Source of the DNA: Planctomycetes bacterium MalM25
GTDB lineage: Bacteria > Planctomycetota > Planctomycetia > Pirellulales > Lacipirellulaceae
Length of the DNA stretch: 64,000 nucleotides
Direction of reading: 5' to 3'
NCBI GenBank assembly: GCA_007745835.1
Contig: CP036424.1
Coordinates: forward strand, 705,001-769,000
The notes under the pieces: generated by a model
Told to the model about the DNA's origin: nothing
Databases searched by the model: none
The model's input: the letters and a program-made list of their open reading frames with translations, nothing else
Program-made: the position numbers and the translations under genes
In this document: in pieces, positions 1-64,000 of the stretch
Layout: each line of letters opens with the position of its first letter
Numbering within the stretch: the stretch's first letter is position 1

Positions 1-182
1 CTGAACGGGCCGAACACCGCTACCGCGTTAAGCTGCCCCTGCAGTGTGGCGAGGTCCAAAAGTTCGCGATGGTCAATCTGAACGACCGCTCCACGATGAC
101 CTTCCGGCTCCTGCTAGGAAGAGATTTTCTGCGCGACGACTTCATCGTCGATGTCGCCCGCAGCGGGCCGCAACCCTTGTAG
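1..182 (+). CDS. Retropepsin-like protein, C-terminal part (cut by window edge)
   Basis: The reading frame is open from base 3 and ends with TAG at 180-182. About 59 residues are visible, including AEHRYRVKLPL, VNLNDRSTMTFRLLLGRDFL and DDFIVDVARSG. These align almost residue for residue with the end of the next gene (358-894), so this is the upstream member of a tandem pair. The family resembles the ATP-dependent zinc protease / retropepsin-like fold associated with RimK. The N-terminal half, with the expected DTGA active-site motif, lies outside the window. Confidence 0.8.
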   Translation, partial: ERAEHRYRVKLPLQCGEVQKFAMVNLNDRSTMTFRLLLGRDFLRDDFIVDVARSGPQPL

Positions 183-357
183 CTTCAATGGGTTAGATCT
201 TATCTACCTCTGATGAGGTGCGGCGACCCGTGGCTCTCCGACCCCGGCCCCCACCGAGCCGGCATGACCCCCACGACCTCCACGCCCGTAATAGGGGATG
301 TGGAGAAATTGCCACGCCCAGCCGGCGTGGCTTCCTGTAGCGGGGAAGGTTTGAGTT

Positions 358-894
358 ATGAGTGCCTGGAGCCCAACTTGGTGGCTTCTAGGCGGCGTGG
401 CGGTGGTCCCGCTCGTCGTCGGGGGGGCAGGACTACCTTCTCATCCCTCGACGCCGTCTTCAGATCGCCAGGTGATTGGCCCAACCGCGGAAGTGACCGA
501 AGCCAACTCGGGCGTCGCTTTCACCGCCCGCGTTGATACGGGCGCCGCGGTCACCTCGATTCACTGCACCCCCGACGATGTCGTCATCCAAGACCCGTCG
601 GAAGACCCGTGGGGCAACGTTGGCAAAGCTATCCGCCTGCGGATAGCGAACCGTGGCGGGCAGTCCTCCTGGGTCGAGACCCGTTTGATCGACTACGTCG
701 AGGTCCGCAGTGCGAACGGCGCCGAGCATCGGTACCGTGTCCGGCTGCCTCTCCGCTACGGCGACGTACAGAAGCAGACGATCGTCAATCTGAACGACCG
801 TTCGCAGATGACGTTCCGCATGCTTCTGGGACGTGATTTCTTGGAAGGCGATTTCTTGGTCGATGTTTCGCGCCCGACAACGCCCTCATTTTGA
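358..894 (+). CDS. Exported retropepsin-like (RimK-associated type) protein
   Basis: A 178-residue protein. Residues about 8-26 are hydrophobic and look like a signal anchor. The mature part begins with FTARVDTGAAVTSIHC, where Asp-Thr-Gly-Ala is the aspartic (retropepsin-like) active-site signature, and ends with the conserved LLGRDFLEGDFLVDVSR block. Proteins of this fold are often annotated as ATP-dependent zinc protease, though chemistry is not established for most. The copy just upstream (ending at 182) is a paralogue, pointing to tandem duplication. Substrate unknown; a membrane-anchored periplasmic location is inferred from the N-terminus. Confidence 0.75.
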   Translation: MSAWSPTWWLLGGVAVVPLVVGGAGLPSHPSTPSSDRQVIGPTAEVTEANSGVAFTARVDTGAAVTSIHCTPDDVVIQDPSEDPWGNVGKAIRLRIANRGGQSSWVETRLIDYVEVRSANGAEHRYRVRLPLRYGDVQKQTIVNLNDRSQMTFRMLLGRDFLEGDFLVDVSRPTTPSF

Positions 895-1034
895 TCGCCG
901 GAAGCCGCGCTGATTCGGCGGGATCGGAGGCCCCCGGCGTTCTCGCCTAGCCGATTCTCGCTTCGGGGCACCTGAGCAAGTAGCCTGTTGGCTGCTCTTC
1001 TCCTCATCTTGCCCCTCCGGAACCGGGTGCCGCC

Positions 1035-2738
1035 GTGCGTCTTGCGCAGATCCTTCATCGACCCCTCGGCGTGCGCGGCGTCCTTATCCCGTTCCTAGTA
1101 GCGGCGTGTTGCGTTCGTAGCAGCGCGTCAACGGGCAACCGCCTCACGATCGAGCGGGTGGTCGACACGGGCGTGAATCGTGCCGTCTACGCCACGCACA
1201 GCCCCGATCCGCTCGACGCGAACAAGCTCTTCACCGTCCACCAGGGGGGGCAAATCCGCGTCGTCGATCTCGAGACCAACTCCGTGCTGCCCGATCCCTT
1301 TCTGACGGTGCCGGGCGGTTCGGGGGAGAGCGGCTTGGTGGGGCTCGCGTTTCACCCGAACTACGCGGAGAACGGCCGCTTTTTCATCAACCGCCACGAC
1401 GGTGACCACCTCCGCATCGAAGAGTACCAACGGGGGGCAAGCAGCAACGTCGCCGATCCCGACCTGGTGCGCCCCATCTGGACGTACACCCAATTCTCGA
1501 ACAGCCACAACGCGGGCTGGATCGGCTTCAGCCCCAAAGAGACTGAGGACGGCAAGTTCTACCTCTGGCGGACGCTAGGCGATGGCGGCGGGCCCGACGG
1601 CGGCGCCACGCCCGGCACCGGTGAGGCGAACAACCCCGCGCAGCACGACCCGTATAACCGCTCGCAGACCCTCGGGATACCGCACGGTCATGTGATCCGC
1701 ATCGACGTGGGCGACGACACGCTCTTCGACCTCTACGCCGACCCCGACAACAACTACTCGATCCCGAGCGACAACCCGTTTGCCGTCGGCCTCTCCAACG
1801 GCACGCCCCACGTCCAGGGGCACGAGACCTACGCCCGCGGCCTGCGGCACGGCTGGCGAGCGAGCTTCGATCGCGAGACGGGCGACTTCTACATCGGCGA
1901 GGTTTCGCAAGACATCTTCGAGGAGATCAACGTCATCCCGCACGGTGACAACAGCGGCCTGAACTTCGGCTGGCGGCTGCGCGACGGCACGATCCCCTCG
2001 CTCACGGAGTGGGACCCACCCGTGGGCGACTCGGTTGGCGGTCCCCTGCCCGAGAACCACGCCGCGCCGGTCTACCAGTACTGGCACACCGACCTGCCGA
2101 ACTACCTCTCGGACCCCGGAACGCCGACGAGCCTGCGGGGCAACTCGGTGACGGGGGGCTTTGTGTACCGCGGCCCGGTCGAGGCGCTCGACGGTTACTA
2201 CTTCTTCGGCGACTACGGGCCCGGGCGGCTCTGGTCGATGGTCTACGACGGCAGCGCCCCGGCCGACTTCGACGGGGCGAACGTCACCGACTTCATCGAT
2301 TGGAACGCCGAGGCGAACGACCTCAACCTGATCGGCGGCGCCACGAGCCTCGGCAGCCTGTCGGCGTTCGGCGAAGACCAGGCGGGGAATGTCTATCTCG
2401 TCCGGCTGAACGGCGAGATCCTCCGCATCACCGATGCCGCCCTGCCGACCCGCGTGGGCGACTTCAACTCCGACGGCGTCGTCGACGCGGCCGACTACAC
2501 GGTGTGGCGCGACTCGCTCGGCGAGACCGGCCCCGACCTGCCCGCCGACGCCAACCTGAGCCTCGAGATTGATCCTGGCGACTACGAAATCTGGCGAGCC
2601 AACTACGGCCGCACGGGCACAGCGGGCTTGGCCGCGAGTGGTGTGCCCGAGCCGAGCGGGTGGTTGTTGGCGGCGTTTGCCTTGATCACGCTGACCAGCC
2701 TCGGCACGAAACCAAGAAACGGGCCCGTGATTCGGTGA
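1035..2738 (+). CDS. Secreted PQQ-type sugar dehydrogenase with dockerin and PEP-CTERM tail
   Basis: A 567-residue protein from a GTG start. Residues about 1-35 form a signal peptide. Residues about 40-470 match the glucose/sorbosone dehydrogenase beta-propeller family: GLVGLAFHPNY, FYLWRTLGDGGG, YARGLRHGWRASFD, GEVSQDIFEEIN and GGFVYRGP are typical blocks. These enzymes use PQQ or related quinones to oxidise sugars. Residues about 475-530 are a type I dockerin-like pair of Ca-binding segments (DFNSDGVVDAADYTVWRDSL, then DPGDYEIWRANYG). The end, VPEPSGWLLAAFALITL followed by basic residues, is a PEP-CTERM-type sorting tail. The combination suggests export and surface or assembly targeting. 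A strong hairpin overlaps the stop codon. Fold is secure; substrate is not. Confidence 0.88.
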   Translation: MRLAQILHRPLGVRGVLIPFLVAACCVRSSASTGNRLTIERVVDTGVNRAVYATHSPDPLDANKLFTVHQGGQIRVVDLETNSVLPDPFLTVPGGSGESGLVGLAFHPNYAENGRFFINRHDGDHLRIEEYQRGASSNVADPDLVRPIWTYTQFSNSHNAGWIGFSPKETEDGKFYLWRTLGDGGGPDGGATPGTGEANNPAQHDPYNRSQTLGIPHGHVIRIDVGDDTLFDLYADPDNNYSIPSDNPFAVGLSNGTPHVQGHETYARGLRHGWRASFDRETGDFYIGEVSQDIFEEINVIPHGDNSGLNFGWRLRDGTIPSLTEWDPPVGDSVGGPLPENHAAPVYQYWHTDLPNYLSDPGTPTSLRGNSVTGGFVYRGPVEALDGYYFFGDYGPGRLWSMVYDGSAPADFDGANVTDFIDWNAEANDLNLIGGATSLGSLSAFGEDQAGNVYLVRLNGEILRITDAALPTRVGDFNSDGVVDAADYTVWRDSLGETGPDLPADANLSLEIDPGDYEIWRANYGRTGTAGLAASGVPEPSGWLLAAFALITLTSLGTKPRNGPVIR

Positions 2739-2752
2739 AGCACGGGCCCGTT
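2718..2752 (+). terminator. Hairpin over the stop codon of the sugar dehydrogenase gene
   Basis: A perfect 12-bp stem (AACGGGCCCGTG at 2718-2729 pairing with 2741-2752) encloses an 11-nt loop that contains the TGA stop codon (2736-2738). No strong T-run follows. It lies between convergent genes and could serve both strands. Confidence 0.6.
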
Positions 2753-2774
2753 GACGTTTGGATTGAGCCCGCGA

Positions 2775-3185
2775 TCAGCTAACGGCCGCCGCGCCCGCTT
2801 CGGCGACCGTGTGGTCGTTCTCAACGGTCGAACCGCTCACGCCGATCGCGCCGATCACCGTGTCACCGCTCTTGATGGGCAGGCCGCCCGGGAAGGTGAT
2901 CAGGCCGCCGTTGCTGTGCTCGATGCCGTAGAGCGGGCCGCCCGGCTGCGAGAGCTCGCCGATCGCGCCGGTCGGCATGTCGAAGTAGCGGGCGGTGCGG
3001 GCCTTGATCTGGCTGATATCGATCGAGCCCTGCCAGGCGCCATCCTCCTTGGCGAAGGCGGTCAGGTTCCCGCCGGCGTCGACCACGGCGATGTCCATCG
3101 CGGTGCCGATCTCTTTCGACTTGGCGATGGCGGCGGCGATGGCGGCTTGGGCTTGTTCGAGGGTGATGCCAACGGCGGACGGCAT
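2775..3185 (-). CDS. GlcG/HbpS-family (DUF336) protein
   Basis: A 136-residue single-domain protein starting [21 protein letters not shown] and carrying [20 protein letters not shown], then [20 protein letters not shown]. This is the pattern of the GlcG/HbpS (DUF336, haem-degrading-like) family, a PAS-like fold of which some members bind haem or cobalamin. No signal peptide is visible, so it is probably cytoplasmic. It is convergent with the sugar dehydrogenase and divergent from the Y-family polymerase. Function in this organism cannot be stated; family assignment is firm. Confidence 0.85.
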
Positions 3186-3330
3186 GGTCTGCTCCTGGAG
3201 TGTCGGGGGCGTTGAGGGGTGGCTTCGGGCCGGTTGTTTCAGCGTCGCCGGATGCGCGAGTCCTTTCTCGATCCGCGGTCATCGGCCCAGCGAAGAAAGT
3301 TGATTGACGGAGGGCGTTCAGGTCGATAGT

Positions 3331-3342
3331 GTACGCACGTAC
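3331..3342. promoter_or_regulatory. Small inverted repeat upstream of the Y-family polymerase
   Basis: GTACGCACGTAC is a perfect 5-2-5 inverted repeat, 23 bp before the ATG at 3366. Error-prone polymerases are usually damage-regulated, so this is a candidate repressor site. No known LexA box consensus is matched convincingly, and the promoter elements are not clear. Confidence 0.25.
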
Positions 3343-3365
3343 CCTTTAGCCCGAGGCGCCCCACG

Positions 3366-4607
3366 ATGCCCGAGGTCGATCACCTGTTTCTCGACATGAA
3401 CGCGTTCTTCGCGTCGGCCGAGCAGCAGATGCAGCCCGAGCTCCGCGGCCGCCCCGTAGCGGTGGTCCCGATGATGACCGACCGGACCTGCTGCATCGCC
3501 GCCAGCTACGAGGCCCGGCGTTACGGCGTGAAGACCGGCACGAACGTCGGCCAGGCCCGCCGGCAGTGCCCCGGCTTGGTGCTGGTGAAGGGGCGGCACG
3601 AGAACTACGTCGAGCTGCACCACCAGATCCTCGCGGCGATCGAGACCGTGCTGCCGATCGAGCGGGTCTGCTCGATCGACGAGGTCAGCTGCCGTCTCTC
3701 TCCGCCGGACCGACCGGTCGCGCGGGCGGTCGAGGTTGGCGAGCGGGCGAAGCGGGCGATCAAGGAGCGGGTCGGTCAGCAACTTCGATGTTCGGTCGGC
3801 CTGTCGACCAACTACCTGCTGTCGAAGCTGGCCAGCAATCTGAAGAAGCCGGACGGCCTGACCGTGATCACGCGCGAGGAACTGCCGCACCGGCTGCACC
3901 GGATCGGGCTGGAGGAGTTCACCGGCATCGGTCGCAATATGCATCGCCGGCTGGCGCAGCGGGGCGTGCGGACGACCCGGCAGCTGTGCGCTCTGTCGAA
4001 AGACGCGATGGTCGAGGTCTGGGGCAGCAAGGTCGGCGTCCTCTGGTGGCACTGGCTCCGCGGCGAGGAGGCCGCCGGGCCCGACACCCAGCGGCGGACC
4101 GTCGGCCATTCGCACGTGCTGCCCCCCGAGCTGCGGACCGACGAGGGCGCCCGCGGCGTGCTCGTCCGGCTGCTCCACAAGGCGGCCGCCCGGCTGCGGA
4201 AGATGGGGTACGTCGCCCGGCGGATCGAGTTTGCCGTCCGCTACACGCCCACCAGCGGGGGCGGGAAGTGGCAGGCCCGTTCGCCGCTCTCCCAGTGCGG
4301 CGACACGCCGACCATGCTCAAGGCGCTCGACACGGCGTGGCGGCACCGCGGCCCCGACGACCGGGCGGCCACGCCGTTGAAGGTGTCGGTCTCGCTCTGG
4401 AAGCTCGAGCCGATTGGCCAGATGACCCTGCCCCTGTTCGAGGAACAGCGGCAGGCGTCGCGGGCCGCCGAGGCGCTCGACGAGGTGAACGCCCAGTGCG
4501 GGTCGGGGGCGATGTACTTCGCCTCGATGCACGAGGCCCGCGACTCGGCCCCGCTGCGGATCGCCTTCACGAACATCCCCGAGGTCGAGGCCCAGCACGG
4601 TTCCTGA
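3366..4607 (+). CDS. Y-family DNA polymerase (DinB/UmuC type)
   Basis: A 413-residue translesion polymerase. The first catalytic motif is FLDMNAFFASAEQ near residue 8. The second is CSIDEVSCRL near residue 103, holding the Asp-Glu pair. YEARRYGVKTG and VGLSTNYLLSKLASNLKKPDG are the conserved palm and fingers blocks. EEFTGIGRNMHRRLAQRGV is the helix-hairpin-helix thumb, and the little-finger region follows. The length fits Pol IV-like enzymes rather than ImuB. It stands alone, without ImuA or DnaE2 next to it. It inserts nucleotides opposite damaged template bases with low fidelity. Whether it is true DinB or a UmuC-like branch needs a tree. Confidence 0.88.
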   Translation: MPEVDHLFLDMNAFFASAEQQMQPELRGRPVAVVPMMTDRTCCIAASYEARRYGVKTGTNVGQARRQCPGLVLVKGRHENYVELHHQILAAIETVLPIERVCSIDEVSCRLSPPDRPVARAVEVGERAKRAIKERVGQQLRCSVGLSTNYLLSKLASNLKKPDGLTVITREELPHRLHRIGLEEFTGIGRNMHRRLAQRGVRTTRQLCALSKDAMVEVWGSKVGVLWWHWLRGEEAAGPDTQRRTVGHSHVLPPELRTDEGARGVLVRLLHKAAARLRKMGYVARRIEFAVRYTPTSGGGKWQARSPLSQCGDTPTMLKALDTAWRHRGPDDRAATPLKVSVSLWKLEPIGQMTLPLFEEQRQASRAAEALDEVNAQCGSGAMYFASMHEARDSAPLRIAFTNIPEVEAQHGS

Positions 4608-4642
4608 GAAGCCGCTGTCACAGGGGCGTGCTTGAGGGGCGA

Positions 4643-4712
4643 GGGAGGGCGAGGCTCCCGCCGAGCTCGAATCGGGTACACCGGTTCGGCTCGGCGCGAG
4701 CCTCGCCCTCCC
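4643..4712. repeat. Palindromic repeat, family A copy 1
   Basis: Left arm GGGAGGGCGAGGCTCCCGCC pairs with a right arm ending GAGCCTCGCCCTCCC at 4712. The centre reads ATCGGGTACACCGG. Related copies are at 23356-23424, 32102-32171 and 32291-32360. It follows the polymerase stop codon by about 36 bp. Confidence 0.8.
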
Positions 4713-4750
4713 AGCTCGGTACGCCATGGCACGAGTCCGTCCGCAGGGCC

Positions 4751-4761
4751 GCCATTTTGGC
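4751..4761. promoter_or_regulatory. Palindromic site upstream of groEL1, copy 1
   Basis: GCCATTTTGGC is a 4-3-4 inverted repeat. It lies about 80 bp upstream of the -24 element of the sigma-54-type promoter, a usual distance for an enhancer-binding protein site. A near copy is at 4880-4890. Regulatory role is inference. Confidence 0.35.
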
Positions 4762-4836
4762 AGGACTTCGCGCTGGGGCGCCACCTCCTCGGTAATCGCG
4801 GGCGTTTTTCGCCCGCAGCCAGCGACGAGTCTCCGC

Positions 4837-4852
4837 TGGCACGCGGCTTGCG
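4837..4852 (+). promoter_or_regulatory. Sigma-54-type (-24/-12) promoter of the groEL1 cluster
   Basis: TGGCAC (4837-4842), five bases, then TTGC (4848-4851) match the -24/-12 consensus with exact GG-N10-GC spacing. Transcription would begin near 4863, leaving a leader of roughly 175 nt before groEL1. No CIRCE element was found in the region, so sigma-54 with an activator is a reasonable alternative to HrcA control. Single sites can occur by chance in GC-rich DNA. Confidence 0.55.
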
Positions 4853-4879
4853 TTTAGTGCCACCGGAGAGGGTGCGCCT

Positions 4880-4890
4880 GCCATTTTGGG
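4880..4890. promoter_or_regulatory. Palindromic site upstream of groEL1, copy 2
   Basis: GCCATTTTGGG repeats the motif of 4751-4761 with one mismatch, within CCTGCCATTTTGGGAGG. It falls just downstream of the predicted transcription start. Confidence 0.3.
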
Positions 4891-4985
4891 AGGCCTCGCT
4901 CCACCCGAAACAAGCTCGATCCGGCCGGCCCGCAGGGGCCTGGCGGGTTCCATAGTCGAATTCAACACGTTCACGACCCACATTC

Positions 4986-5015
4986 GGGCTCCGCCAAGTT
5001 GGCAAATGGGAGCCC
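4986..5015 (+). promoter_or_regulatory. Leader hairpin before groEL1
   Basis: GGGCTCC (4986-4992) pairs with GGAGCCC (5009-5015), and GCCAA...TTGGC pairs inside the loop. It ends 9 nt before the ribosome-binding site GGAGG (5025-5029), so it could affect translation of groEL1. Role is inferred from position only. Confidence 0.35.
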
Positions 5016-5038
5016 ACTCCAACCGGAGGTTTTCCGCC

Positions 5039-6745
<1,707 letters not shown>

Positions 6746-6748
6746 TAA

Positions 6749-6829
6749 GAGTTGCGAGTTGTGAGTTGCGAGGCGCGAGTTGAACGTAGCCTGGCAAGAA
6801 CTCGTAACTCGCGATTCACAACTCGCAAC
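6749..6829. repeat. Long palindrome after groEL1 (family E)
   Basis: Left arm 6749-6781, rich in GAGTTGCGAGTT, pairs imperfectly with 6799-6829 (AACTCGCGATTCACAACTCG). It begins 3 nt after the groEL1 stop and separates it from groES. It may act as a transcript 3' end or attenuator giving different groEL1 and groES levels. Confidence 0.75.
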
Positions 6830-6882
6830 GACTGAATCATTCGCTTCACCGAAGCAAACAATACAAAACAAGAGAGACTCAA

Positions 6883-7185
6883 ATGGCTAAAGGCATCAAT
6901 CTCCGTCCGCTGGACGATCGTGTTGTTGTGGCTCCGCTCGAGGCGGAGGAGGTCACCGCGGGCGGCATCGTGCTGCCGGACTCGGCCCGTGAGAAGCCGC
7001 AGCGTGGCAAGGTCGTCGCCGTCGGGCAGGGCAAGCTGCTCGACTCGGGCGAACGCGGCTCGCTGTCGATCGGCCTCGGCGACGAGGTCATCTACGGCAA
7101 GTACGGCGGCGCCGAAGTGGAAGTCGATGGCGACGAGTACAAGATCCTCCGCGAGTCGGACATCCTGGCGAAGGTGACGGGCTGA
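6883..7185 (+). CDS. groES: Co-chaperonin GroES
   Basis: A 100-residue Gro[30 protein letters not shown] contains the N-terminal strand and the mobile loop that docks on GroEL (Gly-Gly-Ile-Val-Leu). [28 protein letters not shown] is the usual C-terminal half. AAGAGAGACTCAA precedes the ATG. It caps the GroEL ring. It is the only GroES gene in the window and is flanked by two groEL genes, so it may serve both rings. Confidence 0.96.
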
Positions 7186-7192
7186 CGCCTCA

Positions 7193-7272
7193 AGTCCCCT
7201 CCCCCTTCGGGGGAGGGCTAGGGTGGGGGCGACCCGGGTACCCGCTTCACCCCCACCCCACCCTCCCCCAAA
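7193..7272. repeat. Palindromic repeat, family C copy 1 (between groES and groEL2)
   Basis: CCCCTCCCCCTTCGGGGGAG on the left pairs with CTCCCCCAAAGGGGAGGGAG on the right. The centre GACCCGGGTACCCGCTTC, read on the minus strand, is the same core as in family A copies 3 and 4. Other copies are at 36475-36568 and 54149-54264. It lies 7 nt after the groES stop. Confidence 0.82.
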
Positions 7273-7355
7273 GGGGAGGGAGCTCTGACCGGCCTTTCGA
7301 TCAAAACCACAAGCTCACCAGCCCGTCCCCGGCTGACATCAAACAGGAGCCAATC

Positions 7356-8975
7356 ATGGCCAAACAACTCATGTTCGACGACGCCGCCCGGGCGAAGGTG
7401 ATCGCCGGCGTCGACAAGCTCGCGGACGCGGTGGCGGTCACGATGGGCCCCACCGGCCGCAACGTCATCATCAACAAGTCGTTCGGCGGCCCCACGGTCA
7501 CCAAGGACGGCGTCACGGTCTCCAAGGAGATCGAGCTCGAAGACCCCTTCGAGAACATGGGCGCGAAGCTCGTCCACGAGGTGGCCGACAAGACGTCCAA
7601 GTTCGCCGGCGACGGCACGACGACCGCCACGGTCCTCGCCCGCGCCATCCTGAAAGAGGGCGCCCGCAACATCGTCGCGGGCAGCAACCCGACGGCTGTG
7701 CGTCGCGGCATCGACAAGGCGGCCCAGGCCGTCTGCGATCACCTCGACTCGGTCTCGAAGGCCGTGAGCAGCAAGGAAGAGATCGCCCAGGTCGGCGCCA
7801 TCAGCGCCAACAACGACCGCGTGATCGGTGACCTGCTCGCCGACGCGATGGAGAAGGTCGGCAAGGACGGCGTCATCACCGTCGAAGAGGGCAAGACGAC
7901 CGAGACCACGCTCGAGTTCGTCGAGGGCATGCAGTTCGATAAGGGCTACCTGTCGCCCTACTTCATCAGCGACCAAGCGACCATGGAGGCCGTCCTCGAG
8001 GACGCCTACCTGCTCATCTTCGAGAAGAAGATCAGCAATCTCCGCGAGCTCCTCCCGGTGCTCGAAGCGGCCAGTCAGAAGGGCAAGCCGCTGATGATCG
8101 TCGCCGAGGACGTCGAGGGTGAGGCCCTCGCCGCGCTGGTCGTCAACAAGCTCCGCGGCGTGCTGAACGTCTGCGCCGTGAAGGCGCCCGGCTTCGGCGA
8201 CCGCCGCAAGGCGATGCTCGGCGACATCGCGACGCTCACCGGCGGCACGCTGATCTCCGAAGAGCTCGGCATGAAGCTCGAGGACGTGACCCTGGAGCAC
8301 CTCGGCCGCGCGAAGAAGATCGCCGCGACCAAGGAAGCGACCACGATCGTCCAGGGCGGCGGCTCGACGGCCGACGTGCAGAAGCGGATCGAGCAGATCC
8401 GCCGCAGCATCGAGACCTCGACCAGCGACTACGACAAGGAGAAGCTGCAAGAGCGTCTGGCGAAGCTCACGGGCGGCGTCGCGATCATCTCGGTCGGCGC
8501 CAGCAGCGAAGCGGACATGAAGCAGAAGAAGGCCCGCGTCGAAGACGCGCTGCACGCCACGCGGGCGGCCGTCGAAGAGGGCATCCTGCCCGGCGGCGGC
8601 GTCGCGTTGCTCCGCAGCCAGGAGGCGGTCGCCTCGGCCCGCTCGGCCGCCAAGGGCGACGAGAAGATCGGCGTCGACATCGTCGCCGGCGTCCTCGACG
8701 CCCCGCTGAAGCAGATCGCCAGCAACGGCGGCCTGCAGGGCAGCGTGATCGCCGACGAGGTCAGCCAGAAGGGCAAGAACATCGGTTTCAACGCCAACGC
8801 CGGCGAGTACACCGACATGTTCAAGGCGGGTGTCATCGACCCGGCCAAGGTCGTGAAGACGGCCATCACCAACGCCGCTTCGATCGCTGGCCTGCTGCTC
8901 ACGACCGAGGCCCTGGTCACCAACTTCGACTCGAAGGACGACGAGAAGCGGGCGATCACCGGCAGCATCCGCTGA
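7356..8975 (+). CDS. groEL: Chaperonin GroEL, copy 2 (no Gly-Met tail)
   Basis: A 539-residue Hsp60 with [40 protein letters not shown] and [14 protein letters not shown], so ATP binding and ring architecture should be intact. AACAGGAG precedes the ATG. It ends [13 protein letters not shown], with no GGM tail. The gene is full length and ends at a terminator, so it is not truncated by frameshift. Divergent second GroELs with altered tails are known to serve special clients in several phyla; the client here is unknown. It sits directly downstream of groES. Confidence 0.95.
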
Positions 8976-9002
8976 GCCGCGCTCGATCGACACGACCCCA
9001 CG

Positions 9003-9041
9003 CCGGGCCACCGCCGACTTCGGCGCGTGGCCCGGTTTGTT
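9003..9041 (+). terminator. Terminator hairpin after groEL2
   Basis: CCGGGCCAC (9003-9011) pairs with GTGGCCCGG (9027-9035), with further pairing inside, followed by TTTGTT. It lies between the groEL2 stop (8975) and dnaJ (9061), so dnaJ may have its own transcript or depend on read-through. Confidence 0.7.
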
Positions 9042-9060
9042 CATCTGCGGCTAGTTAGCT

Positions 9061-10230
9061 ATGGCCACCCAGCGTTGTTATTACGAAGTCCTCAACGTGT
9101 CGAAGGACGCGGATGAGGGGACGATCTCCACGTCGTACCGCAAGCTCGCGATCAAGTACCACCCGGACAAGAACCCGGGCGACGAGGAGGCGATCGCGCG
9201 CTTCAAGGAGGCCGCCGAAGCCTTCGAGGTGCTCAACGACAGCGAGAAGCGCTCCCGCTACGACCGCTTCGGCCACGCCGGCGTGAACGGTCAGGGGCAC
9301 GCGGGCAGCGGATTCGGCGACGTCGAGGACATCTTCTCCGCGTTCGGCGACATGTTCGGGGACATGTTCGGCGGTGGCGGGGGAGGGCGGCGCCGCGCCC
9401 GCGCTGGCCGCGACGTCCGCTGCGACGTGACCCTCACCCTGCACGAGGCGGCCGAGGGCGTCACCAAGACGGTCGAGTTCCAACGCCATGAGGCGTGCGA
9501 CGACTGCGACGGCTCGGGCGCCGCGCCGGGCTCCAGCCGCGAGACGTGCGGCTACTGCAACGGGCACGGCCGCGTCGTCCAATCGGCCGGCATCATCCGC
9601 ATGCAGACGACCTGCCCCGCGTGCCACGGCGCCGGCAGCACGGTCAGCAAGCCGTGCCGCCCCTGCCGCGGCTCGGGCCAGCGGCTCAAGACGGTCGAGA
9701 CCGAGGTCCGCATCCCCGCGGGCGTCGACGAGGGGACCCGCGTCCGCATCAACGGCGAGGGGGAGCCGAGCCCCGAGGGGGGCCCCCCCGGCGACTGCTA
9801 CTGCTTCATCAGCGTGCTCAGCCACCCGCTCTTCGAGCGCGAGGGGCAGCACCTGGTCTGCCGCGTGCCGATCACCTACACCCAAGCGGCGCTCGGCTGC
9901 GAGCTCGAAGTCCCGACGCTCGACGGCAGCGACAACCTGACCCTCCCACCCGGCACGCAGTCGGGCGACGTCTTCAAGCTCGGCGGACGCGGCATGCCCG
10001 ACCCGCGGCGTCACGGGCTGGGCGACCTGCTCGTGCAGGTCAGCATCGAGGTGCCCAAGAAGCTGTCCGCCGACGAGGAACGCGTGCTCCGCGAACTGGC
10101 CGAGCTGGAGCAGACCAACGTGGCTCCGCAGCGCAAGAGCTTCTTCCAACAACTCAAAGACTACATCGTCGGCGAACAAGAGAGCGACCGCGCCGAAGCG
10201 GCCGCGGGCGCCGACGCGAGCGACTCCTGA
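9061..10230 (+). CDS. dnaJ: Chaperone DnaJ (Hsp40)
   Basis: A 389-residue type I DnaJ. The J domain (residues about 4-70) has the HPD motif in IKYHPDKNPG, which triggers DnaK ATP hydrolysis. A Gly/Phe-rich stretch follows (GFGDVEDIFSAFGDMFG, then a Gly/Arg run). The zinc domain has four CxxCxGxG units: CDDCDGSG, CGYCNGHG, CPACHGAG and CRPCRGSG. The C-terminal client-binding domains follow, and the end is acidic/Ala-rich. grpE starts 11 nt downstream; dnaK is not in this window. Confidence 0.96.
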   Translation: MATQRCYYEVLNVSKDADEGTISTSYRKLAIKYHPDKNPGDEEAIARFKEAAEAFEVLNDSEKRSRYDRFGHAGVNGQGHAGSGFGDVEDIFSAFGDMFGDMFGGGGGGRRRARAGRDVRCDVTLTLHEAAEGVTKTVEFQRHEACDDCDGSGAAPGSSRETCGYCNGHGRVVQSAGIIRMQTTCPACHGAGSTVSKPCRPCRGSGQRLKTVETEVRIPAGVDEGTRVRINGEGEPSPEGGPPGDCYCFISVLSHPLFEREGQHLVCRVPITYTQAALGCELEVPTLDGSDNLTLPPGTQSGDVFKLGGRGMPDPRRHGLGDLLVQVSIEVPKKLSADEERVLRELAELEQTNVAPQRKSFFQQLKDYIVGEQESDRAEAAAGADASDS

Positions 10231-10241
10231 GGCGGTGAACC

Positions 10242-10820
10242 ATGATCGACGAAACCGACAACCTGGACGAAGCCCTCGCCGACGAGGCGAACGACCCGGC
10301 GGCCGAGACCGTTGAGTTCGCTTCTGCCGACGTGGCCGAAGAGGCCCCCCCCGAGCCGACCGCCGAGGAGAAGCTCGCCGACGCCGAGGACCGCCTGCTG
10401 CGGATGCAGGCGGAGCTGCAGAACGTGCTGAACCGGACCCGCCGCGAGGTGGCCGACGAGCGGAAGTACGGCGCGCTGGGCCTCGCCCGCGACCTGCTAC
10501 CGGCGATCGACACAATCGATCGGGCGCTCGAGGCGGCGGAGAAGGCGGGCGAGGAGGCCGACGCCCAGGGCCTCGCCGCCGGCTTCAAGATGGTCCGCGA
10601 ACAGATCGTGGCGACCCTCGCTCAGCACGGCTGTGAGCCGATCCCCGCCGACCCGGGCGTGGAGTTCGACGCGAATTTCCACGAGGCGATCCTCCAGCAG
10701 CCCTCCGACGACATCCCCGCCGGCGCGATCACGATGGCCGCCCAAACGGGCTATAAGCTGCACGACCGCGTGGTCCGCGCGGCGCAGGTGATCGTCTCCT
10801 CCGGCCCCGCTGAAGGCTGA
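10242..10820 (+). CDS. grpE: Nucleotide exchange factor GrpE
   Basis: A 192-residue GrpE. The first about 45 residues are acidic and probably disordered. EEKLADAEDRLLRMQAELQN and the following region form the long coiled coil. DLLPAIDTIDRALEAAEKAG and GVEFDANFHEAILQQPSDDI match the four-helix and beta-domain signatures, and VVRAAQVIVSSG closes the protein. It releases ADP from DnaK. Spacing to dnaJ (11 nt) and to the next gene (9 nt) indicates an operon. Confidence 0.95.
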   Translation: MIDETDNLDEALADEANDPAAETVEFASADVAEEAPPEPTAEEKLADAEDRLLRMQAELQNVLNRTRREVADERKYGALGLARDLLPAIDTIDRALEAAEKAGEEADAQGLAAGFKMVREQIVATLAQHGCEPIPADPGVEFDANFHEAILQQPSDDIPAGAITMAAQTGYKLHDRVVRAAQVIVSSGPAEG

Positions 10821-10829
10821 GAGACCACC

Positions 10830-11123
10830 ATGCCAACTTACGACTATCAGTGTGACGCCTGTAACCATGAGTTCGAGCTGTTCCAGCAGATCTCGGATCC
10901 GGTCAAGAAGAAGTGCCCCGAGTGCGGCAAGCTGAAACTCCGCCGGCTGTTCGGCACGGGCGCGGCGGTGGTGTTCAAGGGGTCGGGCTTCTACGAGACC
11001 GACTACCGCAGCGAGTCGTACAAGAAGGGCGCCGAGAGCGCTAAGAAGGCGACCGAGAAGAAGAGCGAGTCGAAGTCGAAGAGCAAGTCCGACTCGAAGC
11101 CGACCACCAAGAAGAAAGACTGA
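10830..11123 (+). CDS. FmdB-family zinc ribbon protein
   Basis: A 97-residue protein. MPTYDYQCDACNHEFELFQ and CPECG give a four-Cys zinc ribbon (Cys8, Cys11, Cys29, Cys32), the FmdB/CxxC_CXXC_SSSS family. GAAVVFKGSGFYETDYRS is the conserved segment after the ribbon. The tail from residue 65 is a Lys/Ser-rich low-complexity stretch. The family was named after a putative regulator, but its role is largely unknown. It starts 9 nt after grpE and probably belongs to the dnaJ-grpE operon. Confidence 0.88.
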   Translation: MPTYDYQCDACNHEFELFQQISDPVKKKCPECGKLKLRRLFGTGAAVVFKGSGFYETDYRSESYKKGAESAKKATEKKSESKSKSKSDSKPTTKKKD

Positions 11124-11177
11124 CGAAGTGAGTTAACGGTAAGCGGTACGATTCATTCCGCCTTCCCCATTGATCCC

Positions 11178-11357
11178 ATGCGTTGCCCCGTCTGCGATAA
11201 CGAGTTCAAGCAGGACGAGACGCCCTCCATGCCGTTCTGCAGCGATCGCTGCAAGACGATGGACCTGGGGCGTTGGCTCGACGAAGGGTATTCTCTACCG
11301 CATATGCCCGACCCCGACAGCGACGAATTCGAGCAGGGGTTGGCCGACGGACCCTGA
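11178..11357 (+). CDS. yacG: DNA gyrase inhibitor YacG (small zinc protein)
   Basis: A 59-residue protein. Cys3, Cys6, Cys21 and Cys25 (RCPVCDNEF ... MPFCSDRCKTMDLGRWLDEG) form the YacG zinc finger. The FCS-RCk--DLG-W block is diagnostic, and the acidic C-terminus is usual. In E. coli YacG binds GyrB and blocks DNA binding by gyrase. It lies 54 nt after the FmdB-like gene on the same strand and 18 nt before a membrane-protein gene. No strong ribosome-binding site is seen before the ATG. Confidence 0.88.
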   Translation: MRCPVCDNEFKQDETPSMPFCSDRCKTMDLGRWLDEGYSLPHMPDPDSDEFEQGLADGP

Positions 11358-11375
11358 CGCCCTGAAGCGACCGCC

Positions 11376-12440
11376 GTGCCGGACACCTCGCCCCCCCCTG
11401 AGCCCCTGAGCCAACCGCCCGAGCCGTTGCGGCGGGTCGACTGGCTCGCCGTCGCGCCCTGGCTCTTGCTGCTGCGGGCGCCCGGGGTGACCTTCGGTTG
11501 GCCTCTCCTGCTGGGCGCTTTGGGCACGATGTTCGTGCTGGGCGGGCTCGAAAGCGATCACGCCGCGGACCTCGGGTCGCCCGTCTCCTTGCTGCGGGTC
11601 GCGGCCGATCGCTTGGTCGCCTTTCCAGCGGATGTTCTCGGCGCTTTCCGAGAGACGTTCGCCAACGAAGAGTTTTCCTCGGGGCGCCGAGCGCTCCGTC
11701 TGGTGGGGATGGGGCTCGGTCTGACTGTTTGGGGCGTGCTCGGCCTCGTGATCGTCGATCACGCGGCGCGCCGCCTCACCGATTCCCGGTCGGTAGGATC
11801 ACGGGCCGTTTGGTGGCGCGCCGTGAAGCGGCTGCCGACTTTGCTTGGCCTATTTGCTTTCTTGGCCGTCGTCGTCTGGCTCGGTCTCTGGCTGTGGCCG
11901 CTGATTCTGCGTTCACTGTGGCTCGACGCCTGGACTCCGATTGCGGTGCTCTCCGCTTTGGGCGGCGGCGTCGCGTTGCTGATCTCGACGGGCCTGGTGC
12001 TGCTGCTGGGCGGCCTGCTGCTGGCGGCTCCCCTCCTGTGGCCCGCCATCGTCGTCGACGACGCCGACGCGTTCGACACGGTTAGCCGCGCCTTCGCTTA
12101 CGCGACCCAGCGGCTCGGCCGGCTGATCGGTTACGTGGCCGTCGCGGGCGTGCTGGGCGTGCTGAGCGGTGCGCTCGTCGAGGCGGTCACCATCGCGGCG
12201 CTCAACCTGTCGTTCGCCGGTTTTCCGCCGCTCGAGACGAGCGACCCGGCGGGTGACGGATGGGCCAGGAACCTCTTGGGTTTCTGGTCAGCGCTCTTCG
12301 ACCGCGCGGCGCGGGGCTTCTACCCCGCCTACTGGTTCGTCGCCACAACCGGCGTCTACCTGCTGCTCCGCCGTGACGTGGACGGCCAACCGCTCGACGA
12401 GATGACGCTCCCCCGCGATCAGCCCGCCGACGCCGCGTAG
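11376..12440 (+). CDS. Polytopic membrane protein of unknown function
   Basis: A 354-residue protein from GTG. After a Pro-rich cytoplasmic start (PPPEPLSQPPEPL) there are about six to seven hydrophobic segments, for example VWGVLGLVIV, LLGLFAFLAVVVWLGLWLWP, LISTGLVLLLGGLLLAAPLLW and LIGYVAVAGVLGVLSGALV. No catalytic motif or known transporter signature is visible. It follows yacG closely, and its 3' end overlaps the convergent gene at 12419 by 22 bp. I do not recognise a function. Confidence 0.75.
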   Translation: MPDTSPPPEPLSQPPEPLRRVDWLAVAPWLLLLRAPGVTFGWPLLLGALGTMFVLGGLESDHAADLGSPVSLLRVAADRLVAFPADVLGAFRETFANEEFSSGRRALRLVGMGLGLTVWGVLGLVIVDHAARRLTDSRSVGSRAVWWRAVKRLPTLLGLFAFLAVVVWLGLWLWPLILRSLWLDAWTPIAVLSALGGGVALLISTGLVLLLGGLLLAAPLLWPAIVVDDADAFDTVSRAFAYATQRLGRLIGYVAVAGVLGVLSGALVEAVTIAALNLSFAGFPPLETSDPAGDGWARNLLGFWSALFDRAARGFYPAYWFVATTGVYLLLRRDVDGQPLDEMTLPRDQPADAA

Positions 12441-12778
12441 CCGGCGAGCAAGGCGCCGAAGCCCTTGTGGAACTGGCCGCGGCTGAGCACGTGCTCGCAG
12501 CCCGCCTCTTGAGCGGCTTGCAGACGCGCTTCGTGGACGTGGGGTCCGTAGGCCATCACCGCCACGCCCGGCGCCGCTTCGCGGAGCTGTTCGACGAGGG
12601 CGGCGAGGTCCTCGATCGGCGCCGTCAGGTCGATCGCGACGACGCGCGGCGCGTCCTGCCCGGCCGCTTCGACCGCCCCGTTGGGGGCGACGGTCCGCAG
12701 CGCCACGCCCGCCCGTTGGGCCGCCCCGTCGGCCGCGGAGAGGGCCATGAGGTCGGTCGAGATCAACAGCGCGTTCAT
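12419..12778 (-). CDS. Degenerate receiver-like (CheY-fold) protein
   Basis: A 119-residue protein whose hydrophobic strands and spacing resemble a response-regulator receiver: MNALLISTDL, then PRVVAIDLTAP (candidate phosphoacceptor Asp), AVMAYGPHVHEARLQAAQEAG and CEHVLSRGQF. The usual N-terminal acidic pair is reduced to one Asp and the conserved C-terminal Lys appears replaced. It may therefore be a pseudo-receiver. No output domain is attached. It is downstream of the PII gene on the same strand, separated by a palindromic repeat. Assignment is moderate. Confidence 0.6.
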   Translation of the reverse strand: MNALLISTDLMALSAADGAAQRAGVALRTVAPNGAVEAAGQDAPRVVAIDLTAPIEDLAALVEQLREAAPGVAVMAYGPHVHEARLQAAQEAGCEHVLSRGQFHKGFGALLAGYAASAG

Positions 12779-12824
12779 GTCGGTTTCAGAGGACGCAGGT
12801 GTGAAAATACCGAGTGGATGATTC

Positions 12825-12920
12825 CGCCGAGCCGCACCCGTCAGGAAGCGACCGAGTGAGTCGCGGTTCGTTAGCCATCGCTCGATCGCCTGGTCGCTTC
12901 CTAGCGGGCGCGGCTCGGCG
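12825..12920. repeat. Palindromic repeat, family B copy 1
   Basis: Left arm 12825-12853 (GAGCCGCACCCGTCAGGAAG then CGACC) pairs with the right arm 12892-12920 (GGTCGCTTCCTAGCGGGCGC then GGCTCGGCG). A second full copy is at 29262-29349 and a half copy at 45775-45798. It lies between the PII gene and the receiver-like gene. Confidence 0.82.
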
Positions 12921-12966
12921 TTCTATCCGTTTATCGGTCGCCGCCTGTTGCTTTGAGGCCTTCCGG

Positions 12967-13314
12967 TTACAGGGCGCTCGGGCCGGAGAGGCCATCGCTG
13001 ATCTGGATGGCGTCGGCCAACGGCAGCACGAGCGCCTTGCCGTCGCCGATGTGCCCCGCCTTGCTGGTGCGGGCGTGCTCTTCAAGGCACCTGAGCGTCG
13101 GCTCGATGAAGTCGTCGTTCACCGCGACGTGCAGCTCGACTTTGCGCAGCAGGTGGGTCTCGTACTCGTGCCCGCGGTAGCTCTCGGCGTGGCCGCGTTG
13201 GCGGGCGAAGCCCATCGCGTCGGCGACCGTGAGACGCGTCACCCCGATGGCGGCGAGCGCCTCGGTGACCGCGTCGAGCTTGGTCGGTTGGATGACCGCG
13301 ATGATCAGCTTCAT
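12967..13314 (-). CDS. PII-family nitrogen regulatory protein
   Basis: A 115-residue PII. MKLIIAVIQPTKLDAVTEAL is the first strand and helix. GFARQRGHAESYRGHEY is the T-loop, with Tyr46 and Tyr51 both present, so uridylylation at Tyr51 is possible. AGHIGDGKALVLPLADAI is the ATP-contacting B-loop region. PII proteins bind ATP/ADP and 2-oxoglutarate and regulate AmtB, GlnE, NtrB or N-acetylglutamate kinase. No amtB or glnA is adjacent; the upstream neighbour is a metalloprotease gene. The residue differences from classic GlnB (FAR, HIGDGKALV) suggest a divergent subgroup. Confidence 0.9.
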   Translation of the reverse strand: MKLIIAVIQPTKLDAVTEALAAIGVTRLTVADAMGFARQRGHAESYRGHEYETHLLRKVELHVAVNDDFIEPTLRCLEEHARTSKAGHIGDGKALVLPLADAIQISDGLSGPSAL

Positions 13315-13354
13315 GCCGCCGCCTGGAGGCTAGCCCCGGGAACACGCCCCGGGT

Positions 13355-16201
13355 TCAGTCCGCAGGATACCCTTCCGTGGGCTGCGTGAGTACCGCCGCG
13401 GGCTGGCCCGGCTCCTTGCCGAACAGCAGGCCGAGGAACGAGCCGCCGCCGCCCGTGTCGAGCAAGCGGTCGGTGTCGAGCACCTTCTCGATGCGGTCGG
13501 AGGCCTCGCTGAGGTGGGCCTCGCTGTAGCGGTCGAGCTCGGGGTCGTCCTCCAGGAGGAGGTCGATCGCCTTCTTCAGGTCACGCAGCTCGGCGTAGGC
13601 GAGGGTCTGGCAGTCCTCGGGGGCCGACGTCCGGTCGAGGGCCAGCTTCGCCAGCCGCGCCAGGTAGCTCCGCTGCAAGTTGCGGCGGAGGCTGCTGATG
13701 AGCGGCTTGCGGTTGGTGTACTCACCACCTTCTTCGAAGTCTTTCACCTCGGCGAAGATCGAGTCGGTCAGCTTGGTGAGCAGCTCCGCCACGGTGAGGG
13801 CGTCCTCCTCCGGGTCGATCTTCAGCTCGTTGTCGTGCAGGCGGGTCAGCGTGAGCGAGCCGAGCAGCTGGTCGAGCGTGCGGTCTTGCAGCAGCAGGAT
13901 CGTGCGGTGGACCGGGTAGTCGATCCGTGTGGTCGATCCCTCGCCCCAGTGCGACCAGCGCGACGGGGTCAGCTTGTTGTAGACCTCGGGGGAGATCTCG
14001 AACGGCTTGTCGCTGAACATCTCCTCGGAGACCAGGTCGAGCGCCTCGCGCTGCCGGTCGGCGGCGACCAGCGCGAACGGCTCCGCGGCGTTGTCGTCCC
14101 CCTTGTGCGAGCGGCTCACGTACAGGCCGCCGACGTAGCGAGAGGCGTTGAACACCGCACTGAACCGCGTTCCCAGCAGCACGCCGAAGGTCCGACGGGC
14201 CTTCTGGTAGCCCTCGCCCTCTTTGACCATGTCGTCGATGAGCCGCGGCATCGCCTCGTCGACCAGCTCCGCTTGGAGCTTGGCGTACTCGACCAGGTTG
14301 TCCGTGAAGTCGAAGCGGCGGCTGTGCGGGTCGGGGTCGATCCCGCGGGTGTCCTCGTCGGTCGCGTAGGCGAGCTCCGGCTCGCCGCTGCGGCCGGCGA
14401 TCTCGGCGAGGCCCTTCTTCTCGTCCTTGAGCGGCTTGTAGCCGTACTCGATCGCCCAGTAATCGTAGGCGCCGATGGTCGTCGTGTAGTAGTCGACCTG
14501 CTTGAGCCGTTCGGGAAGCAGGAAGACCGGGTTGTAGTCCATCACCGAGGCGACCAAGCCCGTTTCGCGGGTCTTCTCGGTGTCCTGCATCTCTTCGAGC
14601 GAGTACTGCGTGCTCGCCTTGAAGTTGTGACGCAGGCCGAGCGTGTGACCGACCTCGTGCATCGTGACCTCCTTGAGGCCCTGGTCGATCAGCTTCTTCA
14701 GGTCCTCGGGCGAGCGCTTGCGGGTCGCGGCGACCGTCGTGGCGAAGGCGAGCTGGCGCGACGCGCCGCCCAGCAGATTGCAGCTGCAGCGGCCGTTGTG
14801 CAGGCAGCCGCGCAGGCGTTGCGGCAGGGCGTTCTGTTGTTGCTGGTAGGTCTCCAACTCGATCGGCCCGCCCGACAGGGCCGCGACGCCCTGCGGCGTG
14901 AAGTACTCGTACTCCTGCTTCCAGAACTGGAGGAAGTCGGCGTCGAAGATGATGTCGGCGTCGAGGATCTCGCCCGTGAGCGGGTTCACACGCGACGGGC
15001 CCATGGCGAAGCCGGCGCCGGAGGTGATCCAGCGGAAGGTGTTGTAGTTGATGTCGCCCGGGTCCCACTTGGCGTCGTTCTGCTGCTGCTCGACCTCGAT
15101 GGCGTTGTAGAAGCCGGCCTTTTCGAACGCCTTGTTCCACTCCTCGATGCCGTCGCGGATCGGTTTGCGGTAGGCGAACGGAACGGTCTTCTCGAGCCAG
15201 AACTTGATCGGCTTCTTGGGCGTGGACACGTCAGCCGAGGCGTCCGCCTTCTCGAGGTTCCAGCGGTTGATGTAGCGCACGAAGCGGCTGTCCGGGTCTT
15301 TCTTCGAGAAGTCCTTGACGGCCGTCAGGAAGTAGCCGATCCGGTCGTCCGCCTCGCGCGGCTTGTAGCTCGTCTTGGGCAGGCGGCTGATCGAGTAGTG
15401 CAGGTTGATCGTCGCGGCACGCGAGTCGGGCACCGTCTCCAGGTAGCGCGTGCCGGCGGAGGCGTAGGTCGCCGCCACCTGGATCTCGACGTTCTTCGAG
15501 TAGCCCTTCACCTCGCCCCAGCTGCTGCGCTGGCGGCTGAACGAGAAGCCACGCAGCACCTGGCTGATCTGCGGCAGGTCCGAGAAGAAGACCGGCGTCA
15601 GGTCGACGACGTACGAGCCGCCCGAGCCACGCGTCTTGATCGGCAGGCTGTACAGGATGCTGTCCGTGTACGCGAGCTTCACCGCCTCGGCGGTGGGCGA
15701 GCCCGACTTCGCCTTGAAGCGGACGTTGCGGCGGACGATCTGGATGTTGTCGCCCTGCTTGCGGAACTGCCAGACCCACGGGTCGTCGTAGTTCCAGCTG
15801 AACCCACCCAGGAGCGGCATCTGGCCGATCCCCTTGGCGATGGTCATCAGCAGGATGTAATCCTTGTTCAGGTCGGACGACTTCAGCTCCGCGAAGAGGT
15901 TCGTGTCGGACAGGTGCAGCTTCAGGACGCCGTCGATCGCCTTGGTGTCTTCGAGCACCTTCGACGCGGGCGGGTACTTCGGCTTGCGTGGCGTCGGCTT
16001 CGAGTCGCTGGAGGACTTGCTCGACGAGCTCGAGCCGCTGTCGGCGGCAACCGGCGAGGTGTCCTTCTCGGCATCGGCGCTGTCCGTCTTGGCCGGTTCC
16101 TCGTCCGCCCGAGCGGGGGCTTGCGCGCCGAGCAGGGTCAGAACGGCGGCGGAGCAGATCAGCGTGCGGAGGGCGCCGCGTCGTTGGGGAGCAAGCGACA
16201 T
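13355..16201 (-). CDS. Secreted zinc metalloprotease (DUF5117/DUF4953 type)
   Basis: A 948-residue protein. I chose the ATG at 16201 because it gives a clean signal peptide (MSLAPQRRGALRTLICSAAV then LTLLGAQAPARA); the frame is open further upstream without a signal. After a Ser/Lys-rich spacer come the DUF5118/DUF5117-like blocks (LLMTIAKGIGQMP, VVDLTPVFFSDLPQ). The zinc site is TMHEVGHTLGLRHNFKAS near residues 513-530, a metzincin-like HExxHxxGxxH. GSVMDYNPVFL follows, resembling the downstream Met-containing turn. The C-terminal part is helical. Probably a periplasmic or outer-surface protease. A CCCGGG-based hairpin lies just past the stop. Confidence 0.88.
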   Translation of the reverse strand: MSLAPQRRGALRTLICSAAVLTLLGAQAPARADEEPAKTDSADAEKDTSPVAADSGSSSSSKSSSDSKPTPRKPKYPPASKVLEDTKAIDGVLKLHLSDTNLFAELKSSDLNKDYILLMTIAKGIGQMPLLGGFSWNYDDPWVWQFRKQGDNIQIVRRNVRFKAKSGSPTAEAVKLAYTDSILYSLPIKTRGSGGSYVVDLTPVFFSDLPQISQVLRGFSFSRQRSSWGEVKGYSKNVEIQVAATYASAGTRYLETVPDSRAATINLHYSISRLPKTSYKPREADDRIGYFLTAVKDFSKKDPDSRFVRYINRWNLEKADASADVSTPKKPIKFWLEKTVPFAYRKPIRDGIEEWNKAFEKAGFYNAIEVEQQQNDAKWDPGDINYNTFRWITSGAGFAMGPSRVNPLTGEILDADIIFDADFLQFWKQEYEYFTPQGVAALSGGPIELETYQQQQNALPQRLRGCLHNGRCSCNLLGGASRQLAFATTVAATRKRSPEDLKKLIDQGLKEVTMHEVGHTLGLRHNFKASTQYSLEEMQDTEKTRETGLVASVMDYNPVFLLPERLKQVDYYTTTIGAYDYWAIEYGYKPLKDEKKGLAEIAGRSGEPELAYATDEDTRGIDPDPHSRRFDFTDNLVEYAKLQAELVDEAMPRLIDDMVKEGEGYQKARRTFGVLLGTRFSAVFNASRYVGGLYVSRSHKGDDNAAEPFALVAADRQREALDLVSEEMFSDKPFEISPEVYNKLTPSRWSHWGEGSTTRIDYPVHRTILLLQDRTLDQLLGSLTLTRLHDNELKIDPEEDALTVAELLTKLTDSIFAEVKDFEEGGEYTNRKPLISSLRRNLQRSYLARLAKLALDRTSAPEDCQTLAYAELRDLKKAIDLLLEDDPELDRYSEAHLSEASDRIEKVLDTDRLLDTGGGGSFLGLLFGKEPGQPAAVLTQPTEGYPAD

Positions 16202-16242
16202 AGGGTTCGGCTCGATCGTGGATTGGGCGAAGGGGCGCGTGG

Positions 16243-16263
16243 GTTGTCCGCTAGCCGGACAAC
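16243..16263. promoter_or_regulatory. Inverted repeat upstream of the metalloprotease gene
   Basis: GTTGTCCG, five bases (CTAGC), CGGACAAC: a perfect 8-bp inverted repeat 42 bp upstream of the ATG at 16201, in the gap between divergent genes. It is a candidate operator or leader hairpin; no partner protein is suggested by the sequence. Confidence 0.35.
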
Positions 16264-16374
16264 ACGCCTCACCGGAATAATAGGAACCGGCAGGGCCCAC
16301 GGCCCACGAACTATACCCCATTGTGCCCGGTTTGCTCGACCGGCCCAGCCTTCCCGCCCCATCCAACCGGCGCC

Positions 16375-17361
16375 GTGGACCGCATAAAGCTCCCCCCCGA
16401 ACCGATCCGACGCCGGATCGAGGCCCTGAATCAGACGCCGCCGGTGCGAGCGAGGTGGACACGCGCCTGCCGCGGACTCAGCGAGGATACGGTCTGGCGG
16501 TTGGAGGGCGGCTCGCAGACTCTGGCGGTGCGGTGTTGGCGGATCAACGATTACAAGCTGCAGCTCATCCGGCAGCTCAGGCGGGTGCTGAGCTGGACTT
16601 GCAAAGAGGGGCTGGCGTTCGTCGCGGCGCCGATTGGTGAGCCGATCCATGACGGCGAGGGTGGTCTGTGGGAGATGGCTCCCTGGAAGTCGGGATCGCC
16701 GCTCTCGGAACTCTCCGAAGACTCTTCGGCCGTCGAAGAGGCCGTTAAGGGCTTGGTTCAGTGGCATGTCGTTGCTCGTCGTCTTTCTGATCCCCCCTCT
16801 TGGTTTCCTCGTGGGATGCAGCTGCGGCGTTACCGATTGAAACAGCTCGATACGATCGCGCAAGAGATCCCCTGGTTGGTTGATGATCGGGTCGCCGCTC
16901 GGTGGCCGGAGCTAACGCCGCTCGTGCGAGGGCGATGCCAAGCGGCCGAGCGGGCGGCGCAGGCGATACGCTCAATCGATTGGTCTCAGGCCACCAGCCA
17001 AATGATCCACGGCGACGCCCGGCCCGAGCACTTCTTGATCGAGAACGGCGAACTGACCGGGCTTATCGACTTCGGCGCCATGCGGCGGGACACACCCTGG
17101 GCCGATTTGGCGCGACTCGCGGGCGAGCTTGGTCCGGGTCGGATCGAAGAGGTCGTGTCGCTCTACGAACAGGCCAGCGGTCAGCCGGTGGACCGAGCCG
17201 CTGTCGCCGCCCTCGACCTAGCCGGTGCGGCCGTCTCCTCGGCGAACTGGAGCCGCTGGCTGAGCGATCCGAGCCGGCATTGGCCCGACCCCGAGTTGGT
17301 CCGCCAGCGGCTGCGATCGATCTCCTCCCGGCTGGCCGCGGGCGGTTTTGGCCCAGCGTGA
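16375..17361 (+). CDS. Phosphotransferase of the aminoglycoside-kinase-like fold
   Basis: About 328 residues from the GTG at 16375; the frame is open back to a TTG at 16321, so the start is uncertain. SQMIHGDARPEHFLIENGEL is the catalytic loop (HGDaxxxHfl) and TGLIDFGAMRRDTPWADLARL is the Mg-binding IDFG segment of the APH/choline-kinase superfamily. The N-terminal lobe (VWRLEGGSQTLAVRCWR) fits the ATP-binding lobe. Members phosphorylate small hydroxylated molecules; the substrate is not indicated and antibiotic resistance should not be assumed. It is divergent from the metalloprotease. Confidence 0.8.
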   Translation: MDRIKLPPEPIRRRIEALNQTPPVRARWTRACRGLSEDTVWRLEGGSQTLAVRCWRINDYKLQLIRQLRRVLSWTCKEGLAFVAAPIGEPIHDGEGGLWEMAPWKSGSPLSELSEDSSAVEEAVKGLVQWHVVARRLSDPPSWFPRGMQLRRYRLKQLDTIAQEIPWLVDDRVAARWPELTPLVRGRCQAAERAAQAIRSIDWSQATSQMIHGDARPEHFLIENGELTGLIDFGAMRRDTPWADLARLAGELGPGRIEEVVSLYEQASGQPVDRAAVAALDLAGAAVSSANWSRWLSDPSRHWPDPELVRQRLRSISSRLAAGGFGPA

Positions 17362-17545
17362 GCCGTCCCACGGCCGGGGGAGATCTTTATGAACCCCCTG
17401 TGGTGGCGTTGCGTTAAGTAGCCGATGCCGACGATATTCCGGGGCCCGGCCTGTGGCATTCCGGGGACCAGTCGGCGGAGTCGCGACTGGCTAGAATGAA
17501 ACCGCCGTCCCCGACGGCGAAGACCCTCCCGCTCAAACCGTTTCT

Positions 17546-19468
17546 ATGCTCTTGAACCGTCCTCTCGCGACGCCCCTCTTCCTGCTCGCGGCCAGCCTGC
17601 TGGCGGCGCCAGCAGGGGCGCAGGTCAAGTTCGATCCCAACTTCGGCGGCGGGTTCTCGATCCCCGGCGCCGCGGTTAACGATGCGGATTTGGTCAAGCT
17701 GTCGGCCCGGTTCACCGCCGCCACCGCCGACCAGCCCGCGATGGTCGCCGTGACGGCCGACGTCGCCGACGGTTACCACATCTCGTCGCTCACGCAGGCG
17801 CCCGGCGGGCCGCAGAAGACGGTCCTCCGGCTCGACGCTTCGTCCGGCGTCCGCCAGATCGGCGCCTGGGTCGCCGACCCCGCGCCCAAGACGCACATCG
17901 ACACCGAGATCTGGGAGGGCCTGACCCTCGAAGAGCATTACGGGCAAGTTACCTGGCGGGCGCCGGTCGAACTGCCAGCGGGCGTCGATCCGGCGGTGCT
18001 CGCCGTGACCGGCTCGGCCGACATGCAGGCGTGCCAGGACTCGTGCGTCTCGCTCGACGGCGTGGCGTTCGCGGCGCGGCTCGCCCCTCCCGGCTCGATC
18101 CCGCCGATCGCCAGCCAGGCGCAACCCGCAGCGCCCGGGGGAGGCCCGTCCGCTGCCGACCTGACCGCTTCGGGCGCTCCCTTCATGGAGGCGGAGAGCG
18201 TCACGACGAGCCTGCCCGTTTTGCTGGGCGCCGCGTTCCTCGGTGGCCTGATTCTCAACCTGATGCCGTGCGTGCTGCCGGTCATCGGCCTGAAGGTCCT
18301 CTCCTTCGCCGAGCAAGCGGGCCACGACAGGGGCAAGGTTCTCGCGATGAACCTCGCCTACACGGCGGGCATCTTGATCGTGTTCATGTTGCTCGCGGCG
18401 CTGGCGGCGTTCGCGAGTTACGGCTGGGGCGAGCTGTACACGATCACCGAGTTCAAGGTCGGCATGGTCGTGCTTGTGTTCGCGATGGCGCTGAGTTTCT
18501 TGGGCGTGTGGGAGATCCCGCTGCCGGGCTTCGCGGGCGGCAAGGGCGCGAACGACTTGCAGCAGCAAGAGGGCTACCTCGGCGCCTTCTTCAAGGGCAT
18601 CTTCACGACGATTCTCGCTACCCCTTGCAGCGGACCGTTCCTCGGCTCGGCGATCGGCTACACACTGACCCAACCGCCGGCGATCACCTTCATGATCTTC
18701 GCGGCGATCGGCCTGGGCATGTCTTCGCCCTACCTGCTGATCGGCGCTTTCCCCGACTTGGTGAAGGCGTTGCCGAAGCCGGGCGCGTGGATGGAGACCT
18801 TCAAACAGTTGATGGGCTTCGTGCTCATGGCGACCGTGGTCTACCTGATCTCGACCGTCTCGAGCGATTACTACCTGCCGGTCCTCGCGACGCTGGTCGC
18901 CGTCGGCTTCGCCTGCTGGTGGATCGGTGGCACGCCGATCACGGCCGAGCCCTCGAAGAAGACGACCGCCTGGCTGGGCGGAGTCGGCACGGCGGTGCTC
19001 GCCGGCTGGCTTGCGTTCAGCTACCTCGGCCCGAGCGAGCACGGCCTCCCCTGGCGGGACTACTCGCAGTCCGCCCTCAACGCGGCGCAGGCCGAGGGGA
19101 AGACCGTGCTGGTCGAGTTCACCGCCGACTGGTGCCTGACCTGCAAGCTGAACCTCAAGCGGGCGATCAACACCGACCGCGTCCGCGAGGTGGTCGAGGC
19201 GAACGACGTGCAGCCCCTGCTCGCCGACTGGACCGATAAGAACGACGAGATCAAGGCGAAGCTCGAGTCGCTCGGCAGCCGCAGCATCCCGCTGCTGGCG
19301 ATTTACCCGGCGGGCTCGACCCAGCCGATCATCCTCCGCGACCTGATCTCCGAAGACGACCTGCTCACCGCCCTCGCCCAAGCGGGCGCGGTGCGGGGCA
19401 ACGAGCCGTCGGTCGAGATGCCGACCATCGAGATCGGCGAAGCCACGCCGGCGGGGACGTTTCGCTAA
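17546..19468 (+). CDS. dsbD: Thiol:disulfide interchange protein DsbD
   Basis: A 640-residue protein. Residues 1-25 are a signal peptide. The N-terminal periplasmic domain (about 26-215) has the Cys pair in DMQACQDSCVSL. The membrane domain (about 220-500) carries the two redox Cys of the family in LMPCVLPVIGLKVLSF and TPCSGPFLGSAIGY. The C-terminal thioredoxin domain has the CxxC in FTADWCLTCKLNLKRA near residue 530. It passes electrons from cytoplasmic thioredoxin across the membrane to periplasmic disulfide reductases and cytochrome c maturation. Full length and intact. Its stop overlaps the convergent next gene by 4 bp. Confidence 0.92.
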   Translation: MLLNRPLATPLFLLAASLLAAPAGAQVKFDPNFGGGFSIPGAAVNDADLVKLSARFTAATADQPAMVAVTADVADGYHISSLTQAPGGPQKTVLRLDASSGVRQIGAWVADPAPKTHIDTEIWEGLTLEEHYGQVTWRAPVELPAGVDPAVLAVTGSADMQACQDSCVSLDGVAFAARLAPPGSIPPIASQAQPAAPGGGPSAADLTASGAPFMEAESVTTSLPVLLGAAFLGGLILNLMPCVLPVIGLKVLSFAEQAGHDRGKVLAMNLAYTAGILIVFMLLAALAAFASYGWGELYTITEFKVGMVVLVFAMALSFLGVWEIPLPGFAGGKGANDLQQQEGYLGAFFKGIFTTILATPCSGPFLGSAIGYTLTQPPAITFMIFAAIGLGMSSPYLLIGAFPDLVKALPKPGAWMETFKQLMGFVLMATVVYLISTVSSDYYLPVLATLVAVGFACWWIGGTPITAEPSKKTTAWLGGVGTAVLAGWLAFSYLGPSEHGLPWRDYSQSALNAAQAEGKTVLVEFTADWCLTCKLNLKRAINTDRVREVVEANDVQPLLADWTDKNDEIKAKLESLGSRSIPLLAIYPAGSTQPIILRDLISEDDLLTALAQAGAVRGNEPSVEMPTIEIGEATPAGTFR

Positions 19469-19953
19469 CCGAGCCAGGTCGCCACGAGGTCCGCGAAGGC
19501 CTCCTCTTCGAGCGTCTCGTGGGCGAGCAGGTGGTCCGCCACGCCGGCGATCGCTTCCCAGTGCCGGTCGCTGGAGAGCAGCCCGTGCAGGCCCGTGACG
19601 CGTTGCTCGAGCCAGCGGGTGCGGCGCTGGTCGTCGGGCACGATGGTCGCCGCTTCGTCCCACGCCTGGCTCCAGTCGTGCGACCACTCGGCCACCAATG
19701 CCGGGTGGAGGGGCTCGCCCCGGTAGATCATCTCGGCGACCGGGCCGGCGAGGGCGACCAGCGCCAGCTTCTCGGCGAGGACCTTCGGGCCGAAGCGGCT
19801 CCGCGACCAGGCGACCTGCGTGTCGCCGAAACGTTCGGGGCCGTCGTCCCAGTCGGGCGCGATCGTGACGCTCAGCACCCGCCCGCCCGCGTGGGCCGCG
19901 ATGAAGGCGTGGCCCGCTTCGTGGTAGGCGGTCGTTTCGAGGTCGTCGTCCAC
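19465..19953 (-). CDS. Small HEAGH-motif protein, peptidase M41-like
   Basis: A 162-residue protein from GTG, starting DLETTAYHEAGHAFIAAHAGG. The HEAGH sequence matches the zinc-binding helix of the FtsH (M41) protease domain, and LVALAGPVAEMIYRGEP resembles the M41 segment after it. There is no AAA ATPase domain and no membrane segment. It could be a free-standing peptidase or a relict of FtsH. It starts 5 nt after the purM stop on the same strand, so the two are probably cotranscribed. Substrate unknown. Confidence 0.75.
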   Translation of the reverse strand: MDDDLETTAYHEAGHAFIAAHAGGRVLSVTIAPDWDDGPERFGDTQVAWSRSRFGPKVLAEKLALVALAGPVAEMIYRGEPLHPALVAEWSHDWSQAWDEAATIVPDDQRRTRWLEQRVTGLHGLLSSDRHWEAIAGVADHLLAHETLEEEAFADLVATWLG

Positions 19954-19958
19954 GCTCG

Positions 19959-20993
19959 CTACTCGATCCGGCCGATCGCCCAGTTATCGAGGCCTTGCTC
20001 GGACAGCTGCTTCTGAATGCTGTCGGCGAAGTGCTCGCTCACGACCATCGCTAGCCCAAGCCCTCGGTTGAAGACACGCGCCATCTCTTCGTCGGCCACC
20101 TCGCCCAGCCGTTGCAGCCAGCCGAAGACGGGCGGCACGTCCCAACTCCCCTCGTCGAGGTGGAGCGTCACGCCCTCGGGCAGGATGCGCTGGAGGTTCT
20201 CACGCAGCCCGCCCCCCGTGATGTGGGCGATGCCGTGCACGACTTGTTTCTTGCGGTAATGCCCCAGCACACGGCGGACGGGCTGCGTGTAGATGCGGGT
20301 CGGTTCGAGCAGCAGGTCGGCGACCGTCTGCCCGCCGCACTCCTCGACCGTGTCGTCGAGCGCGAGGCCGGCGGCCTCGAAGACGATCTTGCGCGCCAGG
20401 CTATAGCCGTTGCTGTGCAGCCCGCTGGAAGCGACGCCGATCACCGCGTCGCCCGGACCGATGCGCGAGCCGTCGATGAGCCGTTCGCGCTCGACCACGC
20501 CGACCGAGAAGCCGGCCAGGTCGTAATCGTCCCCGCCGTACAGGTCGGGCATGATGGCGGTCTCGCCGCCCAGCAGGGCGGAGTCGCTCTGCACGCAGCC
20601 ATCGGAGATGCCCGACACCACCTGCTCGAGCCGCTGCGGGTCGTCCTTCCCCATGGCGATGTAGTCCAGGAAGAACAGCGGCTCGGCGCCGCAGCAGAGG
20701 GCGTCGTTCACGCACATCGCCACGAGGTCGACGCCGACCGTGTCGTGCCGGCCCGCCAGCTGGGCCACCTTGAGCTTCGTCCCGACGCCATCCGTGCAGC
20801 TCACCAGCACCGGGTCCTGGTAGTTTCGGGCGAAGAGCTTGCCGGCGAAGTCGAGCTGGAAGAGCCCCGCAAAGCCCCCCTCCAGCGGCATCACGCGGGG
20901 CGTGTGGGTCCGCCTCATCAGCCGCGGGAGCCGCGACATCGATTCTTCGTAAACGTCGAGATCGACGCCGGCGTCTTTGTAGGAGAGGGCCAT
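19959..20993 (-). CDS. purM: Phosphoribosylformylglycinamidine cyclo-ligase (AIR synthetase)
   Basis: A 344-residue PurM. I use the ATG at 20993 ([20 protein letters not shown]), the standard PurM start. [20 protein letters not shown] and [21 protein letters not shown] are the ATP/substrate loops. [14 protein letters not shown] and [20 protein letters not shown] are diagnostic. It closes the imidazole ring in purine synthesis, making AIR from FGAM. No other pur gene is adjacent. The divergent gap to glgX is about 205 bp. Confidence 0.95.
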
Positions 20994-21200
20994 CGGGTCG
21001 TTGCTTGGGGGGTGGCCCGGTCCGGTCGTGCGGGCGGGCGAAGGGGCGCGGTCGGCCGGCTTCCGAATCCAGCAGGGTCCGCAGGACGCCGATGCTAGCA
21101 TTACGCCCCCGGTTCGCGCAAGCTGCGGACCAGCTCGGGGGCGTGTTTGGGCCAGGGAAGGCGGCGACGGTCCACAGAACGACCCCTACGATACGGAAAC

Positions 21201-23324
<2,124 letters not shown>

Positions 23325-23355
23325 GTGGTTTCGCGTAAATTGCCGATGCGGTTTC

Positions 23356-23424
23356 GGGAGGGCGACGCTCCCGCGGAGCCTTGTCCCGTATGGTGATTCG
23401 GCTCGGCGGGAGCCTCGCCCTCCC
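23356..23424. repeat. Palindromic repeat, family A copy 2
   Basis: GGGAGGGCGACGCTCCCGCG on the left pairs with GCGGGAGCCTCGCCCTCCC ending at 23424. The centre (CCCGTATGGTGATTC) has lost the CGGGTACCCG core seen in copies 3 and 4. It lies 32 bp after the glgX stop. Confidence 0.8.
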
Positions 23425-23481
23425 GGGGGGCGGGGCGGTAAACTTGGTGCGTTCTAGCCCTCAGACACCGGTCTACAGCCC

Positions 23482-24738
23482 ATGGCCTCTCTCTCCATCA
23501 TCGGCATCGGCGACGACGGCCTAAACGCGGCGTCGGCCGCCGTGCGTGAACGGATCGCCGCCGCCGACGTGTTGTTAGGTGACGATCGGGCGCTCGCGCT
23601 GCTCGGCGAGTCGGCCCCGGGCGACCGCGTCCGGCTGAGCGGCGACCTGGAGCAGCTCGCCACGCAGATCGACGCGATCGGCGACCGCACGGCGGCGCTG
23701 GTTGTGTTCGGCGATCCGATGTTCTACGGGCTGGCCCGGTTCCTCTTCGAGCGTTTCGGTAAAGAACGCTTCGAGGTGCTGCCGCACGTCAGCAGCATGC
23801 AGCTCGCCTTCGCCCGCGTGATGGAGAGCTGGGACGAGGCGTACCTCACCGACCTGGCGACCCACCCGCTGCCCGCGGTGGTGGAGAAGATCCGTACCGC
23901 GCAGAAGGTCGGCCTGTTCACGAACCCGGACGTCGGCCCGGCCGACGTGGCGCAGGCGATGCTCGATCGGGGGGTCGATTACTTCACCGCGTACGTCTGC
24001 GAGAACCTCGGAGCGCGGGACGAGCGCGTCACCACGGGCGACCTGGTGGAGATCGCCTCGGGCGAGTTCCGCTCGCTCAACGTGATGATCCTGCTCCGCC
24101 AGCCCGACGCGCCCGACCGGCCGCGCGACGCGGTCGGCCGCCGGCTGTTCGGCAACCCGGACGACGCCTTCCTGCAAGCCAAGCCCGCCCAGGGCCTCGT
24201 GACGCCCGCCGAGGTCCGCTCGATGGCGCTCGCACAACTCGACATCGCCCCGGCGAGCCTGGTGTGGGACGTCGGCGCGGGGACGGGTTCCGTGAGCGTC
24301 GAGGCGGCCCAGATCGCCCGCGAGGGCGCCGTCTACGCGATCGAGATGGACCCGGAGGACCACGGCCTCATCCAGGCGAACTGCGACCGCTTCGGCGTCG
24401 CGAACGTGATCCCGGTGCTCGGCAAGGCGCCCGAGGCGTTCGACAAGCTGCCGGCTCCGGACTGCGTGTTCGTCGCCGGCGCGGGACGCGAAGTGACACG
24501 GCTGGCCGTCGAGTCGTTCGCCCGCCTGCGCCCCGGCGGCCGGCTGGTGGTGAATCTGATCTCGATCGATCACATCGCCCAGGCACGCGACGCCCTCACC
24601 GAGGCGAGTCGCTCCGCCGGCGCCGAGCCGCAGATCGGCGTCTGGATGGTCAACATCGCCCGCGGCGCCGACCAGTTGGAACGCCTGAGCTTCGAGCCGC
24701 TGAAGCCGAACTTCCTGCTCGCGGCGGTGAAGGGGTAG
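23482..24738 (+). CDS. cobL: Precorrin-6Y C5,15-methyltransferase (CbiE-CbiT fusion, CobL)
   Basis: A 418-residue fusion. The N-terminal CbiE-like domain starts SLSIIGIGDDGLNAASAAV and has ALVVFGDPMFYGLARFLFE. The C-terminal CbiT domain begins about residue 225 with GLVTPAEVRSMALAQLDIAP and the SAM-binding loop VWDVGAGTGSVSVEAAQIA. Together they methylate C5 and C15 of the corrin ring and decarboxylate it. No neighbouring cobalamin gene and no cobalamin riboswitch are seen. The stop is 6 nt from a palindrome. Confidence 0.92.
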   Translation: MASLSIIGIGDDGLNAASAAVRERIAAADVLLGDDRALALLGESAPGDRVRLSGDLEQLATQIDAIGDRTAALVVFGDPMFYGLARFLFERFGKERFEVLPHVSSMQLAFARVMESWDEAYLTDLATHPLPAVVEKIRTAQKVGLFTNPDVGPADVAQAMLDRGVDYFTAYVCENLGARDERVTTGDLVEIASGEFRSLNVMILLRQPDAPDRPRDAVGRRLFGNPDDAFLQAKPAQGLVTPAEVRSMALAQLDIAPASLVWDVGAGTGSVSVEAAQIAREGAVYAIEMDPEDHGLIQANCDRFGVANVIPVLGKAPEAFDKLPAPDCVFVAGAGREVTRLAVESFARLRPGGRLVVNLISIDHIAQARDALTEASRSAGAEPQIGVWMVNIARGADQLERLSFEPLKPNFLLAAVKG

Positions 24739-24744
24739 AGGGGG

Positions 24745-24810
24745 GAACCACAAAGGCACGAAGGGCACGAAGATCAGCAAGTCTTTGTGACCTTCGTGCC
24801 TTCGTGGTTC
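24745..24810. repeat. Palindromic repeat, family F copy 1
   Basis: GAACCACAAAGGCACGAAGG on the left pairs with CCTTCGTGCCTTCGTGGTTC at 24791-24810. It fills the gap between convergent cobL and the MOSC gene, and the MOSC stop codon (24809-24811) is inside the right arm. A related, larger copy is at 54076-54328. Confidence 0.82.
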
Positions 24811-25462
24811 AATCTAACCGCTTCCCAAGCTGCTCCTTCCAACTCTCCGAAAGCACCCCCACGGCGATCAACTCCGCCGTCGCTTCGCGGTCGTCTTTCA
24901 GCTCGTACATGACTTGGTTCGTGCGGGTGAGGGGCCAGTCGGGCTCGGGGCGGGCGACCCGCTCGATCGGCTGGCCCGCTTCGAGGGCGCCCTCGGTGAC
25001 CACACGCAGGTACCAGCCTGTGTAGCCGGTCTGCTGAACGCGGACGGTTAAGTCTTTCGTCTTCCACCGGCGGGCGAGCTTCCAGCACGGCTGCCGCGGC
25101 TGCGAGACCTCGAACTCGGCGGCGCCGATCCGCCAACGGTCGCCGAGGCAGACGTCCGCTTCGGTCAGGCCGCTCACCGAGAGGTTCTCGCCGAACGCGG
25201 CGGGGCCGAACTCGTCGCCGAGGCCCAGATCATCGCGCCAGTGCGGCCAGTGCTCCGCCGAGTAGACGCAGACCGCCTTGTCGACGCCTCCGTGGACCTC
25301 GACTTCCTGCACGCCGTCCCTTTCGAGGCCGAGGCGGGTCGCTTGGATAGGCCCGGAGACCGGCTCCTTGAAGAACGCCGTCCGCCACGGCTTGTCGGAC
25401 GTGTCCCCCTCGACCGGTTGGTAGTCGCGGGGCTGTCCGATTTGGATTGAGAGCAGCTTCAT
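24809..25462 (-). CDS. MOSC-domain protein (YiiM type)
   Basis: A 217-residue protein. GLERDGVQEVEVHGGVDKAV, AFGENLSVSGLTEADVCLGD and FEVSQPRQPCWKLARRW, with the conserved Cys, are the MOSC signature. YTGWYLRVVTEGALEAGQPI is the usual closing strand, and a helical C-terminal extension as in YiiM follows. MOSC proteins handle molybdenum-cofactor-bound sulfur; YiiM-type members reduce N-hydroxylated compounds. The stop lies inside a palindromic repeat, and the gap to trpC is another palindrome. Confidence 0.88.
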   Translation of the reverse strand: MKLLSIQIGQPRDYQPVEGDTSDKPWRTAFFKEPVSGPIQATRLGLERDGVQEVEVHGGVDKAVCVYSAEHWPHWRDDLGLGDEFGPAAFGENLSVSGLTEADVCLGDRWRIGAAEFEVSQPRQPCWKLARRWKTKDLTVRVQQTGYTGWYLRVVTEGALEAGQPIERVARPEPDWPLTRTNQVMYELKDDREATAELIAVGVLSESWKEQLGKRLD

Positions 25463-25463
25463 T

Positions 25464-25549
25464 TCTTTGACGGGATCAACAGGATGGACAGGATGAAGAT
25501 CAGGAAGGACGAGCGATCATCCTGTGAATCTTGTTGATCCTGCCAAAGA
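25464..25549. repeat. Long palindrome filling the MOSC-trpC gap (family G)
   Basis: GACGGGATCAACAGGATGGA and what follows (25464-25494) pair with ATCCTGTGAATCTTGTTGAT and what follows (25519-25549). The element occupies the entire gap from 2 nt before the MOSC start codon to the trpC stop. Arms built on AGGATCAACAGGAT recur in unrelated genomes as far as I recall; a search would settle this. Confidence 0.75.
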
Positions 25550-26350
25550 TTAGCCAATCAACAAAGCATCAACTGCGGCAGCGAGGTCGGACTGCCGCAT
25601 GAGCGACTCGCCGACGAGCATCGCGTCGATGCCGGCGGAGCGGAGGCGCTGGGCGTCGGCGTGCGTCTTCACGCCCGACTCGCCGACGAAGACCACCTCG
25701 TCCGGGACCCGCTCGCGCAGCCGCATGCCGTGCCCCAGATCGACGGTCATCGTGTGCAAGTCGCGGTTGTTCACGCCGACGAGCTCCGGACCGCACGCTA
25801 GCACCGCCGGCAGGTTCGCCGGGTCGTACAGTTCGACGAGCGCCGTCATGCCGAGTTCCGTGATCTGCCCGTGAAGATCGACCAGTTCGGCGGGGGTGAG
25901 GCACTCGGCGATGAGCAGCACCGCGTCGGCGCCCGCGGCGCGGGCCTCGTAGACCTGGTGCTCGTCGAGGATGAAGTCCTTGCGGAGGACGGGCAACTCG
26001 ACGGCGGCTTTCACCGCGGTGAGATACTCAAGCGAGCCCTGGAAGTGGGGCTCGTCGGTGAGGACGCTCAGGCAGCTGGCGCCGTGGGCCTGGTACGTTT
26101 GGGCGAGGGCGACCGGGTCGAAATCGGCCCGGATCAGCCCCGCGGAGGGGCTCGCCTTCTTGATCTCGGCGATCAGCTTGATCGGTCCGCCCGACTCGCT
26201 GGGCCGTTGCGCTGCTAGCGGCGCCAGGAAGTCGCGGGGTGGGGGGGCGTCCGCGGCGGCAGCGCGCACGTCGGCCAGCGGCCGCGCGGCGCGGGCCGTT
26301 GCGACCTCTTGCCGCTTCACGGCGACGATTTGGTCCAGTACCGTCGGCAT
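25550..26350 (-). CDS. trpC: Indole-3-glycerol-phosphate synthase
   Basis: A 266-residue TrpC. The ATG at 26350 gives MPTVLDQIVAVKRQEVATAR; the longer open frame upstream is antisense to fumC. LIAEIKKASPSAGLIRADFD is the signature with the catalytic Lys. CLSVLTDEPHFQGSLEYL, LPVLRKDFILDEHQVYEARA, GVNNRDLHTMTVDL and FVGESGV follow in the TIM-barrel order. It makes indole-3-glycerol phosphate for tryptophan. Alone, with no other trp gene nearby. A 114-bp divergent gap separates it from fumC. Confidence 0.95.
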   Translation of the reverse strand: MPTVLDQIVAVKRQEVATARAARPLADVRAAAADAPPPRDFLAPLAAQRPSESGGPIKLIAEIKKASPSAGLIRADFDPVALAQTYQAHGASCLSVLTDEPHFQGSLEYLTAVKAAVELPVLRKDFILDEHQVYEARAAGADAVLLIAECLTPAELVDLHGQITELGMTALVELYDPANLPAVLACGPELVGVNNRDLHTMTVDLGHGMRLRERVPDEVVFVGESGVKTHADAQRLRSAGIDAMLVGESLMRQSDLAAAVDALLIG

Positions 26351-26464
26351 CAGATCGGGTCTCCGCAACGTCGGGGATCGGCGTTTCGCTCGAATCGAGT
26401 GCTCCCTATCATCCGCTCCCCGGACGCCGCTCGCTAGCGTCCGCCACCCCCCCACCGCCCCGCC

Positions 26465-27928
26465 ATGAGCCCGCCCAAGACGAACGACGACTACCGCACC
26501 GAACGCGACACGATGGGCGAGATGCAGGTGCCCGCCGACGCGTTGTATGGGGCCTCTACGGCCCGAGCGGTCGAGAACTTCCCGATCGCGAACCGCCCCC
26601 TCCCCCCGGCGGTGATCCACGCGTTCGGGCATCTGAAGGCGGCCTGCGCCCAAGCGAACCAAGACCTCGGGAAGCTCGACCCGAAGCTGGCCGACGCGAT
26701 CCTCGCCGCCGCCGACGAAGTGGCCGCGGGCAAACACGACGCGCACTTCCCGGTCGACGTTTATCAGACGGGCAGCGGCACGAGCACGAACATGAACGCC
26801 AACGAGGTGATCGCCTCGCTGGCCAATGAAAAACTCGGCCTCGGCGCCACGACCAAGGCCGACGGTGGCGTCCACCCCAACGACCACGTCAACATGGGGC
26901 AGTCGTCGAACGACACCTTCCCCACGGCGATGTGCATCGCGGCCGTGATGCGTGTTGGCCCGCTGGTCGAAAGCCTCGATCGCTTGGAGGGAGCCCTCGG
27001 TGAGAAGGCGGACGCGTGGGACGCGATCGTGAAGATCGGCCGCACCCACCTGATGGACGCCACGCCGATCCGTATCGGCCAAGTCTTCTCGGGATACGCT
27101 TCACAAGTCGCCGGCGCGGCCGAGCACGCGGCGATGGTCCACATGGTCGTCCGGTCCAATCTGCCGATCGGCGGCACGGCGGTCGGCACGGGCATCAACG
27201 CCCACCCGGAGTTCGCCGGCAAGGTCGCGGCGACACTCACGGAGCGCCTCGGCCTCGCCTCCCCCGCCGAGGTGGATGAGGACGACGGCGGGTTCCTCGA
27301 AGCGGCCGATCACGCCGAGGCGCAAGCCGCTAAAGATGATTTCATTGAGGCCCACGGCCACCTGAAGACGATCGCCGTCAGCCTCTCCAAAATCGCCAAC
27401 GACATCCGCCACCTCGGCAGCGGGCCGCGGTGTGGGATCGGTGAGCTGGTCCTGCCGGCGATCCAGCCGGGCAGCAGCATCATGCCGGGCAAGGTGAACC
27501 CGGTGATCTGCGAAAGCGTGATCCAGGTCTGTTGCCGCGTCATCGGCAACGACGCGACCGTCACCATGGCGGGTATGGGCGGCGTGGGTTCGATCTTTGA
27601 GCTGAACGTCGCCATGCCGGTGATGATCGACGCGTTCCTCGAATCGGTCTCGCTGCTCGCGAACGCGTCGAACGTGTTCGTCGACAAGCTGCTGACCGAC
27701 CTCGAAGTGAATGAAGAGCGTTGCGCGGAGCTGCTCGACGCGTCGCTCATGACGATCACGGCCCTCGCGCCAGAAATTGGATATGAAAAGTGCGCGGCCC
27801 TCGCGAAGCAGGCGCACCAAGAGAACAAGACGATCAAAGGGCTCGTCGGCGAGCTCGGCCTCATGCCGCCCGAGCGACTCGAGGAGCTGATGGACTACGA
27901 CAGCATGACGCGGCCCGACCCGAGTTAG
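26465..27928 (+). CDS. fumC: Fumarate hydratase, class II
   Basis: A 487-residue protein. YGASTARAVENFPI, TGSGTSTNMNANEVIA, VHPNDHVNMGQSSNDTFPTA, IGRTHLMDATPIRIGQVFSG and the superfamily signature GSSIMPGKVNPVICESV (near residue 336) identify class II fumarase. It hydrates fumarate to malate in the TCA cycle. The catalytic Ser of the GSS loop and the upstream His of GRTHLMDA are present. The next gene begins 32 nt downstream and could be cotranscribed. Confidence 0.95.
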   Translation: MSPPKTNDDYRTERDTMGEMQVPADALYGASTARAVENFPIANRPLPPAVIHAFGHLKAACAQANQDLGKLDPKLADAILAAADEVAAGKHDAHFPVDVYQTGSGTSTNMNANEVIASLANEKLGLGATTKADGGVHPNDHVNMGQSSNDTFPTAMCIAAVMRVGPLVESLDRLEGALGEKADAWDAIVKIGRTHLMDATPIRIGQVFSGYASQVAGAAEHAAMVHMVVRSNLPIGGTAVGTGINAHPEFAGKVAATLTERLGLASPAEVDEDDGGFLEAADHAEAQAAKDDFIEAHGHLKTIAVSLSKIANDIRHLGSGPRCGIGELVLPAIQPGSSIMPGKVNPVICESVIQVCCRVIGNDATVTMAGMGGVGSIFELNVAMPVMIDAFLESVSLLANASNVFVDKLLTDLEVNEERCAELLDASLMTITALAPEIGYEKCAALAKQAHQENKTIKGLVGELGLMPPERLEELMDYDSMTRPDPS

Positions 27929-27960
27929 ACTTCTTCCCCACAACGGACCCGTCGCCACGC

Positions 27961-29223
27961 ATGGAAGCGTCTCGACAACGACTCCTACCGATCCTCGCCA
28001 CGATCCTCGTCGCTGCGCCGTGCGCGGCGGAGGAGTCGGGCGTGATCCGCCTGCCCTCCTGGGTCGAACCCGACGACGCGCTCGGGCCACGGCCCGTCGC
28101 GCACGAATCGGCCCCGGCGCCGGGGCAGGCGACCCGTTCGTTCGACCTGGGCGAGCTGATGACGGCGTTCGAGGAGCCGGCGCCGCTGAAGCCCGCTCCC
28201 GCCGTGCGGCTCGCGTCGGCCACCGAAGGGCCCTCCGCCGAGCGGCTCGTCCGCCAGCTGGAGCACGCCGCTTCGGAGGCCCGCACGGCGCACGCGTTGA
28301 CGCGGCTGCTGAGTCGCTACACCTCGACACGCCGCGAGCTTGTGGAGCAAGAAGCCGAGGGGCTCGTCCAGCGCGTCGACGAGGTCGGCAGCTGGGCGCA
28401 CGACGCCCGCGGCCGGCTGCGGGCCGACGAGGGCCGCACCCAATCGGCGACCGACGATTTCCGCGCGGCGCTCGCCATTGACACCGCCAACACCTCGGCC
28501 CGCCACGGCCTGGCCGTGTCGCTCGCCGAGTCGGGCTTCGTGCTCGAGGCGCTCGAGCAGTTCTCGCGTGTGCTGCTCGAAGAGCCCCAATCGGTCGAGG
28601 CCCGCCGCAACCGGGCGCAGCTGCACCTGAGCCGGGGGCGCCCCGAATCGGCGATCGCCGATCTCGATGCGGCGCTCGAGTTGCCGATCACCGGCACGCG
28701 GGAGCGGGGCAACCTGCTGCGGCTCCGGGCGACAGCCTTCCAGTCGGCGGGGAGGCTCCGCGAGTCGGCGACCGACCTGAACGAAGTGATCCGCCTCGAT
28801 CCCCGCAACGCCGCGGCGTACACGCTGCGTGGGCATGTCTTCGCGGAAGGGGGCTTCTACGACCAAGCGATCAGCGACTACCAGTCCGCGTTGCACGCCG
28901 ACGCGGGCTCCGCCGAGGCGTACCGCTCGCTCGCCTGGGTGCTAGCGACCTGCCCGGAGGAGCGACTCCGCGACCCCGAGATGGCGATCGAATCGGCCTT
29001 CCGGGCCCGTCGCTTGTTGGGCCACGACGACTTTTTGGTGCTCGACGCGAGCGCCGCCGCCCACGCCGCCGCGGGCGACTACGCCGAGGCGGTCCGCTTG
29101 CAGCAGCGGGCGCTGCTGGTCGCCGGCGACGCCCCCACCGCCGAGGCGGAGCGGCGACTGCGCGACTACAAGGCGTCGCGCCCCTACGTGGCGGAACGCC
29201 AGCGCCTGACGCCGCCGCGGTGA
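27961..29223 (+). CDS. Exported TPR-repeat protein (paralogue 1)
   Basis: A 420-residue protein from the ATG at 27961, which starts a signal peptide (MEASRQRLLPILATILVAAP then CAAEE). After a Pro-rich spacer, residues about 75-410 hold TPR units such as ARHGLAVSLAESGFVLEALE, AQLHLSRGRPESAIADLDAA and AAYTLRGHVFAEGGFYDQAI. The end of the array (RSLAWVLATCPEERLRDPEM) matches the next TPR protein (RNLAWMQATCPVDAFRDGES), so the two are paralogues. Probably a periplasmic scaffold; partner unknown. Confidence 0.82.
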   Translation: MEASRQRLLPILATILVAAPCAAEESGVIRLPSWVEPDDALGPRPVAHESAPAPGQATRSFDLGELMTAFEEPAPLKPAPAVRLASATEGPSAERLVRQLEHAASEARTAHALTRLLSRYTSTRRELVEQEAEGLVQRVDEVGSWAHDARGRLRADEGRTQSATDDFRAALAIDTANTSARHGLAVSLAESGFVLEALEQFSRVLLEEPQSVEARRNRAQLHLSRGRPESAIADLDAALELPITGTRERGNLLRLRATAFQSAGRLRESATDLNEVIRLDPRNAAAYTLRGHVFAEGGFYDQAISDYQSALHADAGSAEAYRSLAWVLATCPEERLRDPEMAIESAFRARRLLGHDDFLVLDASAAAHAAAGDYAEAVRLQQRALLVAGDAPTAEAERRLRDYKASRPYVAERQRLTPPR

Positions 29224-29261
29224 ACGGACTTACGCGTCCGATTAGAGCCCCGTGTGCCGCG

Positions 29262-29349
29262 GAGCCGCGCCCGTCGGGAAGCGACCAAGCGAGGTCGAAT
29301 AGGTAGCAGAAAAGCGAGCCAATCGGTCGCTTCCTGACGGGCGCGGCTC
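29262..29349. repeat. Palindromic repeat, family B copy 2
   Basis: GAGCCGCGCCCGTCGGGAAG then CGACC (29262-29286) pairs with GGTCGCTTCCTGACGGGCGC then GGCTC (29325-29349). It is the closest relative of the element at 12825-12920 and lies 38 bp after the first TPR gene. The rest of the gap to 29541 (about 190 bp) shows nothing further that I can support; it should hold the promoter of the next gene. Confidence 0.82.
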
Positions 29350-29541
29350 AGTGATGGTTGGTTTCGCGTCTTCCTGCGTGGCAGGTTGGGCGGTCTTGGT
29401 CGTCTTTTCTGAAAATGCCGGTTTCTCGGCCTGTTTCGGTTATGCGGCCACTGGCCCGGCTCCGATGTAGGGAGTGTCGTCGGTCCCTGTGCGCGGGGAT
29501 CGTCTATCGACGCTGCCACTTCGTCGCGAGGATTCGCCGCC

Positions 29542-31806
29542 ATGCGAACTAGTTTTACGGCTACTCTGTTCATCGCTCTCGCCTGCCACGCCTCGATCGG
29601 AATGGGTCAGGAAGGGGTGATCTATGTTGACGACATGCCGTCGGTCGACCGAGCGGTGCTCGAAGCGGCCGACCTGACGCTGCCGCCGATGCAGGGCGCC
29701 GTTCCGCGGATGTCGCCGCAGGCGATGAAGCCGATGGCCTACGCCCCGGCGGGCGGCGGCGTGAAGCCGGTCGCTTACAGCGGCGGCGTGCGTCCGAGCA
29801 CGCAGTCGGGCCCGGCCGAGCAGGCGAAGCGGCCCGGGCTGTTCGGCGGCATCAAGAAGCCGTCGTGGCTGTTCGGCAAGAAGCAAGAGAAGCCGGCTCC
29901 GAGCGACCCGTTCGCCAACGCCACCCGGCAGGCCAAACTGAACACGGTGCAGGCCGCCCAGCGCGTCCAGCCGATCCCGTCGCACGTCGGCGGGTCGCAG
30001 CGTGGCGTGGCGACGGCGGGCTACCAGAAGCAGCCGATGGCCAAGAAGCGTTCGAGCCAGCTCAACGGCGGCCTCAACCTGCGCTCGACCGCCGGCCCGC
30101 GCCGCGGCCTGCTCTCGGGCCTGTGGGGCGATTCGCCCAGCAAACCCGCCGCCAAGTCGCCCGCGAACACGATGCCGAAGCCGCAGGGCTTCGCCAGCTC
30201 GCAGGGCCCTTCGGCCGGCAAGATCCGCAACACCAAGCTCCGCCCCGGCGGCGCGAAGTCGACGGCCAAGCCGAGCTCGCCCCGACCGATGGCCCAACTC
30301 GCCTCACGGCCCATGCCGCCCCAGGCGAAGCCGGTCCGCAAAGCGATCCCGGAGTCGCTCGTGAAGCAGCAGCCGAGCGAGGTGACCAACCGCTTCGCGA
30401 TCGAATCGGAGCCCGAAACGATGGAGCCGGCCGGCGAGTTTATCATGGTCAGCGACGACTCGGTCGCCGAGCCGAAGCTCTCGGCGCCCCTGGTTCAAGC
30501 CGAAGAAGTGGAGCCGGCGAAGACGGTTGTCCTCGCTCCGGCGGCGTCGCTCGATGCCGCCCCGCAGTCGACCGAAGAGGCCAAGCCAATGGTTGTTCTC
30601 GGTGTGCCGGCGGTGGAGAAGAGCCCCGAGGTCGAGGTCCTGGCTCCGCCGACGCCCCAGGCCCCTGAGCCGGTCGTTGTCGAGAACAAGCCGCAGCCGA
30701 TGCCGATCGAGCCGGCCCCGATGGCCGAACCGGTCGCTCCTCGGATGACGACCATCAACCGCTACACCACGACGCAGGCCGCCCCGCTGACGGCGCCCGA
30801 GCCGGTCACGCCGGCCGAGCCGAGCGAGCGTTCGAAGGCCCTGCTTGCCGAAGCCCACGAGCTGGCGGCCACGGCCGCGGCCTACGACGACTTCTCGGCG
30901 GTCGTGAAGCGTTGCCGCTACGTGCTGGCGATCGACGCCTCGCCGGTGGCTCAGTCGTACGCCAACCAGCTGTCCGGTTGGGCGCTGACCAAGCGGGGCG
31001 ACACGCTCGACGCGTTGGGACGTTTCGTCGAAGCCCGCACCGACTACCACGAGGCGCTCCGCTGCGACGCCGAGTGCTGGCGTGCCGAGCACGCCCTCGG
31101 GGTGCTCGCCGCTCGCGAGGGCGACGCCGCCACCGCGCTGGGGCACTTCAACCGCACGATCGAACTGAATCCCGAGTACGCCAAGGCGTTCTCGAACCGG
31201 GCCGCCCTGTCGGTCCAAGCGGGCGACTACCAGACCGCCCTGGTGGACTACCAGCAGGCGATCGAGATCGATCCCGACCTGGCGGTGGCCCACATCGGCC
31301 GCGGCCGCGTCTGCCACATGCTCGGCCTGCTCGACGAGGGGCTCCGCCACCTCGACGCCGCCGAGGTCCTCTCGCCCGCCGACGCGATGATCGCGACCGG
31401 CCGGGGTGACCTGCTGACCGACCTGGGCCGCTACGGCCAAGCCTTCCAGGCCTACCAGCGGGCGATCGAGATCGATCCGACCTCCGCCGCCGCCCACCGC
31501 AACCTCGCCTGGATGCAAGCGACCTGCCCGGTCGACGCGTTCCGCGACGGCGAGTCCGCCCTGCAGCACGCCGAGGCGGCCGCCCGCCTGGCCCCGGGCG
31601 CCGACGACCTGACGCTCGACACCCAGGCCGCCGCGTTGGCCGCCGTCGGCCGCTTCGACGAGGCGACCGAGATGCAACGCCGGGCGATCGAACTGGCCCC
31701 CGAGTCCGACACGGGCGTCTACCGTGAGCGGCTCGCCATGTACGAGCGGGGCGAGGCCTTCACCAGCAAGCCGGTGGCGGTTCAGCAGGCGAGCTACTTG
31801 CGTTGA
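29542..31806 (+). CDS. Exported Pro/Lys-rich TPR protein (paralogue 2)
   Basis: A 754-residue protein with a signal peptide (TSFTATLFIALACHASIGMG). Residues about 30-420 are low-complexity, rich in Pro, Ala, Lys and Ser, and probably extended. Residues about 425-735 contain TPR units: GRFVEARTDYHEALRCDAEC, GDYQTALVDYQQAIEIDPDL, GRYGQAFQAYQRAIEIDPTS. The C-terminal array is homologous to the upstream gene. The long basic linker could cross or bind a surface layer (inference). A terminator hairpin follows at 31906. Confidence 0.82.
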   Translation: MRTSFTATLFIALACHASIGMGQEGVIYVDDMPSVDRAVLEAADLTLPPMQGAVPRMSPQAMKPMAYAPAGGGVKPVAYSGGVRPSTQSGPAEQAKRPGLFGGIKKPSWLFGKKQEKPAPSDPFANATRQAKLNTVQAAQRVQPIPSHVGGSQRGVATAGYQKQPMAKKRSSQLNGGLNLRSTAGPRRGLLSGLWGDSPSKPAAKSPANTMPKPQGFASSQGPSAGKIRNTKLRPGGAKSTAKPSSPRPMAQLASRPMPPQAKPVRKAIPESLVKQQPSEVTNRFAIESEPETMEPAGEFIMVSDDSVAEPKLSAPLVQAEEVEPAKTVVLAPAASLDAAPQSTEEAKPMVVLGVPAVEKSPEVEVLAPPTPQAPEPVVVENKPQPMPIEPAPMAEPVAPRMTTINRYTTTQAAPLTAPEPVTPAEPSERSKALLAEAHELAATAAAYDDFSAVVKRCRYVLAIDASPVAQSYANQLSGWALTKRGDTLDALGRFVEARTDYHEALRCDAECWRAEHALGVLAAREGDAATALGHFNRTIELNPEYAKAFSNRAALSVQAGDYQTALVDYQQAIEIDPDLAVAHIGRGRVCHMLGLLDEGLRHLDAAEVLSPADAMIATGRGDLLTDLGRYGQAFQAYQRAIEIDPTSAAAHRNLAWMQATCPVDAFRDGESALQHAEAAARLAPGADDLTLDTQAAALAAVGRFDEATEMQRRAIELAPESDTGVYRERLAMYERGEAFTSKPVAVQQASYLR

Positions 31807-31905
31807 GCGAGTCGCGGCCAGCGAGGAATCGAGGCCACGCACCGATTCAAGAGGCGCCGAGCGGCCAGGCCTGAGGGCCGACTCGGCTGACGAAGGGGGG
31901 GAAGC

Positions 31906-31940
31906 GAAGGCCCGGTCGCCGCAAGGCGGCCGGGCCTTTC
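31906..31940 (+). terminator. Terminator hairpin after the second TPR gene
   Basis: AAGGCCCGGTCGCC (31907-31920) pairs with GGCGGCCGGGCCTT (31925-31938) around a GCAA loop, followed by TCGTGTTTC. A tight GC-rich stem about 100 bp after the stop. Confidence 0.7.
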
Positions 31941-32101
31941 GTGTTTCTGGGGGCCGGTTGCGATTTTCTGGGGCCGGTTGCGACCCGGCTGCCCCGCGCT
32001 CCGCTTGGCTCGCCAATGCCCTGCGGGCTTCGGCTTTCGCCCGCGGAGCGGGGGGTGTAGGGAGGGTGGACTTTCACCTACGGGTGGATGTCGATTAGAT
32101 C

Positions 32102-32171
32102 GGGAGGGCGAGGCTCCTGCCGAGCCGGAAGCGGGTACCCGGGGCCGGCTCCGCAGGAGCGTCGCCCTCCC
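32102..32171. repeat. Palindromic repeat, family A copy 3
   Basis: GGGAGGGCGAGGCTCCTGCC pairs with GCAGGAGCGTCGCCCTCCC. The centre GGAAGCGGGTACCCGGGGCC is the core also found, reversed, inside family C. It is part of the first full 190-bp tandem unit. Confidence 0.82.
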
Positions 32172-32290
32172 AACCCGGCCTCCCGGCGCTCCGCTTGGCT
32201 CGCCAACGCCCTGTGGGCATCGGCTTGCGCCCGCGGAGCGAGCGGTGTAGGGAGGGTGGACTTTCACTGCGGGATGGATGTCGCTTTCAT

Positions 32291-32360
32291 CGGGAGGGCG
32301 AGGCTCCTGCCGAGCCGGAAGCGGGTACCCGGGGCCGGCTCCGCAGGAGCGTCGCCCTCC
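32291..32360. repeat. Palindromic repeat, family A copy 4
   Basis: Identical in sequence to the element 190 bp upstream, carried in the second tandem unit. Confidence 0.82.
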
Positions 32361-32527
32361 CAACCCGGCCTCCCGGCGCTCTGCTTGGCTCGCCAACGCC
32401 CTGTGGGCATCGGCTTGCGCCCGCGGAGCGGGAAGCGGTTGGTGGATGGCTTGGGTGATGGGCGTCGGTGGGCAACGTGGCTACAGTTCGATAACGGTCC
32501 ACATACCACCGGTCACTGGCCACTCTC

Positions 32528-32857
32528 ATGAAAGCTGCTTGGAACGGCGTCACCCTCGCCGAATCGGACGCCACGATCGTTGTCGAGGGGAACCACTACT
32601 TCCCGCCCGAGTCGCTCAACCGCGAGCTCTTCCGCGAGGCGGCGACGACGACCGTCTGCGGTTGGAAGGGGACGGCCAGCTACTACGACCTGGTCGTTGG
32701 CGAGGCGGTCAACGAGGGGGCGGCCTGGTATTACGCCCAACCGAAAGAGGCCGCCAGCCAGATCGCCGGTTACGTCGCCTTCTGGAAGGGGGTCGAGGTT
32801 TCGGGCGAGCCGGCGGGGGGCGGGCCCGAGATCGAGGGGGGCGCCTGCTCCCTTTGA
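32528..32857 (+). CDS. DUF427-family protein
   Basis: A 109-residue protein: [53 protein letters not shown] and [20 protein letters not shown] are the conserved blocks of DUF427, a small beta-rich cytoplasmic family of unknown function. It lies 98 bp upstream of pyrG on the same strand. The end ([11 protein letters not shown]) is low complexity. Function cannot be stated. Confidence 0.85.
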
Positions 32858-32955
32858 GGGCTTTGAGGGATTGCCCCTCCGAATCCCGCGTGGCAGGCGA
32901 TAGACTGGGCTTTTACAGCCAGTCGCCCCCCCGGGAAGTCGGGAGCCCCCTCGGT

Positions 32956-34650
32956 ATGCCCAAGCACCTCTTTGTCACCGGCGGCGTCGTCAGCTCGTTG
33001 GGTAAGGGCCTGACTTCGGCCTCGATCGGCATGCTGCTCGAGAAGCGCGGCCTCTCGGTCCGCATGCAGAAGCTCGACCCCTACCTGAACGTCGACCCGG
33101 GCACGATGTCGCCCTACCAGCACGGCGAGGTCTACGTGCTGGACGACGGCTCGGAGACCGACCTCGACTTGGGGCACTACGAACGCTTCACCGGCGGCCC
33201 GCTCACGCGCGACAGCAACTACACGAGCGGCCAGATCTACCAGTCGGTGATCGACAAGGAACGCCGCGGCGAGTTCCTCGGCAAGACCGTGCAGGTCATC
33301 CCGCACGTCACGGACGAGATCAAGAGTTGCATCGCCAAGCTCTCCGAGTCGAAGGACGCTGAGGGCCGCAAACCGGACGTCATCATCACGGAGATCGGCG
33401 GCACGGTCGGCGACATCGAGAGCCAGCCCTTCATGGAGGCGATCCGCCAGTTCGCGCAAACAAGCAACAGCGGTCCCGCGGGCGAGAGGGAATGCCTCTT
33501 CATCCACCTGACGCTCGTGCCCTACCTGAAGGCGGCCCGCGAGCTGAAGACCAAGCCGACCCAGCACTCCGTCGGCCTGCTCCGCCAAATCGGCATCCAG
33601 CCCGACATCCTGATCTGCCGGACCGAGCAGCCGATCAGCCGCGAGGACCGCGAGAAGATCGCCCTGTTCTGCAACGTGCCGATCGAGGCCGTGATCGAAG
33701 AGAAGGACAAGGACTTCAGCATCTACGAGGTGCCGCTGAGCCTCGTAGAGAACCGGCTCGACGCGCAGATCTGCGAACGCCTCGGCCTCGAGACGCCCGA
33801 GCCCTGCCTCGACGACTGGCACGACCTGCTGGGCCGCCTCCGCCGACCGGACCACGAGATCTCGATCGCCGTGGTCGGCAAGTACGCCGAGCACCGCGAC
33901 GCCTACAAGTCGATCTACGAGGCGATCGACCACGCCGGCATCCATCACAAGGCGACGGTGCGCATCGGGCGGATCCGCAGCGAGGACGTCGAGGCGGAAG
34001 GCCCCGAGCGGCTGCTCGCCGGCTACGACGGCCTGCTCGTCCCCGGCGGGTTCGGCGAGCGCGGCATCGAGGGAAAGGTGCAGGCGATCCGCTGGGCGCG
34101 CGAGAAGGGCGTCCCCTTCTTCGGGATTTGCCTCGGCATGCAGTGCGCCGTGGTCGAGTACGGCCGTCACGTGGTTGGCCTGGAAGGGGCGCACAGCACC
34201 GAGTTCGATAAGGACACGCCCCACCCGGTGATCTGCCTGCTCGACGAGCAGCAGGGCATCGTCGACATGGGGGGCACGATGCGGCTGGGTTCCCAGCCGG
34301 CGGTGCTCGCCGAGGGCTCGAAGGCGGCCGCTTGCTACGGCGCGACCGAAGTGAACGAACGCCACCGCCACCGCTACGAGTTCAACAACAAGCAGTACCG
34401 CCAGCAGTACGAGGCGAACGGCATGGCGATCACCGGCACGAGCCCCGACGGCGGGCTGGTCGAGATCGTCGAGCTGCCCGACCACCCCTGGTTCCTGGCG
34501 GTGCAGTACCACCCCGAGTTCAAGAGCAAGCCGACCGCCGCGCAGCCGCTGTTCGCCGGCTTCGTGGGCGCCGCCATCCGCCGCCGCGAGGGGCGGGGAG
34601 AGCGGGCGCCGACAGCGGAAAGCCAACAACCCGAAAGCGCTGGTTCATGA
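32956..34650 (+). CDS. pyrG: CTP synthase (glutamine-hydrolysing)
   Basis: A 564-residue PyrG from the ATG at 32956; the open frame further upstream is only read-through of the repeats. The synthase domain begins [20 protein letters not shown] (P-loop-like) and has [20 protein letters not shown]. The glutaminase domain (about 300-550) has [20 protein letters not shown] with the nucleophile Cys, and [13 protein letters not shown] with the His-Glu pair. It converts UTP to CTP with glutamine. Length and motifs are intact. Confidence 0.96.
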
Positions 34651-34662
34651 GCAAGAGGATCT

Positions 34663-34745
34663 CAACCGAGGGCGGCAGCCCTCGGATCGAAGGTGCTGGT
34701 CGGTTCCCTAGCGCTTCGATCCGTCGGCTTCCGCCGACGGCTTGG
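34663..34745. repeat. Long palindrome after pyrG (family K)
   Basis: CAACCGAGGGCGGCAGCCCT then CGGATCGAAG on the left pairs imperfectly with CTTCGATCCGTCGGCTTCCG then CCGACGGCTTGGG on the right. It begins 12 nt after the pyrG stop and lies before the DUF1844 gene. Confidence 0.7.
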
Positions 34746-34796
34746 GCGTCAGGGCACACAAGAAGCCTTTAGTCGTTCCGCGTACGCAGTAAGAAC

Positions 34797-35222
34797 ATGT
34801 CTGACGAAGAGAAGAAGATCCTCATCGACGAGGACTGGAAGTCCCAAGTTGAAGCCGAAAAACAGGCGGCCGCGGAGCAATCCGCAGGCGAGTCCCCAGC
34901 ATCCGATGGCGAGCCCCCAACGTCAGTTGGGGGTGTGGGTGACAGCGAAGCAGCCGCCGGCTCTCCCGACGACCCCCCGATGCCCGAGGCGTCGATCGGC
35001 ATGCTGATGTCGTCTCTGGCGACCGAAGCGCTGATCTCCATGGGCCAGTTCCCCCACCCCGCCACGGGCGAGGTGATCCGCCGGCCGAATCAGGCGAAGT
35101 ACCTGATCGACACGTTGGCCATGCTCAAAGAGAAGACCGAGGGCAATCTCTCCGCCGAGGAGACCGCCGCCCTCGACGACGTGCTGCACCAGCTCCGCAT
35201 GGCGTTCGTGGCGGGAAAGTAG
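34797..35222 (+). CDS. DUF1844-family protein
   Basis: A 141-residue protein. Residues about 1-60 are charged low complexity. The conserved C-terminal part, IGMLMSSLATEALISMGQFP then NQAKYLIDTLAMLKEKTEGN and LDDVLHQLRMAFV, is DUF1844, a short helical domain common in Planctomycetes and related phyla with no known function. Its TAG stop (35220-35222) is inside the left arm of a palindromic repeat. Confidence 0.85.
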   Translation: MSDEEKKILIDEDWKSQVEAEKQAAAEQSAGESPASDGEPPTSVGGVGDSEAAAGSPDDPPMPEASIGMLMSSLATEALISMGQFPHPATGEVIRRPNQAKYLIDTLAMLKEKTEGNLSAEETAALDDVLHQLRMAFVAGK

Positions 35223-35310
35223 GCAGAGGGCAGTAAGCAGTAAGCAGAGTCTCGCTACGAGACCAGCTCGTTTAGCAAGACTGCCTACTGCCCTCTGCTT
35301 ACTGCCTACT
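35218..35310. repeat. Palindromic repeat, family D copy 1
   Basis: AGTAGGCAGAGGGCAGTAAG and what follows pair with the right arm ending TGCTTACTGCCTACT at 35310. The centre CTCGCTACGAGACCAGCTCG then TTTAGCAAG is the reverse complement of the centre at 40127-40211, so the two are the same element in opposite orientation. The left arm contains the stop codon of the DUF1844 gene. Confidence 0.83.
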
Positions 35311-35323
35311 TTTTTCCCGGGAC

Positions 35324-35884
35324 GTGTTACCCTCGGCCGGTGTCTTCTTCTCAGAAGGTCCACCCGGGAACGTCCGCTTGTCCGAGCGAGTCACCGCCGA
35401 TCGGCTCGGTCAGCTGCTGGCCCAGCACGGGCCGGCGCTTGCGCTGGCGGCGGCCCAGTGGACCGACGCCGCTGACGATTGCGTGCAGGAAGCCCTGATC
35501 GAACTCGCCGCGCTGCCGTCCGCCCCCGAGCGTCCGGCCGCTTGGCTGTTCAAGCGGGTGCGGCAGCGGGCGCTCAACGCAGCACGCGCCCAACGCCGTC
35601 GCCGCGACCACGAATCGACCGCCTGGCGGGATCGATTGCGGCCCTGCGCTGGCGCGATGGATTCAGCGGAGACGCTCGACCTGATCGAGGCCCTCGCCGA
35701 GCTCACGCCCGAAGACCGCGAGCTGGTCACGCTCCGCTTCTTCAGCGACCTGTCGTACGCCGAGATCGCCGAAGCGGTCGGCGGATCGACATCCAACGCC
35801 CACCGCCGCACCGAGAAGGCGCTCGCCCAACTCCGCCGCCGATTGGAGGCCCCGTGTCCGAAACGGATCCGAACAACGACCTGA
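35324..35884 (+). CDS. ECF-type sigma-70 family sigma factor
   Basis: About 186 residues from GTG; a TTG at 35378 (SERVTADRLGQLL) is a plausible alternative start. AADDCVQEALIELAALP is region 2 and LTPEDRELVTLRFFSDLSYA then EIAEAVGGSTSNAHRRTEKA is region 4 with its helix-turn-helix. It would direct RNA polymerase to a special promoter set. Its last 31 bases overlap the start of a membrane-protein gene that may be its regulator, and two secreted-protein genes follow; these are candidate targets or partners. Confidence 0.85.
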   Translation: MLPSAGVFFSEGPPGNVRLSERVTADRLGQLLAQHGPALALAAAQWTDAADDCVQEALIELAALPSAPERPAAWLFKRVRQRALNAARAQRRRRDHESTAWRDRLRPCAGAMDSAETLDLIEALAELTPEDRELVTLRFFSDLSYAEIAEAVGGSTSNAHRRTEKALAQLRRRLEAPCPKRIRTTT

Positions 35885-36432
35885 TCGCCCGCTACCGCGC
35901 GGCGTTCGACCCACCGCCGCCGACGCTCGACGAGCGCACCCTCTGGTACGAGGCGGGCCGCGCCGCCGCTGCGCCCCAGCCGGGCGGCTGGTTGCTGCCG
36001 GCTTATTCGGGCGCGGTGACCGTGCTGGCCGCTTCGTTGGCTTGGGCGCTGGTGCGCCCGCCGGTTGCGGAGCCGCCCGCGGCGGCGCCCCCGATGCTCG
36101 TCGCCACGCCGGCGCCGACCGAGCCGGCGTCCGAGGAGCCGATTGAGGGCGACGAACCGGCGCTCACGCCCTGGGCGAAGTTGTTCCCCGCGTCGCTCCC
36201 GGCGCGGAACGCCTACGCCGAGCGGCAGCAGCGGATGCTCCGCGATGACTTCATAAGAGACAACGAGATCGCCACGACCGTACCGTTCGAGTACGAGCCC
36301 GCGCCGCCTGCGACCCGCGAGCGGCTCCTGGAGGAGTACCTCCCCAACCGCGACCTCCCCGTCCCGCCCAAGCCGTCCGAGGGCCGGCAGAACACCCAAC
36401 AGACGCGCCGCGGCGCGAAGGAGCTGGCATGA
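35854..36432 (+). CDS. Single-pass membrane protein, possible anti-sigma partner
   Basis: A 192-residue protein. The GTG at 35854 follows GGAGG (35845-35849) and gives SETDPNNDLIARYRAAFDPP. A single hydrophobic segment (WLLPAYSGAVTVLAASLAWA) near residues 40-60 is followed by a Pro/Ala-rich periplasmic part. The layout (short cytoplasmic part, one membrane span, gene overlapping an ECF sigma gene) fits an anti-sigma factor, but no ZAS or other anti-sigma motif is visible. The stop overlaps the next start as ATGA. Confidence 0.65.
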   Translation: MSETDPNNDLIARYRAAFDPPPPTLDERTLWYEAGRAAAAPQPGGWLLPAYSGAVTVLAASLAWALVRPPVAEPPAAAPPMLVATPAPTEPASEEPIEGDEPALTPWAKLFPASLPARNAYAERQQRMLRDDFIRDNEIATTVPFEYEPAPPATRERLLEEYLPNRDLPVPPKPSEGRQNTQQTRRGAKELA

Positions 36433-38048
36433 GTGAGCGAGTAAGCGGTAGGCAGAAGGCGGTAGGCAGTCGGACTTCCCTCCCCCTTTGGGGGAGGGCC
36501 AGGGTGGGGGCGCCCCGGGTACCCACTTCACCCCCACCCCAACCCTCCCCCAAAGGGGGAGGGAGTTCTTGGCTCCTCGCCGCCCTCTGCCTACTGCCTA
36601 GTGCCTACAGCTTTGCCGACGCGGAGCACCTTGAGGACGAGGACAACCCGAGCCTCACGATCATTCGCATGGAGGTCACGCCCGCGGACGAAGCGGTCCC
36701 GGCGTTCAAGCACCGGCTGATCTACGATCTGCACGAACGGCTCCCCGGCAACCGACCGCAGTGGTACGCGCGGACTTATCCAGAAGAGGCGCCGGGTTTC
36801 CGAGCCTGGGTTGTGGCCACCAGCCGGGATCATGAGGCTTTCGAAGAATACTACCAGTCAGGCGTACCAGTTCGCCAAGTTGATTGGAGTCAGTTCGAGG
36901 TGCCTCTTAAAGTTGCGAAGAGCTTTTATGAGAACTACCTCGTCCCGGCGGCACGACGACGAGACTGTGACTGGGGCCTGCATTCAGAGAGCGTCACGGG
37001 ACCCGAGCTCATTCAGTTCTTGCTGCCCGAGTTTCAAGGGAGTCGGGAGTTCGCTCGGATGGGCAATGCCGCGACGAGGCAGGCTATTGCTGAGGAACGT
37101 TACGAAGACGCCATCACCTACCTGAGAACGCAGTACCAGCTCAGTCGCGATGTCGCTGAGGAGCCGTTCCTGGTTTGCAGCCTCGTCGGTATCGCCATCT
37201 CGGGTATCGCCAACGTGGGGGCGACGGACCTCATCGCAGCGCCCGGCTCACCGAACCTCTACTGGGCCTTGTCCGAGCTCCCCTCGCCACCGGTGTCAAT
37301 CGCCGAGACCTTCAACGCGGAGCTCGCGATCGCCGAGCGGATGTTCCCGGTCCTGAGCGATGCGGAAAGTGTAGAGCGGACCGGGGCTCAATGGAACGAA
37401 GTGTGGCGGGACCTGGTGCAGGGCACGCAAGACGGGACCATCAACAGTCGCGGAGTGTTCCGTGGCAGCGCCCTCGACGTAGCGCCCGTGCTGTTCGGTT
37501 TGTCCGGCTATACGCACGCAAAGGGTCGTCTACTCGATTGGGGGCACGAGCCCGCGTCCGTGGAAGCGATGTCGGTGGGCCAGGTCTTGACGATTTACAC
37601 GGCGCGTGTGGTGAAGATCGCCGCGGATGAGTACCGGAAGGCGAATGTCACGGACATCCCTTTCTCTGACTTGCGCCGAATCGGTGAAGCCGCGGACAAT
37701 CGTTTGCGGGAGATGCGGCCGTTCCATTCAGGTCAGAACCGCGAGATCGTTCCGATCGCTGACCTCTTGTTGCCGGCTATTCAAGCCGCCCGCAGCGCCG
37801 AGGTCCGCATCGCCCGCGACGTCGCCGCGTTGCGGGTCATCGAGGCCCTCCGCATGCACGCCGCTCGGAACAACGACCGATGGCCACGCTCGCTCGAGGA
37901 CGTGACCTGCGTGCCGATCCCGCTCAACCCGGCGACCGATAAGCCATTCCTTTATCACCGCGACGGCAGGACGGCCGTGCTCGAACTGCCCGACTGGGAG
38001 GGCTTCCCCGGCTACTCGCGGCGGTACGAGATCACGATCAAGCCCTGA
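36429..38048 (+). CDS. Exported protein of unknown function with repeat-derived N-terminus
   Basis: A 539-residue protein. The ATG overlaps the previous stop (ATGA). Residues about 1-62 are encoded by a nested palindromic element (36444-36608), including the hydrophobic signal core WLLAALCLLPSAYSFADA. The body has no family I recognise; the C-terminal block AALRVIEALRMHAARNNDRW then PRSLEDVTCVPIPLNP is common in secreted planctomycete proteins. Bases about 36790-37750 have lower GC than both ends, suggesting a mosaic. An alternative in-frame GTG is at 36504. Translational coupling to the upstream gene is likely. Confidence 0.65.
   Translation: MSERVSGRQKAVGSRTSLPLWGRARVGAPRVPTSPPPQPSPKGGGSSWLLAALCLLPSAYSFADAEHLEDEDNPSLTIIRMEVTPADEAVPAFKHRLIYDLHERLPGNRPQWYARTYPEEAPGFRAWVVATSRDHEAFEEYYQSGVPVRQVDWSQFEVPLKVAKSFYENYLVPAARRRDCDWGLHSESVTGPELIQFLLPEFQGSREFARMGNAATRQAIAEERYEDAITYLRTQYQLSRDVAEEPFLVCSLVGIAISGIANVGATDLIAAPGSPNLYWALSELPSPPVSIAETFNAELAIAERMFPVLSDAESVERTGAQWNEVWRDLVQGTQDGTINSRGVFRGSALDVAPVLFGLSGYTHAKGRLLDWGHEPASVEAMSVGQVLTIYTARVVKIAADEYRKANVTDIPFSDLRRIGEAADNRLREMRPFHSGQNREIVPIADLLLPAIQAARSAEVRIARDVAALRVIEALRMHAARNNDRWPRSLEDVTCVPIPLNPATDKPFLYHRDGRTAVLELPDWEGFPGYSRRYEITIKP
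36444..36608. repeat. Nested palindrome: family C (36475-36568) inside family D arms
   Basis: Outer arms AGCGGTAGGCAGAAGGCGGT (36444 on) and CTGCCTACTGCCTAGTGCCT (to 36608) belong to family D. Between them is a family C element: TCCCTCCCCCTTTGGGGGAG pairing with CCCTCCCCCAAAGGGGGAGG, centre GCCCCGGGTACCCACTTCA. The whole element is read in frame by the gene at 36429. Confidence 0.8.
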
Positions 38049-38065
38049 CACACGGCTTCTTTACC

Positions 38066-38161
38066 TTGAGCCTTGAGCCGAAGGCGCTAGCCTCGGGCGC
38101 CATAGCAAGGGTTGGCGCTTCACCGAGGCGCCCGACGCTAGCGCGTACGGCTCAGCCTCAA
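38066..38161. repeat. Long palindrome (family J)
   Basis: GAGCCGAAGGCGCTAGCCTC then GGGCGCC pairs with GGCGCCCGACGCTAGCGCGT then ACGGCTC. It begins 17 nt after a stop codon and ends 32 nt before the next start. Confidence 0.75.
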
Positions 38162-38193
38162 TACCAAACGCTATTACGAGTGTGGAGATTCTC

Positions 38194-39798
38194 ATGCGAG
38201 CTTTGCTCTGCTGCGGTCTGTTGGCTTGGTCGCTCGTCGCGACCGCCGACGAATCGACCCTCGCGCCCTACCTGGACGATCAGTCGTTCCTCATCGCCCG
38301 GCTCGACCTGGCGGCGGCCACGGACGAGACGACGATCGCCCCGTTGCTCACCGTCGTCGAGACGCTCGGGCAGGCCGCGGCGCCCAACCGGAACGTCTCG
38401 CCGGGGGCGGCGACGCGGGAAGCGATCGGCGTCTTGCGCGAACTACACGCGGCGGGAGCAAGCGAGCTTAGGCTCGTTTTCGCGATCGACGATGTGCGGC
38501 CCGCGTTCGGCCCGCTGATGTTGGTCGTCTTCGACGAAGAATCGCGAACCGAAGCCGCGGCGGCGTTGCTGCGTGATCGCTTGGCGCCGCTCCGCATCGA
38601 GGTGCGGGACGCGGGCGACAGCTTGCGGGTTGGCAGCGCCCCGACCTTGGATCGCTACGAGCACCTACAACCGAAGGCGCGTCCCGACCTGTTGGAGCCG
38701 CTGGATCGCAAGACGCCGCTGAGCCTCGTCTTCTCGCCCGGTGCGGACAGCCGGCGGGTGATCCGCGAGCTGTGGCCCGATCTGCCGCCGGAGCTGGCGT
38801 CGGTCGAAGGCCGCCTGATCGCCGAGGGCATGCGGCACGTCGGGTTCACGCTGACCGCCGGCGAGCAGGTGGGCGCCGAGCTCCGCGTCCAGGCCGCGAA
38901 CGAGCCGGCCGCCGAGCAGTTCGTGCGGGCGATCGGCGAAGCGTACGCGGCGGGCGTGGCGACGGTCCGCGACTGGCGTCCCGAGTTCGCGTCGATCGCC
39001 GAGCAGGCCACGGAGCTCCTCAGACCCGAACGAGAGGGCGACGCCGTCGTCATCCGCTTGCGGGCCGGCGACCCGGCGGGGGGGCAGCTCGCGATGCGCG
39101 TCCTCGCCCCCGCCATCGCGGAAGCGAGCGAGCTGTCGCGTCGCTCTGCAAAGATGAATGACATGAAGCAGATCGCGCTGGCGTTGCTCAACTACGAGTC
39201 GGCGAACGGCTACCTCCCCGGGCCTATTGTCAGCGAAGAAGGTAAGCCGCTGCTCTCCTGGCGCGTGGCGATCCTCCCGTACCTTGAGCAGAGCGCCCTC
39301 TTCCGAGAGTTCCATCTCGACGAGCCCTGGGACAGCCCGCACAACCTGGAATGGGCCAAAGCCTTGCCGCAAGTTTACTTTGAGAACTCGGGACTCCCGG
39401 AACAGCAGCGCACTGACTACTTGAGGCCGGTCTACCCAGGCTCCGACGTGGCTTCCGCAGCTGGCGAATCCGACCCCGTCCAGAAGCGATCGCACGGGCA
39501 GAAGTACTTCGTGAGGCCGGGGGATAAGTACCGTCAAATCACTGACGGCGCTTCCAATACGATTCTCCTCGCCGAAGTCGCTCCCGAGCACGCCATCTCT
39601 TGGACGAAGCCTGGTGACTGGGAGGTCGATCTCAAGGACCCGATGGCGAAGCTCCGCACCGACCAGAGGAAGGGCTTCGTCAGCGCCAGGTACGACGGCT
39701 CCGCCCACTACCTCACGTTCGATTTCAGCACGAGTGGCCTCAAGAAGCTCATCACCAAAGCGGGCGGCGAGGTGCTAAGCCAAGACGAGCGACCGTAG
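38194..39798 (+). CDS. Exported protein with DUF1559-like C-terminal region
   Basis: A 534-residue protein. The ATG at 38194 follows GGAG by 6 nt and gives a signal peptide (MRALLCCGLLAWSLVATA); a GTG at 38182 is an alternative. Residues about 20-310 are an unrecognised domain. From about residue 315, KMNDMKQIALALLNYESANG, LSWRVAILPYLEQSALFREF and QITDGASNTILLAEVAPEHA are hallmarks of the DUF1559 (planctomycete pseudopilin-like) family. The usual pilin-type N-terminal helix is absent and replaced by the unknown domain. A large DUF1559 set is typical of Planctomycetes; role unknown. Confidence 0.8.
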   Translation: MRALLCCGLLAWSLVATADESTLAPYLDDQSFLIARLDLAAATDETTIAPLLTVVETLGQAAAPNRNVSPGAATREAIGVLRELHAAGASELRLVFAIDDVRPAFGPLMLVVFDEESRTEAAAALLRDRLAPLRIEVRDAGDSLRVGSAPTLDRYEHLQPKARPDLLEPLDRKTPLSLVFSPGADSRRVIRELWPDLPPELASVEGRLIAEGMRHVGFTLTAGEQVGAELRVQAANEPAAEQFVRAIGEAYAAGVATVRDWRPEFASIAEQATELLRPEREGDAVVIRLRAGDPAGGQLAMRVLAPAIAEASELSRRSAKMNDMKQIALALLNYESANGYLPGPIVSEEGKPLLSWRVAILPYLEQSALFREFHLDEPWDSPHNLEWAKALPQVYFENSGLPEQQRTDYLRPVYPGSDVASAAGESDPVQKRSHGQKYFVRPGDKYRQITDGASNTILLAEVAPEHAISWTKPGDWEVDLKDPMAKLRTDQRKGFVSARYDGSAHYLTFDFSTSGLKKLITKAGGEVLSQDERP

Positions 39799-40126
39799 AC
39801 ATCCGCCGGCCGATCAGGGGGGAGGCGCCGTACGGCTTACCGCGCCGCCATTCCTACTTCCGCTTTCCCCATTCCCACTTCGTGCAGCCCGGCCGCCGCC
39901 GCGTCGCGGGGGTGGAACGCGACGCGGCGGCGCTTCATGCCGGGACAGCACGCAAAGAAGCGGTTGTTTTGAATAAGCGACGCCGCGCCCGTCGGGGACG
40001 GTAGCGGTGGGCATCCGATGCCCGTCGGCGATCCCTCGTTGACTTGCACCCCAACCGCTGACAACGGTCGTGGTTAACGAAAGGACGGCCCCGATCGAAC
40101 GCGGCGGTCGCTTGTTTGGAGTACGC
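39799..40126. other. Intergenic stretch with no gene seen
   Basis: About 330 bp between convergent genes. It has short GC-rich words such as CGCCGCGCCCGTCGGGGACG that recall family B arms, but no full palindrome, ORF with support, or RNA gene. Confidence 0.4.
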
Positions 40127-40211
40127 AGTAGGCAGAGGGCGGTAGGCAGTCTTGCTAGAACGAGTTGGTCTCGTAGCGAGACTGCCTACCGCTTTCTGCC
40201 CTCTGCCTACT
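40127..40211. repeat. Palindromic repeat, family D copy 2
   Basis: AGTAGGCAGAGGGCGGTAGG then CAGTCT pairs with AGACTGCCTACCGCTTTCTG then CCCTCTGCCTACT; the right arm has a 7-bp insertion. The centre is the reverse complement of that in copy 1 (35218-35310). Its end touches the stop codon of the MraZ-like gene. Confidence 0.83.
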
Positions 40212-40677
40212 AACCAGCCAGGTCCTCGAACAGGTCGCGGAAGGTGGGCATCTCGGCGCCGATCAGGTCGGCCCAAGCGGTGGGGTTCCAGATCTCGACG
40301 CACACCGCGGCGCCGACAATCACCACATCGCCCCCGGCTTCCACGCCGAGCAGTTCGCGAAATCCCTCCGGGATGACGAGCCGGCCGCGGCCGGCGAGTT
40401 GAACGGGTCGTTGACGTGTTGAGAGCAGGCGTCCCAGCCGCTGCACGTCGCCCAGCCGGGCGTCGAGCCGGCCGCTGGCGAGTTTGTTGCTGACGATCTC
40501 GGTCGCCTGCCTCTGCTTCTCCTCCCACGCGTCGCGGCGCCACAGGCTGAGGCAGCCCGGGCGTTCCTTGGCGAGGAGGCAATCGCCCTCCGCGCCACCG
40601 ACCGCCTCCGCCAGCTCCGCCGGCAGAGAGAGGCGGAACCGCGGGTCGAGCGTTCGGATCGCTTCTCCGGTGAGCAC
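40210..40677 (-). CDS. mraZ: MraZ-like double SpoVT/AbrB-domain protein
   Basis: A 155-residue protein from GTG. Two AbrB-like swapped-hairpin units are visible: LDPRFRLSLPAELAEAV with CLSLWRRDAWEEKQRQ, then LAGRGRLVIPEGFRELLGVE with VEIWNPTAWADLI. The conserved D-kGR---P pattern and WnP-W-d endings fit MraZ, the repressor of division and cell-wall genes. It is not in a dcw cluster here: neither mraW nor fts or mur genes are adjacent. Many planctomycetes lack FtsZ, so its target may differ. The symbol is by similarity only. Confidence 0.75.
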   Translation of the reverse strand: MLTGEAIRTLDPRFRLSLPAELAEAVGGAEGDCLLAKERPGCLSLWRRDAWEEKQRQATEIVSNKLASGRLDARLGDVQRLGRLLSTRQRPVQLAGRGRLVIPEGFRELLGVEAGGDVVIVGAAVCVEIWNPTAWADLIGAEMPTFRDLFEDLAG

Positions 40678-40741
40678 GGCGTGGGCGGGTCGCTGAATCG
40701 AAGGGGTCAGCGGCCCACCCTGGCCGAGTTATCGGCGGACG

Positions 40742-40762
40742 GCGTGGGTTTGCAGCCCACGC
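40742..40762. repeat. Hairpin upstream of the MraZ-like gene
   Basis: GCGTGGG, TTTGCAG, CCCACGC: a perfect 7-bp stem, about 65 bp upstream of the MraZ-like start, within a 174-bp gap. It may be a short intergenic repeat or a terminator for the convergent side. Confidence 0.4.
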
Positions 40763-40851
40763 GTTCCGACCGATGGGCTGAATATACGGGGGCTGACGCC
40801 CAATGCAAGCTGTTTCTTGCGTCATCTTGTGGGAATCTTGCCCACGGCTGG

Positions 40852-41271
40852 CTAGCTCTGCCGCCAGGTCAAACGCCACGGATCGCCTTCCGTCAGACGG
40901 ATCGTCCCTCGCAGAGGCCCGGGCGCGAGCAGCTCGACCTCGATGGTGCCGCCGCTCGACCGCAACCAGTTCATGGCCCCGCCCGCGACGCGGCTCACCA
41001 CGCCGCGATCGGCGCTGACCGCGCCTTCGTAGTCGAGATAGAACGCGCGGTGATCCGGCAACGGTGTCGCCTCGATGGCGTCTGCTGTTGTGCCGGTGGG
41101 CTGCAGCCGAAGGCTTCGCGACCACGCCGCGGGCAGTTCGAGAAGCGACCACGTGGCGAGGCGTGCTTCGTCATCGACGCCGGCGCGTTCGAGCAGCAGG
41201 TCCCAGTGCGGCCCGTCGCGGTAATCGGGCGGGCACTCGTGGCGGAGCAGCGCGTAGCGGAGCTTGGTCAT
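40852..41271 (-). CDS. LigD 3'-phosphoesterase-like protein
   Basis: A 139-residue protein from the ATG at 41271 (a GTG at 41289 is also in frame). KLRYALLRHECPPDYRDGPH then WDLLLERAG holds His11, His22, Asp24 and Glu28, resembling the Mn-binding HxDxxxE set of the bacterial LigD phosphoesterase (PE) domain. HRAFYLDYEGAVSADRGVV matches the later PE motif. It lacks ligase and primase domains. It could trim 3' ends in repair, or be a degenerate relative. A DNA-end-joining role is inferred from fold similarity only; no ku gene is nearby. Confidence 0.68.
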   Translation of the reverse strand: MTKLRYALLRHECPPDYRDGPHWDLLLERAGVDDEARLATWSLLELPAAWSRSLRLQPTGTTADAIEATPLPDHRAFYLDYEGAVSADRGVVSRVAGGAMNWLRSSGGTIEVELLAPGPLRGTIRLTEGDPWRLTWRQS

Positions 41272-41293
41272 CGCAAGCGAGCCTACCACGTTC

Positions 41294-43639
41294 TCAACGC
41301 GGGGCGATGGAGATCCGCGTTGTCGCGGTGGCGGGGCTGGCGCCGTCGCTCAGCCGCATGTCCAGCGCGATGTCCGCGACGCCCTGCTGCACGGCGCTGT
41401 AGGTGACCGTGGTCCGGTACGTCTCGCCGGGCGGCAGGCTCGGGATCGGCGGGAACTCCAGAGCGTTCTGGTTGATCGTCGCGCCGGCCGAGTTCTGCGG
41501 CTGAAGTTGTGGTGGGAAGCGGAGGCGGAACTGCGCGCCGTTGACCGCGGAGGTCGATCGGTTCGTGATCGCGACGCTCAGCGTCGCCTGCTGCCCGACC
41601 TGCACCGGGTTGGCCGACGAGCTGATGACGCCCTCCAGGGCGGGCTGGTTCGCCGGCGGCGTGGGGGGGGGCGTCTGTCGTGCCGGGCGGATCTCAACGC
41701 CGACCAACTTATCGACCAGCACCTCTTCATCGACGAGCGCGTAGGTGTGCACACTCGCTCGCTTCGCGTTGGTGGAGGCGAGGCAGCGGTAGCTGACATC
41801 GAAGCGGAGGCTTCCTCCCGCCGGGATGCGCTGGCCCTCCCACCGCAAGCCGTTGTTGATCACGCGTTTGCCCTCGGTGCCGACGATCGCCTCGAGCTCG
41901 GGGCCGCTCAGCACCTCGACCGCGACGTTCTCGGCGGGGGCCGCTCCGTCGTTGTAAACCGTGGCGATGTAGTCGAGCGTCTGGCCGACCTCGCCGATGG
42001 CCGCCAGCGCGGTCTCGATACGGAGCTTCGGTTGGGCGGAGGCGACCGGCTGCTCGATCTGGAAGCACTCCTGCTGGAACGCCTGGCTCGCGCGGTCGGC
42101 GCTGACGGTCACTCGGAAGCAGGATCGGCCCGCGTTGACCGCCGAGAAGTCGAGATCGACCACGTTCGAGTCGCCCGGTCCCAGGTCGGTCAGCCGGCTG
42201 GGGGGGTACTCCAGGCGGTACTTCCCGAGCGTGTCCTGCGGGCTCGACAGACCGCGGTCGTACTCGGCGACCAGGCGGAGGTTCTGTGCGGGCTCGTCGC
42301 CCGTGTTGATCATCTCGATCGTCACGGGGATCGGATCGCCGACGCGGATCGGCCCGGTCGTCGTGCGGCGGAGAACGAGCTCGATACGCGGTCCGATGCC
42401 CCGCACCGTTTCGCCCAGCGTGTCGCCCGGCTCGTTGCGGGGGGGCGGCTCGAACGGCGCGGGGGGCGGCGTGACCGGCGGAGTGGTTGGGGCGCCGGGG
42501 CTCGGGGCGGGTCCGTTGTCGATCACCACCGGCGAGGCGGTCGGCGACCAGGTGACGACCGTCTCACCGCCGCCCACCTCGAGCCGCGGGCTGGGCATCG
42601 GGGCGCTGTTCGGCGGGCGGACAACGGTCACCTTGATCTGGGCCGAGCCGGGCAGGTCGTCGGTCGGCGAGATCTGCATCGTCGCGCGGCCCTGGGCGTC
42701 GGTCTTCACCTCGGAGGCCTGCCCCGATTCGTAACCGAGCCGCGCCGACTCGCCGCGGAGCACCTCGTAGCGGACCAGCCAGCCCTCGACCGGCGCGCCG
42801 TCGGTCTGGCGGGTGACGGTCGTCGTCAGCTCGCCGGTCTGGCCCGGCTGCAGGTTGAGCGGCGGAGGGAGCTTCCACTGCGCATCGACCCAGTAGACCG
42901 TCGCCGTGCTGCGGCGGGCCTCCCAGTTCTCGCTCTCGGGCGCGCTGGCCGTGATGTAGCTGACGCCTTCGCTGGCGCTGGTGACCGTGATCCACGCCTC
43001 GCCGCGTTCGACCTGCACGTCGTCGGTCGCGTCGTCGGTGCCGCGGCGGAGGCAGACGTGGTAGGGGGTCGTGTAGCCGACGGCATACGAGTTGTCGAAC
43101 TTGTTCGGCCGCTGCCAGGGCAGGCGGAGCATGTCCATCTCGCCCTGCTCGCCGACGGTGACGAACTGGCCGGTCCCTTCCTGGCCGATCATCCACTCGA
43201 TGCGGCGGTTGGTGCGGAGGTAGCCCTTGTTGCTGCAGACGCCCGCCTTGAGGATCACCTCGCTGCCGACCGGGGCGAGCAGTCGGGTCGGTGTGATCGA
43301 CAGCTTCTCATCGACCGGCGAGAGGGCCGTGGTCGCCGCGGGGGCGGCGGCGGCCGCCACGGGAGCCGCGCCGGCGTAGACGGGCGGGGCGACCACGTTG
43401 CCCGAGGTCACCGCCGGCGCCACGGCCGCGGTGGTCGCGGCTGGCCAGATGCAGCAGCGGCGTCCCGACGGGTCGATCCGGGGCAGGCAGGGACAGTTGT
43501 CCAGGCAGCCGCCGACCGGGCAGTTCTCGAAGCACGAGCCGACCGGGCAGCTGAAGGGGCAGCATCCCCCCAGCGAGCCGATCGCCACCAGGGCGAACAG
43601 CCAGACGCAGATCGGCGGTGGGGAGGACGGGCGGGACAC
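41294..43639 (-). CDS. Cys-rich lipoprotein with DUF11-type repeats
   Basis: A 781-residue protein. The GTG at 43639 gives a lipoprotein signal (VWLFALVAIGSLGG then Cys26). Ten Cys lie between residues 26 and 63 in SCPVGSCFEN and CPVGGCLDN units. An Ala-rich linker follows. The body has Ig-like/DUF11 modules: IELVLRRTTTGPIRVGDPIP, KLRIETALAAIGEVGQTLDY and VISSSANPVQVGQQATLSVA, each with the VxNtG-type pattern. Probably an outer-surface structural lipoprotein. It diverges from the poly-Gly gene across a 400-bp gap. Confidence 0.8.
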   Translation of the reverse strand: MSRPSSPPPICVWLFALVAIGSLGGCCPFSCPVGSCFENCPVGGCLDNCPCLPRIDPSGRRCCIWPAATTAAVAPAVTSGNVVAPPVYAGAAPVAAAAAPAATTALSPVDEKLSITPTRLLAPVGSEVILKAGVCSNKGYLRTNRRIEWMIGQEGTGQFVTVGEQGEMDMLRLPWQRPNKFDNSYAVGYTTPYHVCLRRGTDDATDDVQVERGEAWITVTSASEGVSYITASAPESENWEARRSTATVYWVDAQWKLPPPLNLQPGQTGELTTTVTRQTDGAPVEGWLVRYEVLRGESARLGYESGQASEVKTDAQGRATMQISPTDDLPGSAQIKVTVVRPPNSAPMPSPRLEVGGGETVVTWSPTASPVVIDNGPAPSPGAPTTPPVTPPPAPFEPPPRNEPGDTLGETVRGIGPRIELVLRRTTTGPIRVGDPIPVTIEMINTGDEPAQNLRLVAEYDRGLSSPQDTLGKYRLEYPPSRLTDLGPGDSNVVDLDFSAVNAGRSCFRVTVSADRASQAFQQECFQIEQPVASAQPKLRIETALAAIGEVGQTLDYIATVYNDGAAPAENVAVEVLSGPELEAIVGTEGKRVINNGLRWEGQRIPAGGSLRFDVSYRCLASTNAKRASVHTYALVDEEVLVDKLVGVEIRPARQTPPPTPPANQPALEGVISSSANPVQVGQQATLSVAITNRSTSAVNGAQFRLRFPPQLQPQNSAGATINQNALEFPPIPSLPPGETYRTTVTYSAVQQGVADIALDMRLSDGASPATATTRISIAPR

Positions 43640-44038
43640 GGTTGGGCTGCGGGGGAGCGGGTGGGGGCTGACGGCGCAGGACGCCGCGCAGCGGACGGCC
43701 GGAGGGCCGCGAAAACGTACCCCGCGCTCTGGGCTCGGGTTGGCTAAGAGCAACGTCTGCGTTGACTTTTCGCCACTCCGGGGGCCGTTTGGGACGGCTC
43801 GGGCGGTTGTGCGGGCCGTCGGGTCGTGGCGACCCGGGAAGTGGCCTCAAACCCGTGCGGTTTCTTGCTTTGCCTATCCTGCCCGACTACCCTGCAGTAT
43901 CGGGCCGAGAGGTCCCGGCAGGCCTCCGCACGACCCTCACAGGATGGCGGTGCGCCGGTCCCCCAATCGGAACGAGTAGACCCCCTCCCGCGCCGGCCAG
44001 ATGATGGCCGACGCCGATCGCGTTCGAGGACGCACCTT
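43640..44038. other. Divergent intergenic region, about 400 bp
   Basis: It separates two divergent genes for secreted proteins and must hold both promoters. A 7-bp GC hairpin (CGGGTCG, TGG, CGACCCG at 43820-43836) is visible. No convincing -35/-10 pair, ORF or repeat family was found. Confidence 0.4.
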
Positions 44039-45586
44039 ATGCGCATGTCGACGTTCAATTCCGCCTGCTTCGCCAAACTGCTCTCGGGCGGTTTCCTTTC
44101 CGTTGTGTTCGCGGCGATGCTCGCGATCGCGACTCCCGCCTCCGCCCAATTCGGTGGCGGCGGCGGCGGCGGCGGAGGCGGTGGCCTCGGTGGTGGCGGT
44201 GGTGGCGGCCTCGGCGGTGGCGGAGGCGGTGGCCTCGGTGGCGGCGGCGGTGGCGGCCTCGGCGGTGGCGGCGGTGGTGGCGGCGGCCTCGGAGGCGGCG
44301 GCGGCGGTGGCGGCGGTTTCGGCTCGGGTGTCGTCGTCGACGCCCAAGGCGTGCTGCATCGCCAGGTGACCAACGACCCGGGCGGACGCCTTGCCCAGCA
44401 ACGCATCGCCGAGGCGATGCACCGTCTCGAAGGCGACCTCGCGAAGCCGAGCGAGCTCCGCAAGGTCTCGCTCACGCGCCTCGAAGACGCCGTGGCCGAA
44501 CGCGTCGCCGCGGGCGAGCAGCCGACCGACGCGATGCAGAAGCTCGCCGGCCTTACGCGCATCGACTACGTCTTCTGCTACCCGGAGACGGGCGAGATCG
44601 TCCTGGCCGGCCCCGCCGAGCCGTGGGGCGTCGCCCCCTCGGGACGCATCCAAGGAATCAAGACGGGCGCCCCGACGCTCGAACTGCAAGACCTCGTGAC
44701 CGCGCTGCGGGCCTTCGGCCCCGGCTCGGACGAGTCGCCGCTCATCTACTGCTCGATCGACCCGACCGAGGAGGGCCTCGAGCGGATGCAGCGTTTCCTC
44801 GCCCAGGTCAGCCGCCCCAACCCGAACCTGATCGCGAAGCAGCTCCAAGAGCGGCTCGGACACCAAGAGATCACCGTCGGCGGCGTGCCGTCCGACACCC
44901 ACTTCGCCCAGGTGCTGGTCGAGGCGGACTACCGGATGAAGCTCATCGGCATCGGCCTCGAGAAGCCCGCCGCCCCGATCACCAGCTACGTGTCGCGGGT
45001 GAACCCGGCGACCGTGAGCCGCAACGCCCTGCAGCGTTGGTTCTTCGTGCCCGACTACGAGCGCCTGAAGGCGAGCGAGGACGGCCTCGCGATGGAGATG
45101 GTCGGCGAGGGCGTCGAGCTCATCGGCGAGGGCGAGATCGTCTCGCGCAACGGCGGCCGTCGCCGGACCGGCTCGAACAACCGGGCCAGCCAGAAGTTCG
45201 TCACGGAGTTTACCAAGCAGTACGCCAACCTCGCCGCGGCGAGCCCGGTCTACGCCCAGCTCCGCAACTGCATCGACATGGCGATCGCCGCCGCGTTCAT
45301 GCGGGACCGCGGCTACTTCGAGAAGGCGGGCTGGTCGATGACCACCTTCGCCGACGAGGAGCAGTACCCCGTCCGGACGCACAACGCGCCGGAGCACGTC
45401 GCCTCGGCGGTGAACGCCCTCTGGAAGGGCTCGACGCTCATGACCCCGATCGGCGGCGGCGTGCAGATCCGCCCGACGGACGCGCTCGCGACCGACCTGG
45501 TCGCCGCGGACGAGGACGGCAAGCTCGCCACCCAGCGCCAGCAGATCGAAGCGGCCGCTCAGTCCGACGCGTGGTGGTGGGACTGA
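44039..45586 (+). CDS. Exported poly-Gly protein, probable DUF1598 family
   Basis: A 515-residue protein from the ATG at 44039. Residues 1-37 are a signal peptide (LLSGGFLSVVFAAMLAIATP then ASA). Residues about 38-100 are a run of Gly units punctuated by Leu (GGGGGGGL). The body has LTRIDYVFCYPETGEIVLAG, LGHQEITVGGVPSDTHFAQV and LVEADYRMKLIGIGLEKP, which I associate with the planctomycete-specific DUF1598 family. The Gly run could be a flexible spacer or adhesive segment, and its slippage-prone coding repeats may vary between strains. Function unknown. Confidence 0.75.
   Translation: MRMSTFNSACFAKLLSGGFLSVVFAAMLAIATPASAQFGGGGGGGGGGGLGGGGGGGLGGGGGGGLGGGGGGGLGGGGGGGGGLGGGGGGGGGFGSGVVVDAQGVLHRQVTNDPGGRLAQQRIAEAMHRLEGDLAKPSELRKVSLTRLEDAVAERVAAGEQPTDAMQKLAGLTRIDYVFCYPETGEIVLAGPAEPWGVAPSGRIQGIKTGAPTLELQDLVTALRAFGPGSDESPLIYCSIDPTEEGLERMQRFLAQVSRPNPNLIAKQLQERLGHQEITVGGVPSDTHFAQVLVEADYRMKLIGIGLEKPAAPITSYVSRVNPATVSRNALQRWFFVPDYERLKASEDGLAMEMVGEGVELIGEGEIVSRNGGRRRTGSNNRASQKFVTEFTKQYANLAAASPVYAQLRNCIDMAIAAAFMRDRGYFEKAGWSMTTFADEEQYPVRTHNAPEHVASAVNALWKGSTLMTPIGGGVQIRPTDALATDLVAADEDGKLATQRQQIEAAAQSDAWWWD
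44150..44327 (+). repeat. Gly-codon microsatellite inside the poly-Gly gene
   Basis: About 180 bp of GGN codons in units of 7-9 Gly followed by CTC (Leu). The unit GGCGGTGGCGGTGGC recurs with small variations. In-frame slippage would change the length of the spacer without breaking the frame. Confidence 0.85.
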
Positions 45587-45985
45587 GCTCAGGCTCGCAG
45601 CGGATTGTTGGGAACCGCCAAGACGCCAAGAGTTGGTTACGCATCCCGATGGCTGAATGGGTGGCGTGAGGGCAAGCGTGTTGTGGTGCGCCGTCGCGCG
45701 CCTACTCCAAGGCGCGTCTCGACTCACCTTGCAGGTGCCTGAAGAACCGCCAAGGCACGGCTGAGCGTTCTGTCGAGCCACGCCATCAGGAAGCGACCAA
45801 TGAAGTCGTCTGCTACACACCGAGCCATTATGCCCGGGTGCTCGGTCTGAGTCGGGACCGCCCGCGTCATTCAGGGGAGATGGCCAATCTCTCCGGAGTG
45901 TCACTTCTCCTGCACGAGAAGGATTCATAGAAGTCACCGATTGGCGACGTGGAACCAACGGTGAAGCGTGTGCGTCTGCTAGGGC
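45587..45985. other. Intergenic stretch, about 400 bp, with repeat remnants
   Basis: No gene is visible. It holds two remnants: ACCGCCAAGACGCCAAG near 45616 and ACCGCCAAGGCACGG near 45746 recall family F, and 45775-45798 is half of a family B palindrome. GC drops towards the lower-GC gene that follows. Confidence 0.5.
45775..45798. repeat. Half copy of a family B palindrome
   Basis: GAGCCACGCCATCAGGAAGC then GACC matches the left arm of the elements at 12825 and 29262. No matching right arm follows within 150 bp. Confidence 0.55.
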
Positions 45986-46597
45986 ATGCGAACCAGGGAT
46001 CGAGTGACGACCGTACGCAGCATGATGCTTCATCCACGACTAGCGGTCTGGATGACCTTGCTCACCAGTCTCGGCTGGTACACGAGCTCGTATCGGGCGT
46101 TGCTTGGCATCGATTACCCCAACAGTGTTCATGCTTGCTGTAAGAGTGGCAGCCTTGGCATCGGCTTCGTTTCGATAGGCGGCGTTTCTTCTCTGTTCCT
46201 TGAACGCGATCCGAGGGACAAGTACCGGCGTGTTTGGGGGGAGCGGCCTGACGGGGGCTTCTGCGATTTCTACCTGCCCACAGGTGGCGTGACTGGTTGG
46301 GAAGTCTACGGATTCGCTATGCGGATCGACCCAATCGCCGTCGCATGGAGTTGCCCCTATTTCTTGATGGTGTTTTTCTGGGCATGCGTTGCTGGCTCGA
46401 AGCTGAGGCGATTCGGAGTCGCCGAGGCACTCGGAGTGATGACTTGCATCGCGGTTTATCTGACGCTCGCGTTCTCTCGAACCGTACTGCCCTTGTTGGT
46501 TCTTGTGAACTTGTTAACGCTGCTGGCAATGCTCGTTGCCTTGGCGAACAAGGTGATTCCAGGCGATGCGTCGTTGTGGCTGCAAGAGGCTAGCTGA
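45986..46597 (+). CDS. Hypothetical membrane protein of lower GC
   Basis: About 203 residues from the ATG at 45986; the ATG at 46022 is an equally likely start. Four hydrophobic segments are visible: AVWMTLLTSLGWYTSSYRAL, VAWSCPYFLMVFFWACVAGS, LGVMTCIAVYLTLAF and TVLPLLVLVNLLTLLAMLVA. Base composition is clearly less GC-rich than its neighbours, and codon use is less biased, suggesting acquisition or relaxed selection. No family is recognised. Confidence 0.55.
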   Translation: MRTRDRVTTVRSMMLHPRLAVWMTLLTSLGWYTSSYRALLGIDYPNSVHACCKSGSLGIGFVSIGGVSSLFLERDPRDKYRRVWGERPDGGFCDFYLPTGGVTGWEVYGFAMRIDPIAVAWSCPYFLMVFFWACVAGSKLRRFGVAEALGVMTCIAVYLTLAFSRTVLPLLVLVNLLTLLAMLVALANKVIPGDASLWLQEAS

Positions 46598-46654
46598 CAG
46601 TCGATACTCAGACTCTGTTAATTGATCGCGACATCGCCTGAGCATGAGGGCTCT

Positions 46655-48010
46655 CTAAGATTTACCCACGGTCACCACCCGCAGATCGCACACGTTGGTG
46701 TGAGTCGGGCCGGTCATGAGCAGCGCGTCGGCCGACTCGAACAGCGGGTAGGCGTCGTTGCGGGCGAGGTGATCCGCCAGATCGGCGCCGGCGAGTTTGG
46801 CGGCGATCGACTCGTCGATCATGGCTCCGGCGGCGTCGGTGGGGCCGTCCTCGCCGTCCGTGCCGCCGGAGACGAGCGCCACGCCGCGGCAGTCGCCGAG
46901 TTTCTGCAGCGCCGCGAGCGCGAGCTGCTGGTTGCGGCCCCCTTTGCCGCGCATGTCGGCGGGAGCGAGTTTCACGGTCGGCTCGCCGCCGGTGATCAGG
47001 CAGTTGGGCGAGTCGGGCGCGGTTGAGTCCCGCATGCTGGTCGCCATCTGCGCCAGCTCGGCGCCGATCGGTTCGGCGAAGCCTTCCGAGGCGGTTGCGC
47101 AGTGCATCGCGTGGCGGTAGCCGAGCCGCTCCGCCTCGACGCCGGCGGCGTCGACCGCCGTAGCGTTGTTGGCGAGCAAGAGGGTGGTCGCGTCGGTCGT
47201 CGGCTCGAAGGGCTCGGTCTGCTTCTCCCGCAAGACGCGGACGACGTTGGCCAGCTCGGGCTCGTCGATCAAAGAGAGCGACTCAAGCACCGCCAAGGCG
47301 TCGGCCGGCGTGCTGCTGGGCGGGACGGTCGGCCCGCTGGCGATCAGGTCGAGCGGGTCGCCCAGCACATCGGAGATCACCAGCGTGATCAGGCGGCCCG
47401 CGCGGCACGACTTTGTGAGCCCGCCCCCTTTGATGCGGCTGAGGTGCTGCCGGACCGTGTTGAGCTGATCGATCGTCGCGCCCGCGGCGGAGAGGCAGCG
47501 AGCGACGGCGGTCTTCTCTTCGAGCGTGACGCCCTCGATCGGTGCGGGCAGCAGCGCCGAACCGCCGCCCGACAGCAGGACGATCGCCAAGTCGTCCGGA
47601 CCCGCTTGGCCGACGAGGGAGAGCATCTCGCCGACGGCCGCCGCCCCTGCGGGGCGGGGCTCGTTGACGCCTGCGGGGCGTCCCGCGATGAGCTTCACGC
47701 GTGGGTCGATCGGCTGCTCGCAGCCGGCCGGCACGCTGAGCACGCCGGTCAGGCGGTCGTGGCCAAGGTCGAGCGGCTCGAGCGCGGCGATTAGCCCGCG
47801 GGCCATGCCGGCGCCCGCCTTGCCCCCGCCGACGACGTAGACCTTGCCGAGTCGATCACGAGCGGCCGACGCCTCGTCGCCGCGCGTCGTGACGAAGCGG
47901 AGTTCGCGGTCGTCGACCTCGATCGCTTCGGCGAGCAGTCGCTCGGGGGCGACCGCATCGACGCCGGCGCGCCAAATGCTGAGGGCGTCGTCCAGCAGCG
48001 GACGGCTCAC
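46655..48010 (-). CDS. Glycerate 2-kinase (type II, MOFRL family)
   Basis: A 451-residue protein. The GTG at 48010 overlaps the rpiB stop as GTGA, implying coupled translation. VYVVGGGKAGAGMARGLIAA, IVLLSGGGSALLPAPIEGVT and TVRQHLSRIKGGGLTKSCRA belong to the N-terminal domain. ITGGEPTVKLAPADMRGKGG then RNQQLALAAL and VSGGTDGEDGPTDAAGAMID are the MOFRL domain. It phosphorylates glycerate to 2-phosphoglycerate. The region RPAGVNEPRPAGAAA (about 47640-47690) is encoded by a short GC palindrome and looks like an insertion in place of the usual GHPxPNE-like loop. Confidence 0.92.
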   Translation of the reverse strand: MSRPLLDDALSIWRAGVDAVAPERLLAEAIEVDDRELRFVTTRGDEASAARDRLGKVYVVGGGKAGAGMARGLIAALEPLDLGHDRLTGVLSVPAGCEQPIDPRVKLIAGRPAGVNEPRPAGAAAVGEMLSLVGQAGPDDLAIVLLSGGGSALLPAPIEGVTLEEKTAVARCLSAAGATIDQLNTVRQHLSRIKGGGLTKSCRAGRLITLVISDVLGDPLDLIASGPTVPPSSTPADALAVLESLSLIDEPELANVVRVLREKQTEPFEPTTDATTLLLANNATAVDAAGVEAERLGYRHAMHCATASEGFAEPIGAELAQMATSMRDSTAPDSPNCLITGGEPTVKLAPADMRGKGGRNQQLALAALQKLGDCRGVALVSGGTDGEDGPTDAAGAMIDESIAAKLAGADLADHLARNDAYPLFESADALLMTGPTHTNVCDLRVVTVGKS

Positions 48011-48471
48011 TCGGCGGCGCCCGGGTCGCAGCAGGCGGACTCGATGGTCTTGATCTTGTCGATGCGGCGGGCGTGGCGGCCCCCCTCGAACTCGGTGTCG
48101 ACCCAGACCTCGATCATCCGCTCCACGGCCCGCGAGCCGAGCAGGTCGGCCGACAGGCAGAGGACGTTGAGGTCGTTGTGCCGGCGGCTGACCTCGGCGG
48201 TGATCTCGTCGTTGCAGGGGGCGGCCCGCACGCCCGGGTACTTGTTGGCGGCGATCGCCATGCCGATGCCGGTGCCGCAGATGAGCACGCCCCGATCGAT
48301 CTCGCCGTTGCTCACCTTGCCCGCGACGACCGACGCGAAGTCCGGGTAGTCGACGCTGTCGGCGCCGTCGGCCCCCTCGTCGGTCACTTCGTGGCCGAGG
48401 TTCTCGAGCTTGGCGATGACCGCCCGTTTGAGGTCCACGCCACGGTGGTCGCTGGCGACGGCGATTCGCAT
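48007..48471 (-). CDS. rpiB: Ribose-5-phosphate isomerase B
   Basis: A 154-residue RpiB/LacAB-family protein: MRIAVASDHRGVDLKRAVIA has the substrate-binding Asp8-His9. VDYPDFASVVAGKVSNGEID and VLICGTGIGMAIAANKYPGV hold the catalytic Cys65 and the GTGIG phosphate loop. HNDLNVLCLSADLLG follows. It interconverts ribose-5-P and ribulose-5-P. The order Sua5, YwlE-type phosphatase, RpiB matches Bacillus ywlC-ywlE-ywlF, here with the first two fused. The C-terminus ends with a short Cys-Cys tail. Confidence 0.93.
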   Translation of the reverse strand: MRIAVASDHRGVDLKRAVIAKLENLGHEVTDEGADGADSVDYPDFASVVAGKVSNGEIDRGVLICGTGIGMAIAANKYPGVRAAPCNDEITAEVSRRHNDLNVLCLSADLLGSRAVERMIEVWVDTEFEGGRHARRIDKIKTIESACCDPGAAE

Positions 48472-48522
48472 CTTGAAGGTGTCCGTTGCTTCGGTTGAGG
48501 AGGGCGTAGCGGGAACGCCGCG

Positions 48523-49662
48523 TCAGGGGGCGCCGATCTCGGCGAGGATCGCGTCGGCGTGGTGGGCCACGCCACGGGCGATCTGCTCGGCGCACCGCCG
48601 GTAGACGTCGATCCCGCAGCCGATGGGGTCGGTGATGGTTCCGCCTGTCGCGTCCACTAGCTTGACACGGCTGGCGGCGTCGGGCCAGTGGGCCAGGATC
48701 GATTCGACGTGCGAGGGGGTCATCGCCACGAGCAGGTCGGCCTGGCGGACGAGGTGCTCGGTGAGCTGCTGGGCGGCGTGGGCGTCGACCGGAACGCCTT
48801 GCTCTCGCATGAGTTGGGCCGTTTCGGGGCTCGCCGGGCTCCCCTGCGGGGCGGCGATCCCGGCCGAGGCGACCATGACGCCCCGCGACTCGAGCTCGTC
48901 GTCCGGCACGCCGAGCCGCTGGGCCAGTTCCCGTCGCATGAGGGCCTCGGCCATCGGGCTCCGGCAGGTGTTGCCCGTGCAGACGAAGACCACCACGTAG
49001 CGCGAGAGCCGTTCGAGCGTCTGCCGGCCGACGACCCCCTCGCGGAGGATGTCGAAGCCGGTCTCCGTCACCCGCACGACCGAGGAGGGCTGCCCGTACC
49101 GCGCCGGGCCATCGTCCAGCACCAGCGAGACCTTGTCCCCCAAGGCGTCGACCACGCCCGCCGCCGTGGTGGCGTCCGCCTCGCCGCTGGCGTTGGCGCT
49201 GGTCAGGGCGATCGGCCCGGCGAGCATCCGCAGGATGTCCTGCACCACCTGGTTGGCGGGGGAGCGGAGCCCGACGGTCCCCTTCGGGCAGATGTAGGGG
49301 AGCGCCGTCTCGGGCAGCTTGCCGATGAGGCCCTCCTCTTGGTTCGCGTCGAGGACGAGCGTCACCGGCCCCGGCCAGCACCGACGGGCCAGCCGCCTCG
49401 CGACGGGCGACCAGCCGGGGGCGTAGTCCTCGGCGTCCTCGGCGCTCTTCACCGCGAGGGCGAACGGGGCGTTCTCGGGCCGCCCCTTGGCCTCCGCGAG
49501 CCGTTCGACCGCGTCCGGGTGGGTCGCGCTGGCGGCGACGCCGTAGACCGTTTCGGTCGGCAGCCCGACGATCTGTCCCTCCGCCAGGGCCTGCACGGCG
49601 CGATGCACCACGTCGCGCACGTCGTCGGCGCGGGCGACCTCGATGACCTGGGGACTCGGCAT
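48523..49662 (-). CDS. Fusion of Sua5/YrdC domain with YwlE-type protein phosphatase
   Basis: A 378-residue fusion from the ATG at 49662. Residues about 5-205 are Sua5/YciO/YrdC: GQIVGLPTETVYGVAASATH, KGRPENAPFALAV, RCWPGPVTLVLDA and IALTSANASGEADAT, the threonylcarbamoyl-AMP synthase for t6A tRNA modification. Residues about 222-378 are a low-molecular-weight phosphatase: VVVFVCTGNTCRSPMAEALM with nucleophile Cys228 and Arg234, and ITDPIGCGIDVY with the general-acid Asp. The loop has Thr232 (C-T-G-N-T-C-R), as in B. subtilis YwlE, where Thr favours phospho-arginine; phosphotyrosine enzymes have Ile there. Arginine-phosphatase activity is a prediction. Confidence 0.9.
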   Translation of the reverse strand: MPSPQVIEVARADDVRDVVHRAVQALAEGQIVGLPTETVYGVAASATHPDAVERLAEAKGRPENAPFALAVKSAEDAEDYAPGWSPVARRLARRCWPGPVTLVLDANQEEGLIGKLPETALPYICPKGTVGLRSPANQVVQDILRMLAGPIALTSANASGEADATTAAGVVDALGDKVSLVLDDGPARYGQPSSVVRVTETGFDILREGVVGRQTLERLSRYVVVFVCTGNTCRSPMAEALMRRELAQRLGVPDDELESRGVMVASAGIAAPQGSPASPETAQLMREQGVPVDAHAAQQLTEHLVRQADLLVAMTPSHVESILAHWPDAASRVKLVDATGGTITDPIGCGIDVYRRCAEQIARGVAHHADAILAEIGAP

Positions 49663-49842
49663 GTTGGCTCTTGGAGCGAGTGGATTGGCGTAACCCAAGC
49701 CCACGATTCTATTTGTTGCGAATTCGGGCGGTCAACCAGCGGCCCGCCGCCGCGGACCCGATGACTTGCTCGCCCGGCCCGATCGGGGGAGAATCTCCAA
49801 GACCGCCGGGCGTGTGATCGGCGGAGGACCGGAGAACGAGCG

Positions 49843-50838
49843 ATCGGCCTCATCCCCCCATCCGACGAAGCGACCCCGGCCGGGGGCCCCTCGGCCCTCG
49901 ATCGGCGGCGTTGGCTCGCCACGGTCGCTGCGGCCGGCCTCGCCGGCTGCTCCCGCCCGCCCCTGGTGGCGGAAGAATCGGGCGACTTCGGCCGCACCGA
50001 CGCCGTCTGGGGCGTCCACGGCATCCTCGCCGAGCGGATGCATAAGCCGCGGGCGATGGCGATCGACGCCCAGGACCGGCTCTACCTGGTCGATTTCACG
50101 GCCCGCATCCTCGTCTACGACGCCGACGGCGGGTTCCTTCGCAGTTGGAGCACCCCGGCGCGCGACAACGGCCGCCCCACCGGGCTGACCTTCGATCAAC
50201 AAGCGGACGAGCTGCTGGTCGCCGACACGCACTACTACCGCATCCTCGCCTACACACCCGAGGGCGAGCTGAAAGAGGACCGCACGGTCGGCGGGGTGAA
50301 CGGCAAGGGCGAGGGCGAATTCGGCTTCGTGACCGACGCGGTCCGCGACTCGGCCGGTTGCCTGTACGTCTCCGAGTACGGCGACAACGATCGCATTCAG
50401 AAGTTCTCCCCCGACGGCGAGTTCCTCACGCAGTGGGGCTCGCACGGAACCGAAGAACTCCAGTTCAAACGCCCGCAGAACCTGCTGATCGACCCGCAAG
50501 ACCGCGTCTGGGTCTGCGACGCGTGCAACCACCGGATCAAGGTCTTCGACACCGAGGGCGAGCTCCTCTTCGCGTGGGGCGAGGAAGGTTCTGAACCGGG
50601 TCAGCTTTACTACCCGTACGACCTCGTCATGGACGACGCGGGCGACCTCTACCTGAGCGAGTACGGCAACCACCGCGTGCAGAAGTTCAACCAAGCGGGC
50701 GAATCGCTTGGCGTCTGGGGCGCGCCCGGTAACACGCCAGGTCGACTAAACTCCCCCTGGGCCCTGGTGCAAGACAGCCGCGGCCGGTTGCACGTGCTGG
50801 ATACGATGAACCACCGCGTGCAGAGAGTGATAGTTTGA
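49843..50838 (+). CDS. Tat-type lipoprotein with NHL-repeat propeller
   Basis: The NHL propeller is clear from 49966: MHKPRAMAIDAQDRLYLVDF, GRPTGLTFDQQADELLVADT, YVSEYGDNDRIQKFSPDGEF, FKRPQNLLIDPQDRVWVCDA and SPWALVQDSRGRLHVLDTMN, about six blades. In the same frame upstream lies LDRRRWLATVAAAGLAGC, a twin-arginine signal with lipobox ending at Cys (49948-49950). No ATG, GTG or TTG occurs between the upstream stop and 49966. ATC at 49843, 8 nt after GGAG (49831-49834), is the best candidate start, hence these coordinates; a pipeline may choose GTG 49966. The protein is probably a lipid-anchored extracytoplasmic binding propeller. Confidence 0.75.
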   Translation: MGLIPPSDEATPAGGPSALDRRRWLATVAAAGLAGCSRPPLVAEESGDFGRTDAVWGVHGILAERMHKPRAMAIDAQDRLYLVDFTARILVYDADGGFLRSWSTPARDNGRPTGLTFDQQADELLVADTHYYRILAYTPEGELKEDRTVGGVNGKGEGEFGFVTDAVRDSAGCLYVSEYGDNDRIQKFSPDGEFLTQWGSHGTEELQFKRPQNLLIDPQDRVWVCDACNHRIKVFDTEGELLFAWGEEGSEPGQLYYPYDLVMDDAGDLYLSEYGNHRVQKFNQAGESLGVWGAPGNTPGRLNSPWALVQDSRGRLHVLDTMNHRVQRVIV

Positions 50839-50856
50839 ACGTCGATACGGACGCAT

Positions 50857-50946
50857 TTGTAGGAGGCATCTCCCGATGCCGATGACACGCTGCAAGCCGA
50901 GTTCAGCCTGGATACCGTAATCGGCATCAGGAGATGCCTCCTACAA
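50857..50946. repeat. Long palindrome after the NHL gene (family H)
   Basis: TTGTAGGAGGCATCTCCCGA then TGCCGAT (50857-50883) pairs with 50920-50946 in 26 of 27 positions. It lies 18 nt after the NHL stop. Confidence 0.83.
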
Positions 50947-51020
50947 TCTTCCACTAGCCCCTAGTCCCTCCCCTGTTCGACCGTTCCCTAGCCTTCGACA
51001 GCCCCGCCTGGCTCCTGCTC

Positions 51021-54000
51021 TTGCTCGGCTTGCCCGTGCTGTGGGCGATGAGCTACCGGGGGCTTTCGGGCCTCGGCTGGTGGCGGCGGCTGGGGGCGCT
51101 CGGGTTCCGGTCGCTCGTTTACACGCTGATCGTCTTCGCGCTGGCCGACGCGCAGTTCCGCAAGAAGACCGACCGGGTCACCGTCCTCTACCTGCTCGAC
51201 CAATCGCTCAGCATCCCCGAGCCGCAACGCGAGGCGATGCGGACCCTGGTGAACGGGCTGATCCGCGAACACCGCCGCGACGACAAACAGGACCGCGCGG
51301 GGGTGATCGTCTTCGGCGCCGACGCGGAGGTCGAGCTGCCGCCGGTCGACTTCAACTACGAGATGGCGCGGATCGAGTCGAGCGTCGACCGCCGCGCGAC
51401 CGACCTGGCGGGCGCCATGGGGCGGGCGATGTCGCTCTTCCCGCACGACTCGGCCAAGCGGGTCGTCCTGGTGACCGACGGCAACGAAAACGCTGGCGAC
51501 GCGCTCCGCCAGGCGCGGGCGATGGCCGACGCGGGCGTGAGCGTCGACGTGCTGCCCACGCCCCTGATCGCGCGCAGCGAGACCGCCGTCGACAAGGTCG
51601 CGTTGCCCGCGGACGTGCGTCTGGAACAGCCGTTCGAGGTCCGCGTGGTCGTCGACCACCAGACCGACTCGCCCACGGGCACGGAGGGCAAGCTCCGCAT
51701 CGTCCGCAAGACGGGCGACCTGGAGCAGGTCATCTCCGAGGGGCAAGTCACTCTGAAACCGGGCAAGAACGTCTTCAGCGTGCGGGAGACGATCGACCGC
51801 GCCGACTTCTATACCTACCAGGCCCGGTTCGTGCCGGACGACGCCCAGCGCGACGCCTCCGCGCAAAACAACGTCGCCACCGCGTTCACCCACGTCCGCG
51901 GCAAGGGGCAGGTCCTCTTCATCGAGGACTGGGAGCACCCGGGCGAGTTCAAGCGGGTCGTCCGCGGCCTGGAGAGCGAGGGGCTTGAGGTCACGCTCCG
52001 CAAGAGCAACCAGCTGTTCGCGTCGCTCGCGGAGCTGCAGCGGTACGACACGGTGGTGCTCGCCAACACGCCCCGCACGAGCGGTTTCGGCGAGACGGGC
52101 GGCGGCACGGTTGTGACCGACGCGCTCGCCGGCTTCTCCGACTCCCAGGTCGAGATGCTCGTCCGCAACACCGAGGAGCTCGGCTGCGGCCTCGTGATGC
52201 TGGGCGGTGACCGGAGCTTCGGCGCGGGGGGCTGGGACGACTCGCCGATCGAGGAGGCGATGCCGCTCGACTTCGAGATCAAGGCGGCCAAGGTCACGCC
52301 CGTCGGCGCGCTCGCGATGATCATGCACGCCAGCGAGATCGCCAAAGGGAACTACTGGATGAAGAAGATCGCGATCAAGGCGATCGACACCCTCGGCCCC
52401 CGCGACTACGCCGGCCTGCTCACCTGGCACATGAGCGGCGACCAGTGGCTGTGGGGGCAATCGCAGGGGGGCATGATCCCGGTCGGGCCGTCGCGCGCGC
52501 AGATGAAGGCCCGCGTCGACCGCATGCAAGAGATGGACATGCCGCAGTTCGACCCCGCGATGAAGATGGCGGCCGCCTCGCTGGCGAACCTGAAGAACCC
52601 CATGCCGGCGATCAAGCACATGATCATCATCTCCGACGGCGACCCCTCGCCCCCCACCGCCGCGACGATGAAGGCGCTCATCCGCCAGAAGGTGAAGGTC
52701 ACCACCGTGGCCGTCGGCGCCCACGGCCCCCCCGGCCACCAGACGATGCAACGCATCGCCAGCCAGACGGGCGGTAAGTACTACGTCGTCCGCAACCCGA
52801 ACGCCCTGCCGAAGATCTACCAGCGCGAGGCCCGCCGCGTCTCGCGCCCCCTCATCCGCGAGCTCTCCCCGCCGCAGACGCCGATCCGGCTGCTCGACCA
52901 CGAGATCCTCCGCGGCGTGGGGGAGGCGATGCCGCCGACCAGCGGCTACGTGCAGACGACCGTCAAGGACAGCTCGCTGGTCGAGGTGATCCTCCGCTCG
53001 CCCGTCCCCGCCGACGGCGAGAGCTCGACCCTGCTGGCGGCTTGGACCTACGGCCTCGGCAAGACGGTCGCCTTCACGACCGACGCCGGCGCCCGCTGGT
53101 CGAACGGCTGGACCGCGTGGGAGGGCTACGACCGCTTCTTCTCGCAGATGATCCGTTGGTCGATGCGCCCCACGGGCGACACGGGCAACTTCACCGTCGC
53201 GACCGACGTGGTCGACGGCAAGGCGCGCGTCGTGCTTGACGCGCTCGACAAGGACGACGAGTTCCTCGACCTGCCCGCGCTCGGCGGCGCCGCGGTGCGG
53301 CCCGACCTCGGCTCCACGCCGCTCGACTTCCGCCAGGTCGCGCCCGGCAGGTACGTCGCCGAGATCGAGGCGGACGACCCCGGCTCCTACATGATTGTCA
53401 TCAGCCCCGGCGCGGGGCGGGGTGTGCTGCGGACCGGGGTGAACGTCGGCTACAGCGACGAGTTCCGCGACCGCGAGACCAACCGCCCCCTGCTCGAATC
53501 GATCGCCGGCCTCGAGGCGAAGGGGGGTGACGAGGGCGTCGTCATCTCCGACGCGACCGAGACCGAACTCACCGGCCCCGACGCCGCCGCGCAGATCGCC
53601 GCCCACGAACTGTACGACCCCTTCCGCCGTGACCTGCCGCCCGCGGTCGCGAGCCAGCCGGTCTGGCCCCTGATGGTGCTGCTGGCGAGCTGCCTCTTCG
53701 TCGGCGATGTGTTTATCCGCCGGGTGCAGGTCGGCTTCGGCTGGGTCGCGCCGCTGATGACGCGACTCTTCCGCCGCGACGCGGCCGAGCCCGAGGCGGA
53801 AACGATGGCCCGCCTCCGCAGCCGCAAGGCGGAGGTGCGCGAGACGGCGACCGCCGCCGGCGCCACGCGCTTCGAGGTCGACGAGGAGTCGCCCCAGCCC
53901 GCCACCGGCTCGCCGCTGGACGAGCTCAAGCAACCCGCGGGCGAAGCCAATCCGAAGCAACCGAAGACCGGGCAGAAGCTGGCCGACGACGCGCAGCCCA

Positions 54001-54077
54001 AAGAAGAGGGCTACACGTCACGCCTGCTCAAAGCGAAGAAGGGCGCCCTCGGCGACCGCGATAAACCGAAAGAATGA
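51021..54077 (+). CDS. VWA-domain membrane protein with GATase-like central domain
   Basis: About 1018 residues from TTG 51021. The frame is open to a stop at about 50954 and encodes FDRSLAFDSPAWLLLLLGLP, a typical membrane start, so translation may begin earlier (CTG 50973 is the only near-cognate). Two N-terminal membrane spans are followed by a VWA domain with MIDAS-like DQSLS and LVTDGNENAGD. A beta-sandwich part follows, then a class I glutamine-amidotransferase-like segment (QVLFIEDWEHPGEFKRVVRG, GCGLVMLGGDRSFGAGGWDD). A last span (VWPLMVLLASCLFVGDVF) and a charged tail end it. It belongs with the MoxR, DUF58 and VWA genes downstream. Confidence 0.85.
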   Translation: MLGLPVLWAMSYRGLSGLGWWRRLGALGFRSLVYTLIVFALADAQFRKKTDRVTVLYLLDQSLSIPEPQREAMRTLVNGLIREHRRDDKQDRAGVIVFGADAEVELPPVDFNYEMARIESSVDRRATDLAGAMGRAMSLFPHDSAKRVVLVTDGNENAGDALRQARAMADAGVSVDVLPTPLIARSETAVDKVALPADVRLEQPFEVRVVVDHQTDSPTGTEGKLRIVRKTGDLEQVISEGQVTLKPGKNVFSVRETIDRADFYTYQARFVPDDAQRDASAQNNVATAFTHVRGKGQVLFIEDWEHPGEFKRVVRGLESEGLEVTLRKSNQLFASLAELQRYDTVVLANTPRTSGFGETGGGTVVTDALAGFSDSQVEMLVRNTEELGCGLVMLGGDRSFGAGGWDDSPIEEAMPLDFEIKAAKVTPVGALAMIMHASEIAKGNYWMKKIAIKAIDTLGPRDYAGLLTWHMSGDQWLWGQSQGGMIPVGPSRAQMKARVDRMQEMDMPQFDPAMKMAAASLANLKNPMPAIKHMIIISDGDPSPPTAATMKALIRQKVKVTTVAVGAHGPPGHQTMQRIASQTGGKYYVVRNPNALPKIYQREARRVSRPLIRELSPPQTPIRLLDHEILRGVGEAMPPTSGYVQTTVKDSSLVEVILRSPVPADGESSTLLAAWTYGLGKTVAFTTDAGARWSNGWTAWEGYDRFFSQMIRWSMRPTGDTGNFTVATDVVDGKARVVLDALDKDDEFLDLPALGGAAVRPDLGSTPLDFRQVAPGRYVAEIEADDPGSYMIVISPGAGRGVLRTGVNVGYSDEFRDRETNRPLLESIAGLEAKGGDEGVVISDATETELTGPDAAAQIAAHELYDPFRRDLPPAVASQPVWPLMVLLASCLFVGDVFIRRVQVGFGWVAPLMTRLFRRDAAEPEAETMARLRSRKAEVRETATAAGATRFEVDEESPQPATGSPLDELKQPAGEANPKQPKTGQKLADDAQPKEEGYTSRLLKAKKGALGDRDKPKE

Positions 54078-54328
54078 ACCACAAAGGAACAAAGAAACGA
54101 CGATCGCCTGCCTAGCGCGATACTCAACTGAGCGGCGAAGCCCCTTGAATCCCCCTCCTCCGCTTGCGGGGGAGGGGCTAGGGGAGGGGGTGGAACCCGG
54201 GTACCCGGCGCGCCTCCTCCCCCCATCAGCTAAGGAAGGGGCCCTCCTCCTAAAGGAGGAGGGGAAATCCCAAACGCCCTTGTCGCGTAAGCAAAATCGG
54301 CCGTCGTTCCTTTGTTCCTTCGTGGTTA
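54076..54328. repeat. Nested palindrome: family C (54149-54264) inside family F arms
   Basis: Outer arms GAACCACAAAGGAACAAAGA (54076 on) and TTCCTTTGTTCCTTCGTGGT (to 54328) are family F. Inside is a family C relative with CCCCCTCCTCCGCTTGCGGG and CCTCCTCCTAAAGGAGGAGG arms and the centre AACCCGGGTACCCGG. The left arm overlaps the TGA stop of the VWA gene. Confidence 0.8.
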
Positions 54329-54352
54329 ATCAATCACACCGAGATAGAAGAC

Positions 54353-55366
<1,014 letters not shown>

Positions 55367-55408
55367 GGCGAGCCGGCCACGTGAGTGGTCGGTGTCTTGG
55401 CTGGCGGA

Positions 55409-55456
55409 CTTTCGGAGAAGGAGATAGGGGGATGTTGGTGATAGGGGGGATGGCGG
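55409..55456. repeat. Left inverted arm flanking the PEP-CTERM cassette
   Basis: ACTTTCGGAGAAGGAGATAG then GGGGATGTTGGTGATAGGGG is an imperfect reverse complement of 56467-56516 (ACCATCCCCTGATCCCCCTT then CATCCCCACATCTCCCTTCC). The two arms enclose the low-GC gene at 55635. Confidence 0.55.
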
Positions 55457-55553
55457 ATTGTTGCGGAGAACAAGTCGGCTAAAGGAGGAGCTTCCGTCTA
55501 CACCCGGGAGCGGCGGGTACTTGATAGGTCTAGAGCAGCTGGTTATGAATAAT

Positions 55554-55581
55554 GTAACTACGCCGTTGTAACTACGCCGTT
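55554..55581 (+). repeat. 14-bp tandem duplication
   Basis: GTAACTACGCCGTT occurs twice head to tail, 54 bp upstream of the PEP-CTERM gene. The surrounding DNA is AT-rich compared with the window. No promoter consensus is assigned. Confidence 0.7.
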
Positions 55582-55634
55582 AGAGTATTCCGCTGTCTTG
55601 TCTTTCCATCCTGGCAGCCTGCGTATGTGAGTAA

Positions 55635-56285
55635 ATGAGAAAACCAACGATACTCTTCACAGTTGTAGCGATTGTTCTTGGTAGCAACCCTGCCAAATCC
55701 AGCGGTACCCCCTTCTTGTCGTTCGATCTAGGGGCATCGACGTACACTGAACTCGGTGCCGGGACGATAGGATGGGAGTTTATCGCGAACGCCCCCATAT
55801 CAGTGTCGCAGATTGGCTACCTAGACGCTTTGAATCCTGGGCTAATCAGTTCGCATGAGGTCGCAATATGGAGTGCTTCTGGTGACCTAGTCGCGACGAC
55901 TACCGTGCAGTCAGGCACCTCAAGCGATTTGGTCGACAGTTTTCGTTACGAGGCGATTTATCCCATCGTTCTCCAGCAAGGCGAGACGTATATAATTGGA
56001 GGTAGTACACGCGCAGCTGACGGTGGGATCAGCCCACTGAGGAGGCCTGCACGAGGGCTTGCTGTTAGTTCGGCTATCACGGTCATTGGAGGGCGAACTA
56101 ACCGTGGTGTGTTTGGTGGTGGAGACGCGCTGTCTTTCCCAAGGGAGTTCTTTAGGCCTGGTTCCAATCAAGTGTACTTGGGACCTAATTTTATAGGTGT
56201 TGTTGTTCCCGAACCGCATTCGGCTAGCATCGTTTTCGGTTTCGCTGCATGCTCCCTTCGAGTTCGGCGAGAGAGAACGTGCTGA
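55635..56285 (+). CDS. Secreted PEP-CTERM protein in low-GC DNA
   Basis: A 216-residue protein. A signal peptide (PTILFTVVAIVLGSNPAKSS) precedes a beta-rich domain (TIGWEFIANAPISVSQIGYL, LVATTTVQSGTSSDLVDSFR, YPIVLQQGETYIIGG) resembling DUF4082-like secreted modules. The end, VVPEPHSASIVFGFAACSLR then VRRERTC, is a PEP-CTERM sorting tail. GC is near 50 percent with unbiased codons, unlike neighbours, which suggests acquisition. It interrupts the MoxR-DUF58 locus and is flanked by imperfect inverted arms. Confidence 0.72.
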   Translation: MRKPTILFTVVAIVLGSNPAKSSGTPFLSFDLGASTYTELGAGTIGWEFIANAPISVSQIGYLDALNPGLISSHEVAIWSASGDLVATTTVQSGTSSDLVDSFRYEAIYPIVLQQGETYIIGGSTRAADGGISPLRRPARGLAVSSAITVIGGRTNRGVFGGGDALSFPREFFRPGSNQVYLGPNFIGVVVPEPHSASIVFGFAACSLRVRRERTC

Positions 56286-56327
56286 TGATCGGTCGTGAGT
56301 AACTCCGTACCACCGTGACTCACTGCA

Positions 56328-56434
56328 GCCGGGTGCCATGCCCTCGCGATAGCGTGGGCATGTGAGGCAAGCGTATCACTACACTCCACGCCCACGCCCA
56401 CGCCCACGCTGACGCGAGGGCGTGGCGCCCGCGC
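56328..56434. repeat. Long palindrome after the PEP-CTERM gene (family L)
   Basis: GGTGCCATGCCCTCGCGATA then GCGTGGGCATG pairs with CACGCCCACGCTGACGCGAG then GGCGTGGCGCC. A hexamer run (CCACGC repeated four times, 56387-56410) lies at the inner edge of the right arm. Confidence 0.75.
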
Positions 56435-56466
56435 CGTGGCTCAGCCGCCGACACGTCGCCCCGCCA

Positions 56467-56516
56467 AGCGACCATCCCCTGATCCCCCTTCATCCCCACA
56501 TCTCCCTTCCGAAACT
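56467..56516. repeat. Right inverted arm flanking the PEP-CTERM cassette
   Basis: Imperfect reverse complement of 55409-55456, sharing TTTCGG, GGAGAT, GGGGATG and GGGATGG blocks in order. It ends 19 bp before the ThuA stop codon. Confidence 0.55.
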
Positions 56517-56534
56517 CTCCTAGCAAGAAGGGCC

Positions 56535-57299
56535 TCACTCCCGCACGTCCCCCGTGGCGGCCCACTCGAGGCTGCGGAGGAAGAGCTTCTGGAAGCCGGG
56601 GTTGGCGAGGCTCTTCGTGTCGTGGCCGAGCACGAGGTTCACGCCGCGGCCCTGGCCCAAGCGGGTGGTCATGAGCATCGGCTCCTCGGGGCCCTGCTTC
56701 CGTTTGTCCTGCGACGTGTCGGCGACCAGATGAGTTTCGAACGGGCCGGTCGGGTCCATGTCACGCCACAGCTCGTCGAAGATGCTGAACGGCTCGACGC
56801 CCCGCGTGATGGGGTGGTCGCCGGTCGGGGTGACGCGGAACTCGTGCTTCGGGCCGTGCCACGTGACGCCATTCGTCCAGGTCTTGCCGACGAGGGCCTG
56901 GAAGGTGGGCCACTGGTAGTGGATCGAGCTCCCCGCGTGCATCACCACCATGCCCCCGCCCGAGGCGAGGTGGTCGAGGTAGGCGGTCTTGGTCGCGGCG
57001 TCCCAGGGGTCCTGGTCGAGCTTGGGCCACATGCTCCAGTTGCTGAAGACGACGTCGTACTCGGCGAACGCGTCGGGGCCGAACTCCCACGGCTTCTTGC
57101 TGATGGTCAGCTCGAAGCGGCCCGAGCCCTCGATCAGCTCCTTCAGCACCGGCGTGGTCGCCTTCCAGTTGTGGTTGTTCTGCCCGGTCATCATGAGGAC
57201 GCGGATCTTCCCCTCGCCCTCGTGGTGGTCCGCCCGGGCGAGCGGCGCGGCGAGCAGGACGAGCGACAGGGCGGCGAGCGTGATCGAGCGAGGGGTCAT
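56535..57299 (-). CDS. Secreted ThuA-domain protein
   Basis: About 254 residues from the ATG at 57299 (an ATG at 57317 adds six). A signal peptide (ITLAALSLVLLAAPLARA) precedes the ThuA fold: IRVLMMTGQNNHNWKATTPV, YDVVFSNWSMWPKL, GGGMVVMHAGSSIHYQWPTF and GPKHEFRVTPTGDHPITRGV. ThuA is a glutamine-amidotransferase-like domain linked to trehalose and other sugar use, and is common in secreted planctomycete proteins. It is opposite in strand to the MoxR/DUF58 genes around it, so it is an intruder in that locus. Confidence 0.88.
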   Translation of the reverse strand: MTPRSITLAALSLVLLAAPLARADHHEGEGKIRVLMMTGQNNHNWKATTPVLKELIEGSGRFELTISKKPWEFGPDAFAEYDVVFSNWSMWPKLDQDPWDAATKTAYLDHLASGGGMVVMHAGSSIHYQWPTFQALVGKTWTNGVTWHGPKHEFRVTPTGDHPITRGVEPFSIFDELWRDMDPTGPFETHLVADTSQDKRKQGPEEPMLMTTRLGQGRGVNLVLGHDTKSLANPGFQKLFLRSLEWAATGDVRE

Positions 57300-57502
57300 G
57301 TCGGGAGTGGGCGCCATGCTGGGAGGATTGCGGAGGAGTCGTCAGACGGTTGAGTCTAATTCCGCTGGGCGCCAGGGGTCAAACTGCCGAGCGATCCTCA
57401 ACGGTCCCCGAATCGGGGCCCCCCAGGGGTAGTAAATGGGTATGATGCGGGCGAAGAGCTGCCCCTCTCGGGGCGCAGCGAATCCGGAACAGGCTCCCCC
57501 CG

Positions 57503-58381
57503 ATGCCAACCACCACCGAACTCCTCCCGCCCGACCTCGCCCGGCGGCTCGAACGGCTCGAGCTGGTCACGCGCAAGGTCTTCCGCGGCCGGATGAAGGG
57601 CGAACGCCGCAGCGCGAAGAAGGGGCAGAGCGTCGAGTTCGCCGACTACCGGAACTACGTGGCTGGAGACGACCTGCGGTCGCTCGACTGGAACCTGTAC
57701 GCGCGGCTCGACAAGCTGATCGTGAAGCTCTTCCTCGAAGAGGAGGACCTCCACTTCTACACGCTGATCGACGCCTCCCCCTCGATGGCGTTCGGCGAGC
57801 CGACCAAGCTGGAGTACGCGAAGCAGCTCGCCGCGGCGCTCGGCTTCATCGGCCTGATCCGCGCGGACCGGGTGCGCGTCGAGACGCTCGGCGGCGAGCG
57901 GAGCCCCGCGCTACGCGGACGCCGGGGCGTGCCGCGGATGACCGAGTTCTTGAACAAGATCGAGCCGACCGAGTCGATCTCCCTCGAGGAGGGCGTGCGG
58001 CAGTTCTGCCTGCGCAACGCCGGCAAGGGCGTGGTCGTGCTGCTCACCGACCTCATGGACAAGCGCGGCTACGAGGCGGCGATGCGGTACCTCGTCGCGC
58101 AGCGCGTTGACGTCTACGTGATCCAGGTGCTGAGCCAGGCGGAGATCGACCCGGACGTGACCGGCGACCTGCGGCTGGTCGACTGCGAGGACGCGGACGA
58201 GGCCGAGGTGACCATCAGCGCGCCGCTCATCGCCCGCTACAAGCAGACGCTCGATTCCTTCACCGCCGGCGCCCAGGAGTTCTGCGGCAAGCGGGGCATG
58301 AACTACCTGCTCACGAGCACCGAGCGACCGGTCGAGGAGTTGATGACCACGTGGCTGCGGAAACGGGGGCTTGTGCGATGA
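57503..58381 (+). CDS. DUF58-family protein
   Basis: A 292-residue protein. GRMKGERRSAKKGQSVEFAD then YRNYVAGDDLRSLDWNLYAR is the diagnostic DUF58 block. FYTLIDASPSMAFGEPTKLE is a degenerate VWA/MIDAS strand and VVVLLTDLMDKRGYEAAMRY a later VWA segment. No membrane span is visible. DUF58 proteins accompany MoxR ATPases and VWA membrane proteins. A palindrome separates it from the VWA gene at 58518. Confidence 0.92.
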   Translation: MPTTTELLPPDLARRLERLELVTRKVFRGRMKGERRSAKKGQSVEFADYRNYVAGDDLRSLDWNLYARLDKLIVKLFLEEEDLHFYTLIDASPSMAFGEPTKLEYAKQLAAALGFIGLIRADRVRVETLGGERSPALRGRRGVPRMTEFLNKIEPTESISLEEGVRQFCLRNAGKGVVVLLTDLMDKRGYEAAMRYLVAQRVDVYVIQVLSQAEIDPDVTGDLRLVDCEDADEAEVTISAPLIARYKQTLDSFTAGAQEFCGKRGMNYLLTSTERPVEELMTTWLRKRGLVR

Positions 58382-58392
58382 GGAAGCCCGAT

Positions 58393-58504
58393 AGGGCGGC
58401 AGCGCGTAGCCAGGGCCGCGAGCCCCTGGCGATCGCGGGCCGCTTCGGTTTCAACGATCATGATTCCCGGGGGTTCGTACCCCCGGCTACGCGCTGCCGC
58501 CCCT
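58393..58504. repeat. Long palindrome after the DUF58 gene (family I)
   Basis: AGGGCGGCAGCGCGTAGCCA then GGG pairs with CCCCCGGCTACGCGCTGCCG then CCCCT; CCCGGGGGTTCGTACCCCCG lies next to the right arm. It starts 11 nt after the stop and ends 13 nt before the next ATG. Confidence 0.78.
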
Positions 58505-58517
58505 CCGGGGCTGTTGA

Positions 58518-60596
58518 ATGAACGAGTTCTTCCGCAACACGCTCTCCCCCGCCCAGTGGGCCGTGCTCGCCGCGGTCCCGCCGGCGATCCTGGCGCTCTA
58601 CTTCCTGAAGCTCCGCCGCGTGCCGCTGGAGGTGCCGAGCACCTACCTGTGGAAGAAGAGCATCGAGGACCTGCGAGTGAACAGCCTGTGGCAGCGGTTG
58701 CGGCAGAGCCTGTTGCTGCTGCTCCAGCTGCTCATCGTGGCGGCGGCGATCTTCGCGTTGCTGCGGCCCGGCTGGGAGGGGACTGAGCTGACGGCGGGCC
58801 GGTTGATCTTCCTGGTCGACAACTCGGCCAGCATGTCGACGGTGGACGCCTCGCTCGACGACGCCGCCCTCGACGGCGACACGGCGCGGCTCGAGGTCGC
58901 CAAGCAGAAGGTCGCCGGGCTGATCGACCAGATGGAGCGGGGCATGACGGCGATGATCGTCTCGTTCGCGGGCGAGCCGCGCGTCGTGCAGCAGTTCACC
59001 GACAACACCCGCCTGCTGCGCGAGCGGCTGGCGACGATCGAGCCGACCAACGGGCCGACCGACCTGGGCGGCGCGCTCGAGTTGGCGGGCGGCCTCGCGA
59101 ACCCGGCCCAGGTGACCGTGCAGGAGGGCGCGCCGGAGGTCGATGTCGTCCCGCCCGAGCCGGCGACGCTCTACCTCTTCTCCGACGGGCGGTTTACCGA
59201 CGTCGAGGACTTCGCCCTGGGCAACCTCGAGCCGATCTACGCCCCGCTCGGCGCGCCCAGCACGGGCAACCTGGCGATCACCACCCTGGAGACCCGCCGC
59301 AGCGAGGCGCAGCTCGGCCAGCTGCAAGCGTTCGTTCAGGCAGCGAACTACTCGGACGAACCAGTCGAAGCCGTGGTCGAGCTACGGCGGGGCAATCAGG
59401 TGATCGACGCGCAACGCCTGACCCTGCCGGCGGGCGAAGTGGCCGGCGTGTCGCTGCCGATCGGCGACGCCGCCAGCGCCGGCGGCGGTGAACTCGAGGC
59501 GCGGATCGCGGCCGACTCGTTGAGCGCGGCCGATGACCGCATGGCGATCGACAACGTCGCCTACGCCGCCATCAACGACGCGGGCGGCAGCCGCGTGATG
59601 CTGGTGACCAACGGCAACGTGGCCGTCGAGCAGGCGCTATCGACGGGGCGTGTGCGGAAGCTCGGCGACATCACCGTGAAGGAGCCCTCCTACCTGCTGA
59701 CCGACGCCTACCAGCAGGAGGCGGCCTCCGCCGCTTACGATCTGATCGTCTTCGACCGTTGCCAGCCGGAGACGCCCCCGCGGGCGAACACCGCGTACGT
59801 CGGCGTGCTGCCCCCGGGCGACGCGTGGCGCGGCGGCGAGTCGCCCGGCGGATCGACCACCGTGCCGCAGGTGATCGACTGGAACCGCTCGCACCCGCTG
59901 CTAGCGCACGTCGAGTTGGGCAACTTCGACATCGTCGAAACGCTGCTGCTCACGCCCCCGCCCGGCGCGGCGACACTGGTCGACGCGGCCGAAGGGCCCA
60001 TCGCGGCGGTCGCCTCGCGCGACGGCTACGAGGACCTCGTGCTCGGCTTCCCGATCCTGGTGGAGGTCGATGGCGGGTTGCAGCGCAACACCGACTGGAT
60101 CAACCGCCACAGCTTCCCGACGTTCTGGTTGAACGTGCTGGAGTACTTTGTCTCACGCCAAGCGGTCGGCGAGCGCTCGCTCCGCCCGGGCGAGACGGTC
60201 GAGCTGCGGCCCCTCTCGCCGACGACCAAGTCGATCGTGGTGACCTCCCCCTCGGGCAAGGTCGAGACGCTCAATCGCCGGGGTGAGCAGCCGTTCGTTT
60301 ATCGCACGACCGAAGACGTGGGCGTCTACCGCGTGGCCGAGGGGGGGCGCGAATCGCAGCGGTTCGCGGTCAACCTGTTCGACCCCGACGAGAGCGACGT
60401 CCGGCTGCGCCTCGAGGAGACCCCCGGCGCCGAGGAGTCGGCCCAGGTCGCCTCGGTGAAGATCGGCAACATCGACGTCGCCGCCACGGCGGGGGCCGCC
60501 CCGGCCCGCAAGGAGATGTGGCGTTGGCTGCTGCTGGGGGTGCTCGCGTTGCTGGTGTTTGAGTGGTATGTCTACCACCGCAGGGTGTACTTGTGA
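58518..60596 (+). CDS. BatA-like VWA membrane protein
   Basis: A 692-residue protein. The N-terminal block LSPAQWAVLAAVPPAILALY then FLKLRRVPLEVPSTYLWKKS is the BatA/aerotolerance N-terminal domain. A second span (SLLLLLQLLIVAAAIFALLR) leads to a VWA domain with MIDAS DNSASMS. A CARDB-like beta domain follows (LQAFVQAANYSDEPVEAVVE). The C-terminus has a last span (WRWLLLGVLALLVFEWYVYH). With the MoxR and DUF58 genes it forms the standard ATPase-VWA system, facing the periplasm. Confidence 0.9.
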   Translation: MNEFFRNTLSPAQWAVLAAVPPAILALYFLKLRRVPLEVPSTYLWKKSIEDLRVNSLWQRLRQSLLLLLQLLIVAAAIFALLRPGWEGTELTAGRLIFLVDNSASMSTVDASLDDAALDGDTARLEVAKQKVAGLIDQMERGMTAMIVSFAGEPRVVQQFTDNTRLLRERLATIEPTNGPTDLGGALELAGGLANPAQVTVQEGAPEVDVVPPEPATLYLFSDGRFTDVEDFALGNLEPIYAPLGAPSTGNLAITTLETRRSEAQLGQLQAFVQAANYSDEPVEAVVELRRGNQVIDAQRLTLPAGEVAGVSLPIGDAASAGGGELEARIAADSLSAADDRMAIDNVAYAAINDAGGSRVMLVTNGNVAVEQALSTGRVRKLGDITVKEPSYLLTDAYQQEAASAAYDLIVFDRCQPETPPRANTAYVGVLPPGDAWRGGESPGGSTTVPQVIDWNRSHPLLAHVELGNFDIVETLLLTPPPGAATLVDAAEGPIAAVASRDGYEDLVLGFPILVEVDGGLQRNTDWINRHSFPTFWLNVLEYFVSRQAVGERSLRPGETVELRPLSPTTKSIVVTSPSGKVETLNRRGEQPFVYRTTEDVGVYRVAEGGRESQRFAVNLFDPDESDVRLRLEETPGAEESAQVASVKIGNIDVAATAGAAPARKEMWRWLLLGVLALLVFEWYVYHRRVYL

Positions 60597-60760
60597 TCAG
60601 CCTCGCCGGTTGATTCAGGGTTTCTTAGCAGATAGTCTAGTAGTTTCGTGCGTTGACGCGCGAACTAGTTCTGGAGGGAGTTTCGATCCCTCATCCCGGT
60701 GGAGCGATGAGAACCGCCGGCTTTCAGCAAAAAACAGCAAGTCAACAGGGCCGAGAAACG

Positions 60761-62089
60761 ATGTCGAAGCCGCAAGACGAGACGAATTCTCTGGGCGCCA
60801 ACCGCCGCCAGTTCCTCACCACCGCCGCCGCCACGGCCGCCGCCGGAGTCGCGGCGGCCCCCGCCTTCGGCGTGCACGGCAGCGGAGATCATCGCCTGCG
60901 TGTGGGAGTCATCGGTTGCGGCGGCCGCGGGAAGGGCGCCGCGCGCGACGCGTTGAACGCCGGCGAGGACGTCGTGATCGTGGCGATGGCGGACGCCTTT
61001 GGCGACAATCTCAACGCGGCTCACAAGGCGCTCGTCGACCAGTTCGGCGACCGGATCCAGGTCCCCGAGGACCGGCGCTTCTCGGGCTTCGACGCGTACA
61101 AGCAGGTGCTCGAGGCGGACTGTGACTTGGTCATCCTCGCCACGCCCCCCGGCTTCCGTCCGATCCACTTCAAGGCGGCCATCGACGCGGGCAAGCACGT
61201 CTTCATGGAGAAGCCGGTCGCGGTCGATGCGCCGGGCGTGCGGCTCGTGCTGGAGACCGCTCGCGAGGCGCGCGACAAGGGGCTCGGCGTCGGCGTCGGC
61301 CTGCAGCGCCGCCACGACGACCTGTACAACAACATGGTCCAGAGGATCTGGGACGGCGCCCTCGGCGACGAGGTCCTGTACACGCGGGTCTACTGGAACT
61401 CGGGCGGCGTGTGGACGCGTCCCCGCCAGCCGCAGCAGACCGAGATGGAGTACCAGATGCGCAACTGGTACTACTTCAACTGGCTGTGCGGCGACCACAT
61501 CAACGAGCAGCACATCCACAACCTCGACGTCAGCAACTGGATCAAGCAGGGCCACCCCGTGAAGGCCAACGGCATGGGGGGACGCGAAGTCCGCGACAGC
61601 AACGAGCACGGCCAGATCTTCGACCACCACGCCGTCGAGTTCACCTACGCCGACGGCTCGACCATGATGAGCCAGTGCCGCCACATCCGTGGCGCGTGGT
61701 CGCAGGTCTCGGAGTTCGCCCACGGCGCCAACGGGCACTGCCATGTCGGCGGGGGCAAGTTCTTCGACCGCACCGGGAAGACGATCGATCGACTCCGCAA
61801 GAAGGGGGAGAACCCCTACGTGCAGGAGCACATCGACCTGCAACGCAGCATCCGGGAGGGCTCGCCCCTCGCAGAGGCCGAGTACGGCGCCCATTCAACG
61901 ATGACCGCGATCCTGGGCCGGATGGCCACCTACACCGGTCAGGTTGTGAATTGGGACGACGCGATCGAGTCCAACGTGGACCTCTCCCCGGCCAAGTACG
62001 CCTTCGGCGCCGACCCGCCGGTCCTGCCGGACGCCCAGGGCCGCTACCCGGTCCCGGTCCCCGGCGACAAGCCCGCCGCCAACGCCTGA
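60761..62089 (+). CDS. Tat-exported Gfo/Idh/MocA-family oxidoreductase
   Basis: A 442-residue protein from the ATG at 60761. NRRQFLTTAAATAAAGVAAA is a twin-arginine signal. LRVGVIGCGGRGKGAARDAL is the NAD(P) Rossmann loop, and GKHVFMEKPVAVDAPGVRLV has the EKP motif of the family. NWYYFNWLCGDHINEQHIHN holds the conserved catalytic-region Gly-Asp-His. Such Tat-exported dehydrogenases are greatly expanded in planctomycetes and act on sugars or inositols. Substrate unknown. The frame is open to 60653 but that extension lacks support. Confidence 0.92.
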   Translation: MSKPQDETNSLGANRRQFLTTAAATAAAGVAAAPAFGVHGSGDHRLRVGVIGCGGRGKGAARDALNAGEDVVIVAMADAFGDNLNAAHKALVDQFGDRIQVPEDRRFSGFDAYKQVLEADCDLVILATPPGFRPIHFKAAIDAGKHVFMEKPVAVDAPGVRLVLETAREARDKGLGVGVGLQRRHDDLYNNMVQRIWDGALGDEVLYTRVYWNSGGVWTRPRQPQQTEMEYQMRNWYYFNWLCGDHINEQHIHNLDVSNWIKQGHPVKANGMGGREVRDSNEHGQIFDHHAVEFTYADGSTMMSQCRHIRGAWSQVSEFAHGANGHCHVGGGKFFDRTGKTIDRLRKKGENPYVQEHIDLQRSIREGSPLAEAEYGAHSTMTAILGRMATYTGQVVNWDDAIESNVDLSPAKYAFGADPPVLPDAQGRYPVPVPGDKPAANA

Positions 62090-62197
62090 CCCGCTCATTC
62101 GGCCCGGTTTGACGCTTCTGGGTGACCCGCCGCGGGTCGCGTGGTAAAGTTGGTCTGTGCTGTTGGTCGATCAGCAATCGACATGGCGGCCGCGATC

Positions 62198-62279
<82 letters not shown>

Positions 62280-62349
62280 TTAGCAACGCAAGAAGAGGGC
62301 CCGGGCGGCCGGCGAACGATCGCCGCCCCCCTCCCGGGAGCGGACCACC

Positions 62350-62769
62350 ATGATGATTTGGCAGCGAATCGCCCTGCTGATGATCGCTCTCGCCGCGGCG
62401 CCGGCGGGGGCGCACCCGGAGTACCAGCGGGCCTTTCTCGACCGATACACGAAGGGCGTGGGAGCGGATAAGGACTTCCGCAAGCTGGCCCGGAAAGCCA
62501 AATGCAACGTCTGCCACCAAGGCAAAGAGGATCGGACCAATTACAATCGTTACGGCGAGGCGTTCCTCAGCCGACTCGCCGAGGCGGATCGGCTCTCCGA
62601 AGAACATAAGAAGGACAAGGAGAAGGTCGCCGCCGCCATCGAGCTGGTTGCCGGATTGTCCACCGACCCCGACGACCCCGCGGCGCCCACCTTCGGCTCC
62701 CTGATCGCCGAGGGCACGCTCCCGGGCGGGCCTCTCGACGAGGTCAAGAAGGAACCGGCGGAAAACTGA
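62350..62769 (+). CDS. Small exported CxxCH (monohaem) protein, copy 1
   Basis: A 139-residue protein. A signal peptide (IALLMIALAAAPAGA) precedes HPEYQRAFLDRYTKGVGADK. AKCNVCHQGKEDRTNYNRYG has one CxxCH haem-attachment site and a conserved NrYG. Helical, Lys-rich residues follow. The end, DDPAAPTFGSLIAEGTLPGG then PLDEVKKEP, is nearly the same as in the next gene. No distal Met ligand is obvious. Probably a periplasmic c-type haem protein of unknown role, tandemly duplicated. Confidence 0.78.
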   Translation: MMIWQRIALLMIALAAAPAGAHPEYQRAFLDRYTKGVGADKDFRKLARKAKCNVCHQGKEDRTNYNRYGEAFLSRLAEADRLSEEHKKDKEKVAAAIELVAGLSTDPDDPAAPTFGSLIAEGTLPGGPLDEVKKEPAEN

Positions 62770-62838
62770 CCCGGCGCGAACCGAACCACTCACCGCGACG
62801 TACTTGCTTCGACCCGTTTAACCCCACTGGAATCCGAC

Positions 62839-63225
62839 ATGCTCCGCAGCCTCCTCGCCCTGGCGGTCGCCGCTTGCTTCGCGACGCCGAGCTTGGCCAT
62901 CAAGCAGTTCCAAGACCAGTACTTCGAGAAGTACGCCGACGGTTCCGACGAGGGCTTTAGCGAGCTCGCCAAGGAAGCGAAGTGCTACAACTGCCACCAG
63001 GGCAAGAAAAAGAAGAATCGCAACGCTTACGGTCAGGCGCTCGCCGAGCACCTCTCCAAGAAGGACAAGAAGGACGTCGAGAAGATCGTCGCCGCGTTGG
63101 AGAAGGTCGCCGAGGAATCCTCGAACGCCGATGACCCCGACGCCCCGACCTTCGGCGAGTTGATCGCCGAGGGCAAGCTTCCCGGCGGCACGCTCGAAGA
63201 GTCCAAGGAAGAGCCGGGCGCCTGA
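62839..63225 (+). CDS. Small exported CxxCH (monohaem) protein, copy 2
   Basis: A 128-residue paralogue of the preceding gene: signal peptide (LRSLLALAVAACFATPSLA), FQDQYFEKYADG, AKCYNCHQGKKKKNRNAYGQ with one CxxCH, and the tail DDPDAPTFGELIAEGKLPGG. The spacing between the haem site and the tail is shorter than in copy 1. A perfect terminator follows, so the two CxxCH genes probably share a transcript. Confidence 0.78.
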   Translation: MLRSLLALAVAACFATPSLAIKQFQDQYFEKYADGSDEGFSELAKEAKCYNCHQGKKKKNRNAYGQALAEHLSKKDKKDVEKIVAALEKVAEESSNADDPDAPTFGELIAEGKLPGGTLEESKEEPGA

Positions 63226-63252
63226 TCCGCTCGCGCACGGCTTCGTGAAACC

Positions 63253-63292
63253 AAAGAGGCCCCGATCGCCATCGCGATCGGGGCCTCTTTTT
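63253..63292. terminator. Bidirectional rho-independent terminator
   Basis: AAAGAGGCCCCGATCGC (63253-63269) and its exact reverse complement (63274-63290) form a 17-bp stem with a 4-nt loop, flanked by an A-run and a T-run. It lies between the convergent CxxCH and epimerase genes and can serve both strands. Confidence 0.93.
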
Positions 63293-63307
63293 CTACGTGG
63301 TTGGCTT

Positions 63308-64000
63308 CTAAGCGGTCAGCGCTTCGAGATCGATCACCGTCCGGTACGTCTCGCCCGGACCGAGCGTGATCAGGCCCGCCTCAACGCCCCGGGCGGTCAT
63401 CGCGATCGCGTCGGGCGTGCCGGTGTAGGGCTCGAGGCAGATCGCTTCGCGGTGCTCGGGCGTGTAGATCACGCAGCACTTCATCGAGTCGTCGAACGTC
63501 TGCACGACCCGCCGGCCGCTGTTCGGGTCGCTCACTTCGGTGGTGCTCGCTCCCGAGGCGAAGCGGTAGGGCGTGTCGAACTCGCGCCCGCCGAGCGGCC
63601 CGCCAGCCGGCAGCGTCTCGCCATTGGCCAGGGGCGCCAGCTCGCCGGTCGGGATCGCTTCGTTGGAGACCCACTCGCCATCGATCGGCGCTCGGATAAC
63701 CGTCGCCTCCGGATCGCCTCCCTCGGCGAGCGGCAGCCGGAAGTAAGCGTGCGAGCCGAAAGCGAACGGCATGCGGATCTCGCCCAGGTTCTCCGCCGAG
63801 AGCTCGAGTCGCAACCGATGGGCTTCGAGCGTGTAGGTCGCTTCGAGGCGGTAATCGCAGGGCCACTGCGGCAACGCCTCGGGGGCGTCGATCGACGGTT
63901 GGAACTGGGCGGTCACCCGGTCGTCGGCGCGGCTCACCTCACGCCACGCTTCGCGGACCGCGAATCCGTGGATCGCGTGCCCCGCGCCGGACGTGTCCTC
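63308..64000 (-). CDS. Aldose 1-epimerase-like protein (5' end outside window)
   Basis: The frame is open from base 64000 to the stop at 63308, so at least 230 residues are present and the start is beyond the window. HAIHGFAVREAWREV at the visible N-terminus matches the substrate His region of galactose mutarotases. MPFAFGSHAYFRLPLAEGGD has the second conserved His, and VIYTPEHREAICLEPYTGTP the Glu near the C-terminus. It interconverts anomers of an aldose or a hexose-6-phosphate. Substrate is unknown. Confidence 0.88.
   Translation of the reverse strand, partial: EDTSGAGHAIHGFAVREAWREVSRADDRVTAQFQPSIDAPEALPQWPCDYRLEATYTLEAHRLRLELSAENLGEIRMPFAFGSHAYFRLPLAEGGDPEATVIRAPIDGEWVSNEAIPTGELAPLANGETLPAGGPLGGREFDTPYRFASGASTTEVSDPNSGRRVVQTFDDSMKCCVIYTPEHREAICLEPYTGTPDAIAMTARGVEAGLITLGPGETYRTVIDLEALTA

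Follow-up and report, generated by a model that had tools for sequence, protein, structure and literature searches.

The gene at 36429..38048 of Planctomycetes bacterium MalM25 encodes a predicted exported protein of 539 codons. Its ancestor probably carried an ordinary signal peptide behind an overlap start, and this signal peptide is likely to have been rebuilt by two palindromic repeats, named families D and E, that are nested in the coding start. As judged from the sequence, the element would have taken the place of the older signal peptide's n-region and of much of its hydrophobic core. The origin of new signal peptides is seldom visible. Here, a single orthologous gene with several captures makes the source, the direction and the outcome comparable between sister species. 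The gene lies within a 64,000-nt stretch, hereafter called the window, of a 4.72-Mb genome present as one contig. Coordinates are those of the window, and the features described for this locus are on the + strand.

The gene row opens with an ECF-type sigma factor gene (35324..35884; Pfam Sigma70_r4_2, E 1.7e-12, and Sigma70_r2, E 4.4e-7). The gene that follows (35881..36432, with the start at 35881 assumed) has a single hydrophobic stretch; nothing scored above the Pfam cut-off for it, and NCBIfam returned nothing. Its TGA is overlapped by ATG 36429 in the motif ATGA. A Shine–Dalgarno site, AAGGAG (36418..36423), stands 5 nt ahead of this ATG. In agreement with the initial annotation, gene 36429 starts in the overlap and reads through the nested element in a single open frame of 539 codons. 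The family is nameless: the protein matched neither a Pfam nor an NCBIfam family, and a search of the PDB with its model gave no match at E ≤ 0.001, so that these searches gave no known family or fold. The AF2 model, built with 34 sequences, has a mean pLDDT of 84.3. Confidence falls below 50 at residues 1–40 and 42–63 and is good from about residue 65, the modelled fold starting directly past the nested element. An Rfam scan of the window identified one tRNA.

The element consists of family D heptamer arms enclosing a G/C-rich palindrome of family E. Both are in the frame of gene 36429, as had been noticed when the nested palindrome was first placed within the coding start. The order read from the sequence is MSER of the host, VSGRQKAVGSR of the left D arm and its neighbour, family E, TGG, CTCCTCG, ALCLLPSAY, and SFADA. 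The left arm, made of TAGGCAG units (about 36440..36470), reads VSGRQKAVGS. The inner palindrome (36477..36564, its end lying perhaps at ~36572) reads SLPLWGRARVGAPRVPTSPPPQPSPKGGGS; its 34-nt arms are 91% complementary and flank a 20-nt loop. The TGG ahead of CTCCTCG probably closes family E. CTCCTCG (36573–36579) may be old core instead of repeat; together with the bases after it, it agrees with the same-genus genome G001 at 14 of 15 positions. The right D arm (36580..36608) reads ALCLLPSAY. It is followed by SFADA (36609..36623), a c-region with an A-x-A ahead of E66. SFADA is probably host sequence, and its position matches that of the orthologue c-region. Cleavage is predicted at the A-x-A before E66. 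The proposal that the right D arm encodes the hydrophobic core holds for much of the core, but the arm proper contributes only ALCLLPSAY, residues 52–60. The MalM25 D copy is open in only one + frame, and the D copy of G020 (Adhaeretor mobilis) is, by eye, in the same reading frame.

Gene 36429 was matched in 41 of 59 genomes; among genomes of the family, 32 of 43 gave a match. Both counts include its own genome and some weak or partial matches. Among three genomes of the same genus, only G001 has a clear orthologue. Named genomes contributed 186 relatives, of which the best 80 were retained. Removal of duplicates left 99 rows for comparison, 98 of which have 240 nt upstream. The loci of G020 and of G028 (Lacipirellula limnantheis) are identical to named ones, and "family" rows were taken as Lacipirellulaceae, since A. 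mobilis belongs there. We inspected the N-termini of 30 loci. Nearly all run from a start through a hydrophobic core to the mature part, which aligns with residue 66 onward of gene 36429; L031, outside the family, has no clear signal in the stretch inspected. G001 reads ALLAALIAATFSATASA immediately ahead of the mature part. Because orthologues show this succession of start, core and mature part, export of the protein very probably predates the arrival of the element. A hydrophobic core is found in all 30 family rows (peak ≥ 1.97), and for this reason the element would not have created secretion. The initial annotation had proposed the birth of a signal peptide from a repeat and named the orthologues free of the repeat as one check. 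In these element-free family orthologues, the corresponding position already holds a signal-like N-terminus. We therefore dropped the de novo birth of secretion in favour of the replacement or rebuilding of an existing signal.

A second potential start, GTG 36504..36506, lies within family E at codon 26, with GGAGG 6 nt ahead, and there is no in-frame start codon between it and ATG 36669. From this GTG, reading would take in the right D arm but only the right part of E, yielding a shorter and more ordinary signal peptide with a basic n-region of ~22 residues and an unchanged core. We consider such a start unlikely, its ribosome-binding motif and its product notwithstanding: the GTG is buried in a very stable predicted RNA hairpin (−153.8 kcal/mol for 36400–36640), and an overlap start with a Shine–Dalgarno site is the arrangement common to orthologues. 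By a mechanical test requiring an in-frame ATGA, GTGA or TTGA and a long open upstream frame, the overlap start was found in 24 of the 30 family rows and in 55 of the 99 rows overall, MalM25 included; a simple criterion detects a Shine–Dalgarno site in 42 of these 55. Both ATG 36429 and GTG 36504 could be in use.

Translation from ATG 36429 would give an N-terminus with the features of a predicted Sec signal, as read from the sequence: an n-region with a charge of about +7, WLLAALCLLPSAY, and A-D-A ahead of E66. This n-region, of ~47 residues, is unusually long. The 12-residue Kyte–Doolittle peak is 1.97, for WLLAALCLLPSA. It is the lowest among the 30 family rows; the 98 other rows have a mean of 2.46 (sd 0.37), and six of them are lower. 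The weakest core of the family, the very long n-region and the strong predicted hairpin close behind the start codon are consistent with an element that broke the export signal, leaving the product inside the cell or the gene in decay. We judge this quite improbable, as the frame stays open through all 539 codons, identity to the same-genus orthologue is 54–55%, and the family orthologues L010, L024 and L025, which have in-frame palindromes, retain cores of 2.08 to 2.62. A start downstream at ATG 36669, which would make the palindromes a 5′ untranslated control element, is highly improbable: many REPs at gene starts have been proposed as control elements, the predicted N-termini there being perhaps noncoding (PMC3733652, in the portion of that article consulted), and other D copies often finish right ahead of a start codon, but this ATG is residue 81, lies within the conserved domain, falls inside the modelled strand 76–83 and would give a signal-less product, unlike the family orthologues.

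The proposed rebuilding of the signal peptide behind ATG 36429 is accompanied by the recurrence of other palindromes at the same place. We scored inverted repeats in the 240 nt ahead of the mature part of 98 orthologues. A score of at least 15 was reached in nine (L128, L125, L025, L009, L017, L146, L095, L092, and L010), as compared with none of 486 windows from the mature gene, 1 of 186 taken further upstream (−720 to −240), and 0 of 490 shuffles. At a score of at least 12, the corresponding numbers were 13/98 orthologues, 1/486, 3/186, and 2/490. Three of the nine strong inverted repeats (L017, L146, and L092) are located ahead of the likely start, as are the weaker ones of L100, L101, and L133. 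Others are weak but in frame: L098 (score 13), L096 (12), and L024 (11, family D by eye). An in-frame palindrome lies between the start and the core at nine loci including MalM25: L009, L010, L024, L025, L095, L096, L098, L125, and L128. Later starts are possible at four of them, namely a GTG just past the palindrome in L125 and L128, a TTG in the core of L098, and an ATG in the loop of L010.

L095 and L096, and likewise L125 and L128, are close pairs in the gene tree. Including MalM25, we count seven distinct palindrome events, or six if family D in MalM25 and in G020 represents one event. Family D is at the same offset in both genes. Separate landings are favoured because the sister species differ: in the gene tree, MalM25 is the sister of G001 and G020 that of G008, and the palindromes differ within each pair. 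As sister pairs carry different families, palindrome turnover appears to be fast. Dispersed families occupy four of the sites. Two of these are that of MalM25, whose genome contains D and E, and that of G020, with D (29 pattern sites). The G001 palindrome recurs at 26 sites of its own genome and at none of G000, and that of G008 at 59 sites of its own genome and at 50 of G020, against 1 and 2 for the controls. The comparison with other genes was restricted to family rows. At a score of at least 15, gene 36429 gave 4/30 (one of them, L017, ahead of the start), a signal-less gene 1/30 (ahead of its start), and an exported gene 0/27; these gene controls are small and imperfect, the signal-less gene having an overlap-type start in only 10/30 rows and the exported one perhaps being coupled, since the overlap screen missed gene 36429 as well. 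The contrast is in the expected direction and small. With different palindromes at this spot in several relatives, repeats appear to have landed more than once at the start of this gene.

We propose the following history. Coupled genes of this type have no spacer, since they overlap, and the n-region would be the first stretch past the start codon to tolerate an insert. A D palindrome would have landed in its sole stop-free + frame, and E would have been placed in its loop, an insertion order that is predicted. The left D arm and E would make the long basic n-region of about +7. The right D arm would provide much of the core, with the predicted loss of the old one, the host retaining the cleavage-site region. 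Export would continue through a rebuilt signal peptide of ~65 residues and is predicted to work. In the other species, palindromes landing in an open frame would likewise be kept and would lengthen the n-region; in MalM25, much of the core would have been replaced as well. Selection would then maintain the basic n-region, the core and the cleavage site. We suggest, tentatively, that in Planctomycetota selfish palindromes repeatedly find a safe harbour in the n-region past the coupled start of an exported protein, where inserts turn over and rebuild signal peptides, and that signal peptides may evolve in part by repeat capture. For annotation, trimming such starts to a "cleaner" start would remove the export signal.

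The closest precedent is RU-2 in Yersinia YPO1552. According to the part of the source available to us, RU-2 makes up a portion of the signal peptide predicted for YPO1552, and other genera have unrelated signals (Delihas 2007; PMC2759123). That locus has one element, whereas MalM25 has nested elements past an overlap start that its relatives share, and the MalM25 gene family shows one place reused by different palindromes. In the open-access literature, we found no account of nested palindromes in a signal peptide (the gene itself being nameless), no account of one signal-peptide site reused by different palindrome families, and nothing on Lacipirellulaceae together with repeats or palindromes.

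Families D and E are both dispersed in the MalM25 genome. In the window, the D heptamer pattern has 14 matches against 0.82 expected, and none of 100 shuffles reached 14. Twenty-four of 66 D arms lie 3–17 nt ahead of a coding-like start; one, L226, seems to be gene-internal. Right arms ending a few nucleotides short of the coding-like start of the following gene, where a Shine–Dalgarno site is expected, include L193, L195, L197, L202, L204, L206, and L212, as well as L218, L236, L245 and others. A coding-like start occurs within 40 nt of 25/66 D arms and of 830/4000 random places, a rough contrast, some places being intragenic. Upstream of gene 36429, the TAG stop (35220–35222) of the frame 34797–35222 is the opening TAG of a D heptamer, so that the repeat provides the stop of its neighbour. 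In G020, locus L229 (1236–1448) has ~17 TGGGCAG units in a row, with a shorter opposite arm and a 77-nt loop, and at L228 (~1199–1224) a D arm seems to be in frame within a gene, which we take to be that for glycine dehydrogenase subunit 2.

The make-up of family D appears to suit such a harbour. The consensus left arm has one open frame of three, reading SRQRAVGS, and is basic in it. The perfect right-arm heptamer would be hydrophobic in every frame, all three being shifts of LPTAYCL. Actual copies are less favourable: most vary and would make poor cores. The 153 stop-free frames of the 66 D arms have a mean hydrophobic peak of 0.57; seven reach 1.5 (4.4% of random stretches do) and one reaches 1.97 (1.8% of random stretches). 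Twenty-four D copies gave 62 fully open readings, five of which are signal-like, that of the MalM25 copy among them. We therefore rejected the D arm as a ready-made signal in general. The MalM25 D arm is exceptional as a core. This is due either to a later change of LPTALC to LLAALC, with the loss of a proline, or to LLA being a relic of the old core.

Family E has at least 62 raw matches in the genome, on both strands (40 of 84 candidates were scored), and at least about 36 copies, full or partial, were told apart on reading; a comparison with MITEs showed, by eye, inverted ends across copies. Five of the ~36 copies (L263, L267, L277, L256, and L264) have a coding-like frame on both sides. 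The hosts of L263, L267 and L277 are, by NCBIfam, genes for UvrA, IleRS and MutS. UvrA and MutS are above the cut-off, and their profile match picks up again just past the insert; the IleRS match, from a partial gene, is under the cut-off. In one of the two other hosts, a DNA-methyltransferase match precedes the insert; the other has no family. The copy in gene 36429 was not flagged by the both-sides criterion; its frame scored as coding in a separate test. Because the UvrA, MutS and IleRS genes carry E in frame, translation of E in gene 36429 appears likely. Family E is a dispersed palindrome situated both between genes and in frame in conserved genes, as are RPE-kind elements. The observation that the same arm is intergenic in other copies applies to many D copies but does not extend to the inner palindrome, as E is in frame in five other open frames.

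In-frame repeats have known counterparts. In the accessible parts of the sources, Rickettsia palindromic elements (Ogata et al. 2000) form in-frame fusions in many protein genes, and one gene product bearing such an element has been shown to be translated (PMC2229807, PMC10969869). They belong to another phylum and occur in many kinds of genes, and the arrangement described there is not that of a signal peptide; the likeness is claimed for the way of working only. The GTAG/CGTC REPs with RAYT transposases are, as described in the portion consulted, small palindromes dispersed close to the ends of genes, some of them, in several species, inside repair genes such as uvrA (PMC3733652). Similarly, family E is found within the uvrA and mutS genes of MalM25. 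REPs measure 20–40 bp, and families D and E are longer. Neither D nor E was found, by four exact patterns, in the ~0.8–1 kb read on each side of the six Y1_Tnp matches of the genome, and no RAYT partner was seen within this distance. One D copy lies ~1.7 kb from the Y1_Tnp match at 1499508, beyond the stretch read. Elsewhere in the window, a 190-nt unit is repeated in tandem at 31983–32449, with 82–91% similarity between the parts compared and inverted repeats close by. A family E copy at ~7197–7281 lies between the genes 5006–6745 and 7356–8975, both presumably GroEL-like.
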